Shown here: piece after piece, positions 1 through 43,208 of the stretch
Position numbering within the stretch: position 1 is the first letter of the stretch
How the letters are laid out: the number at the start of each line of letters is the position of its first letter
From: Ignisphaera sp.
GTDB lineage: Archaea; Thermoproteota; Thermoprotei_A; Sulfolobales; Ignisphaeraceae
Assembly (NCBI GenBank): GCA_028275825.1
Contig: JAPWTX010000012.1
Coordinates: forward strand, 1 to 43,208
Reading direction: 5' to 3'
Length of the DNA stretch: 43,208 nucleotides
Translations under genes and position numbers: made by a program
The notes under the pieces: generated by a model
The model's input: the letters and a program-made list of their open reading frames with translations, nothing else
The model's database searches: none
What the model was told of the DNA's origin: nothing

Positions 1-686
1 CCCCCTCCCCACTTCAAAAGTGAAGACCTTACTGCTGACGAATTGTTACAAAGCTTCATATTGCAGACTAATCCCTAGAAACATGCAATACAATGTTTTG
101 TAAAGCAATGAAGCTACCTCACTTAGCGAGATATTTAAGGCATTTCAAGCTTTTAGGGGCAGTAAAGTTCATTAGTTTTATGATTATTTATTGCTGAGCA
201 TGGGGTAGTGAGTAAGGGGTTATTAAAGCCCGGATTGTTTCGAAAGTGTTAAATGATGGTTAAGCTTACAATCTTTTTACTTATCATTGCTGAGTGCTGA
301 TGAGAACTGTGCCTCTGGCAAATCTGTGGGACAGCTTCCAAGGGCTGTTTCGTGGCTAATGTTTAGGAGCTAGGTTTATAATCCCTGACCCTGCTCATTA
401 TTACAGCTGTTGATGAGGGGCAGTGCCCCAATAAATTGGTTTAGCAGCTCTTGAGGGATGTGTGCTGTTCACCCCAATGCCCTGTGAACCCGCTCCGGAG
501 GTGGCTGTGCTGTCAATGAGGGGGTGGGTGAGGAGAAAGTCCCTAGATGCAATGAATGGATATAAGCAGATGAGAATGAGCATCTGGGGACAAACGATTT
601 GTGCAACCTTTAGGCAAAGCTCTGAAAACATAAAATGATGAGTATGACCATCCAGGGGCAAGCGGTTTTATAGCAACTAATAGGTG
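1..686. other. Non-coding or decayed DNA at left edge
   Basis: No gene is convincing here. A minus-strand open frame of 86 codons (401-661) has an odd composition (Pro/Ser/Thr/His-rich tail) and no recognisable domain; its GC-richer part (about 410-530) looks unlike its neighbours and could be IS-derived, but I could not match it to any protein. The stretch holds one copy of a 41-base repeat shared with 19271-19312 (at 341-382) and an imperfect local direct repeat (569-602 and 637-670). Confidence 0.4.
341..382 (+). repeat. Copy 1 of a ~41-bp dispersed inverted repeat
   Basis: Begins AGGGCTGTTTCGTGGCTAAT and runs into a TATA-like stretch. It matches the minus strand of 19271-19312 at about 36 of 41 aligned columns (four substitutions, one single-base gap). 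Flanks do not match, so this is a short discrete repeat rather than a duplicated gene. Nature unknown. Confidence 0.5.
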
Positions 687-2588
687 TTATACAGGTTTTG
701 AAATAATGTATGAAGGTAGTCTGAGGTTTTGCACGAATTCTTGTTTGAATAGGGGGTGTGCTGCTAGTTCTATGTAATTTATTTTCTTTGCTAGTTCTTC
801 AAATCTCTTTCTGATTTCCACTGATTTTAGAGCCATTTTTGCACCGCTGATAGCAGTGTTGCCGACGAAGGTGTATTTTCTTTGGCTTGTTTTTGGCAGC
901 AACCCTACTTCCATTGCGTTTTCAATGTTTATGTATGTGCCGAAAGAGCCTGCTATATAGATTTTTTCAATATTTTCAACGCTGAGGTTTGTGTGTCTTA
1001 GAAGCACATTTATTCCAGTTGCAACAGCTGCTTTTGCTAAGATGAATTCATTTATGTCTCTCCCATCGATAGCTATATCCTTGTTTATACCTGTTTCACT
1101 AGCCCACACTATCACAAACTTCTTTCTCCCATTTTCTACTGTGAGTCTCTTGGATTCCACACCTTCTCTGAACCTCCCCCTAAAATCAATTATCCCCAAC
1201 TTATAGAGATTAGTTACAATGTCAATGAGTGCCGAACCACATATCCCCACAGGTTTCGAACCTCCAATAACAGTATATCTCACGCTGTAATCTCCTAGGG
1301 ACTTGTCAAAGTATATAAATACCTGATCTATAGCTCCAACTACAGCTCTCATCCCAAAGGATATAGAGGCTCCTTCAAAAGCAGGTCCTGCTGGTGTTGA
1401 GCATGCAAGAATTTCCTTGCCTGTGTTCAATATGATTTCGCTATTTGTACCAATATCTATTAGCATGCAAGGCTCTTTACATTCATCGAGTCCAACTGCC
1501 ACAGCATCTGCAAGTGCATCTGAACCTACATAACCTGCTACAACTGGCAATGCATATACAACACCTCTTTCATTAATCTCTATCCCCAGCTCCTTAGCAT
1601 ATGCATATACACCCCTTCTAACAGCTGGTACATATGGCGACAACCCTAGATAGCTAGGATTTATACCAAGGAAGAGATGATGCATAGCTGTATTTCCTGC
1701 TACTACAACTTCATACACATCCCTCTTATCCACACCACTCCTAGAAGTCGTCCTCTCTATAAGAATGTTTATAGCTTTTACAACAAGTTGCTGTAACTTA
1801 GCTAAGTTTTCAGAACTCTTCATAGCATATGTTATCCTAGAGATTATATCTGCTCCAAAACTAGCTTGAGGATTCTGCATAGACTCAACAGCTACTGTTT
1901 CCCCTGTACTCAAATCCACAAGGTGTAACACTATCTTCGATGTTCCAATATCTACAGCGACGCCATAGAGTCTTTTCCTCGTGTCGCCTGCCTCAACATC
2001 GAGAAGCTTGTTGTTCCAGAAAACTAGAGTTGTAGACCAGTCACCACCTCTAAGCACATCTGGAATTTTTTTAACTATATACAAATCGGTATCAACACCA
2101 TCAACATCTACATAACTAGAAACCCCTTCTAACAACCTCTCTAGATCAGCCCTAACATCCTCTAGAGAAGCAGGTTTAGCAAGAGCAAAAAACTTTCTTA
2201 TAGCAGGCTTTAGAACAACCTCTCTTTCAAAACCTATATCAGCAGATTTATATTTCTGCAAAAGGCTTTCAAAAGGAATCCAAACAGTATACTCTCCAGT
2301 AACAACCTTAACCTGGCAAGCTAGCCTCACTCCTTTATCAATATCATCTACACTCAAAAACCTCTTCTCAGCTTCTGTTAAAGGTGTAGTTACACCCCCC
2401 TCAACAATTATCTTGCATTTCCCACATTCGCCAATACCACCGCAATCAGATCTTATAGGAATTCCATTCTCTCTCAAAACATCGAGAAAAGTTTTGCCAG
2501 CATCAGCATTGATATACTTGCTAAAGTTTCTCAAAAATACCTTAGCCATGCTATTAGACAAGGTGCATAGCCACCCAAACAAAACCAT
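687..2588 (-). CDS. RACo-like ASKHA ATPase with N-terminal 2Fe-2S ferredoxin domain (DUF4445 family)
   Basis: The N-terminus is a plant-type [2Fe-2S] ferredoxin domain with cysteines at residues 49, 55, 58 (CGGIGECGKC) and 91. After a linker, an ASKHA-type ATPase core starts near residue 208 (AVDIGTSKIVLHL) and continues with GNTAMHHLFLG, DIGTNSEI and GSFGTYINIENA motifs of the DUF4445/COG3894 family. Characterised members (RACo) use ATP to drive reductive reactivation of corrinoid proteins; that role is family knowledge, and no corrinoid protein or methyltransferase partner lies in this window. A TATA-like box at 2612-2620 puts transcription start almost on the 2588 codon (leaderless); an internal ATG at 2549 would start exactly at the ferredoxin domain and is a real alternative. 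Divergently transcribed from the nucleoside importer. About 620-630 residues is normal for the family. Confidence 0.85.
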   Translation of the reverse strand: MVLFGWLCTLSNSMAKVFLRNFSKYINADAGKTFLDVLRENGIPIRSDCGGIGECGKCKIIVEGGVTTPLTEAEKRFLSVDDIDKGVRLACQVKVVTGEYTVWIPFESLLQKYKSADIGFEREVVLKPAIRKFFALAKPASLEDVRADLERLLEGVSSYVDVDGVDTDLYIVKKIPDVLRGGDWSTTLVFWNNKLLDVEAGDTRKRLYGVAVDIGTSKIVLHLVDLSTGETVAVESMQNPQASFGADIISRITYAMKSSENLAKLQQLVVKAINILIERTTSRSGVDKRDVYEVVVAGNTAMHHLFLGINPSYLGLSPYVPAVRRGVYAYAKELGIEINERGVVYALPVVAGYVGSDALADAVAVGLDECKEPCMLIDIGTNSEIILNTGKEILACSTPAGPAFEGASISFGMRAVVGAIDQVFIYFDKSLGDYSVRYTVIGGSKPVGICGSALIDIVTNLYKLGIIDFRGRFREGVESKRLTVENGRKKFVIVWASETGINKDIAIDGRDINEFILAKAAVATGINVLLRHTNLSVENIEKIYIAGSFGTYINIENAMEVGLLPKTSQRKYTFVGNTAISGAKMALKSVEIRKRFEELAKKINYIELAAHPLFKQEFVQNLRLPSYIISKPV

Positions 2589-2611
2589 TTTAATATCCTT
2601 TATGTGCTTAA

Positions 2612-2620
2612 CTTTATAAA
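2612..2620 (-). promoter_or_regulatory. TATA-like box for the RACo-like gene
   Basis: Minus strand reads TTTATAAAG, centred about 28 bases upstream of the 2588 start, the spacing expected for a leaderless archaeal transcript. Confidence 0.5.
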
Positions 2621-2778
2621 TCTACCTTTCTTAATCTAAACACTAAGGTCTTGATATACAGATTTCTGATTCAAAATTGCAATACATAAATTTTCCATAA
2701 GCTATGTAAATAAATACATAAGTATTATACAAAGAGTTTTTTAAGGTTTGGAACAATGAATCATTATGGTGTAGGTGA

Positions 2779-4260
2779 ATGGCTAGAGTAACTAGCTATG
2801 TGTTAGCAATAGTGTTATTGATTATAGGTATAGTGGTAGGGTACTACGCAGGTTATTATACAACACCTCAGAAAACAGTAACAATGACCACTACACTAAC
2901 AGGAGTACCCTCAACTACTACAGTAACTGTAACCACTACTCTGCAGACCTCCCAACCCTCTACTCAAGTGTCGTATACTGTTCCTGAAAAGATTAAGGCT
3001 GCATGGATTTATGTAGGTCCTGTCGGTGATTTTGGCTGGAGCTATATGCATGATGTTGGTAGAAGAGTTGTTGCAGGGCTTTTTAAGGATTGGCTAGAGA
3101 CAACATATGTTGAACAGGTTAGTGCTGACCAATCACCTGCTGTAATGGATGACCTGGTTCGTAAGGGATACACAGTTATCTTTACTACGAGCTTTGACTT
3201 CATGGATCAGACCTATGACAAGGCTCATCAATATCCAAACATCATGTTCTTCCACTGCTCTGGATACAAGAGAGCTCCAAACATGGGCACTTACTTTGCT
3301 GATCTCTATCAAGTGTACTACCTCAATGGGTTAATGGCTGGTGCACTTACAAAAACTGGTAAAATAGGTTATGTAGCAGCACACACTATTCCCGAGGTTA
3401 TCAGGCATATAAATGCATATGCTATTGGTGCAAAGGAGGTTGGAGAGCAGCTAGGCAAGAACATAACAGTCTACGTTATAGAGATTGGTGAGTGGTTCAA
3501 CCCTGATAAGGCTAGGGCTGCAGCTGATACACTTGTAAAGCAGTTCAATGTTGATGTGCTTGCCTTTACAGAGGATTCCGCAGCTACAGTTGAGTATGCT
3601 GAGAACTTATATAAGCAGGGTAAGGAGGTATATGTTTTCAGTCACTACAGCCCGATGTATGAGTGGGGACCAGATGTAGTAATTAGTGGGCAGCTAGTGA
3701 GATGGGAGGTTATATACACCGATATCCTAGCCAAGGTCAAGGCAGGTATATACAGACCAGGCAATCTAGAAAATGTTGATTACTGGTATCTACTCAATTC
3801 CGGAGCTGTTGATCTCGGGGCATATGTGTATCCAAATGGTAGTATAATGCATATAAACCCCAAGTTCATACCTATACTCAAAAGCATTAAGGTTAAGGAT
3901 GTTTTGACTGGAGAGGAGCTAACAGTATATGACCTTGTGATGAGAAGATATCAGCAAATGAAGGAAGCACCACTACTACAACCACTGCAAGGACAGGCTA
4001 TAACACATTTACTAGAGTCTATAGAAAATATATCAACGGGCGCTAGCCACGTACCTACAGTATTAATAGCACCAAGTTTTGAACCGTTTACAGGACCTCT
4101 AAAAGGCTATTGTCTCCCAGGAATGCATTACTCAAGGTTCTGCACAGGGAAACCTGACAATGCTGAAGTAGATATACCTGCTGGAGAGAGACTTACACAT
4201 GATGATCTATGGAATATGGACTTCTTCGTATCCTGGGTAGCTTTCCAGGGAAGAATATAA
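2779..4260 (+). CDS. BMP-family (nucleoside-type) ABC transporter substrate-binding protein
   Basis: Membrane-anchored solute receptor. Residues about 5-30 form one hydrophobic segment, followed by a Thr/Ser-rich spacer (about 32-75, with VTMTTT and TVTVTTT runs) typical of crenarchaeal binding proteins, then a Bmp (PF02608) domain beginning at KIKAAWIYVGPVGDFGWSY and including DLVRKGYTVIFTT and GMHYSRFCTG. Family members bind purine and other nucleosides or autoinducer-like ligands; the two permeases and the double ATPase downstream support a nucleoside-type importer. GGTGA sits directly in front of the ATG and a TATA-like TTTTTTAAGG lies at about 2736-2745. First gene of a probable five-gene operon running to 8704. 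The exact ligand cannot be read from sequence. Confidence 0.9.
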   Translation: MARVTSYVLAIVLLIIGIVVGYYAGYYTTPQKTVTMTTTLTGVPSTTTVTVTTTLQTSQPSTQVSYTVPEKIKAAWIYVGPVGDFGWSYMHDVGRRVVAGLFKDWLETTYVEQVSADQSPAVMDDLVRKGYTVIFTTSFDFMDQTYDKAHQYPNIMFFHCSGYKRAPNMGTYFADLYQVYYLNGLMAGALTKTGKIGYVAAHTIPEVIRHINAYAIGAKEVGEQLGKNITVYVIEIGEWFNPDKARAAADTLVKQFNVDVLAFTEDSAATVEYAENLYKQGKEVYVFSHYSPMYEWGPDVVISGQLVRWEVIYTDILAKVKAGIYRPGNLENVDYWYLLNSGAVDLGAYVYPNGSIMHINPKFIPILKSIKVKDVLTGEELTVYDLVMRRYQQMKEAPLLQPLQGQAITHLLESIENISTGASHVPTVLIAPSFEPFTGPLKGYCLPGMHYSRFCTGKPDNAEVDIPAGERLTHDDLWNMDFFVSWVAFQGRI

Positions 4261-4313
4261 TGTTCTCTAAAAGTAGAATATTTTTTATTGATATATCTTC
4301 ATAGGTAATTCAC

Positions 4314-5786
4314 ATGATGATGCGCAAACCTTTCATCGAGGTTGTTGAAATTTATAAAAAGTTTGGAGATGTTATTGCGCTCAATGGTGTTAGCCTAGAG
4401 ATATACCCTGGAGAAATCCTAGCTGTTCTAGGTGAGAATGGCTCTGGAAAATCCACGCTAGCTAAAATACTCTATGGACTTTATTTTCCAGATAAAGGCT
4501 ATATTAAAGTAGATGATGTTGTAACAGTTTTTTCATCGCCAGCAGAGGCAAAGAATAGAGGCATATTTCTAGTAAGTCAAAGACCTCAACTAGTAGACGA
4601 TATGTCTGTTCTTGAAAATGTAGCACTCTTTCTCAACACATCCCCATCGAGAGATTTGAAGAAAAAGCTTGAAGTGACATTACGTGATCTGGGAATGGCT
4701 ATAGATGTTGATAGAGGTGTTTATACTCTTAGTTATACTGAAAAGCAATTCATAGACCTTGTAAAAGCCTTAATAACCCAACCCAGATTGCTTATTGTAG
4801 ATGAAGCTGCAACATATCTTCCTCGAGAGCTCAAACTAAAGTTCCTCGATATAATTAAAAAATTCGCTGCTAGGGGAGGTTCTGTTATGTACATAACTCA
4901 CAAGATATTGGAAGCAATCGAGATGGGAGACAGGTTTATTGTCCTTAGAAAAGGGGATGTTGTTGGAGTATTTGAGAAAGGTGTTGATGTAACAACAATT
5001 AGACGTGCGATGTTTGGTTCTGAAGAATATTTGACAACATTTAAGAGATCCCCAAAGAAGATTACACATGAATCCTTTGCACTATCTGTAGAAAACCTAA
5101 TAGTTTTTGATGAACATGGAAAGCCTTCGGTAAACGATGTTTCTCTCAATGTAAGGTCTGGAGAGCTCATATCTATTGTAGGCATTGCTGGCAATGGCCA
5201 GAAGGAGCTAGGAGAAGCTATAGCTGGTTTAAGAAAGGCTGCCAGGGGCAGGATAATGCTCAACGACAATGAAATAACGCATGCACCAGCAAGTGAAAGA
5301 ATTAAAAAGGGTCTTATCTACGTACCTGAAGATCCATTCAGAGAAGGTGTGGCAATGGGGCTTACAGTTGCTGAAAATGTGAAGCTATTTTCACAGTCTA
5401 AAGTATCTAGAGAACTCCTAGATGCTCTGATAAAGAAGCTTGATGTAAATCCAAGCAATCCTTTCATAAATGTTGCTAAGCTTTCTGGAGGCAATATACA
5501 GAAAGTTTCTCTAGCAAGGCTTTTACTAACAACGCCAAAAGTTGTAGTGGCATATAGCCCAACGAGAATGCTTGACGAAAGGTCAAAAACTTTGACCCTA
5601 AGTATCTTGCAAAGGTTAGCGGAATCTGGTTCAGCTGTTCTTCTTCTATCTGAAGATATAGAAGAGGTTCTTCACATTTCCACAAGATTAGGGGTTATGG
5701 TTAGCGGCAAAATTGTGAGATTTTTTGAGACCCCCGATCTAGAGAGTTGTAGAGAGGATATAGAGAAGGTCATGGTTCATGCCTAA
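4314..5786 (+). CDS. Nucleoside-type ABC importer ATPase, two fused ABC domains
   Basis: Two ABC domains in one chain, as in the YufO/RbsA class. Domain 1 has a full Walker A (GENGSGKST) and Walker B with catalytic Glu (LLIVDEAAT) but a degenerate signature (LSYTE). Domain 2 has a proper signature (LSGGNIQKVSLARLL), a modified Walker A (GIAGNGQKEL) and a Walker B without the catalytic Glu (VVVAYSPTRMLD). In the head-to-tail dimer this predicts one competent ATP site (A1/B1 with signature 2) and one degenerate site, as is usual in this class. It begins 53 bases after the binding-protein gene; its end overlaps the next permease by 8 bases (ATGCCTAA). The start has three ATGs in a row at 4314; any could be used. 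Confidence 0.93.
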   Translation: MMMRKPFIEVVEIYKKFGDVIALNGVSLEIYPGEILAVLGENGSGKSTLAKILYGLYFPDKGYIKVDDVVTVFSSPAEAKNRGIFLVSQRPQLVDDMSVLENVALFLNTSPSRDLKKKLEVTLRDLGMAIDVDRGVYTLSYTEKQFIDLVKALITQPRLLIVDEAATYLPRELKLKFLDIIKKFAARGGSVMYITHKILEAIEMGDRFIVLRKGDVVGVFEKGVDVTTIRRAMFGSEEYLTTFKRSPKKITHESFALSVENLIVFDEHGKPSVNDVSLNVRSGELISIVGIAGNGQKELGEAIAGLRKAARGRIMLNDNEITHAPASERIKKGLIYVPEDPFREGVAMGLTVAENVKLFSQSKVSRELLDALIKKLDVNPSNPFINVAKLSGGNIQKVSLARLLLTTPKVVVAYSPTRMLDERSKTLTLSILQRLAESGSAVLLLSEDIEEVLHISTRLGVMVSGKIVRFFETPDLESCREDIEKVMVHA

Positions 5787-6840
5787 GGTAGCTATTGTTA
5801 AGAGAGAGCTATCGAAAATCGCAACAGCGTTAGCAAAGGTGCTGGTAATTCTTCTAGGGCTACTACTTGCTGCAACTCTAACCTCTATTGCTACTGGAAA
5901 TACGCTAAAGCTTATCTCTATAACGCTTTTCCAAAGCTTCACAAACCTCAACGTCTTTGTTTACATATCAACACTACTACCAACTGCAGTAGGACTTTCT
6001 CTAGCGTTTAGTGCAAATGCTTGGAACCTTGGTGCAGAAGGGCAACTTGTTTTTGGTGCAATAGGGGCTACCTTCATAGCTCTTTTCACCCCCCTCGGAA
6101 GACAGGAAATTATAGCACCAATAGCAGCACTAATCTTTGCATCTTTCCTCGGCGCGCTATGGGCATTGCCTGCAGCACTTCTAAAAATGTTTCGAGGTAT
6201 TAATGAAGCTCTTACAACACTTCTAATGAACTTTATAGCGTATTATGTAGCAAACTACTTGGTTAAAGGGCCTTGGAGGGGTAGAACGGTTTATGGGTAT
6301 CCAACAACGGATATGATACCCATAGAATCGAGGATACCTACTGCCCCAGGCTATAGCTTTTCATGGTATGTAGTAGTGGCATGCATAGCAATAGCTGTAC
6401 TACTATACCTGTTTCTATATAGGACTAGGGTGGGCATAGCATTGAGAGCCCTTGGTTCAAGTATTCATTTTGTTGAGCTCTCTGGCTTATCGAGTAAAAA
6501 ACTTTTCCTTATAGCGTTTCTAATCTCAGGGGCCTTAGCAGGCTTTGCAGGGGGTGTGAAGATATTGGTTTATCATAAGAAGCTTGTAGAAGGACCTATT
6601 GTTGGGGGTGGTTATGGTTTTACATCAATCATGGTGTCTTGGCTTGGCGGACTAAATCCCCTGTTTGTAATCCCAGCATCGTACTACACAGCAGCGCTAT
6701 ACATCCTAAGCTTTGGTCTACAAATTGGTAGCGCAGCAGTTGGTGATGCTCTCTCAAGCACTATTGTTGGATTCCTCCTCGCTCTTATACTACTTGCTGA
6801 CTTCTTAACTAGGTATAGAATTGTTATCAGATTTAGGTGA
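5779..6840 (+). CDS. Nucleoside-type ABC importer permease 1 (BPD_transp_2)
   Basis: Polytopic membrane protein of 353 residues with about eight to ten hydrophobic segments. The motif NAWNLGAEGQLVFGAIGA near residue 80 and the segment GINEALTTLLMNFIAYY are hallmarks of the larger permease of BMP-type nucleoside transporters (YufP-like). The start overlaps the ATPase stop, implying translational coupling, and its own stop overlaps the GTG of permease 2. It should form the membrane channel together with that permease. Confidence 0.93.
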   Translation: MPKVAIVKRELSKIATALAKVLVILLGLLLAATLTSIATGNTLKLISITLFQSFTNLNVFVYISTLLPTAVGLSLAFSANAWNLGAEGQLVFGAIGATFIALFTPLGRQEIIAPIAALIFASFLGALWALPAALLKMFRGINEALTTLLMNFIAYYVANYLVKGPWRGRTVYGYPTTDMIPIESRIPTAPGYSFSWYVVVACIAIAVLLYLFLYRTRVGIALRALGSSIHFVELSGLSSKKLFLIAFLISGALAGFAGGVKILVYHKKLVEGPIVGGGYGFTSIMVSWLGGLNPLFVIPASYYTAALYILSFGLQIGSAAVGDALSSTIVGFLLALILLADFLTRYRIVIRFR

Positions 6841-7718
6841 GTTTCATGCTAGTAGAAGTAGTGAAAATTATTTCGGATCCATTGGTGGTAGCCCTAGTTC
6901 TATGGGTCTTGGGAGATATATTTGTTGAGAGGAGTGGTGTTATTAACCTAGCTCTAGATGGAATTATCACAGCAGCTATTGCAACAGCTTTTGTCTCTAC
7001 GCAAAACTTTGGGTATCTCATAAGCCTTTTAATCACAGTCACAATAACATTAGCCTTTGCATCACTCTTCATGATATTCATAAACATACTTCACGCATAC
7101 CATGTATTAACAGGGCTTGCACTAAATATACTATTCTATGGCTTAAGCGCCTTGATAGGATTGAGATTTCAACAATCGCCATCAATAACAACACTCAATC
7201 TAAATTCACTAACACTTGCTTCAATAAGCATCCTCACAGTAGCTCTTACATGGCTCATTTTATACAAGACATCTATAGGTACAGCTATAAGGGCATGTGG
7301 ATTTAATCCTAGAGCAGCTGAGCACTCAGGTGTCAAGGTTTGGAGAATAAGGTTTTTGGCTAGCGTTATTGGCTATATCGCTGTGGGTATAGGGAGCTAT
7401 ATATATGCAACTGTGTATAGAGGTGGGTGGTCTCAGTACACTGGAAGAGGTTACGGCTTTCTTGCCATAACCCTAGCCATGGCCTCTACCTGGCACCCTC
7501 TACTATCATACCCTATAACCCTGGCCTTCGGCTACCTCTATACATCAATATACTCTCTTCAGCTACTCTATGGAATTCCTCCAGACGTCATTAACGCTAT
7601 TCCCTACATAGCATCCATAACCATAGTTACAATAGTGTACAGCACACCCCTACATAAAAAGCTTGCAACACCTCGAGCATTAGGTGAAGTGTATTTTAGG
7701 GAAGAAAGAGCTGCCTAG
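6837..7718 (+). CDS. Nucleoside-type ABC importer permease 2 (BPD_transp_2)
   Basis: Second, shorter permease (293 residues, YufQ-like). It has the family segment ERSGVINLALDGIITAAIATAF near residue 30 and the coupling-helix region AIRACGFNPRAAEHSGVKV around residue 150. The GTG at 6837 overlaps the previous stop as GTGA; an ATG nine bases later (6846) is an alternative start. Completes a binding protein, ATPase and two-permease importer. Confidence 0.92.
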   Translation: MSFMLVEVVKIISDPLVVALVLWVLGDIFVERSGVINLALDGIITAAIATAFVSTQNFGYLISLLITVTITLAFASLFMIFINILHAYHVLTGLALNILFYGLSALIGLRFQQSPSITTLNLNSLTLASISILTVALTWLILYKTSIGTAIRACGFNPRAAEHSGVKVWRIRFLASVIGYIAVGIGSYIYATVYRGGWSQYTGRGYGFLAITLAMASTWHPLLSYPITLAFGYLYTSIYSLQLLYGIPPDVINAIPYIASITIVTIVYSTPLHKKLATPRALGEVYFREERAA

Positions 7719-7759
7719 AACAGCTACAACTCTGTATCAAGTCTTTAGATGGATGTCTT

Positions 7760-8704
7760 ATGCCATTTATAGATTTAGAGAGAATTGCACTAGTAAGTAA
7801 GGTAATTAAGAGCCTTAACCTAGGTTCTTCAAGATTTAACGTATTTGACCCTAGATACTACCCACCACCTGAAGATCCTCTTAAAAAGGTTGCTCTATAC
7901 TTTTTCGTAATGGTTGCTATGGACCATAGACTAAGTAGGCCTGGTAAGCCATATGAGGCCACTGTAGATGGTGAGAAGGCTAGAGGTGCAGATCTTCTAT
8001 ATAGACTTGGTATGAAGATGTATAGAGAGAAACCGGAGTTTTTTGACTCCACAAACCTAGCAAAGGTAACTACAGACGATGTTATTGCATGGCTTCACAT
8101 AGATGAAGCAAGGGTTCCTGACCCTCAGCTTAGAGCTCTATTGCTAAGGGATCTAGGACAAAAACTTCTTTCACTATATAGTGGAGATGTACTTGCATTA
8201 ATTCATCACTCCAAAGGCTATCTTAGATCCTTAGAAGGATATGGCCTCCTAGACTTGCTCAAGATATTTAAAGCATATCAGGATCCTGTTGAAAAGAAAT
8301 CTTTTCTCTTAGTCAAATTCCTGGTTTACAGAGGGGTATTTAGACCGAGAGATGTAGAAAATCTACATGTAGCTGTTGATAATCATCTGACGAGGGTTGC
8401 TCTAAGGCTTGGCATAATTAGGCTTGAAGAAATGCTCTTTAAGAAGGTCTTGAATGAAATAGAGCTTCTACATGATGAAGACATCTTAATACGAATCTCT
8501 GTAAGAGAAGGCTTTAAGGCTATGTCTAAGGAAAGTGATGTCGATGTGTTTTTATTGGATGACTTCTTCTGGCTTTTTGGAAGAAGTATTTGTATGCAGA
8601 GAAATCCCAAGTGCTTTTCATGTCCATTTAGATGGGTGTGCAGAGCCTATGAAGAGAATATATTCGTGAATGACCTTAATTACTACAATACTTGGTATTA
8701 CTAA
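7760..8704 (+). CDS. Endonuclease III-fold iron-sulfur protein, probable N-glycosylase-like enzyme
   Basis: 314 residues. The C-terminus holds C278-x6-C285-x2-C288-x5-C294, exactly the [4Fe-4S] loop spacing of endonuclease III/MutY. AVDNHLTRVALRLGII (205-220) aligns with the VDTHVxRVxxRLGL segment of that superfamily, so the catalytic aspartate is probably D207. The usual helix-hairpin-helix LPGVGxKTA is not visible; the equivalent region (185-193) reads VKFLVYRGV. An unusual conserved-looking N-terminal block (MVAMDHRLSRPGKPYEA, GADLLYRLGMK) is outside the standard glycosylase pattern. It lies 41 bases after the nucleoside permease on the same strand, so I infer action on nucleosides/nucleotides or damaged DNA. 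The Qng1 queuosine-salvage enzyme is a precedent for this fold acting on free nucleotides. The fold is fairly secure, the substrate is not. Confidence 0.7.
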   Translation: MPFIDLERIALVSKVIKSLNLGSSRFNVFDPRYYPPPEDPLKKVALYFFVMVAMDHRLSRPGKPYEATVDGEKARGADLLYRLGMKMYREKPEFFDSTNLAKVTTDDVIAWLHIDEARVPDPQLRALLLRDLGQKLLSLYSGDVLALIHHSKGYLRSLEGYGLLDLLKIFKAYQDPVEKKSFLLVKFLVYRGVFRPRDVENLHVAVDNHLTRVALRLGIIRLEEMLFKKVLNEIELLHDEDILIRISVREGFKAMSKESDVDVFLLDDFFWLFGRSICMQRNPKCFSCPFRWVCRAYEENIFVNDLNYYNTWYY

Positions 8705-8831
8705 CTACTACCCAGAACCCATTTAGAAGTCATTAAAGAACCTCGCTACTTACGATACACTATTTATTGCTAATTACTATCAGTTAGAATTGCTATACAC
8801 AATGTGCTAAACCCGGAAAATGTAAGATGTT

Positions 8832-8990
8832 TTGAGATTGGTTGTTGAGAGCTGGATTTATGAGCTATTGAATCTATTTACTGTATTTACCTGGGTTTAT
8901 GACAGCGTCGCAAGAGATGCTCAGATTTTGAAATTTATTCTCCTAACTTTTGAGAAGTTAATGAATTACTTCAGAAATCTCTCTTCGTGA
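8832..8990 (+). CDS. Possible small protein (52 aa)
   Basis: A TTG-initiated frame (or TTG at 8838) fills the gap between the nucleoside operon and the convergent ABC-2 operon without overlapping either. The product is amphipathic and aromatic-rich (VVESWIYELLNLFTVFTWVY near the start, then a charged helix-like tail), which could be membrane-associated. Codon choice looks like real coding sequence. No clear SD motif and no family recognised, so this is tentative. Confidence 0.35.
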   Translation: MRLVVESWIYELLNLFTVFTWVYDSVARDAQILKFILLTFEKLMNYFRNLSS

Positions 8991-9004
8991 TGAGAAGATG
9001 GTTT

Positions 9005-9784
9005 CTAGTATCTATATTCCATTCCATATCTAGCTATTCTTCTCTCACATAGCAATCCTATCCAGCTGCTCACAACAATGAATATCGCTGTAAATAAGGG
9101 GGTTAGAGTCAGAAGCTGTGTTAAAGGCAAATTGTTAATACCGTATCCTGCTCTAAAAAGCTCTGCAACAATTGTTGCAGGATTTGCCAGAGCTATCCAC
9201 GGGTTTGGGAATATCTTTGGCGGTACTACTGTGCCGAATGTTGTAAGTATTTGTATTATGTTAACCCAAACACCGCTTATGTTTGTAGAGGTCATAAGGT
9301 ATCCTATAAGTGCCCCCATGAGCAGGTAAACTGGTATTGCTAAAAGAGTTGCTAGTGCTATGTATATAGGATTTTGGGGTAGTGCTGCGGTAATGCTGAT
9401 TTTAAGATAAGCTGAGGCTATTGCTATGGAGAGAAAATAGCTTGCAAAGCCTGTGAAAATCACGTCAACAATGGAATTGCTGAGAAGATAATGAAATACA
9501 TTTAGCCCACATTCTCTAAAGAGATCGGTGAGACCGTGATACACATTCCACCTCAGAAATTCTGTTGAAACCCACATAGCCGACATTGCTACAGCCATTG
9601 CATAAACACCTGGTGCAAGTGCGAGTAGAGCTTGTACTCCAAGTCCGCTGAAGAGCACTGTGGGAATGAACATTATTGAAAACCACAGAACTGAGCTAAC
9701 AATTGACGCAACGTAGCTTGTTATATGCATTTTAGCCAGTTGAAACCCTATATAAATTAAGTGAGCTAATCTCCTCATATTCAT
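9005..9784 (-). CDS. ABC-2 type transporter permease (second subunit)
   Basis: 259 residues with about six hydrophobic segments in an ABC-2 permease pattern, including a predicted periplasmic-side re-entrant region around NPWIALANPATIVAELFRAGYG, a motif seen in drug/polysaccharide-type ABC-2 exporters. Its ATG overlaps the previous permease stop by 4 bases. Third gene of an ATPase, permease, permease operon; the two different permeases probably form a heterodimer. Substrate unknown (efflux of a lipid, peptide or drug-like compound are all possible). Confidence 0.82.
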   Translation of the reverse strand: MNMRRLAHLIYIGFQLAKMHITSYVASIVSSVLWFSIMFIPTVLFSGLGVQALLALAPGVYAMAVAMSAMWVSTEFLRWNVYHGLTDLFRECGLNVFHYLLSNSIVDVIFTGFASYFLSIAIASAYLKISITAALPQNPIYIALATLLAIPVYLLMGALIGYLMTSTNISGVWVNIIQILTTFGTVVPPKIFPNPWIALANPATIVAELFRAGYGINNLPLTQLLTLTPLFTAIFIVVSSWIGLLCERRIARYGMEYRY

Positions 9785-10611
9785 CCTCTCCTCACCCTAA
9801 TCTCAGCACTTTTTGACAAAAGTCCAGAGAAAGCTATGTATAGCGTTGTGAAAAATGCTAAGACTGCTCCAAAGGTTAGTAGTACTTGTGAAAACCCCTT
9901 TGAAGCAATCACGTAGAGCACTTTACATGTCTCTGGAACTGGTGTGGTTAGTGCAATGAGCCTGAGGGCTAAGGGAACGAGCTCTACAGGTATGTATATT
10001 CCTGTACCTGCTAAGATCGCAGGTGCTAAGATGTTTGCTATTGTCCACGGCCTTGACACACTAGTGTGAAACGTTAGGGGTATGGCAAAAATAGTTGCAT
10101 AGAGGCCTAATACAACTGAAGTTAGCACTAGGATAGCCTCGACTATGAGAAATTCTGTAAATCCATCAATTCCATTTAAATACAGCAAGAGTGGAGCCAT
10201 ATATACTGTGGCAAGAGGTGTCATGAGTAATGGCCTTAGAATTGCATTGAGAGCTATGTATTTCACAAGACTTGTAGCCTCTAATATCATGGATCCCACC
10301 TCCATGAACCTAAACTCTGTGAATAAAGTCTGCATCACATCATTCACAGTCATTGCTACAACATTTATTATGCCTGTAAGTATGAGAGCAATGCTGTAAG
10401 CAGTTTTCAAATCCATTTCAACACCAAATAAAATGCTCATATTTTTGATAACAGCTGTGGGGCTACTTAGCGTTGCTGGAAGAAAAACAACCCCTAAGGA
10501 AAACGCTAGTGGGAGTATCCAGGAAACTACATAGTCAGGCAAAAATCTCTTGAACCAGGAGATCTCTCTATAGACAATGGCCTTAGCTATGTTCAGCACT
10601 ATACCCACCAC
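9781..10611 (-). CDS. ABC-2 type transporter permease (first subunit)
   Basis: 276 residues, about six hydrophobic segments, with an N-terminal amphipathic stretch (YREISWFKRFLPDY) before the first membrane segment, as usual for ABC-2 permeases. The GTG start at 10611 overlaps the 3' end of the ATPase gene by 29 bases; a second in-frame GTG at 10599 would shorten the overlap. Pairs with the permease encoded at 9005-9784. Confidence 0.82.
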   Translation of the reverse strand: MVGIVLNIAKAIVYREISWFKRFLPDYVVSWILPLAFSLGVVFLPATLSSPTAVIKNMSILFGVEMDLKTAYSIALILTGIINVVAMTVNDVMQTLFTEFRFMEVGSMILEATSLVKYIALNAILRPLLMTPLATVYMAPLLLYLNGIDGFTEFLIVEAILVLTSVVLGLYATIFAIPLTFHTSVSRPWTIANILAPAILAGTGIYIPVELVPLALRLIALTTPVPETCKVLYVIASKGFSQVLLTFGAVLAFFTTLYIAFSGLLSKSAEIRVRRG

Positions 10612-11578
10612 TAACTACAGCTATATAAGCATCTTCAAGTGTGGGTTCTTCAAACACAAAATCAATCATCCTAGCATTCACTAGTCGAAGTGCTTCTAAA
10701 ACACTCTGTATAACCTCTTCTCTACCAGCCTTAGCATAGAATACTATTTTTGAAACCCCACCAAGTTCTTCAACAATCACATTACTTATTCTTACAGAAT
10801 TTGAAATTCTATAGAGAAACTCTTTTGATGCTCCTTCAACCCTAATTACAACTCTATGAAGCAGCCCCAACCTTTGCTTCAAGTCTCGTGGAGTTCCTGA
10901 GGCAACTATCCTCCCACTATTTATTATAGAAATTGATGTTGCTATCTGCTCTATTTCAAACATGTTATGCCCTGTTATAAGTATTGTTCTACCCTCCTTC
11001 GCTAAGTCTCCTATGAGCCTCCTCACCATTTTTGCGCTCTCAACATCTAAACCAAGTGTGGGTTCATCTAGTAGAAGCACACTTGGATTTGTCAAAAGGG
11101 CTTTTGCAATTGAGAGCCTTGCCCTCATACCAAGGCTATAAGCATAGTAAGGCCTATTATGTGCTTCCATGCCCCAGAGGCCCACTAACTCCAAAACATC
11201 TTTTGCTCTCTTCCTAGCATCAGAATATGAGTAGCCCTTTAGCATGGCGTAGAACACCAAGTTTTCAAAACCTGTTAACGATGTGTAGAAACCTTTTGAT
11301 ACATCAAGCACCACACCTATTATCCTTCTCACTTCCTCAGCTTGTGAAACAACATCATAGCCTTCAACATAAGCTATGCCAGAATCTGGTAGAAGAAGCG
11401 TTGCCAGGATCTTAACGAGAGTAGTCTTTCCAGCACCATTAGGCCCTAGAAGAGCGTGTATTTCACCACTATTTGCAGAAAAACTCACCCCTCTAAGAGC
11501 CTCTACAACACGCTTCTTTCTAAACCCCTCTTTACTCACATAAGATTTTCTCACATCCTTCACAACAATACCTCTCAT
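10583..11578 (-). CDS. ABC-2 exporter ATPase (DrrA/CcmA-like)
   Basis: Single ABC domain with Walker A (GPNGAGKTT), Q-loop region, signature YSLGMRARLSIAKALL, Walker B LLLDEPTLGLD and switch His (LITGHNMFEIEQ), followed by a C-terminal extension of about 90 residues common in exporter ATPases. I chose the ATG at 11578: GAGGAG lies six bases upstream of it, while the in-frame ATG at 11602 has no such site. It powers the two ABC-2 permeases downstream and is divergently transcribed from the KaiC-like gene. Confidence 0.9.
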   Translation of the reverse strand: MRGIVVKDVRKSYVSKEGFRKKRVVEALRGVSFSANSGEIHALLGPNGAGKTTLVKILATLLLPDSGIAYVEGYDVVSQAEEVRRIIGVVLDVSKGFYTSLTGFENLVFYAMLKGYSYSDARKRAKDVLELVGLWGMEAHNRPYYAYSLGMRARLSIAKALLTNPSVLLLDEPTLGLDVESAKMVRRLIGDLAKEGRTILITGHNMFEIEQIATSISIINSGRIVASGTPRDLKQRLGLLHRVVIRVEGASKEFLYRISNSVRISNVIVEELGGVSKIVFYAKAGREEVIQSVLEALRLVNARMIDFVFEEPTLEDAYIAVVSGGYSAEHS

Positions 11579-11668
11579 TGCGAACTCCTCTTGCAAAAGC
11601 ATTTTTAATGCAGATTTATAGCATTCTTTATTTAGCAGTCAACAGTTAATATCTTGAAAAGCATAAAC

Positions 11669-11676
11669 TTATAAAT
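11669..11676 (+). promoter_or_regulatory. TATA box for the KaiC-like gene
   Basis: CTTATAAA lies about 25 bases before the ATG at 11697, the right distance for a leaderless transcript. This argues against the upstream ATG at 11682, which would be inside the core promoter. Confidence 0.55.
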
Positions 11677-11696
11677 TATAAATGTGGTGCAAGATT

Positions 11697-12455
11697 ATGT
11701 CACTAACCAAAGACTTTGTAAAAATTTCTGGCGAGTTGTTTGAATATTTGTTTCCAGAGGGTATTCCTAGAAACTCATTTATTATCATAGCTGGCAAAGG
11801 TGGTTCTGGTAAAAGTGTATTTTTAATAAGTATTGTGAAATCTCTACTAAATCGTGGAGAACCTGTACTCTACATGGCCTTAGATGATGATCCCAAGACA
11901 GTTATACAACAGATCTCAGCACTGAACTTCAATGTTGTTGACTATGTTAAGAAGGGTCTATTCTTTATAGTAGATGGTTATAGCTATAGAATTAGAGGTG
12001 AGCATAGGAAAATGCATGTCTCTGTAATTGCTGAGGTAGATCCTCAAAATATGCAACACACCATAAACACTGTAATCACAATACTAGATGAAAACAAGTT
12101 TATTGACAGAGGAGTTTTGGTAATAGACTCCTTAAATGAGTTTCTGAGTCACTACAAGCAGGAGGAGTTAGTTGAGTACGTAAAGGATATGAGGGCAAAC
12201 ATATCCAAAGCGAGGGGGGTTACAATACTTGCATCTCTACACACCTCCACACAAGTAGCTAAAGACATGCTTAACTACGTTGAGCATTGTGTAGATGGTG
12301 TGATAATTGCAAGACGTAGTAGTCTTGCAGAAACTCAGACCTCCTTCAAAATACTTATAAAAAGGATGAAAGGTGTAAGACATCAGCAAGGCTGGGTTCA
12401 CTATGCATTAGATGAGTACAGGGAGCTAAAGATACTTCATAAGGTAACCAAATAA
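11697..12455 (+). CDS. KaiC/RadA-like single-domain RecA-superfamily ATPase
   Basis: 252 residues, one RecA-fold domain of the archaeal KaiC-like type. It opens with LFEYLFPEGIPRNSFIIIAG, the common lead-in of archaeal KaiC-like proteins. Walker A is AGKGGSGKS, Walker B is VLVIDSLNEFL. Where KaiC-like ATPases usually carry the paired catalytic glutamates (SxEExP), this protein has MALDDDP, so the acidic pair is Asp-Asp. Such stand-alone proteins are abundant in archaea and mostly of unknown, presumed regulatory, role. It stands alone here, with the exporter operon diverging on one side and the M50 protease convergent on the other. Confidence 0.85.
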   Translation: MSLTKDFVKISGELFEYLFPEGIPRNSFIIIAGKGGSGKSVFLISIVKSLLNRGEPVLYMALDDDPKTVIQQISALNFNVVDYVKKGLFFIVDGYSYRIRGEHRKMHVSVIAEVDPQNMQHTINTVITILDENKFIDRGVLVIDSLNEFLSHYKQEELVEYVKDMRANISKARGVTILASLHTSTQVAKDMLNYVEHCVDGVIIARRSSLAETQTSFKILIKRMKGVRHQQGWVHYALDEYRELKILHKVTK

Positions 12456-12532
12456 ATATCATCAATCGCTAACTATATACTTACAGATATAAACTCGAAG
12501 AGATGCAGAGAGTCTGTGAACCACCTAAAGGG

Positions 12533-12565
12533 AGCTCCAGCCCTTTAGAGTGAAGAGGAAGTTAG
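12533..12565 (+). repeat. IS605-type end hairpin, orphan copy A (most decayed)
   Basis: Matches the pattern GCC(T/C)..CCCTTTAGAG..G(A)GGAGGTTAG typical of the sequence that follows tnpB in archaeal IS200/IS605 elements. Here the 3' arm has lost most pairing (TGAAGAGGAAGTTAG). No tnpB precedes it; the KaiC-like gene does. Confidence 0.5.
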
Positions 12566-12631
12566 TTCTTCTCTATATTAAAAAGTGAGATTTTCATCTA
12601 TAGCTATTCTGATTTTGAGAATAAGTGAATT

Positions 12632-13201
12632 TTATAGAAACATGTATGTAAGCCACATAGCTATTGCTAATATCAATGTGATGATCCATCTCACTTTACT
12701 TACCCTAAACACCTTAAATCCATCGAGTGGGGGTATTGGGAGAATGTTGAAAAATGCTAGGAAAGCATTCACATATCCTATGACGTAAAAGTAGCTGGAT
12801 ATTCTCGGTATGTGTATTAGTGTTAGTGGTAAGCATATTAATGCTGCAGCAACATTTGTCATGGGACCTGCAATAGCTATGTCAGCTTCTAGTTGTGGTA
12901 TGTATATAGGCATATAAATTTCTACAGCACCTGGAGCAACAAAGACAAAGCTACCCCTAGTTCCAATAGCAAGAAGTAAGGCTAGCAAGAGTCCAGGATA
13001 CCATGCTCTGTAAATAGCGTAAACACCGTGTGATCTAGCAACCCATCTATGTGCAAGCTCATGAAGTAAGAAAGCTGTTATGGTTGCAAAGAGGTATGCT
13101 AGCATCATTTTTACATCTCCTCTAGCAATGTAGTTTATAGAGAAAGCTAAGAATACTACCATGGTTGAGACAAATAAATCAAATAGCTCTCTGAAATCCA
13201 T
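12632..13201 (-). CDS. Site-2-protease-like membrane metalloprotease (peptidase M50)
   Basis: 189 residues, compact polytopic protein. HELAH (residues 47-51) is the zinc-binding HExxH motif inside a membrane segment, and NILPIPPLDG (152-161) is the third-ligand NPxPPxDG motif. Both place it in the M50/S2P family (SREBP-type, intramembrane proteolysis). It lacks a PDZ domain, so it is a minimal version. Substrate unknown. It is convergent with the KaiC-like gene. Confidence 0.88.
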   Translation of the reverse strand: MDFRELFDLFVSTMVVFLAFSINYIARGDVKMMLAYLFATITAFLLHELAHRWVARSHGVYAIYRAWYPGLLLALLLAIGTRGSFVFVAPGAVEIYMPIYIPQLEADIAIAGPMTNVAAALICLPLTLIHIPRISSYFYVIGYVNAFLAFFNILPIPPLDGFKVFRVSKVRWIITLILAIAMWLTYMFL

Positions 13202-13408
13202 TTAAGACACCCTATAGTAGTATCCATGCTTGAGACTTAATCACCACTTCTGAAACCACCCTTCTTAATTAGGTTCTCTCTAGTTATCTATAGATATTTT
13301 ATCCGTTAAATGCCTTTTCATCATATCTCAGTTCCAGGGGTACTCTTCACAACATTTTCCTAGTAAAAGCTTTTATAGTAAAAATGCTAAAAATTGTTTT
13401 GGGTATAA

Positions 13409-14251
13409 ATGTTGCCAACTCCCGAAGAAGCTTTAGATGCTCTTTGGCAGTCATTCATAGCATTGCTGCCAAACATTGTTGCTGCGATTATATGGGTAGC
13501 TCTAGGCATAATTATTGGTGTCATTGTTGGGAAAATTGTTAGTAAGGTTATAGATAAGTATGTTGAAAAGCCTCTCGCTAAAACAGATTTGGGTAAGAGT
13601 ATACAGGCTTTGGGTATAGAGTTGTCGAGTCTTATCGGCGGCCTTGTAATGGCATTTATAATAGCACTATCACTTGTTGTTGCAATAGGTTATATTCCTC
13701 TTGGGGGTGATGGAGGTGCTATGATATACTCTGTAGTGTCTTACATACCCTATCTCATAGGGGGCATTGCGGTGCTCACCCTTGGCATAATTCTATCTAT
13801 ACTGCTCTCAAAGTATATAGGCTCTACTATATCACCAAGTTTAGGTGAGGGATATAAGCACTTGGTGCACTTCATAGAGAACCTGGTGTTGATAGGATTA
13901 ATAGCTGTCATGCTTACAGTTGCATTTACTTTACTAAGGCTTCCCTCGGGAATGGTTTACCCGCTTCTTGTAGGAGTGGTTTCTATAGCTATGGGTGTGA
14001 TAATAGTTGTGGAGACAACTAAAACTATAACGGAAAACAACCCTGACTTTGCTAAGGTTGCTCCATACCTGCAGTTCACAGTCATCCTGGCATTCATATT
14101 AGTGGGTTTAGCAGCTATATTCAGTAGCTATGGCTATGTAGGTGATGTCCTTAAAATGCTTTCACTAGGAATTGCAATAGCCTTTGCAATAGTCCTCATA
14201 CCGGTGGCGTTCTATCTCGTCAAATCAACATTGATGGAGTTGAAAAGATGA
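13409..14251 (+). CDS. Conserved TM-helix (mechanosensitive-channel-like) membrane protein
   Basis: 280 residues with about seven hydrophobic segments. The N-terminus (IIWVALGIIIGVIVGKIVSK, followed by LGKSIQALGIELSSLIGGL) matches the 'conserved TM helix' repeat (PF05552) found beside or within MscS-like small-conductance channels; a second, similar repeat follows at YLIGGIAVLTLGIILSILLSKYIG. No MscS cytoplasmic domain is present, so channel activity is uncertain. A TATA-like TTTTATAG at about 13370-13377 precedes the ATG. Confidence 0.65.
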   Translation: MLPTPEEALDALWQSFIALLPNIVAAIIWVALGIIIGVIVGKIVSKVIDKYVEKPLAKTDLGKSIQALGIELSSLIGGLVMAFIIALSLVVAIGYIPLGGDGGAMIYSVVSYIPYLIGGIAVLTLGIILSILLSKYIGSTISPSLGEGYKHLVHFIENLVLIGLIAVMLTVAFTLLRLPSGMVYPLLVGVVSIAMGVIIVVETTKTITENNPDFAKVAPYLQFTVILAFILVGLAAIFSSYGYVGDVLKMLSLGIAIAFAIVLIPVAFYLVKSTLMELKR

Positions 14252-14293
14252 AAAGCATTTTTACGTCTCACATTCTTAAATATTTTGGTGCAG

Positions 14294-15730
14294 ATGTTGG
14301 AGGATTTACTTCTCTATGCACTTAATGTAGCAAGCGAGCTTGGGGCTGGCTATGCAGAGGCTCGATACCATAAAGTAGATTCGATGGGGTTTATGTCGAG
14401 AAATGGTGTTTTGATTTCTGCTTTTAGTGAGGTCTCTGAAGGTATTGGCATTAGGGTGCTTGTGGAGGGCAGTCTAGGTTTTGCTTCAACTAATATTATA
14501 GACAAGGAGAATATACGCAAAGTTGTGGAGATAGCTGTTTCCAGGGCCAGAGCCCATGCAAAGCTTTTGAAAAAAAGCATAGAGTTCTCTGAAGCTAGGT
14601 TAGGTAGGGCAAGATACATTGTGGTACCTGTTAAAGACTTCGCAAACCTGAGTTTAGAGGATAAGGTGTCTATCCATAGAGAATTTTGGGAGAGAGTGTC
14701 AAAGGGTAGTGTGAGAGAGGCAAAGATTCCTGTTACAACACTTTCATATAATGAGTGGACAGAAGAGAAAATAGTTATGAATACTGATGGTGCGTTCATC
14801 TCTAGTATCGTGCCCAGACTCTCAATACACTATAATATTGTGGTTCACCACCCCCAAAGAGGCTATGCTCAGAGGTTTGAATCTTTTGGTGCTACTGGTG
14901 GTCTTGAGTGGTTGGAGAGATGGAGACTAATAGAATCTGGCGAAGAAGAGGCAAAGACTCTTGAAAAAGTTCTTCTAGAGGGTGTAGAGCCTCCTAGAGA
15001 TCCTGTGCCAGTTATAGTAGGGAGTGAGATAGTGGCTTTAATGGTTCATGAAAGCTGTGGGCATCCTAGTGAAGCTGATAGAATTCTTGGGAGAGAAGCT
15101 GCTCAAGCTGGTAAAAGCTTTATAAAGCCCAATATGCTGGGGCAGAGAATAGGAAATGAATATGCAACTGTAATAGATGATCCTACGATACCAGGTAGCT
15201 ATGGCTTTTACCTCTATGATGATGAGGGTGTTGCCGCAAGGGCTAGGTATCTGTATAAGGAGGGTATTATAAATGAATTTCTGCATAACAGGGCTACGGC
15301 AGGGATCTTTGGTGTTGAAAGCAATGCTGCTGCAAGGGCCATGGATTACGCAAGCGAGCCTATAATAAGAATGGCTAACACTTACCTGAAGCCTGGGAAT
15401 TACAGTTTTGAGGAGTTATTAGAGGGTATAAAGCTAGGGGTTTATATGAAGAGCTACATGGAGTGGAATATAGATGATGAGAGGTGGAGTCAGAGGTATG
15501 TAGGCTTAGAATCATACCTCATAGAAAATGGGGAGCTTACAAAACCTATTAGAAATCCTGTTCTCGAAATCACTACAAAAGCTTTTTATAGCAATATTGA
15601 TGCTGTAGGAAAGGAGTTGAGATTCTATGCAGGTACTTGTGGAAAAGGTGAGCCTTCTCAAGGTGTGCCTGTATGGTTTGGAGGTCCGGATGTTAGGTTG
15701 AAAAGTATTAGGCTGGGGATCGCTCTATGA
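14294..15730 (+). CDS. tldD: TldD-family metalloprotease subunit
   Basis: Member of the TldD/PmbA (U62) family. HESCGH in VMVHESCGHPSEADRI supplies the HExxxH zinc site that marks the catalytic TldD subunit. With its partner TldE it forms a heterodimeric protease that removes short or unfolded peptides; in bacteria the pair matures microcins and processes CcdA. The ATG at 14294 is preferred because it directly follows GGTGCAG and lies about 25 bases after a TTAAATA box; upstream TTG/GTG codons exist. The stop overlaps the partner start as ATGA. Confidence 0.92.
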   Translation: MLEDLLLYALNVASELGAGYAEARYHKVDSMGFMSRNGVLISAFSEVSEGIGIRVLVEGSLGFASTNIIDKENIRKVVEIAVSRARAHAKLLKKSIEFSEARLGRARYIVVPVKDFANLSLEDKVSIHREFWERVSKGSVREAKIPVTTLSYNEWTEEKIVMNTDGAFISSIVPRLSIHYNIVVHHPQRGYAQRFESFGATGGLEWLERWRLIESGEEEAKTLEKVLLEGVEPPRDPVPVIVGSEIVALMVHESCGHPSEADRILGREAAQAGKSFIKPNMLGQRIGNEYATVIDDPTIPGSYGFYLYDDEGVAARARYLYKEGIINEFLHNRATAGIFGVESNAAARAMDYASEPIIRMANTYLKPGNYSFEELLEGIKLGVYMKSYMEWNIDDERWSQRYVGLESYLIENGELTKPIRNPVLEITTKAFYSNIDAVGKELRFYAGTCGKGEPSQGVPVWFGGPDVRLKSIRLGIAL

Positions 15731-17067
15731 GTGATGTAAATCTGGATAACATATCTAGATTTGTAAATGAACTCATAAAGAAAGGTTTTGATGATGTTGC
15801 TGCAAAAGTTGAGGTAGTTGATAGTGTGATGACTAAAATAGCTAATAGTAGTGTAAGTATTGTTCAAAACTGGAAGAGGACTATAGTAGATCTTTATCTA
15901 GCTAAAAACAGAAGAATCTTTGTATTGCATTTTGAGCCTAAGAGTTTTAAAGATTTGCAGAAGCATGTTGACTCAGTAATCTCCTTAGCTGATAGAGTTA
16001 CAGAATCACCTATCTATGCACCTCTGCCAGAGCCTAGCAAGGTTAGGTATGTTGAGGAAGTGATTGATAAGAGGGTTATAGAAGCGGCTAACAACATGAA
16101 CAGTATTGCTGAGAGGGTTATAGAAGCGGCTCATAGAGAGAATATAGAGAGTGTTGCAGGGATGATGCAAGTGGGGTATAATGAGATCATTTTATCATCA
16201 TCGAAAGGAGCTTTATTGGAGGAGAAGAAGACCTTTGTGCAAGGGTATCTGAGAGCTTTTGCACAACCTGATGGTAGTGGTCAGTGGTGCTACACCTCGA
16301 CAACCCTTGACCTCAGCGGCTTGGAATCCATGGCCTTCACAGCTTCGCGCTATGCTGTAGACTCTAGAAATAGGTCTGAGATAGAGCCAGGGGTATACGA
16401 TGTCATATTAAGTCCAATGGTATTTGCAAATCTTCTAGAGTACATAACTTCCATGGCTTCAGCAATGTCTGTGATCATGGGCTGGTCCATGTTTATGAAG
16501 AATAGGCCTGGGGATGTGGTGGCCTCACAACTGTTAACACTTCAAGATGAGCCTAGAAACACAGAGTTACCAAACTTCCGGAGCTTTGATGATGAGGGTG
16601 TGGAGACATGCAATAAGTTGGTGATAGAGGGAGGGGTGCTTAGAACACTGCTTCACAATACCAAGACTGCTAAGTATATGAACACAACCACCACTGCTAA
16701 TGCTGGTTGGATAAATCCAGTGCCATGGAACATAGTTGTGAGACCGGGTTCAGCAACTCTAGATGAAATGGTTTCAGAGGTTAGAAGGGGTTTGTTTATA
16801 ACAAACAACTGGTATACAAGACTTCAGAACTATGTTGAAGGAATGTTTTCTACAGTAGCCAGGGATGCTATATTCTATATAGAGAATGGTAAGATAGTTA
16901 AGCCTGTAACCAAAATCAGAATAGCCGATAAACTAGGAAACATCTTAAAAAATGTAGCTATAGTTGGAAGAGAGCTTTACAACATACAATGGTGGGAAGT
17001 GGGAATACCAATGAAAACCCCCTACATACTAGTAAAAAGTATAAACATATCAAAACACACCATATAA
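15727..17067 (+). CDS. tldE: TldE/PmbA-family protease partner subunit
   Basis: 446 residues; homologous to TldD but without the HExxxH zinc motif, as expected for the TldE/PmbA half. Family features include VAGMMQVGYNEIILSSSKG, PGVYDVILSPMVFANLLEY and FRSFDDEGVETC. It overlaps tldD by four bases, giving a coupled pair. Base use shifts from G/T-rich at the start to A/C-rich in the last 150 bases. Confidence 0.92.
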   Translation: MSDVNLDNISRFVNELIKKGFDDVAAKVEVVDSVMTKIANSSVSIVQNWKRTIVDLYLAKNRRIFVLHFEPKSFKDLQKHVDSVISLADRVTESPIYAPLPEPSKVRYVEEVIDKRVIEAANNMNSIAERVIEAAHRENIESVAGMMQVGYNEIILSSSKGALLEEKKTFVQGYLRAFAQPDGSGQWCYTSTTLDLSGLESMAFTASRYAVDSRNRSEIEPGVYDVILSPMVFANLLEYITSMASAMSVIMGWSMFMKNRPGDVVASQLLTLQDEPRNTELPNFRSFDDEGVETCNKLVIEGGVLRTLLHNTKTAKYMNTTTTANAGWINPVPWNIVVRPGSATLDEMVSEVRRGLFITNNWYTRLQNYVEGMFSTVARDAIFYIENGKIVKPVTKIRIADKLGNILKNVAIVGRELYNIQWWEVGIPMKTPYILVKSINISKHTI

Positions 17068-17182
17068 TTCTTCAATATAGTGAAACCAGAGTAAATTTTT
17101 AACCACAATAGCAATCTAGATGTAGATAAGCTTTGATTTTATTGAGGAAACAAGGTTATTGTAGAATACAGGGTTAATTAAA

Positions 17183-17833
17183 GTGGTTTTCACGATTTTC
17201 GATATTTTTTGGAGAGAATATGATGAATGGTTTGAAAAACATAGAGATCTTTATTTAAGTGAGCTTAGAGCTATTGAATATGCTTCGAGAGGTGTTTCAA
17301 AGCCTTGGCTTGAGGTTGGTGTTGGTAGTGCAAGATTTGCTTATTCTCTTGGTGTTGAATTTGGTGTTGATCCTTCTCGTTCTTTACTTAAATTGGCTTT
17401 TTTGAGAAGTGTAGATGTTGTTGAAGCTGTTGGTGAGTACATACCTTTTGCTAGCAATGTTTTTGGCGGTGTTTTTATGATTGTAACTCTTTGTTTTCTC
17501 GATAATCCTGTGCAGGTTTTTAGAGAGGTTTACAGGGTTTTGAAGAGCGATGGGAGACTTGTTTTGGGGTTTATACCTCTTGATAGTGATTGGGGGAGGT
17601 TTTACAGGGATCTTAAGAAGAAAGGGCATAGATTCTATCAATATGCTAGTTTCTATACAGTAGAACAAGTTGTAGATTTATTAGAGCTAACCAGGTTTGA
17701 ACCAGAACTATATGTATCAACGTTGATAAGGAGCAAACCTAGTGAGTTAGAAGTTTTTGAAGAACCTTATGAAGGTCTTAGGCAGAATGCAGGGTTTGTA
17801 GTTGTTAGAGCTCGTAAGAGAGCTTTGAGATAA
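17183..17833 (+). CDS. SAM-dependent methyltransferase (class I, Methyltransf_11 type)
   Basis: 216 residues. Motif I is WLEVGVGSARFAYSLG, followed by the ribose-binding acidic strand GVDPS, then FGGVFMIVTLCFLDNP and EVYRVLKSDGRLVLGFIP (post-motif III), the standard small-molecule methyltransferase pattern. GTG start; no strong SD seen. Ends 50 bases before the amidohydrolase gene on the same strand, so they may be co-transcribed. Substrate not predictable. Confidence 0.85.
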   Translation: MVFTIFDIFWREYDEWFEKHRDLYLSELRAIEYASRGVSKPWLEVGVGSARFAYSLGVEFGVDPSRSLLKLAFLRSVDVVEAVGEYIPFASNVFGGVFMIVTLCFLDNPVQVFREVYRVLKSDGRLVLGFIPLDSDWGRFYRDLKKKGHRFYQYASFYTVEQVVDLLELTRFEPELYVSTLIRSKPSELEVFEEPYEGLRQNAGFVVVRARKRALR

Positions 17834-17883
17834 TTCCATAGTGTTTCTCTAAAAATTTTAAAACACTGCCTTTAAGATATGGA

Positions 17884-18747
17884 ATGGTGTTTAGATTGGA
17901 GTTCAAGGTTAATGATGTTCATGTTCATTCATCTGGGAAGGAGAGAGCTGAAGATGTTGAGAATGTTCTTGATTCTAGTGATATTGAGAAGATAGTTCTT
18001 ATTTCTTATCATCCGTATTTGTTGAGAGATGTTTGGACTCCTATTAGTGTTGAAGAGTTTAAGGAGTCTATAAAGCATTTAGCATGTCTTCAGAAAGCTT
18101 TGAGGGGTAGGGTGTATGGGTTTGTTTTTGTTGATCCTCGTATGGTTGGAGATGTTAAGGAGCTTGTTAAGCTTGTTGAATGGGCTTTAATTGATCAAGA
18201 GCTTGTCGGTGTTAAGATGATTCCAGCTGGTTGGTATCCATATGAAGAGAAACTCTATACTCTATACGAAAAACTTGAAGAGCTGAATACTCCAGTCCTT
18301 TTCCACTGTGGCATATCATGGGGTTTTCCAGATTCATCGAGATTTTGCAGACCTGTATACTTTGAAGCTCTTATGAAGTTCAAGAAGCTAAAGTTTATCT
18401 TAGCTCATCTATGCTGGCCTTGGATAGACGAAGCATTGGCTGTTGGAGGTAGATTTCTATACCCGGCTAAATACGGTTACCTATCATATAAACCACAGAT
18501 ACTATTCGATATATCTTCAGGAGCTCCATGGCTATGGAAGATAGATGCTCTAAGAAAAGCTATAGCATATCTAGGTGCAGAAATGCTTATATTTGGATCG
18601 GATTGCAGTAGTGCAGATAATGTTGAATGTTTTGAAGAAGCGATTAGAAGAGATTACACAATACTAAAGCAAATACTTGCAAGACCTGATAACGAGCTGA
18701 AAACAATATTCAAAGAGAACTTCGATCACTTTATAGAAAAGAAATAG
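17884..18747 (+). CDS. Amidohydrolase-superfamily metal-dependent hydrolase (Amidohydro_2-like)
   Basis: TIM-barrel hydrolase of 287 residues. Metal ligands are visible: H13 and H15 in DVHVHSSG, H141 in LFHCGISWGF, H175 in FILAHLCWPW and D240 in LIFGSDCSS. This is the pattern of PF04909 (decarboxylases/hydrolases such as 2-pyrone-4,6-dicarboxylate hydrolase). A TTTTAAAA box at about 17853-17860 puts the ATG at a leaderless position. Downstream lies a broken sugar-hydrolase gene. Substrate unknown. Base use drifts from G/T-rich 5' to A/C-rich 3'. Confidence 0.85.
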   Translation: MVFRLEFKVNDVHVHSSGKERAEDVENVLDSSDIEKIVLISYHPYLLRDVWTPISVEEFKESIKHLACLQKALRGRVYGFVFVDPRMVGDVKELVKLVEWALIDQELVGVKMIPAGWYPYEEKLYTLYEKLEELNTPVLFHCGISWGFPDSSRFCRPVYFEALMKFKKLKFILAHLCWPWIDEALAVGGRFLYPAKYGYLSYKPQILFDISSGAPWLWKIDALRKAIAYLGAEMLIFGSDCSSADNVECFEEAIRRDYTILKQILARPDNELKTIFKENFDHFIEKK

Positions 18748-18855
18748 TAATATATAACGCTCTATACTATGCAACACAATATTTTTCATTCTGGAGAGTG
18801 TGTCGCAATATTTTATATTTATTTCCTTACCTTAATACCGTAGAGAGTGAACTCT

Positions 18856-19246
18856 ATGTTACTGGATTTACCTAGGTTGAAGAAGTGAAGAATGAGGTAC
18901 GTATCTAGTACACACAAGGTTGGTGATAAACATCAGGATTTCTATAAAGTTCCTGCTAAAGGTGAAAATATTTTAGCTAAAATAGATGAACCGGATAACA
19001 TAGTTAATCTCTGGATGACTATGGGTTCTAGATAAGTATATTCTTAGAAAAGTTATTCTAGAGATGTATTGGGATGAAGAACCAACGCCAAGCGTTATAA
19101 CATCTGTTGGTAATTTCTTTGAATCTGTTGCTAATATGGGTGAATATGTACATCTAGGCCCTACTTCACCTATAGGTTTGGGTAGGTATATACATTTCTG
19201 GTCTCTACCAATTGGATGTACTAGTAGTGGTTACTACACCTTCTAA
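18856..19246 (+). pseudogene. Truncated, frameshifted GH172 (DUF2961) glycoside hydrolase
   Basis: Conceptual translation starts MLLDLPRLKK, hits an in-frame TGA (18886-18888), resumes with MRYVSSTHKVGD and ILAKIDEPDNIVNLWMTM, then requires a frameshift near 19033 to continue as DKYILRKVILEMYWDEEPTP and FWSLPIG before ending at 19246. These blocks match the N-terminal third of DUF2961/GH172 proteins (difructose-anhydride/alpha-fructofuranosidase-type family), where a pIWMTxxxx-LRKxxLxxYWDGexxPSVexPlgDFF pattern is typical. The rest of the gene is missing. A recently dead gene, since the reading frame on each side of the lesions is still clear. Confidence 0.75.
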
Positions 19247-19270
19247 ACAGTAGCAATAAATAGAACCAAA

Positions 19271-19312
19271 GCTTATAACTTAACTCTTAAACATTAGCTA
19301 CGAAACAGCCCT
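19271..19312 (-). repeat. Copy 2 of the ~41-bp dispersed inverted repeat
   Basis: Minus strand begins AGGGCTGTTTCGTAGCTAAT and matches 341-382 over about 41 columns. It starts three bases after the stop of the gene fragment at 19315-19437. Confidence 0.5.
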
Positions 19313-19314
19313 CA

Positions 19315-19437
19315 TCAAAATGTTTTTAGCATCTTGTAGAAAAACTTCTGCTTTTCAATCCATTCAATAGGTAATTTAACATCTTTCAATACATAACTAC
19401 TAATAACAAGTAATCTACCTTCTACCTTAGAACATTA
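19315..19437 (-). pseudogene. C-terminal fragment of an unidentified gene
   Basis: An open stretch of about 40 codons with protein-like composition (VEGRLLVISSYVLKDVKLPI, then EWIEKQKFFYKMLKTF and stop), preceded by an in-frame stop and no start. It looks like the surviving tail of a deleted gene. Family not recognised. Confidence 0.3.
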
Positions 19438-19687
19438 AATACTTTACTACAATTTAATTCAGAGACTACAATACTTCTAAAGTTTAGATTAACGTGCTCG
19501 CCATTTCTATCATTCAACTCCCTAGGTATCGATATTTAAAATTGCTATATGTTATGACCTAACTAATTGTTTTCTATTTTCATTAAATTTCTCAAATATT
19601 TTAAGCAAGAGAGTGTAAAGCAATTTATTCTAATGTTTTTCTTAAATTTTCAATAACATTCTACTGTAAAGTTTATTAGTTGCTTTA
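19438..19687. other. AT-rich gap before the AAA ATPase
   Basis: Very AT-rich, no open frame and no recognisable motif. Together with 18748-19437 it makes a gap of nearly 1 kb between intact genes that is occupied by decayed sequence. Confidence 0.5.
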
Positions 19688-19725
19688 ACTACAGAGGTAT
19701 GTAGTTACTACAGAGGTGTGTAGTT
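19688..19725 (+). promoter_or_regulatory. Tandem 19-bp palindromic repeat abutting the ATPase start
   Basis: Two head-to-tail copies of ACTACAGAGGTRTGTAGTT (19688-19706, 19707-19725) with one difference. Each copy is itself an inverted repeat (ACTAC...GTAGT, extended to AACTAC...GTAGTT in copy 1). Copy 2 supplies the SD-like GAGGTG for the ATG at 19726. Copy 1 has the same SD but its ATG (19699) is followed at once by TAG, a start-stop. Suggests an operator or a translation-control element. Confidence 0.6.
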
Positions 19726-20820
19726 ATGCCTTTTTTCGATAGACCTGTTGAGAAACCTGAAGAACTTTTTGATAGAGAGAAAGAGTTTGAGAGTTTAAAG
19801 AGGGCTGTAGATAGGTATGCTATGACTATTGTTGTTGGTTTTAGGAGAGTTGGCAAGACTTCTCTTATTAAAGCAGCTACAATCGATATGCCTAGGATCT
19901 ATGTCGATGTTAGAAAGTTTGAAGTTCTTCAATATATAACTTACGATATGTTTTTAGATGAGCTTAGAAAGAGTTTAAGTAATTTTCTATCTTTTGATAA
20001 GAGAATTGCTGAATACCTTAATGTTGTTAAAGGTTTAAAAGTCTTTGGTATTGAGGTTGAGCTTTCCCAGGGAAGGTCTAGACCTTTGTTTACATCTATA
20101 CTTGAGTCTTTAGATAGATGGGCAAGGGATAGAGGTGTAAAACTTGTTTTTATTATAGATGAAGCTCAAGAGCTTATTAAGTTAAAGGGTTATAGCATTA
20201 TACAAGCCATAGCTTATGCTTATGATAATTTAAGGAATATAACATTCTTATTTGCAGGATCTAAAATAGGTTTGCTATACAGATTTCTCAAAATCCACGA
20301 CCCCTCATCACCTCTCTATGGAAGATATATAGAGAGAATAGAGCTCAAACCTCTAACAAGAGAAAAAGCTATTGAATTCCTTAGAAAAGGATTCGAAGAA
20401 CATAGAATTAAAGTTGATGAAGTATTCTTAGAAACCGCAGTACAGAAGCTAGGAGGCATCATAGGGTGGTTATCTTATCTAGGATTAAAAACTCTGAATA
20501 GAGGAGAAACAAATCTTCGTATAATTGATGAAGTTGTTGAAGAAGCATCAAAAATAGTTATCAACGAATTCTGCAACTTTATAAACGCTATGGGTAGTAA
20601 ACGCTACATAGAGATAGTAAGAGCGGTGAGTAGTGAAGGAGCTACATGGTCACAGATAAAAAGATATCTTGAGTTAAGACTAGGTGTAAAGATATATGAT
20701 TCAGAACTCTCAAGATTATTAAAAAACCTTATAGATAATGGATACATAGAGAAAACCAATGAGTTATATACAATACCAGACCCTATACTAAAATATTCAT
20801 CAAAATCAATTAAATGCTAA
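19726..20820 (+). CDS. Archaeal AAA+ ATPase (ATPase_2, PF01637 family) with C-terminal winged helix
   Basis: 364 residues. The N-terminus (FFDRPVEKPEELFDREKE) is the standard lead of the archaeal ATPase family; Walker A is GFRRVGKTS and Walker B is LVFIIDEAQEL; GSKIGLL-(Y) and ERIELKPLTREKAIEFLRKGF follow as sensor and lid region. The last 80 residues (TWSQIKRYLELRLG, SELSRLLKNLIDNGYIEK) form a winged helix-turn-helix, suggesting DNA binding. Members are numerous in Sulfolobales and Desulfurococcales and their role is unsettled (STAND-like, possibly plasmid or defence linked). Preceded by a tandem palindrome, so autoregulation is plausible. Confidence 0.88.
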   Translation: MPFFDRPVEKPEELFDREKEFESLKRAVDRYAMTIVVGFRRVGKTSLIKAATIDMPRIYVDVRKFEVLQYITYDMFLDELRKSLSNFLSFDKRIAEYLNVVKGLKVFGIEVELSQGRSRPLFTSILESLDRWARDRGVKLVFIIDEAQELIKLKGYSIIQAIAYAYDNLRNITFLFAGSKIGLLYRFLKIHDPSSPLYGRYIERIELKPLTREKAIEFLRKGFEEHRIKVDEVFLETAVQKLGGIIGWLSYLGLKTLNRGETNLRIIDEVVEEASKIVINEFCNFINAMGSKRYIEIVRAVSSEGATWSQIKRYLELRLGVKIYDSELSRLLKNLIDNGYIEKTNELYTIPDPILKYSSKSIKC

Positions 20821-21355
20821 CACTAACTCAACGTATAGTAACATACATTACAAACATCTATAGAAACTCAAAACAATAGCTAAAAGGATAATCATATTCA
20901 TCAATTTGATTTGACGTCACTATTCTTCAATTCATTTCATCAATAATATTGGCGACATGGAATTAATTGAAAATGGGTTGCATTACCTATGCGAGGTCAT
21001 TCAATGATTAGGATGTGCATTAGAAGTTAAACTAGCTGTAATTACACAACAACGGGGATGCGGGTTTGACAACAACATGAACCAGTTGAGATGTGGATAG
21101 CTTTAGCCCTTTAGAATAGGGAGAAGGTCAGCTTAAATAATCTATTTCTGGGAACTGCTTTAGAAGAGTGGTGAGGGGGCTCGGGGATACGGTGATGAGC
21201 CTGGGGTGGTTTAAAGACACTTGAAACACCCTAAGTGCATACTTTTAGTTAAATTATTCAGGGTAAATCATGTTAATCTCCTTATCTAAATAGAATCTCT
21301 TCAATAAGATATTTAAATACTTTGTCAGAATAACTTATTGTGAAGGTAAGGAACT
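20821..21355. other. Gap with decayed IS-like sequence
   Basis: No intact gene. Contains orphan hairpin copy B (21100-21131) and, at 21155-21225, a GC-rich patch unlike its AT-rich surroundings with a GGCTC/GAGCC inverted repeat. The patch may be IS-derived; I could not assign it to an RNA family. Confidence 0.4.
21100..21131 (+). repeat. IS605-type end hairpin, orphan copy B
   Basis: GCTTTAGCCCTTTAGAATAG followed by GGAGAAGGTCAG. Retains the CCCTTTAGA loop side and the GGTCAG end, with weakened stem pairing. No tnpB on either side. Confidence 0.5.
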
Positions 21356-22423
21356 ATGATTAAGAGGCTTACACTTTTAGTGGTTCTAGTGCTACTCTTG
21401 ACATTCTTTTTCAATAGCCCTGTCCGTGGCCAGGGAGTTGCTACATATGTATTCGGTTTTACTGTTCAACAGAGGGATCAGTACAATAGGTTTTACTATG
21501 CCGATGTAGATCTCTATATACAGATACCACAACTACTTATATTCAATGAGACCATAGATTTCATAGCCTCTATAGATCTGCTTAAAATCTATGGCTATAA
21601 TCCTCAGGGCAAGGTGGTTTTATTCGTAAATCAAGGTGTGTTTATCTCTGTTACAAGAATACGTAACTTCACTATAAACTATATGTACAACAACTATGTG
21701 AATATAACTGAGGTCGTATTTAGAGAAAGTGAAACAGGGCTACCCATACTCTTTGTAAAGCCCTTCCAACCAATAGACTTAAATAAGGGTGTTGTTACAA
21801 TGACCCCTGCACTTATAGGGTTCTACACATCCAATGTAATTCAGCTAATGGGTAACAGGAGCTCAGTAACAATATCTCTAGGCTCACCTGAGGTAATCAT
21901 AACAAGTGTGATGGGCTCTACACCAGCATTTGTAACCAGATGCACACAATGTGTAAACACCATACATGTAGAGTACAGTGGTGCACCTACATGGAGACTA
22001 CTATACATAGCACCCTACACAACCACAGCTACAACATATGTAACTAGAACTGTGACTACGCAACAAACCCTCGTGAGCTTTTCAACACTCTTAGCACTAA
22101 TACCAACAACATACACCACAACTGCAACGCTCGTCTTAACTACTACAACATCTACTGTATTAGCAACAACACCACCTCCAGAAATACTTACACAGATACA
22201 GACAATTGAGAAAACCTATAGAGTCACAACAACCACAACAGCGTATAGCAACATAACAACTACAACAACACAGACAGTAATGACTACAGAGACAAGAGTA
22301 GTAGAAGCACTACCACCAACATACTATGTGATAGTAGGCTACGCTATTACCATAACCATAATCCTTGCGATATACGTGCTTCATACAAGAATACAGAAGA
22401 AGGAAGGGAGGAGAGCAGTTTAA
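21356..22423 (+). CDS. Secreted, C-terminally anchored Thr-rich stalk protein
   Basis: 355 residues. N-terminal signal peptide (KRLTLLVVLVLLLTFFF, residues 3-19), an extracellular beta-rich domain to about residue 215 with several N-x-T/S sites and two cysteines (TRCTQC), a Thr-rich stalk (about 220-320: TTTATTYVTRTVTT, TTTTTAYSNITTTTT) and a C-terminal membrane segment (YYVIVGYAITITIILAIYVL) followed by a basic tail. This is a cell-surface architecture common in crenarchaea with S-layers. Its stalk contains PPPEILTQIQTIEKTYRVT, closely similar to the stalk of the protein at 32983-34665. Ligand or function not recognised. Confidence 0.7.
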   Translation: MIKRLTLLVVLVLLLTFFFNSPVRGQGVATYVFGFTVQQRDQYNRFYYADVDLYIQIPQLLIFNETIDFIASIDLLKIYGYNPQGKVVLFVNQGVFISVTRIRNFTINYMYNNYVNITEVVFRESETGLPILFVKPFQPIDLNKGVVTMTPALIGFYTSNVIQLMGNRSSVTISLGSPEVIITSVMGSTPAFVTRCTQCVNTIHVEYSGAPTWRLLYIAPYTTTATTYVTRTVTTQQTLVSFSTLLALIPTTYTTTATLVLTTTTSTVLATTPPPEILTQIQTIEKTYRVTTTTTAYSNITTTTTQTVMTTETRVVEALPPTYYVIVGYAITITIILAIYVLHTRIQKKEGRRAV

Positions 22424-22455
22424 TCCTAGCAATAATGTGCCTAGATATAAGTATT

Positions 22456-22818
22456 CTATGTGGCTTTTCTCACTCTTCTCGTAGCCACTAGACTCGTTCC
22501 ACAAACATCTTTTATCACCACTTGCCCCAGCTCTATAGGCGCTTCAAGCTCTACATATGCTGTAGCCTCCATAACCCTCTCTATGCAGTTCTTTGGCACA
22601 GGTTTCGATGTTATCAACGACACAGTTGGAATGTCTCCTCCTCTAACCCTGACAACAGTCATCACATGCCTGACTGGGTTTGTAACTTCCTGCTTTGCAT
22701 ATTCAACTCCCTTAGCACACTGATTTCCTCTCACATCAATACCAGCATCAGATATGCTAACCTTTAGTGTACAGCTCATTGGACACAGTATGCATGTGAG
22801 CTCAAGCTCTGTATGCAA
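22456..22818 (-). CDS. DUF1667 iron-sulfur-type small subunit of glycerol-3-phosphate dehydrogenase cluster
   Basis: 120 residues with cysteines C9-x2-C12-x3-C16 and C34 (TCILCPMSCTLKV, GNQCAKG), the DUF1667/COG3862 signature, plus the conserved PVRHVMTVVRV and SLITSKPVPK blocks. These small proteins occur next to GlpA-like and FAD/NAD oxidoreductases and probably carry an Fe-S cluster that passes electrons. Overlaps the previous gene by 17 bases; last gene of the glycerol operon. Confidence 0.88.
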   Translation of the reverse strand: MHTELELTCILCPMSCTLKVSISDAGIDVRGNQCAKGVEYAKQEVTNPVRHVMTVVRVRGGDIPTVSLITSKPVPKNCIERVMEATAYVELEAPIELGQVVIKDVCGTSLVATRRVRKAT

Positions 22819-24073
22819 TGGGCTTCACCTCTATAGTTACACTCTTCTCAGCCTTACTTAAAGCATCTTTGCTGAGATCCAGCCTAATCATTTCAGCAGG
22901 TCTCACAGCCATGTGAAACGTTTTGTAGCCTACCTCTGGCACCTCTACAAACACTCTTTGCTCTGGTTTAGCAACTCTAGCAAGTATTGTCACACTCCTC
23001 TCACCACTTATGTAGTGAGGTATTGCAAGCCTTATGTTCCTACCCCTCTTAACAGGTTTCCACTCTTCTGCTGGAATACCGCTATTCTCAATAAATATCT
23101 TAGCCCCCTCAGCAGCCTTCTCCCCCTGCTCAACGACATAATCAGCTAAATCATTTATCACTAGCGCGTTTCCAGCAACAAAAATACCAGGTATGCTTGT
23201 TTCGAGTAGTTCATTTACCATAGGCCCCCCTGTTGCAGGATCTATGGCTATACTAAGTCTTTCTAAAAGATCAATGTTTGGCCTTAGCCCAGCAGCTATA
23301 ACAACGGTATCACATGCAATCTCAAACTCTGTACCTGGAATTGGTCTGAAACCTTCATCAACCTTGACTACAGTAACTTTCTCAACCCTCTTCTTACCAG
23401 CAATACTAATAACTGCGTGACTTAGTAGAAGAGGTATATTGAAATCTCTAAGACATTGCACAACATTTCTCATTAAACCTCCTGGATAGGGCATTATCTC
23501 AATAACAGCCTTTACCCTAGCCCCTTCCAATGCAAACCTCCTAGCCATAATCAGACCAACATCTCCAGAACCAATGATAACCACATCTTTTCCAGGCAAA
23601 ACGCCGTATATGTCCATCATTGTTTGGGCTTCTCCAGCAGTGTAAATGCCGTCAGGTCTATCTCCAACAACACCAATTTCAAACAATGTTCTCTCTCTAG
23701 CACCAACAGTATATATTATTGTCTTTGAGTAAAGCCTTAAAACACCTTTTCTAGTAATGGTGTTCACAACCTTCTCCATATAATCTCTATACTCAATTGA
23801 ATGTACATGAGCACTAGTAATGTACTCAACACCTATTCTCTCCATTCTCTCAAAGAACCTGTGAATAAATTGCGTACCAGTAAGATCTTCCTTAAAGTAG
23901 TGCAGTCCAAAGCCTGGGTGAACACATTGCAGAGGTATACCTCCTAAAACATCTCTGTTCTCCAACAAAATTGTCTTTAGCCCAAGTTCTGTAGCCCTTA
24001 TAGCTGCTGCTATGCCTGCAGGTCCCCCACCTATAACAACAACATCGTATCTCTCCTCAATCAAGTTGCTCAC
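22802..24073 (-). CDS. FAD/NAD(P)-dependent oxidoreductase, glycerol operon
   Basis: 423 residues, two Rossmann-type dinucleotide folds: FAD site VVVIGGGPAGIAAAIRATEL at the N-terminus and NAD-type site VVIIGSGDVGLIMARRFALE near residue 165. GIFVAGNALVINDLADYVVEQ is the second FAD-contact motif. Resembles the HcnB/sarcosine-oxidase-alpha-like and COG0446 oxidoreductases that sit between GlpA and DUF1667 in many anaerobic prokaryotes. Likely takes electrons from glycerol-3-phosphate dehydrogenase. Starts within the glpA stop (4-base overlap). Confidence 0.88.
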   Translation of the reverse strand: MSNLIEERYDVVVIGGGPAGIAAAIRATELGLKTILLENRDVLGGIPLQCVHPGFGLHYFKEDLTGTQFIHRFFERMERIGVEYITSAHVHSIEYRDYMEKVVNTITRKGVLRLYSKTIIYTVGARERTLFEIGVVGDRPDGIYTAGEAQTMMDIYGVLPGKDVVIIGSGDVGLIMARRFALEGARVKAVIEIMPYPGGLMRNVVQCLRDFNIPLLLSHAVISIAGKKRVEKVTVVKVDEGFRPIPGTEFEIACDTVVIAAGLRPNIDLLERLSIAIDPATGGPMVNELLETSIPGIFVAGNALVINDLADYVVEQGEKAAEGAKIFIENSGIPAEEWKPVKRGRNIRLAIPHYISGERSVTILARVAKPEQRVFVEVPEVGYKTFHMAVRPAEMIRLDLSKDALSKAEKSVTIEVKPIAYRA

Positions 24074-25575
24074 CCCTGACCCTTAGCAGCTCTTCCTCTA
24101 AGAAGCAACTTCACGTCTCCCACACCATAGCTACCCCTCTTCACAACAACACTTTCTAGCGGAACACCAGTATACTTTGACACAAGTAATGCTACTCTCC
24201 ATCGACAGAACGAGCCTTGGCATTTACCCATACCTGCATAAGTTCTAAACTTAATTCCATCAACTGTAATTGTCTTTACACCTATAGCCTTCATCCTCTT
24301 TATAGCCTCAACAACCTCCGCTTTAGAGACCATCCTGCAGTAACAGAGTATTTCACCATAATCTGGATTTGTCTCTACAAGGCGGTCTATTTCCTCAATG
24401 CTTCTGTTCCTCACCCTCACAATATCTTTTCTAAAAGGGTTCCACTTCTCCTTCTTAACGAGTCTCAAATCAAAAACACTCCTCATTTGTTCTAGAACAT
24501 GGAGAGCTATTGCTGGGGCAGCTGTAAGTCCAGGAGATCTCGTACCAGCCACGTTTACAAAGCCCCAGGGGCTGTCATAAGCCTTTATGAGCCACTGCCC
24601 ATTGGGAGGCTCTGGTCTAAGCCCTGCAAAGGTTCTTATAACCCTTGACCTGGGGGGCAATACCTTGAGTATTTTGCCTGCTTCTCTCCATAAATACTCA
24701 AGCCCTTCACGAGTTGTTAATGTTGCTTCTCTAGCATCTACTGGAAGGTCTTCAGCTGTAGGTCCTATCATAAGATTTCCATGCACCGTTGTCACAACAT
24801 ATACACCTTTCGTTACTAGTGTGGGTACAGTATGCAGAATCCTCGTAGGCTTTATATCAACATCTTCATCGAATAATAGATACTCTCCCCTGCGTGGCTT
24901 TATGAAGAACCACGTGTCTACACCAACTACATTAGAGATTTTATCTGCGTAGAGACCAGCGGCATTGATAACTACGTCTGCTTCAATAAAACCCCTATTA
25001 GTATCCACACCAATAACTCTATTTGCAGAAACCCTTACATTAAAAACCTCTGTTTCTGTGAAAAGCTTAACACCATTCTCTACAGCATTTTCAACTATGG
25101 CTATAACAGCCTCCATAGGGGATATCATACCTGCTGTGGGTGCATACACAGCTCCCAAAGCATCTGGATTTACAGTAGGTTCTAGAGCTCTGAGCTCCTC
25201 CCTATAAACAACTCTAACACCAGGCACCTTATTTACCTTAGCAAACTCAATATACTTTTCAGCAGCTTTCTCCTCCTCATCACTTGTGAACACCATTAAC
25301 TCTCCAGGCCACTTAGCAGGTATATCCAGCTCCCTAACCCACTCTCTCCAAAGCTCATTACCTTCCTTACACAGCCTAGCCCTAAGCGGATAGCTTTTTG
25401 GATCCTCTTCATGACCTGGATGAATTACTGCTGTATTAGCCTTGCTCACTCCCCACCCAACATCAGGCTCTTTCTCAATTAAACTTACATCGATGTTTTC
25501 ATACATGCTCAGAATGCGTGCTATGGATGCACCTATAATCCCTGCACCAACTATAGCAACTCTATACCTATGCAA
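24070..25575 (-). CDS. glpA: FAD-dependent glycerol-3-phosphate dehydrogenase (GlpA-like) with BFD [2Fe-2S] domain
   Basis: 501 residues. N-terminal DAO fold with VGAGIIGASIARIL (FAD site, residues 9-22) and GLYADKISN / TFAGLRPEP / GTRSPGLTAAPAIA motifs of GlpA/LhgO-type dehydrogenases. C-terminal BFD-like domain with C411-x-C413 and C452-x4-C457 (CYCRMVSKAEVVEAI, CQGSFCRWR). Oxidises glycerol-3-phosphate to dihydroxyacetone phosphate. It lies 61 bases after glpK on the same strand, which fits glycerol use. A 2-hydroxyglutarate-type dehydrogenase is the main alternative, less likely given glpK. Confidence 0.88.
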   Translation of the reverse strand: MHRYRVAIVGAGIIGASIARILSMYENIDVSLIEKEPDVGWGVSKANTAVIHPGHEEDPKSYPLRARLCKEGNELWREWVRELDIPAKWPGELMVFTSDEEEKAAEKYIEFAKVNKVPGVRVVYREELRALEPTVNPDALGAVYAPTAGMISPMEAVIAIVENAVENGVKLFTETEVFNVRVSANRVIGVDTNRGFIEADVVINAAGLYADKISNVVGVDTWFFIKPRRGEYLLFDEDVDIKPTRILHTVPTLVTKGVYVVTTVHGNLMIGPTAEDLPVDAREATLTTREGLEYLWREAGKILKVLPPRSRVIRTFAGLRPEPPNGQWLIKAYDSPWGFVNVAGTRSPGLTAAPAIALHVLEQMRSVFDLRLVKKEKWNPFRKDIVRVRNRSIEEIDRLVETNPDYGEILCYCRMVSKAEVVEAIKRMKAIGVKTITVDGIKFRTYAGMGKCQGSFCRWRVALLVSKYTGVPLESVVVKRGSYGVGDVKLLLRGRAAKGQG

Positions 25576-25636
25576 AAATTCTCACCGGTTTCACGGCAAG
25601 CGTTTTGGGATTAATGATGGTGAAAATAAAAAGTGT

Positions 25637-27217
25637 TTAGTAGCCATAGGCCCATGGAACCTCTTTTGCCCATCCAAGTGCTCTTTGAACAGCCGCCTTC
25701 CAACCCTTGTAAAGCCTCTCCCTTGTTTCTTGATCCATCCTTGGTATGAACTCTCTCTCAGCTTTCCAATTCTTTTTAATATCTTCCAAATCCTTCCAGA
25801 ACTCAACAGCCAACCCAGCTAAATATGCAACACCAAGTGAAGTTGTTTCAGATACTGTAGGTCTAACAACCCTGGAGTTGAGTATATCTGCCTGGAACTG
25901 CAGTAAGAAGTCACTTTTTGCAGCTCCTCCATCAGCTTTAAGAACAGTTATATCTTTACCACTATCTGCCTTCATAGCCTCTATAACATCTCTCGTTAGG
26001 TAAGCTATTGCCTCTAGCGCAGCTCTAGCAATATGCTTTCTCTCAGTGCTTCTAGTAATCCCTATTATCAGCCCCCTAGCGTAGGAATCCCAGTAGGGCG
26101 CGCCAAGACCGACAAATGCGGGTACAAAGTACACACCACCCGTGTCATTAGCTGCCTCAGCTAAGGGGTTTACCTCAGCTGAGACCTCTATAATCTTAAG
26201 ACCATCTCTAAGCCATTGAATGGCTGCGCCTGTAATAAATATGCTTCCCTCTAAAACATACACAGCCCTCTTAGGCTCTAAGCTATAGAACACTGTTGAT
26301 AACAATCCATGTGTTGATGAAACAGGTTTTTCACCAGTGTTCAACAGTATGAAGTTGCCTGTGCCATAAGTACACTTAACATCCCCCACATCAAACCCTA
26401 CTTGACCAAAAAGCGCGGCTTGCTGATCACCTGCATCACCCGTCACTGGTATACTTACCCCATCAAATAACTCTCTCGACACCTCTGGCCCTGTATAGCC
26501 ATATACAGCCCTATCGCTACTAGGCCTTGGCAAAGGCATCAATTCCCTCGGTATCCTACCCTGAATCTCAAGCAACTCATCATCCCAATCAAGCTTATGG
26601 ATGTTGAAAAGCATTGTTCTCGAAGCATTGCTGTAGTCAGTTACATGTGCACCATACCTCTCAGGCGTTAACACATCCTTTGAACCTCTTGTTAAGTTCC
26701 ATATGAGCCACGAATCTATTGTTCCAAATAGTAGATCGCCTTTCTCGGCCCTCTCCCTCACATTAGGTACATTATCTAAAACCCACCATATCTTAGTTGA
26801 AGAGAAGTAGCAGTCCGGTACAAGCCCCGTTCTAGACTTTATCAAATCAAAGTAATGCCTCTTCAAAAAGTCTACCTGTGGAGCTGTTCTCCTATCTTGC
26901 CACACAATAGCATTGTAAACAGGGTTACCTGTCTTTGGATCCCATATAACCACAGTTTCGCGCTGGTTTGTAACGCCAATAGAGGCAATCTCTCTTGGAT
27001 CAATCTTAGACTGATCAAGAACCCTCCTAATAACAGCCCTTGTATTTTCCCAAATCTCTATAGGACTATGCTCAACCCAGCCAGGTTTGGGGTACACCTG
27101 CCTGTGCTCCAGGTAGGCCCAAACACCTCTAAGAGGAAGACCATCATGAGTAAAGAGAGCGGCTCTCGTACCAGTAGTACCCTGATCAACAACAAGAACA
27201 TAACGCTTCTCAACCAT
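25637..27217 (-). CDS. glpK: Glycerol kinase
   Basis: 526 residues, FGGY family. [15 protein letters not shown] (phosphate 1) at the N-terminus, [31 protein letters not shown], and [20 protein letters not shown] and [18 protein letters not shown] are diagnostic of GlpK and separate it from xylulokinases. Makes sn-glycerol-3-phosphate from glycerol and ATP. First gene of the operon glpK, glpA, oxidoreductase, DUF1667. No glycerol facilitator gene is nearby. A strong SD (27228-27236) supports this start. Confidence 0.95.
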
Positions 27218-27227
27218 GAGATCAACA

Positions 27228-27236
27228 CCCTCCTAG
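27228..27236 (-). promoter_or_regulatory. Strong Shine-Dalgarno for glpK
   Basis: Minus strand reads AGGAGGGTG, ten bases upstream of the glpK ATG. It is the strongest SD match noticed in the window and implies a leadered transcript. Confidence 0.6.
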
Positions 27237-27518
27237 GCTCTAAACCTATCTGTTTTAAGTCCTTGCTTACTGACTTGAGTTTAATATTAACTCCTATTAT
27301 TTGACACTATATTTAAGTTTATAGACTCTAAAACAATAGCCTAAGCACATCAAACAATATGAATTGAAAACCTTCAAACTTTCTCACAACAAAAGAATAG
27401 AACTATTAAAGGTATTCACAAACACTACAGCATGCATAAATCAAAGAAGCCATAAAAGGAGGTAGAAGACACAATAAGAGCTCTTCATTACAGATGTAAA
27501 ACCAAATAAATGAGAGGA

Positions 27519-27550
27519 GCCCTAGCCCTTTAGAACGGGGAGGAGGTCAG
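27519..27550 (+). repeat. IS605-type end hairpin, orphan copy C
   Basis: GCCCTAGCCCTTTAGAACGG followed by GGAGGAGGTCAG. Good match to the IS605 end consensus at both arms. Both neighbouring genes run on the opposite strand and neither is tnpB. Confidence 0.55.
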
Positions 27551-27706
27551 AATTCCTTAGACTTGTATATGCTTGAAAATATTTGCCTTATGTTTTCTTT
27601 TGAGATTCTATACAGAGTAATTAGTTTAGTATAGAATGAATTGTGAGAAAAAATGTATTGTAAATGTATAGAGTGAAGATATGAAATTGAATAGACTTGA
27701 ACATAG

Positions 27707-30466
27707 TTAACTATATGCTATCTTTATCTCTATGTTTTTTGATACTTTTAATGGCGAGCCCAGGTCTATCCTCACTACTCTATTAACTATGCTATATTTT
27801 GCACTAACTTTCAGACCATCTATATATACTTCTAGGTGCTCTATATTCTCACCAAAAGCCTCTATTTCAATAGATCTTGCATAGAGAGATCCCTTCTCTA
27901 GCTGTATAGCGACTCTATGCTCTTTATCTTTTACACTTTGTTCTGCTAATCCCCACACCCCTATAACTGTGATTAAACCTCTAAACATCTCTTTATTCAT
28001 CTTTGGCATAAACCTTAGTCTTGCTTCAAATCCATTGTAGAATAAGTTCTCAATAGTCATTAGTACTAGCCATGAATCCATAGCTCTGTAGTAATGTCCT
28101 CCACACTCAATATGATTCCAATACTCTCCATACCTTGCATATCTTTCATGAACAGATTTCAGTATATCCATAGCTTCTTTCACCATACCTTCGTAAATCA
28201 TGAATGCCGCTACTTCAAACTCTATTCCAGTCCATGGGGTATCTATCTGTGAACCTATTGTGTATATAAGCCCTGTATCATTTGGTAACAGCATATCTCC
28301 TGTGTAGGCTGGTCTAGGCATACCTGGGTAGGATCCATTGATAAGACCTTCTTCACCTTTGAAATTATATCTATATATAGCTTTTAAGATGCTGAGAACT
28401 TTATCACGATCAATTATATATCCCATATTTAGCTGGAGTAGTAGGAACATCTGTCCATCTAATTGAGAAGAAGAACACCCTTTATCTCTTTTACCATTTA
28501 TAGGATCGTACCATAGATCGAGATATTCACCATTCCATAGATACTTCTCCAGCTTTTCTCTAGCCTCTTGATATATCTTTGCTAAGTACTCTCTGTATAC
28601 ATTATCCCCAACAATGGTAGCACACTCAGCCATAGCTTTTAGCGCTGCAAGCCAAAGCACACCTGTAAACGATGTAACACCTATCATACTCCATGTATCG
28701 AATGTTTGTACAGATATTGGAAAGAATGTGTATCCAGCACCTAGAGATGCCAAGACTTGTCTATACACCTCTGGATACGGCAATACATATCTAATTATGC
28801 TCTGCCAAACAGCTTCATAACCTGCTGGAGTGTAATGGTAAAGAAGCTTATCGCCTAAAGGATCATGTATTCTAAGTATAACGTCTACAGCTTCTCTAAG
28901 ATCGCCCCACAACCTTACTAAAAGCTCTCTATCTCCAAGCCATAGAGCATCTCTAATAACTATAAGTATATACTCAGGATTCATATCAGGTCTATCATAT
29001 GCATCAGGTCTCTTAAACGATCCTGTAAAGAAATGCATAACCCTTCCAGAAGGATCCTTACCAGTAGTCTTCACAACATTTCTAACTGCTTCTCTAAATT
29101 TCTTTAAATCTGTTGCTATAGATGGATCCTTCTTCACCATCTCTTTAAAAATCATAACATTCTCAGGTAGTGCAAGAGCGTATGCATCATAGTATGGCCA
29201 TAGATCGGGTTTTAGTTGCCATTGGGCGTGGTACTCAATCCATTTCTTCTCTAGATCTGGAAAAAGTTGTAGAATCATTATAGATCCGTAGAATGCTACA
29301 TCTGTTGTATTAAGTCCGCAACAGCCATATCCTTCCCAAACTCCGAACAATCCATCCCTTGTATATATTGTTGACTTTTGTAACGTTGTTAATTGAGATG
29401 CTATTAAATCGATAAGCCATTTATCGATAGATGTGCTGTATAATAGGTCGTGGAATTTCTTTGTATATGTATAGAGATAATCATAATTCTTAACAACATA
29501 CTCAATAACATCTCTCGACGAATTAAACATATTCTCATAATAATGACCAATAATATTTCCTAGATCATCGTAGAAACTAGGGAAATACCATGAGAGTACA
29601 ACAACTATCCTACTCTCTTCACCACTTCTCAAAACCTTTTTACCAACCATAAAGCTGTGTATAATTCCATTGAATTCTTCTACATTTCTCACATCTTTCA
29701 ATATCCCGTTAGCTCTATATTCAACCCAAAGACTTCTAAAACCATGTATATCGCTATATGGTAAACCTAATCTAAACCCTGTTTCTATATCATCACCAAA
29801 TATCCCTAGACTTAGATCACCTCTGTACATTGGGTTCTTTTCGGGAATCTCAACACCTTTCTGAGTAATAACGATACTGCTACCATAGGTTATAGCTTCA
29901 ACTCTTGTCTTAGCAGGTATAGCACTAAAGGGGCTCTTAATACCTATCAGCAGGCTAAACTCTATATCTTTCGAAAGTCTATTCTTTACCTTGAATACCA
30001 ATATAGCTACAGGTAGAGATGAGTTTTTAGAATCTCCAGCTATGAAGGGTGTAAAAGCTTCTAGTAGAATATCTACAGGGAGATCTTCATCTAGGTATCT
30101 AAGATATGCAAAAGGTGGTTCGCCATAGAATTCTATACTATCTACAGATCTAAGCCAAGGCATTGTATATGGATCTCCACTACGGCTCTCCCAAGGCATA
30201 TCATCTTCTTCAAGTTGTCTATAACCTTTAGCAGCTTGGAGAAACCTAACAACAACTCTATCTCCATCCCTAACTCTAGCGACGAAGTATAGATCTGTAG
30301 CCTTCATATATTCTCTATTCCTATCCTCTTTCCTCAAAGCCCAGCGACCATTATTAAATATGTGCCATTCATAGAACCTGCCATCCCCCCTAATCTCAAC
30401 AGTTCCACAACCAATACCACCAAGAGGTATACCTGAAGATATGTGATATGAACTTCTGAACCTCAT
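27707..30466 (-). CDS. GH116-family glycosidase (GBA2/SSO1353-like) with altered acid/base motif
   Basis: 919 residues. The N-terminal beta domain starts with the family hallmark SGIPLGGIGCGTVEI and GRFYEWHIFNNGRW; a catalytic (alpha/alpha)6 barrel follows. The nucleophile motif FGVWEGYGCCGLNTTDV (E378) is present, as is QTFDTWSMIGVTSFTGVLWLAALKA (587-611). At the expected acid/base site, where family members read xSDQxxGQW, this protein has SSSQLDGQM (665-673): the Asp position is Ser and an Asp sits three residues later. Family enzymes cleave beta-glucosides, beta-xylosides or N-acetylglucosaminides. No signal peptide, so cytoplasmic. Monocistronic, with its own TATA and SD. Confidence 0.88.
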   Translation of the reverse strand: MRFRSSYHISSGIPLGGIGCGTVEIRGDGRFYEWHIFNNGRWALRKEDRNREYMKATDLYFVARVRDGDRVVVRFLQAAKGYRQLEEDDMPWESRSGDPYTMPWLRSVDSIEFYGEPPFAYLRYLDEDLPVDILLEAFTPFIAGDSKNSSLPVAILVFKVKNRLSKDIEFSLLIGIKSPFSAIPAKTRVEAITYGSSIVITQKGVEIPEKNPMYRGDLSLGIFGDDIETGFRLGLPYSDIHGFRSLWVEYRANGILKDVRNVEEFNGIIHSFMVGKKVLRSGEESRIVVVLSWYFPSFYDDLGNIIGHYYENMFNSSRDVIEYVVKNYDYLYTYTKKFHDLLYSTSIDKWLIDLIASQLTTLQKSTIYTRDGLFGVWEGYGCCGLNTTDVAFYGSIMILQLFPDLEKKWIEYHAQWQLKPDLWPYYDAYALALPENVMIFKEMVKKDPSIATDLKKFREAVRNVVKTTGKDPSGRVMHFFTGSFKRPDAYDRPDMNPEYILIVIRDALWLGDRELLVRLWGDLREAVDVILRIHDPLGDKLLYHYTPAGYEAVWQSIIRYVLPYPEVYRQVLASLGAGYTFFPISVQTFDTWSMIGVTSFTGVLWLAALKAMAECATIVGDNVYREYLAKIYQEAREKLEKYLWNGEYLDLWYDPINGKRDKGCSSSQLDGQMFLLLQLNMGYIIDRDKVLSILKAIYRYNFKGEEGLINGSYPGMPRPAYTGDMLLPNDTGLIYTIGSQIDTPWTGIEFEVAAFMIYEGMVKEAMDILKSVHERYARYGEYWNHIECGGHYYRAMDSWLVLMTIENLFYNGFEARLRFMPKMNKEMFRGLITVIGVWGLAEQSVKDKEHRVAIQLEKGSLYARSIEIEAFGENIEHLEVYIDGLKVSAKYSIVNRVVRIDLGSPLKVSKNIEIKIAYS

Positions 30467-30500
30467 CTACGCACCCCTATTCTACGGCACTCTAAGGCCT

Positions 30501-30510
30501 TATTTAAAAA
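30501..30510 (-). promoter_or_regulatory. TATA box for the GH116 gene
   Basis: Minus strand TTTTTAAATA, about 40 bases before the start; AGGGGTG lies five bases before the ATG at 30466, so a short leader with SD is expected. Confidence 0.5.
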
Positions 30511-30549
30511 TGTTATTGTTAATCATTAAATCGCTATAATTTTACAACT

Positions 30550-30584
30550 GAAAGCCTCGTCCTTTAGAGCGGGAAGGAGGTTAG
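30550..30584 (+). repeat. IS605-type end hairpin, orphan copy D
   Basis: GAAAGCCTCGTCCTTTAGAG then CGGGAAGGAGGTTAG. The CTCGTCC/GAGCGGG arms still pair with one mismatch. Lies between divergent GH116 and Ldh2 genes. Confidence 0.6.
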
Positions 30585-30740
30585 TCTGAGAAAAATCTGT
30601 AGCATATCAGTATATCTATGAAGTCTTAGAAAGCTTCCTCAATAGGAGTATTTAAGATTAGCATAGTTTAGGATACTTTGATGATATGATGAAAAATTTA
30701 ATTTTTGATACAAACAGAAAGATGTGTTTGGTGAATAAAC

Positions 30741-31775
30741 ATGGTTGAATATGTCAGAGTTTATGTTGATGAATTGCGTAGGTTTACTTCTGAATGTTTT
30801 ATGAAGTGTGGGGTTCCTAAAGGGGATGCAGATATAATTGCTGATCATCTGGTATTAGCTAATTTGAGAGGTGTGGATTCTCATGGTGTGATAAGGATTC
30901 CTGTATATATCGAAGGTATTAAGAAGGGTTATGTTAAATCGTTTTCCGAATCTCGAATTATTAAGGAAAGTATGGCTACAGTTCTTATTGATGGTGGTGG
31001 AGGTTTAGGGATACCTATAGCAACAAAAGCTACAGACCTAGCTATAGAGAAGTGTAGATCTGTTGGATTAGCTGCTGTAGGTGTTAGGAATCTAGGTCAT
31101 GTAGGTATGCTAGCTTACTATACTTTAAAAATAGCTAAGAATAACTTAATAGGTTTAGTAACTGCCAACGGCCCTGCTATAGTTGTTCCTTGGGGAGGTA
31201 TAGAACCTATATTTGGCGCTAACCCCATGAGTATAGCTTTTCCAACATCATCTAGACCCATAGTTATAGACATGGCTACAAGTGCTATGGCGCATTTCAA
31301 AATTTTGCTAGCTGCTTTAAAAAATGAGAAAATACCTGAAGGTGTAGCACTAACAAAGGATGGCAAACCTACTACAGATCCTAGAGAAGCACAACTCTTA
31401 CTACCATTCGGTGGTTATAAAGGTTATGCAATAGCGTTAACTATTGAAGTACTCTCAAGTATATTAATAGGAGGACAACTAAGTAAATACATAGTTCTCC
31501 ACGGATCAACACAAGGAGGATTCTTCACACTAGCTATAGACCCAACAGTGTTTAGAGAATACAGCGAATACCTAAAAGATATAGACACACTCATCAAGTT
31601 TATAAAGAGTTGCAAACCCGCACAAGGATTTAACGAAGTACTGCTACCCGGAGAACTCGAAGATAAAACTTTTGAAGAACGATTAAGAAAAGGAATACCT
31701 ATAGATATAAATACATGGAAAATGCTAACAGAAGTAGCTAAAGAATTAAACATAGAATCACCTAAGACACTATAA
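30741..31775 (+). CDS. Malate/L-lactate (Ldh2-family) dehydrogenase
   Basis: 344 residues, PF02615 family of NAD(P)-dependent 2-hydroxyacid dehydrogenases with the non-Rossmann fold. Landmarks: ANLRGVDSHGVIRIPVY (catalytic His near residue 50), GNLGHVGMLAYY-like VRNLGHVGMLAYYTLKIA, FGANPMSIAFPTS, DMATSAMAHFKI and LLPFGGYKGYAIALTIEVLS. Members oxidise malate, lactate, sulfolactate, ureidoglycolate or 2,3-diketogulonate; the substrate here is undetermined. A TTTAATTTTT box near 30693 and GGTGA eight bases before the ATG support the start. Confidence 0.9.
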   Translation: MVEYVRVYVDELRRFTSECFMKCGVPKGDADIIADHLVLANLRGVDSHGVIRIPVYIEGIKKGYVKSFSESRIIKESMATVLIDGGGGLGIPIATKATDLAIEKCRSVGLAAVGVRNLGHVGMLAYYTLKIAKNNLIGLVTANGPAIVVPWGGIEPIFGANPMSIAFPTSSRPIVIDMATSAMAHFKILLAALKNEKIPEGVALTKDGKPTTDPREAQLLLPFGGYKGYAIALTIEVLSSILIGGQLSKYIVLHGSTQGGFFTLAIDPTVFREYSEYLKDIDTLIKFIKSCKPAQGFNEVLLPGELEDKTFEERLRKGIPIDINTWKMLTEVAKELNIESPKTL

Positions 31776-31890
31776 CTAAGCACCTCACTCTCCAAAACTG
31801 CCAACAGCTCTTGCAAACATTACCCAAAGAAAAATTAATGCATTATAAAGTTTCTCTACTTAAGAAATATATTTTGTATTATCCACCATC

Positions 31891-32009
31891 TTAAATGAAA
31901 CCCACGGTTGTTAATACAACCTGTTTTACCTCTTTGATAAAATCTTCGATTCTAATGTTTTCACTTGATATATGAACCCTTGTATCATAATATTCCACAT
32001 GGTTCCCCA
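31891..32009 (-). pseudogene. C-terminal tail of an unidentified gene, fused to tnpB remnant
   Basis: Minus-strand frame of about 39 codons (LVGNHVEYYDTRVHISSENI, then RIEDFIKEVKQVVLTTVGFI and stop) starting right after the tnpB stop. It has no start codon and reads like the end of a real protein, perhaps a gene cut by the IS or by a deletion joined to it. Family not recognised. Confidence 0.35.
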
Positions 32010-32930
32010 CTAATGGTGCTCAATGGCATCTGCAAATACTTGTAGACTTGTTAGCGGGGCTGCACCTCTATGTGGATTTACTAGCCTTGCTCATATCCAT
32101 GGGCCCCTCTTGAGCCAAACGCTATGAGACCTCCATCTGTAGAGAGATACTTCAACACAATGTTAATTGCTCCAACAACATCTCCTTCAAGGATTCTTTC
32201 ATATGCCTTTGCCACTCTAAGAACTGCTTTCACTGCCTTCGCTCTTTTCAGCCCTTTCATCATAGTGCGAATCAACAGGGTTAAAACTTCTTAATCTTCC
32301 TACCTGTGAGTGGGGTTCAGCTCTTATATAGATTCGTGTTGCTTTGTGGTCATAGCCTCATCTCCATTCCCCTGCACCGCTCCTTGGGTCTGCATCCGCC
32401 TTAGGGGCGTTCAGAGCCACCCCGGAGACCCCACACCTTGGGTTGCTGCCCTTGGGGAGAGCCCTTGCAGGCTCTTCGCCCCTCACAGGGAATCTCATCA
32501 AGATGCCTAACAATGTCAAACCTTATAAACCTTTATGAAACTAGAAACAGCTGCGAAAGGCTCTCTAGAGGATGATCCTTCCATGAGCCTTCACTATATG
32601 CATTGGTTTTTCATCAAGTAGCTCTATTAACTTCTTAACACCCCATTGATAAATCCTATACCTCAACTCACTACTTGCATTATTCTCCATCCTCTCCCTA
32701 GCCCTCTCATTAATATTGCCAACTACACCAATAGCTTTGTTCTCGGTAGCAAGCTTTTCTGTGAACTTATTCTATTTTCTCAATATATCTAGCTTTCTAT
32801 CTCTCTCATGGAGCTTTCTAAACCTCTTCTTCATCCCCTTAGTCTTAGTCGAATTTCTCTTTGTTATTCTCTTCCTCCTCATATCATAAGTAATAACAAT
32901 GGTATTATCTTCTTTTAAAGTACTGCAACT
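32010..32930 (-). pseudogene. tnpB: Decayed IS200/IS605 tnpB (OrfB) gene
   Basis: Several frames together give TnpB blocks. Upstream block (about 32575-32910): YDMRRKRITKRNSTKTKG, KKRFRKLHERDRKLDILRK, an in-frame TAG (32772-32774), KLATENKAIGVVGNINERAR and YRIYQWGVKKLIELLDEKP. Downstream block: ILEGDVVGAINIVLKYLSTDG, AFGSRGAHG and, after a frame change, LVNPHRGAAPLTSLQVFADA before the stop at 32010; this is the usual crenarchaeal TnpB end with the RuvC-III 'DRDVVGAINI' motif (here EGDVV). The N-terminal third is missing. The GC-rich middle (32300-32510) is disrupted. No matching end hairpin follows. Confidence 0.8.
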
Positions 32931-32982
32931 TCATGTATTTTTATCTCAAGCTTTATATATTTGGTAATACAATGATTTAGTG

Positions 32983-34665
32983 ATGCATATGAAATTTGTT
33001 AGGGCAGTCTCCTCACTCCTGATACTTCTTCTTTTGATAAGTGTCTCCATAATACATGGCATTGCTTCTCAGAGTTCCACTGCTCCCATTTATCTTCAGT
33101 GGTATATCTACTCAAATCCTTCTCCACTTGATGATAGACCCTTTGCTGTTTGTATTATTGGTGATTTTATATATGTTGTAGGTTATGATGCTATGAAGAT
33201 GAATTCTGAGTTTAGAATTGAGAAGAGGTTTAAAGCTGATGGAGGTTTAGTGAAAGTGTGGATATATAATCCTACTTTTCGTGATGATATACTGTTTGAC
33301 TGTCTTGCCATGAACACTACCATTTATGTTACTGGTGTTGAGGGTGTTATATCTTTTCCAAATATTCTAGAAGGAGGAACGGCTGTTATAGCTGCTCTAG
33401 ACAATGATCTTAACATGATTAGGTATGTTAGGCTCAATGTTAGTGGTCTTGCAACAAGCATCACATCTGATGGTATATACATCTATATTGGCGGCTACTA
33501 CTTTCAAGGCTCTGACAGGGGCTGGTTCATAGCTAAACTAGATAAGAAACTCAACCTGGTTAAGCTTAAGCTCTACAACCCATCAGAATTTGGCGACTAC
33601 ATATATCAAATTAAGTATGACAGGTACAGCAACCTGATATGGATTACTGGAATCTATAAGGAGGTATATGCCGCTGTGGCATATGTGGATACAGAGCTCT
33701 CCAAAGACCCTGTAATGATTCTCGGCACACAGATCATGGGCTCTGCACTCTCAATAGAATTCGACGATTATGGGAATAAGTATGTCTCTACCTATGGAAC
33801 CATGGGCAACAAGTTTGTTGGGTTACTCAAACTCGATAGCGGAAATAGAGTTGTGGCTACTCTGAACAGCTACTATGGCTCCAAAATTGTGTGGGCATGG
33901 AACCTTCTATATGCTATAAAATCGGATACAGCCATTTCTGTAACAGTCTTTGATCAGAACCTAAATGTTGCAACGAGTTATGTTATAAATAGCTCTACAA
34001 TGTGCGGCACATACTTCATGATGGCTTCTGCAGTATTTGATGAGAAGAACTTGTACTTCGCCTCATCATTATGCCCCTCGGGAGACAGTGGCTGGGGAAT
34101 TTACTCAGTAAAGCTATTGATACAAATAAGGGTACTTACAGCAACAACTACACTAACACAAACATTAATGAAACAAATCCCTGTAACCATATACATAAAC
34201 TTCACAGCAACTCAAACAATGGTACAACTAGCGCTTACCACTACGTATATTACTGTTACCTGGACACAAACCCACCAAACATTCACTACACCTCCACAAA
34301 TCTATGCAACCTATACAACACAAGTAGTGACAACAACACTGCAAACCAGAGAAACAATTACAAAACTGGAAACCATTGAAAAACCCTATACACTCACCTT
34401 TACCACAACAATGCTGCAACCAACTACAATCACAGTAACCTATAGAGAGACCATCAAAGAAACTGTGACTGTCTCTCCAAACATCGTAACACAAAAACAG
34501 TCTGGAGGAGTTGCACAAGCACAGATACTGATTGTAGCTATAGCAATAATGATGTTCATAGCCATACTCATTCTATACAAAGAGATAAAATTGGAATTCA
34601 ATAATCATGTATGGCTCCTTCTCCACCCTGAAGTAAAAGACAGCAACTCTTTTGAAGAAAGTTAA
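32983..34665 (+). CDS. Secreted beta-propeller-like protein with Thr-rich stalk and C-terminal anchor
   Basis: About 560 residues. Signal peptide (RAVSSLLILLLLISVSIIHG), then an extracellular domain of repeated blade-like units (FIYVVGYDA, TIYVTGVEG, IYIYIGGYYFQG, LIWITGIYK, NKYVSTYG) to about residue 385, a Thr-rich stalk (about 390-505), a membrane segment (AQILIVAIAIMMFIAILILY) and a short acidic-basic tail. The stalk includes TPPQIYATYTT and KLETIEKPYTLTFTTT, paralogous to the stalk of 21356-22423. A TTTATATA box near 32952 places transcription start at the ATGs (32983 or 32989); a GTG three bases upstream is also in frame. Probably S-layer-associated; ligand unknown. Confidence 0.72.
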   Translation: MHMKFVRAVSSLLILLLLISVSIIHGIASQSSTAPIYLQWYIYSNPSPLDDRPFAVCIIGDFIYVVGYDAMKMNSEFRIEKRFKADGGLVKVWIYNPTFRDDILFDCLAMNTTIYVTGVEGVISFPNILEGGTAVIAALDNDLNMIRYVRLNVSGLATSITSDGIYIYIGGYYFQGSDRGWFIAKLDKKLNLVKLKLYNPSEFGDYIYQIKYDRYSNLIWITGIYKEVYAAVAYVDTELSKDPVMILGTQIMGSALSIEFDDYGNKYVSTYGTMGNKFVGLLKLDSGNRVVATLNSYYGSKIVWAWNLLYAIKSDTAISVTVFDQNLNVATSYVINSSTMCGTYFMMASAVFDEKNLYFASSLCPSGDSGWGIYSVKLLIQIRVLTATTTLTQTLMKQIPVTIYINFTATQTMVQLALTTTYITVTWTQTHQTFTTPPQIYATYTTQVVTTTLQTRETITKLETIEKPYTLTFTTTMLQPTTITVTYRETIKETVTVSPNIVTQKQSGGVAQAQILIVAIAIMMFIAILILYKEIKLEFNNHVWLLLHPEVKDSNSFEES

Positions 34666-34695
34666 ATATAGTGCATTACTTACTCAGTTACACTA

Positions 34696-35319
34696 CTATA
34701 GAATTTCGGACAAGTATTGCTCTATGTATTGTGCATGATCAACTATTCTCTCTATATGCCTCATTATCAATGCCTTGACAGCCATCTCTCGAGATACTGT
34801 AGTGCTAGATGTTATCTCTAGGAGTATGTTTTTATAAATCTCATCTGTATGATTATCTATCTCGTTAACTGTGCTTACTCTTCTTGGTGAAAACTCTACA
34901 AGATCGTCAAGAGCAGCCTCAACAGCTTTAACAGCCTCTTCAAAAGCTTTTGAAAGGCTTGTTATAGTGCTTAGCCCAGATGATGGTGCTAGCATAGAGT
35001 CTATTCTAGCAATTTCCCTGCAGTATCTGGAAATTCTGTACACATCGTATGCAATGCTTATTAGTGTGTGAGCAGAAAGCAATTCCCTTCCAAGGGGCTG
35101 CCTCCTAGCTATGAAAACAAGCGTCTCGTTTACAAGTTCTCTTCGTATTTTGTCCAATATTATTGCAGTATCCTCTATCTCCCTCCAAAACATCTTCCTC
35201 TGTTCAAAGCCCTCCACCTCCATGAGCCTCTTGGTTATCTGCAGAATCTTTCTAATATTCTGAGCCATGTGAATCAATATCGACTTTAGTCTTTCAAGCT
35301 CTGTTGCAGTTAAAGACAA
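34696..35319 (-). CDS. phoU: PhoU-domain phosphate uptake regulator
   Basis: 207 residues, all-helical, two PhoU repeats. The second carries VNEIDNHTDEIYKNILLEI, the metal-binding E/D-x3-D motif; the first (WREIEDTAIILDKIRREL) is degenerate. The TTG start follows the pstB stop directly and uses GAGGTGAG inside the end of pstB as its SD, so translation is coupled. PhoU proteins restrain Pst transport and signal phosphate status; no PhoR/PhoB-type kinase is present, as expected in crenarchaea. Confidence 0.85.
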   Translation of the reverse strand: MSLTATELERLKSILIHMAQNIRKILQITKRLMEVEGFEQRKMFWREIEDTAIILDKIRRELVNETLVFIARRQPLGRELLSAHTLISIAYDVYRISRYCREIARIDSMLAPSSGLSTITSLSKAFEEAVKAVEAALDDLVEFSPRRVSTVNEIDNHTDEIYKNILLEITSSTTVSREMAVKALIMRHIERIVDHAQYIEQYLSEIL

Positions 35320-36069
35320 CTACATCTCACCTCGCAATAGCTTCTGAGCAATATCTGTAGTGGGGCGTAAAAACAGTTGCTGTGCAGGCCCCTGCTCAAC
35401 AACTCTACCATCATATAGCACTGCAACATAATCAGCTACTCTCGCAGCCTGATGCGGAAAATGTGTAACCATAACCACTGTAACCTCATCTTTTAGTGAA
35501 ACAATAGCCTCTTCAAGTTTCCTCGCATTAACAGGATCAATGTTAGCTGTAGGCTCGTCGAGGAGTAGAAGCCTTGGTTTCATAGCTAACGCCCTTGCCA
35601 AGCATAGTCTCTGTCTCTGCCCACCACTAAGCTGATGGGGGTAGTCATGTAACCTATCCTCAACCTCATCCCACAGCATAGCCCTTTCTAAAGCCCATCT
35701 AACCACTTCATCAACTTCCCTCCTACTCTTCGCAACACCATTAATTCTTGCAGCTACAGCCACATTATCATAAATTGTTAAGTGTGGAAATGGATTAGGT
35801 ACTTGAAACACCATGCCAATGAGTTTCCTCAGCTCATAGGGGTCGTAACTCATTGCGTCAAAGCCGAGAACCTTTACAGATCCTTCAACCCTGGCCCCCT
35901 CAGTAAGGTCTATGAGTCTATTTATAACCCTAAGCAGGGTTGTTTTACCTGAGCCAGAAGGACCCATAATGACAAACACAGTGTTATAGGGCACTCTTAG
36001 CGTTACACCTTTTAATACCTGCCTACCCCCAAGATAAACGCTTACGTTATTCATTTCAACTGCAAACAC
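35320..36069 (-). CDS. pstB: Phosphate ABC transporter ATPase PstB
   Basis: 249 residues with Walker A GPSGSGKTT, GMVFQVPNPFPHLTIYDNVA (PstB-specific Q-loop region), signature QLSGGQRQRLCLARALA, Walker B LLLLDEPTANIDP and switch His (VMVTHFPHQAARVADYVAVL). GTG start with AAGGAGGTGA nine to ten bases upstream, located in the end of pstA; only one base separates the genes. Confidence 0.95.
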   Translation of the reverse strand: MFAVEMNNVSVYLGGRQVLKGVTLRVPYNTVFVIMGPSGSGKTTLLRVINRLIDLTEGARVEGSVKVLGFDAMSYDPYELRKLIGMVFQVPNPFPHLTIYDNVAVAARINGVAKSRREVDEVVRWALERAMLWDEVEDRLHDYPHQLSGGQRQRLCLARALAMKPRLLLLDEPTANIDPVNARKLEEAIVSLKDEVTVVMVTHFPHQAARVADYVAVLYDGRVVEQGPAQQLFLRPTTDIAQKLLRGEM

Positions 36070-36070
36070 C

Positions 36071-36916
36071 TTACAGCTTCACCTCCTTAACAATAAGTTT
36101 AGTTGCGAAAAATAACACTATGTAAGCTAGGAGGAGGAGTGCTGCAGCCCCCCATGCAACCTGATGCCAGGTTTCATAGGGAGATAGAATATAATCGAAT
36201 ATCAGAAGGGGTATGGCATCTGCAGGAGATGTTGGCGAGAATGATACTCCTGTCCTGAATCTGCCAGCTGTGAAGAGAAGAGCAGCTGTTTCGCCCATTA
36301 TTCTAGCTATAGTCATTAGAACTCCCACAGCAATGCTTCTCCTAGCTATTGGTATGAGAACCTTCATAACAGCACCCCACCTACCCATAGCTATTGAAAA
36401 TGCTGCCTCTCTATACATTGCTGGAATTGAGCGTAGTGCTGTAGAAAAGTATGTATATGCATAAGGTAATGCAATAATTGATAACGCTATCGCTCCAGCT
36501 AATGCTGAAAAACCCTTCATGGGCATAACAATCAGTGTGAAGACAATCATCGAAACAGCTATTGTGGGTATACTTGCAAGAGACTTTGCAACAGCATCAA
36601 TAATTATTGAAACTGTGTTTCTAGGGAACTCTGTTGTGAGAATAGCTGCAAAGAGTGCTAGGACAACTGTTATTGGTAGTGATATTATGGTCATGAGAGC
36701 TGTTCCTATAATTGAAGGAGCTATACCTCCAATCTCTCTTGAGAGTGGTGCTGGCGGCAAGTTTGTGAAGAAGTTGATGCCAGCTTTGGCAATAACTGTG
36801 AATCCATTTATAAGAACAGCTATTATCAAGTGCACAATTGGCACTATTGCTAAGAGTGAAAGTACTGCAATTAGACATGTGAAGAGTTTTTCCCTTAACA
36901 TTCTCCAACTATACAA
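36071..36916 (-). CDS. pstA: Phosphate ABC transporter permease PstA
   Basis: 281 residues, six hydrophobic segments. FFTNLPPAPLSREIGGIAPSI and the EAA-type coupling loop YREAAFSIAMGRWGAVMKVLIP (preceded by ALRSIPAM) are PstA features. TTG start overlapping pstC by 8 bases; an ATG at 36901 preceded closely by GGAGA is an alternative. Confidence 0.93.
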   Translation of the reverse strand: MYSWRMLREKLFTCLIAVLSLLAIVPIVHLIIAVLINGFTVIAKAGINFFTNLPPAPLSREIGGIAPSIIGTALMTIISLPITVVLALFAAILTTEFPRNTVSIIIDAVAKSLASIPTIAVSMIVFTLIVMPMKGFSALAGAIALSIIALPYAYTYFSTALRSIPAMYREAAFSIAMGRWGAVMKVLIPIARRSIAVGVLMTIARIMGETAALLFTAGRFRTGVSFSPTSPADAIPLLIFDYILSPYETWHQVAWGAAALLLLAYIVLFFATKLIVKEVKL

Positions 36917-37826
36917 TTATCCTCGACCTCCACCTGATCATGGTTGTCGAACCATAGAAGCTGAGTGCTACGGAGATCAAAACCACAATGAGAATAGAGA
37001 CGTAGAGAACCGACTCGGCATATGGGTAAAGATAGGCATCGGCAAACTGAGAAGCAATCAAAGCTGCTACTGTATAGCCTGGTGCAAATAGACAACTGCT
37101 TAAATACATGGAGTTGCCGACCGTTACAGCAGCTATGGTGGTTTCGCCTAGAGCCCTAGCAAACCCAAGAATCAATGAAGCCACGATTGCTGGCTTAGCC
37201 AGGGATATCATTATCTTTATAGACTCATACCTAGTTGCTCCAATACCATAACACGCCTCTCTATATATAGAAGGAATGCTTTGGTAAGCCTCTAGAGTTA
37301 GTGCAGTAACATAGGGAACTGTGGAGATGCCTATAGAGATCCCAGCTGCGAGAATAGAAAAGCCTGTCACAGGTCTACAGGAAAAGAGTGGTATAAATGG
37401 CAGAGCACTGTGCAGAGGCTCCATAAGGAATTGCTTTAGGAGAGGTACAAGATATTGTGAAGCCCATACAGCGTATACTATTGTTGGCAAACCCCCCATG
37501 AGCTCCACTATAGAAGATACAACACCTCTCACAATGCCCTGCAAATACTCTGCTATCATAATTGTCAGCGGGAGTGAGAAAATAAGAGCTGTAAGCACTG
37601 CCAAAGCTGATACAGTCAAAGAGCCTACTATAGGTGCGAGAAGACCATATGCCTCGTTTTCAGGGCTCCAACCGCTTGATGCAAACAGTTGAAATCCAAA
37701 ACGCTGAAGAGCGTCAACAGATTTCAAGACCATGGTAATGATCGATATTATGAGAATTGCTAGAAGTGATAGGGAAAGTGGTAATAGTGATAGGAGGAAA
37801 AGCTTATCTCTCTTAGACCTCATCAT
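36909..37826 (-). CDS. pstC: Phosphate ABC transporter permease PstC
   Basis: 305 residues with six hydrophobic segments; GLLAPIVGSLTVSALAVL, ELMGGLPTIVYAVWAS and the coupling loop SIPSIYREACYGIGATRYES are typical of PstC. Follows pstS by 25 bases. Together with PstA it forms the phosphate channel. Confidence 0.93.
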   Translation of the reverse strand: MMRSKRDKLFLLSLLPLSLSLLAILIISIITMVLKSVDALQRFGFQLFASSGWSPENEAYGLLAPIVGSLTVSALAVLTALIFSLPLTIMIAEYLQGIVRGVVSSIVELMGGLPTIVYAVWASQYLVPLLKQFLMEPLHSALPFIPLFSCRPVTGFSILAAGISIGISTVPYVTALTLEAYQSIPSIYREACYGIGATRYESIKIMISLAKPAIVASLILGFARALGETTIAAVTVGNSMYLSSCLFAPGYTVAALIASQFADAYLYPYAESVLYVSILIVVLISVALSFYGSTTMIRWRSRIIV

Positions 37827-37851
37827 GAGCCCTACCCAAGCTTAGTGCAAA

Positions 37852-39006
37852 TCACTGTGTTGTGATTTCATTAGATGCTTTAATTAGTAGCTCTCTAACA
37901 TTTTGTGGCGGCGCTACATAACCTTCTACAACATGGTTATAACCTTCATCAGCAACCCACTTTAGAAACAGTTTAATAGCCTCTGCCTTTCTCAGATCAT
38001 CGTATTTCTTCCAAAGGAGTATATGTGTTGGCCCAGCTATAGGATAGCTTCTATCCCCAGGAGCATAAATGATGCTATCTAATATCTGACTAAAGTCATC
38101 GAGAGGCGATGTAGGTATTTTTGCGTTCTTCAAAGCCTCTTCAACAGTTTCTATTGAGGGAGTCACAAAGTTACCTGCTTCATTCTTTATAGCAGCTATG
38201 CTGAGATTATTTTTAATGGCATAGCTCCACTCAACATAACCTATGCTATATGGGGTTTGCTTAATGTTTTGGGTAACGCCTTCACTTCCCTTCCCTCCAA
38301 CACCCCTTCCAGAGGCTTCAACAGGCCAACTAATACTCTTTCCAACCAACCCCCTGGGCCACACACCACCAGAAGCCTTGTATAGAAATGTTGTAAATAT
38401 CTCTGTTGTTCCACTTGCATCAGATCTATATACAACCACTATCTCTTTATGTGGCAACATACTTGTTATATTTGGGTTCAAGCTCTTTATATATGCATCA
38501 TCCCAGTACACTATCTCCCCCTTATATATCTTAGCTAGTGCAACAGCATCAAGCCTCAAGATAACATTTTTAGGCAGCTCAGGAATATTATAAACTATTA
38601 CTACAGGGCCAAAGAGCCATGGGATTTGAAGTATAGAGCCATTATACTTTAGCCACATATCTCTTGACAGAGGTGGATCACTACAGCCAAAGTCGACTAT
38701 TTTCTGAAAGAACATTGATTGCCCAGCTCCGCTTCCAACAGATTGATAATTTATTTGAATTCCATACATTTCCTGAAACATTTTTGACCATTCTGAAATT
38801 TGTGGATAAACAAAGCTTGAACCTGCACCTTGCAAAACCACACCTTGTAGCTGAATATTAGTGCTCGTGGTGATGCTCGGAACTGTTACTGGTGTTAACC
38901 CTTCTTTGCGTCCTCCATAAATTTGGAGTGCATAGTAAGCTATGATAAATGCTATAATAGCTATGGCTAGTACTGCTATAGCTACAATCTTTTGCACGTA
39001 TTTCAC
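37852..39006 (-). CDS. pstS: Phosphate-binding protein PstS, membrane-anchored
   Basis: 384 residues. An N-terminal membrane segment (KIVAIAVLAIAIIAFIIAYY) and short spacer anchor it outside the cell. Phosphate-site motifs are clear: GAGSSFVYPQISEW, YQSVGSGAGQS, DFGCSDPPLS, VVVYRSDASGTTEIFTTFL and GYVEWSYA. GTG start about 31 bases after a TATA box. First gene of pstS-C-A-B-phoU. Confidence 0.94.
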   Translation of the reverse strand: MKYVQKIVAIAVLAIAIIAFIIAYYALQIYGGRKEGLTPVTVPSITTSTNIQLQGVVLQGAGSSFVYPQISEWSKMFQEMYGIQINYQSVGSGAGQSMFFQKIVDFGCSDPPLSRDMWLKYNGSILQIPWLFGPVVIVYNIPELPKNVILRLDAVALAKIYKGEIVYWDDAYIKSLNPNITSMLPHKEIVVVYRSDASGTTEIFTTFLYKASGGVWPRGLVGKSISWPVEASGRGVGGKGSEGVTQNIKQTPYSIGYVEWSYAIKNNLSIAAIKNEAGNFVTPSIETVEEALKNAKIPTSPLDDFSQILDSIIYAPGDRSYPIAGPTHILLWKKYDDLRKAEAIKLFLKWVADEGYNHVVEGYVAPPQNVRELLIKASNEITTQ

Positions 39007-39033
39007 CCGAGTTCACTAGACTTATTCCAAACC

Positions 39034-39041
39034 TATATAAA
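39034..39041 (-). promoter_or_regulatory. TATA box of the pst operon
   Basis: Minus strand TTTATATA, centred about 31 bases before the GTG of pstS. Just upstream (39055-39120) the AT-rich sequence holds related motifs TTTATAGATATTTA and, inverted, TAAATCTATAAATA, which could be regulator sites. Confidence 0.5.
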
Positions 39042-39121
39042 TCTTTGCAATAAATGTTTATAGATATTTATATTTATCTAGGTTGATAGTGTATAACATT
39101 CATAAATCTATAAATATGTAT

Positions 39122-39718
39122 TTAATCTTGGATCAAGTTCTTCTCTATATAGCTTAGTATGTGAGATAGCTGCTCTTTATCCAACTTCTCTAGCCAATCA
39201 ATAGAGCTTCCATAGTATATGGGCTTCTCCCCAAAAATTATGTCTAAGACATCTGTTGCAAGCCCTTCAAGCTTTTTTGCTGTTGCATCAACCTCTATCA
39301 CCATATCTTCACCCAGCTCCTCAATTGCATTAATTGTGCACACTCCAAGCAGCTCTGCCTCAATGTTTTCAGCAATTTTCCTATTGTCCCAACCTCTTTG
39401 CTCAAGTATGTGCAGTAGCTCTATAGGGTTTCTTCTCAATACTATTACAAGCTCTAGCACATCCCCAGGTACTATCTCTACATAGTGACCGACTATGATT
39501 AGCGGGCCTTGTGAATTGGCAAGCTCTTTAACTGCTTTACTCAACCTATCCTCATCTATTATGAAGCTCTTTCTCGAACTATCATATGCTATAACATAGT
39601 TGTTTCTCACAGCAAACTCGCTTAACTCAACAACTGTAAAGCCCAGTAATTCAGAAAGCCTAGCTGCTAAAGCACTTTTACCAGTTCCAGGCACACCTGA
39701 TAAGCCTATGGATCTCAC
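39122..39718 (-). CDS. AK6/Fap7-type adenylate kinase-like NTPase
   Basis: About 198 residues. P-loop GLSGVPGTGKSALAARLSEL at the N-terminus, then the NMP-kinase features VVELSEFAVRNN, IIVGHYVEIVPGD (an H-Y variant of the GHxxHxxP-type strand) and LRRNPIELLHILEQRGWDNRKIAENIEAELLG. This is the broad NMP kinase family (AK6, Fap7/hCINAP) that in eukaryotes and archaea assists late 18S/16S rRNA maturation with uS11. I prefer the GTG at 39718 (GGTG seven bases upstream, N-terminus then equals the family); ATGs at 39724 and 39736 are alternatives. Upstream of the pst promoter on the same strand. Confidence 0.85.
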   Translation of the reverse strand: MRSIGLSGVPGTGKSALAARLSELLGFTVVELSEFAVRNNYVIAYDSSRKSFIIDEDRLSKAVKELANSQGPLIIVGHYVEIVPGDVLELVIVLRRNPIELLHILEQRGWDNRKIAENIEAELLGVCTINAIEELGEDMVIEVDATAKKLEGLATDVLDIIFGEKPIYYGSSIDWLEKLDKEQLSHILSYIEKNLIQD

Positions 39719-39948
39719 GCACATACACCAAAGCATTTCTTCACTAAACTAACTGTAAAATCTATGATTTGGATGAGCTTTGTTGCGAACCGCAATAGAT
39801 TTTCAAGTGAATTACCATAAGTTTTTGAATATCTGTCCTACTGTGCACCATTACAAAGAACCTTAATAAGGTTTCAGGCTCATAAAAATGCTTCAGCTGC
39901 AATCATTTCTAGCGCTATGGACATCATGGCGTTACATTGGCTTCGCCT

Positions 39949-39956
39949 CTTTTATA
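39949..39956 (+). promoter_or_regulatory. TATA-like box for the CdvB paralogue
   Basis: CTTTTATA about 40 bases before the ATG at 39993, implying a short leader. Confidence 0.4.
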
Positions 39957-39992
39957 CTATTGGCAACAGTATAATGGTTTTGGGAAAAATCC

Positions 39993-40655
39993 ATGAGTTC
40001 ATTGCCCGACTTTGAGAAGAGATGGGCTGGAGGACCATCAGTTGGAGAGAAGTTTAAGGATCTCTTTAAGAAGAAAGAGCCTATAAAACAGAAGCTTGTA
40101 ATGGCGAGCTACAAAGTAAGGTCTATGGTTAGTAGGTTAGAGGTCTTCATAGAGAGGCTGAGGGAGAGAGATAGAACACTATTTGAGAGAGTGGTTGACG
40201 CCCTTACACAAGGTGATGAAATTAGGGCTGCTATGTATGCTAATGAAATTGCTGAGATTAGGAAGATGGTTAAGCAGCTCACCATAACCCAGGTGGCATT
40301 AGAGCAGGTTGCGTTAAGGCTTGATACAGTTATAACCATGGGTGACGTCATGGCAGGTCTCATACCAGCTGTTGGAGTGGTTAAAGAGCTAAAGAACGTG
40401 ATTAAGGGTATAATGCCTGAGATGTCCTTAGAGCTCTCAGAAGTAGAAGAAGGTCTAAGAGATGTGGTGATATCAGCTGGAGAAGCACTGGGCATGCCTG
40501 CAGGAGACATATACACAACTCCAGAAGCCAGAAAGATACTGGAGGAAGCCAAGGTAGTAGCAGAGCAGAGAATGAAGGAGAAGTTCCCAGAGCTACCATC
40601 ACTCGTCACATCAGCAACTCAAAAAGCTACAGCACCAGCAACAGGTACAGCTTAG
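39993..40655 (+). CDS. ESCRT-III-like cell division protein (CdvB paralogue)
   Basis: 220 residues, Snf7/ESCRT-III fold. The basic N-terminus (FEKRWAGGPSVGEKFKDLFKKK) precedes the helical core (KVRSMVSRLEVFIERLRERD, ALTQGDEIRAAMYANEIAEI, LEQVALRLDTVITMGDVM). A helix-breaking linker leads to the C-terminal helix (PEARKILEEAKVVAEQRMKE) and a short Ala/Thr tail. It lacks the winged-helix CdvA-binding domain, so it fits the CdvB1/B2-type paralogues that form constricting filaments at division. No cdvA or cdvC (Vps4) is in the window, so it lies apart from the main cdv operon, which is normal for these paralogues. Confidence 0.9.
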   Translation: MSSLPDFEKRWAGGPSVGEKFKDLFKKKEPIKQKLVMASYKVRSMVSRLEVFIERLRERDRTLFERVVDALTQGDEIRAAMYANEIAEIRKMVKQLTITQVALEQVALRLDTVITMGDVMAGLIPAVGVVKELKNVIKGIMPEMSLELSEVEEGLRDVVISAGEALGMPAGDIYTTPEARKILEEAKVVAEQRMKEKFPELPSLVTSATQKATAPATGTA

Positions 40656-40657
40656 AA

Positions 40658-40720
40658 CTTTTCAATACTTTTTCAAAGCTTTTTTAAACATAAGCTTTTT
40701 TACCCAAAAATAATTTTTCT
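40658..40720 (+). terminator. T-run terminator region after the CdvB paralogue
   Basis: Four T-runs (CTTTTTC, CTTTTTTA, CTTTTTTA, ATTTTTC) in 60 bases, with AAGCTTTTTTA occurring twice. Archaeal terminators are typically such T-stretches. Confidence 0.5.
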
Positions 40721-40723
40721 CTT

Positions 40724-40731
40724 CTATTTAA
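40724..40731 (+). promoter_or_regulatory. TATA box for the eL33 gene
   Basis: CTATTTAAGG is centred about 25 bases before the ATG at 40752, indicating a leaderless transcript. Confidence 0.5.
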
Positions 40732-40751
40732 GGAAAGCAAGTGATCTTGTT

Positions 40752-41030
40752 ATGAATGTTGTAAATAAGCTTGTAGGTGTAGTAAAGGGTTATAGGAGGA
40801 GCAGAGCAAGGCAGTATAATAGCCAAGTGTTGTTACAAGTACTTGCAGATCCAAAGATATTGGGGAGACTTGTTGGTGCAAAGGTTGTTGCAAAGGATGT
40901 GCATGGCAATGTTTATAGAGGTAAGATAGTTAAGGTTCATAGCTTTAGAAACTGCATTGCAGTAACAAGGTTTAAGCCAAATATACCTGGACAGCTCATA
41001 GGATCTCATGTAGAGATTATACTTAGTTAA
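40752..41030 (+). CDS. rpl35ae: Ribosomal protein eL33 (L35Ae)
   Basis: 92 residues; small basic beta-barrel protein of the large subunit found in eukaryotes and some archaea, mainly Thermoproteota and Thermococcales. Landmarks are GVVKGYRRSRARQYNSQVLL, GRLVGAKVVAKD, YRGKIVKVHSFRNCIAVTRF and NIPGQLIGSHVEI. Length and domain coverage are complete. Likely leaderless. Confidence 0.9.
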   Translation: MNVVNKLVGVVKGYRRSRARQYNSQVLLQVLADPKILGRLVGAKVVAKDVHGNVYRGKIVKVHSFRNCIAVTRFKPNIPGQLIGSHVEIILS

Positions 41031-41097
41031 AAGAGGTGCGGAGGCAGCGCTTTAGTTGCATCTCTCACTTAGTTTTGTTCTTAAGTGCAGTTCTATC

Positions 41098-41114
41098 GTC
41101 AGATTAACTCTGAC
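41098..41114. promoter_or_regulatory. Perfect inverted repeat upstream of the ligase gene
   Basis: GTCAGA-TTAAC-TCTGAC, six-base perfect arms, located about 60-75 bases before the ligase TATA box. Could be a regulator site; could be chance. Confidence 0.3.
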
Positions 41115-41172
41115 TAATCATCACTCATTTTTGCCGGGTTTTCATCACCACACTTTAAGGAAAAAGTGTATC

Positions 41173-41181
41173 TGGTTATAA
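41173..41181 (+). promoter_or_regulatory. TATA box for the DNA ligase gene
   Basis: GGTTATAAA directly overlaps the ATG at 41182, so that ATG cannot be the start of a transcript from this promoter; start near 41203 and the GTG at 41218 fit. Confidence 0.5.
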
Positions 41182-41217
41182 ATGTGTTTAGAGAGAGTTT
41201 TTCTTGGGGTATTCATA

Positions 41218-43029
41218 GTGGAGTTCGCAATTGTTGCACAAACTCTAGAGATTTTAGAGAAGACAACGAGTAAAATTCAGCAGGCTGCTACACTAGCTAT
41301 GCTGTTTAAGAAGACACCGCCTAGTGTTATTGATAAGGTTGTGTATCTCATTCTAGGGACGTTGTGGCCTGATTGGAGGGGCATGCCTGAGCTTGGCATA
41401 GCTGAAAAGGGTATTCAGAAGTGTATAGCTCTTGCAACAAATACTGTAGAGGCCGAGGTTGAGAAGCTTTACAAGGCTCTTGGCGATTATGGGGCTGCTG
41501 CAGAGAGGTTGAAGATGAGCAGGCAGGGAAAAGCAACGGGGCTAGCGGCATTTATAAAGAGTGCTAAGGGTGAGCAAGGTAAGAAACTAGATGTGGATAC
41601 AGTTTATAACACTCTTGTAAAGATAGCTATGCTTCAGGGTGAGGGGAGTAGGGATATGAAGCTAAGGCTCCTCACAGCACTTCTAATGGATGCTGAGCCC
41701 AAGGAGGCGAAATATATTGTAAGGTTTGCAGAGGGTAGGCTAAGACTTGGTGTGGGAGAGGCAACAGTGATGGATGGCCTTGCCTCAGCATTTGGTGTAT
41801 CAAGGGATCTAATTGAAAAAGCTTACAACGTTTATCCAGATCTAGGTGCCATAGCAAAGGTTATAGCAGAGAAAGGTGGTGTTGCTATTAAGGAGGTGAA
41901 GCCTGTTCCAGGTATACCTTTAAGACCGATGCTTGCTGAAAGAGCTAGTGACCCTGTTGAAATAATCAACAAGGCTGGGGTACCAGCACTCGCAGAGTTT
42001 AAGTACGATGGTGAGAGGGGGCAGATACATAAGAAGGGGGATAAGATATGGATATTTTCCAGGAGGCTGGAGGATATAACTCATCAGTATCCAGATGTAG
42101 TTGAAATGGCTCTAAAACATGTTAAGGCAGATGAAGCTATTATTGAAGGTGAGATCGTTGCTATAGATCCAGAGACAGGTGAATTTAAGCCATTTCAGGA
42201 GCTAATGCATAGGAAGAGGAAGAAGGATATACATGAGGCCTTGAAGGAGTATCCAGTAGTTGTAAGGCTCTTTGACTGTCTCTATGCAAATGGTGTAGAT
42301 CTCACACAAAAACCCTTGCCAGAGAGAAGGGAGTGGCTTAAGAAGGTTATTGAGGAAAGCGATGAGTTTAAGGTAGCTGAGCACACCATTGTGAAGGACA
42401 CTAAAGAGCTCGAGCAGTTCTTTCTAAAAGCAATTGAAAGTGGTTGTGAAGGTCTTGTAGTCAAATCCCTCGGAGTAGACTCTGTATACCAGGCTGGTGC
42501 GAGAGGGTGGCTATGGATAAAGTACAAAAGAGACTACAAGAGCGAGTTAACAGATACAGTAGATCTTGTGGTAGTTGGAGCATTTCATGGAAGGGGTAAG
42601 AGAGCTGGCACATATGGAGCACTACTGCTAGCAGCATATGACCCAGATACAGATAGATTCGTAACAGTTTGCAAAGTTGGAACAGGATTTACAGACGAAG
42701 AGCTGGCGCAGCTTCCCAAGAAACTTGAGCCCTATAAACTACCCCATAAACACCAAAGGGTAGATAGCGACATCGAAGCTGATGCATGGTTCGAGCCAGT
42801 ATTAGTGATGGAAGTTGCAGGAGCAGAGATAACGCTATCACCTATACACACATGCTGCTGGAGCTGGGCAAAACCAGAGACAGGAGTATCAATAAGATTC
42901 CCCAGATTCATAAGATGGAGAGAAGATAAATCACCTACAGAAGCAACAACATCAAAAGAACTCTTCGAAATGTACCTCAGGAAACTAAAGAAGATAGAGA
43001 AAGCAGAGCCCAAGGCGGAGGAAGCATAA
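41218..43029 (+). CDS. lig: ATP-dependent DNA ligase
   Basis: 603 residues with start at GTG 41218, preceded by GGGGT seven bases upstream. N-terminal DNA-binding domain (VEFAIVAQTLEILEKTTSKI to about residue 215), nucleotidyltransferase domain with the adenylated lysine in AEFKYDGERGQIH (K262), and motifs IIEGEIVAIDPETGEF (III/IIIa), SGCEGLVVKS (IV) and WLWIKYKRDY (V), then the OB domain (VVVGAFHGRGKRAGTYGALL). Typical LIG1-like archaeal replication ligase of about 600 residues; seals nicks at Okazaki fragments. Downstream of eL33 and CdvB on the same strand but with its own promoter. Confidence 0.95.
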   Translation: MEFAIVAQTLEILEKTTSKIQQAATLAMLFKKTPPSVIDKVVYLILGTLWPDWRGMPELGIAEKGIQKCIALATNTVEAEVEKLYKALGDYGAAAERLKMSRQGKATGLAAFIKSAKGEQGKKLDVDTVYNTLVKIAMLQGEGSRDMKLRLLTALLMDAEPKEAKYIVRFAEGRLRLGVGEATVMDGLASAFGVSRDLIEKAYNVYPDLGAIAKVIAEKGGVAIKEVKPVPGIPLRPMLAERASDPVEIINKAGVPALAEFKYDGERGQIHKKGDKIWIFSRRLEDITHQYPDVVEMALKHVKADEAIIEGEIVAIDPETGEFKPFQELMHRKRKKDIHEALKEYPVVVRLFDCLYANGVDLTQKPLPERREWLKKVIEESDEFKVAEHTIVKDTKELEQFFLKAIESGCEGLVVKSLGVDSVYQAGARGWLWIKYKRDYKSELTDTVDLVVVGAFHGRGKRAGTYGALLLAAYDPDTDRFVTVCKVGTGFTDEELAQLPKKLEPYKLPHKHQRVDSDIEADAWFEPVLVMEVAGAEITLSPIHTCCWSWAKPETGVSIRFPRFIRWREDKSPTEATTSKELFEMYLRKLKKIEKAEPKAEEA

Positions 43030-43051
43030 ATAAAGAACCCAATATTTACAA

Positions 43052-43087
43052 GGAAAGCCTCGCCCTTCAGGGCGGGGAGGAGGTCAG
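43052..43087 (+). repeat. IS605-type end hairpin, orphan copy E (intact)
   Basis: GGAAAGCCTCGCCCTTCAGG then GCGGGGAGGAGGTCAG. Arms CTCGCCC/GGGCGGG pair fully (one G-T), loop TTCA. This is the consensus that follows tnpB in many archaeal IS200/IS605 elements, but here the upstream gene is DNA ligase, ending 22 bases before. Could also act as a transcript end for the ligase, though no T-run follows. Confidence 0.7.
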
Positions 43088-43208
43088 AGAGATTTGTGAA
43101 TCCTTGAAGAAGGTCTTCAATCCTTGGATAAGGATCGGCTAAAGCCCTGGCGTAGGGCAAACCTTATGATGCTATATTCATGAGTAGCTCTCACTATGTG
43201 AGCAGAGG
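43088..43208. other. Right edge, no gene seen
   Basis: Contains a short direct repeat (AATCCTTG at two places) and an AGCCCT/AGGGC hairpin-like pair, no open frame. Possibly further decayed IS sequence. Confidence 0.35.

Follow-up and report, generated by a model that had tools for sequence, protein, structure and literature searches.

The window analysed here, 43,208 nt in length, is a whole contig (G000:C71) of a 1.81-Mb archaeal genome. Four importer genes in it are followed by a gene for a 314-aa protein (hereafter the target), which starts with ATG (Table 1). The original prediction described the importer genes as overlapping or nearly abutting and placed the target gene 41 bases downstream of them. 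The coordinates agreed in both respects: a gap of 53 nt separates the binding protein gene from the ATPase gene, the latter overlaps the gene of permease 1 by 8 nt, the two permease genes overlap by 4 nt, and the target gene begins after a 41-nt gap.

Table 1. Features of the importer-target region (positions in the window)
Feature	Position	Strand	Evidence
BMP-family substrate-binding lipoprotein, AtzT/3s99-like (purine-base binding subfamily)	2779..4260	+	Pfam Bmp, 108.7 bits
Double-domain ABC ATPase of the importer	4314..5786	+	Pfam ABC_tran, 160.3 bits, 2 stretches
Importer permease 1	5779..6840	+	Pfam BPD_transp_2, 116.2 bits
Importer permease 2 (GTG start)	6837..7718	+	Pfam BPD_transp_2, 75.1 bits
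Target: putative FeS HhH-GPD N-glycosidase of Qng1/AGOG type	7760..8704	+	Q_salvage 25.8 bits; Foldseek Qng1 TM 0.77; conservation in 130 homologues
EndoIII-type iron-sulphur loop of the target, C278-x6-C285-x2-C288-x5-C294	8591..8641	+	Cys spacing; conservation

The four genes, for a Bmp protein, a double ATPase and two BPD_transp_2 permeases in the expected order, make up a standard ABC importer of BMP type. The top NCBIfam match of its ATPase, ABC_ATP_B6 (344 bits), is below the cut-off of 670. In the PDB, the binding protein matched 3s99 (E 2.5e-47) and AtzT (6pi5, E 9.5e-47). It is 37% identical to AtzT, and 4 of the 7 listed guanine contacts of AtzT (Ser97, Phe98, Glu165 and Trp194) are the same residues in it; Tyr45 is replaced with Trp, Asn220 with Asp and Asn218 with Thr. 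AtzT binds guanine with an affinity of 110 nM and adenine with 2.5 µM but hardly binds GTP, and nucleosides are not among the compounds in the ligand table of that report (PMC6834077). By its likeness to the guanine-binding AtzT, the importer probably takes up purine bases, which are likelier ligands than nucleosides. Of the "nucleoside importer operon" proposed originally, the BMP-type importer was upheld by Pfam, but the ligand was not, because the closest solved relatives bind free guanine or adenine. Divergent to the importer, there is a gene for a RACo-type corrinoid reductive activator with Fer2 and RACo domains (window 687-2588, minus strand); a gene of this type also stays beside the importer in L034, L037, L145 and L146.

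We compared 115 loci carrying the target gene, counted neighbours within four genes and mapped the changes on a 127-row gene tree. In 8 of these loci the importer was near the target gene; the tree required 2 changes for this. Seven of the eight form one genus clade (SH-aLRT 88). Within this clade, the importer lies upstream on the same strand as the target in the window, L033, L034, L145 and L146, but downstream and convergent in L036 and L037; importer and target are therefore not a single operon there. The eighth locus, L082 (Thermoprotei bin B50_G16), is unrelated to this clade; it has the same importer genes on the strand opposite to the target, at a distance of two to four genes. Where genomes outside the genus consist of a single contig, the importer and the target are tens of kilobases or more apart. 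The original prediction suggested that the target hydrolyses nucleosides delivered by the adjacent importer. The 41-nt same-strand spacing, with the same layout in L033, L034 and L146, is consistent with this idea, and nucleoside phosphorylase-family genes adjoin or lie near the target gene in several other lineages. However, the homologues sit mostly in contexts other than beside BMP-type transporters, an outcome that the original prediction had named as breaking the link, so the functional tie is unsupported; the association goes back essentially to a single gain within one genus, where it shows two orientations, and the binding protein resembles free-base binders. We consider nucleoside hydrolysis coupled to import improbable, and as a family-wide function it is refuted. 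The importer is probably an independent, genus-specific neighbour of the target.

The target family was present in 147 of 229 genomes in a search across the class and, in a spread sample of the phylum, also outside the class, including the Thermoproteaceae- and Thermofilaceae-like groups (f25 and f34). It is widespread among hyperthermophile archaea, Thermoproteia and relatives; judged by the target protein, the closest named relatives of the genome of the window are Ignisphaera-type Desulfurococcales. In an alignment of 130 distinct homologues, G76, R125, D131, P176 and K180 were invariant, and D55, D175 and C278 were found in 129 sequences. The spacing of the four cysteines in the target is exactly that of EndoIII, as originally noted, and although inserts sometimes lengthen the spacing in homologues, each cysteine is kept in 126-129 of the 130 (126-127 for the three other than C278), so that their presence is not due to chance. 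The aspartate of the VDNH motif (D207-N208-H209) is kept in 127 homologues. The canonical HhH GVG hairpin is indeed missing, and the family motif is A-Y-[QE]-D-P-V-E-K-K. The N-terminal block MVAMDHRLSRPGKPYEA, which had been regarded as extra, is a real family signature (D55 in 129, H56 in 126 and R57 in 126 homologues) but not an addition: in the alignment, its counterparts are SYRLTGKGEEHW in AGOG and NFCFWGEPRW in Qng1. The few sequences that broke the conservation were truncated, frameshifted or very divergent. One very divergent homologue, in L162 (G061:C5:49500-66000), has lost most FeS cysteines and K179 but retains D207 and K180, and its synteny is of the usual Acidilobaceae type, with PBP2 and ThiI-, Trm5- and Taw3-like neighbours. 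In L178 (G297:C150), G531 and G537, the gene appears to be split across two frames.

The affiliation of the target was examined with Pfam, a structural model and profile alignments. The target passed the Pfam Q_salvage gathering cut-off marginally (25.8 bits against 25.0) and had no match to AGOG or HhH-GPD PF00730 at E up to 1; its motif is DPVEKK. Among 19 homologues, Q_salvage matched 18 (E up to 0.1) and AGOG matched 14 weakly. With the AF2 model of the target (pLDDT 93.5), the best eleven Foldseek hits were all DUF2419/Qng1 chains (7u91, TM 0.77, E 1e-11), and EndoIII was the second kind, far weaker (E 8e-5). The profile of the target family aligned with Qng1 over columns 41-245, with AGOG over 1-277 and with EndoIII over 200-299 only; the scores were comparable, so sequence alone names no closest relative, and it is the fold that points to Qng1. 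The comparison with Qng1 raised in the original prediction was thus borne out by Q_salvage and Foldseek, and a fold of this kind can serve free nucleotides.

Each of these relatives differs from the target. Qng1 (PF10343; PDB 7u07, 7u91 and 7ugk) is the best whole-length fold match, and its R140 and E146 align with R125 and D131, but the identity is about 17-18%; the NFCFW hallmark of the two solved members is replaced with DHRLSRPG, and D-x3-W of the target is followed by a four-Cys FeS loop, whereas the tail of human Qng1 is free of Cys. The target is not a plain Qng1. AGOG (PF09171; PDB 1xqo) shares with the target the K-K motif, a similar S.iP..LDsLLW..GR helix and equivalents of D172, D218 and W222, but lacks the FeS loop. 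EndoIII and MutY (PDB 1orn and 2abk) share the [4Fe-4S] cysteine spacing, the V-D-x-H aspartate and the C-terminal match, whereas the target has no GVG hairpin and possesses its own N-terminal domain; nor is the target an EndoIII. By sequence and model, the target family is conserved and uncharacterised, and within the HhH-GPD superfamily it is a variant that combines a Qng1-like fold with an EndoIII-type FeS loop. The union of a Qng1/AGOG pocket with such a loop is unseen in the characterised members compared here, and our literature search found no paper naming this family.

Matches of active-site residues between the target and Qng1 were derived from alignment and spacing. K199 and D231 of Qng1 were located by means of the K199C and D231N PDB chains (FYK199RAQ and FAD231YKVPQ); D231 aligned with D207 of the target and K199 with K179, or with K180 when the hairpin of EndoIII is taken as the reference. 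D298 and W302 are active-site residues of Qng1 (PMC11592518). In AGOG, W222 stacks on 8-oxoG, D218 touches the base, and mutation of W222, K147 or Q31 abolishes the activity (PMC9638937, PMC3397491). D267-x3-W271 of the target has the same spacing as D298/W302 of Qng1 and D218/W222 of AGOG, and K186 probably matches K147 of AGOG. K179 and D207 were each found in 127 of the 130 homologues, and D267 and W271 each in 126. Gln31 of AGOG, which discriminates between 8-oxoG and G, is replaced with Arg in 80 of the 130 homologues, Lys in 16 and others in the rest, and Gln is not among the common residues at this position. With D-x3-W kept and Gln31 not conserved, the pocket of the target seems shaped for a guanine-type base but lacks the residue that reads 8-oxoG.

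The conservation also bears on whether the target is an enzyme at all. It could be a non-catalytic FeS protein that binds nucleic acid or a guanine-type ligand and serves as a sensor or structural factor, since the four cysteines and the non-standard motif set are conserved as strongly as the predicted catalytic residues. The retention of K180 in all 130 homologues and of D207 in 127 is hard to explain without catalysis, however, and we regard a non-catalytic role as very improbable.

The commonest neighbour of the target gene was the gene of PBP2 (PolB1-binding protein 2, Pfam PF22511), which is a subunit of PolB1, the replicative polymerase. It lies within four genes in 51 of the 115 loci (for example, L089:8959-9264) with 11 changes on the tree, and in 31 of the named loci it immediately follows the target gene on its strand; the link outlasts rearrangements. 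Because pbp2 has been described as an isolated ORF whose surroundings vary (PMC5418573), this linkage seems to be new. In seven loci, a dUTPase gene overlaps or abuts the target gene upstream. The family has a median pI of 8.4, compared with 4.8 and 5.9 for Qng1 fragments and 8.7-9.7 for AGOG/EndoIII. These neighbours, together with the EndoIII/MutY-like FeS loop, the AGOG-like pocket and the basic pI, would suit a DNA glycosylase that works with the PolB1 holoenzyme at the replication fork and excises oxidised or damaged guanine or a related purine. Most genomes bearing the target gene also have AGOG, however, and the genome of the window encodes its own AGOG (G000:C21) and EndoIII (G000:C50) apart from the target, so the classic DNA glycosylase activities are already covered. 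Replacement of the residue that reads N7-H of 8-oxoG, the absence of the GVG hairpin and a fold nearest to a free-nucleotide enzyme also argue against action on DNA, which we consider possible but not probable. The co-occurrence in most of the same genomes led us to reject the target as an AGOG replacement as well.

A QueD/PTPS-family gene is adjacent to the target gene in 16 of 19 Thermoproteaceae-type loci, tens of nucleotides away and nearly always divergent; its score of 32.6 is far below the QueD cut-off of 89. Two proteins of about 150 and 358 aa that are common neighbours in loci of Acidilobaceae had no informative family match.

The distribution of the target gene was compared with those of genes for 7-deazaguanine metabolism. 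TGT was above the cut-off in 211 of the 229 class genomes. Counting strong QueC hits, and with unlisted gene-negative genomes assigned by elimination, 126 high-completeness class genomes were divided into 25 with the target gene and QueC, 60 with the target gene only, 37 with QueC only and 4 with neither. The target gene was thus present in 60 of the 64 good genomes without QueC, and TGT was kept in 58 of those 60; the genome of the window likewise has TGT and no strong QueC hit. Without Sulfolobaceae, the association with QueC had p = 0.01, a statistic that ignores descent. The pattern is suggestive of 7-deazaguanine salvage, but descent confounds it and it fails outside the class. Thermoproteaceae and Thermofilaceae carry both the target and QueC, so the target is no simple substitute for preQ0 synthesis, and the association is partial and restricted to the class. 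YhhQ/QPTR was rejected as a common salvage marker: it is absent from the genus and occurs in 65 of the 229 genomes in no clear pattern. In G139, G140, G141, G142 and G154, the coordinates place QueC next to YhhQ (Vut_1), the preQ0 transporter.

From family, fold, conservation and gene contexts, as given by sequence and model, we infer that the target is an N-glycosidase that removes a guanine-type base, with a lean towards free or RNA-derived 7-deazaguanine- or guanine-type nucleotides or nucleosides; we put the probability of this reading at roughly 45%. The HhH lysine (K179 or K180) and D207 would attack the glycosidic bond, D267 would read the base edge and W271 would stack on the base, after the roles of K199, D231, D298 and W302 in Qng1 and of K140, D172, D218 and W222 in AGOG. 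The predicted [4Fe-4S] loop of EndoIII type would close the C-terminus and probably steadies the fold at high temperature. The freed base may be reused by arcTGT or enter purine salvage. Independently of the target, the importer beside it probably supplies purine bases.

We lean towards such free or RNA-derived substrates on account of the Qng1-first fold, the QueC-negative, TGT-positive pattern, the QueD/PTPS and phosphorylase neighbours and the weakly basic FeS loop (mean +0.5 in the family; the EndoIII of the same organism has KAKKPL there). Against this, PBP2 as the commonest neighbour points to DNA, and to our knowledge all characterised HhH enzymes with such an FeS loop act on DNA; the intermediate pI, the co-occurrence with QueC outside the class, the descent-confounded statistic and the low QueD score of the PTPS neighbour also count against our reading. 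The more specific proposal, a [4Fe-4S] HhH enzyme that acts on free or RNA-derived nucleotides and recycles 7-deazaguanine (preQ0/archaeosine) bases in hyperthermophilic archaea, is possible but not probable. If it holds, the target would be the first FeS glycosidase with this fold to act elsewhere than in DNA repair, and a living bridge that links the DNA-repair glycosylases to Qng1. Action on nucleotides would show how queuosine-type salvage could have evolved out of DNA repair and where archaea with TGT but no QueC get their 7-deazaguanine; action on DNA would make the target a new glycosylase for guanine lesions with a tie to the replicative polymerase.

Beyond the target gene, the window contains an ABC-2-like exporter (9005-11602, minus strand), composed of an ATPase and two membrane proteins without a Pfam match, which is conserved beside the target in several loci of the genus. 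Further downstream (14285-17067, plus strand), two related genes overlap; their products, about 450-480 aa long, look TldD/PmbA-like by eye. The pair recurs close to the target in L035, L147, L148 and L159, although the other genes there differ.
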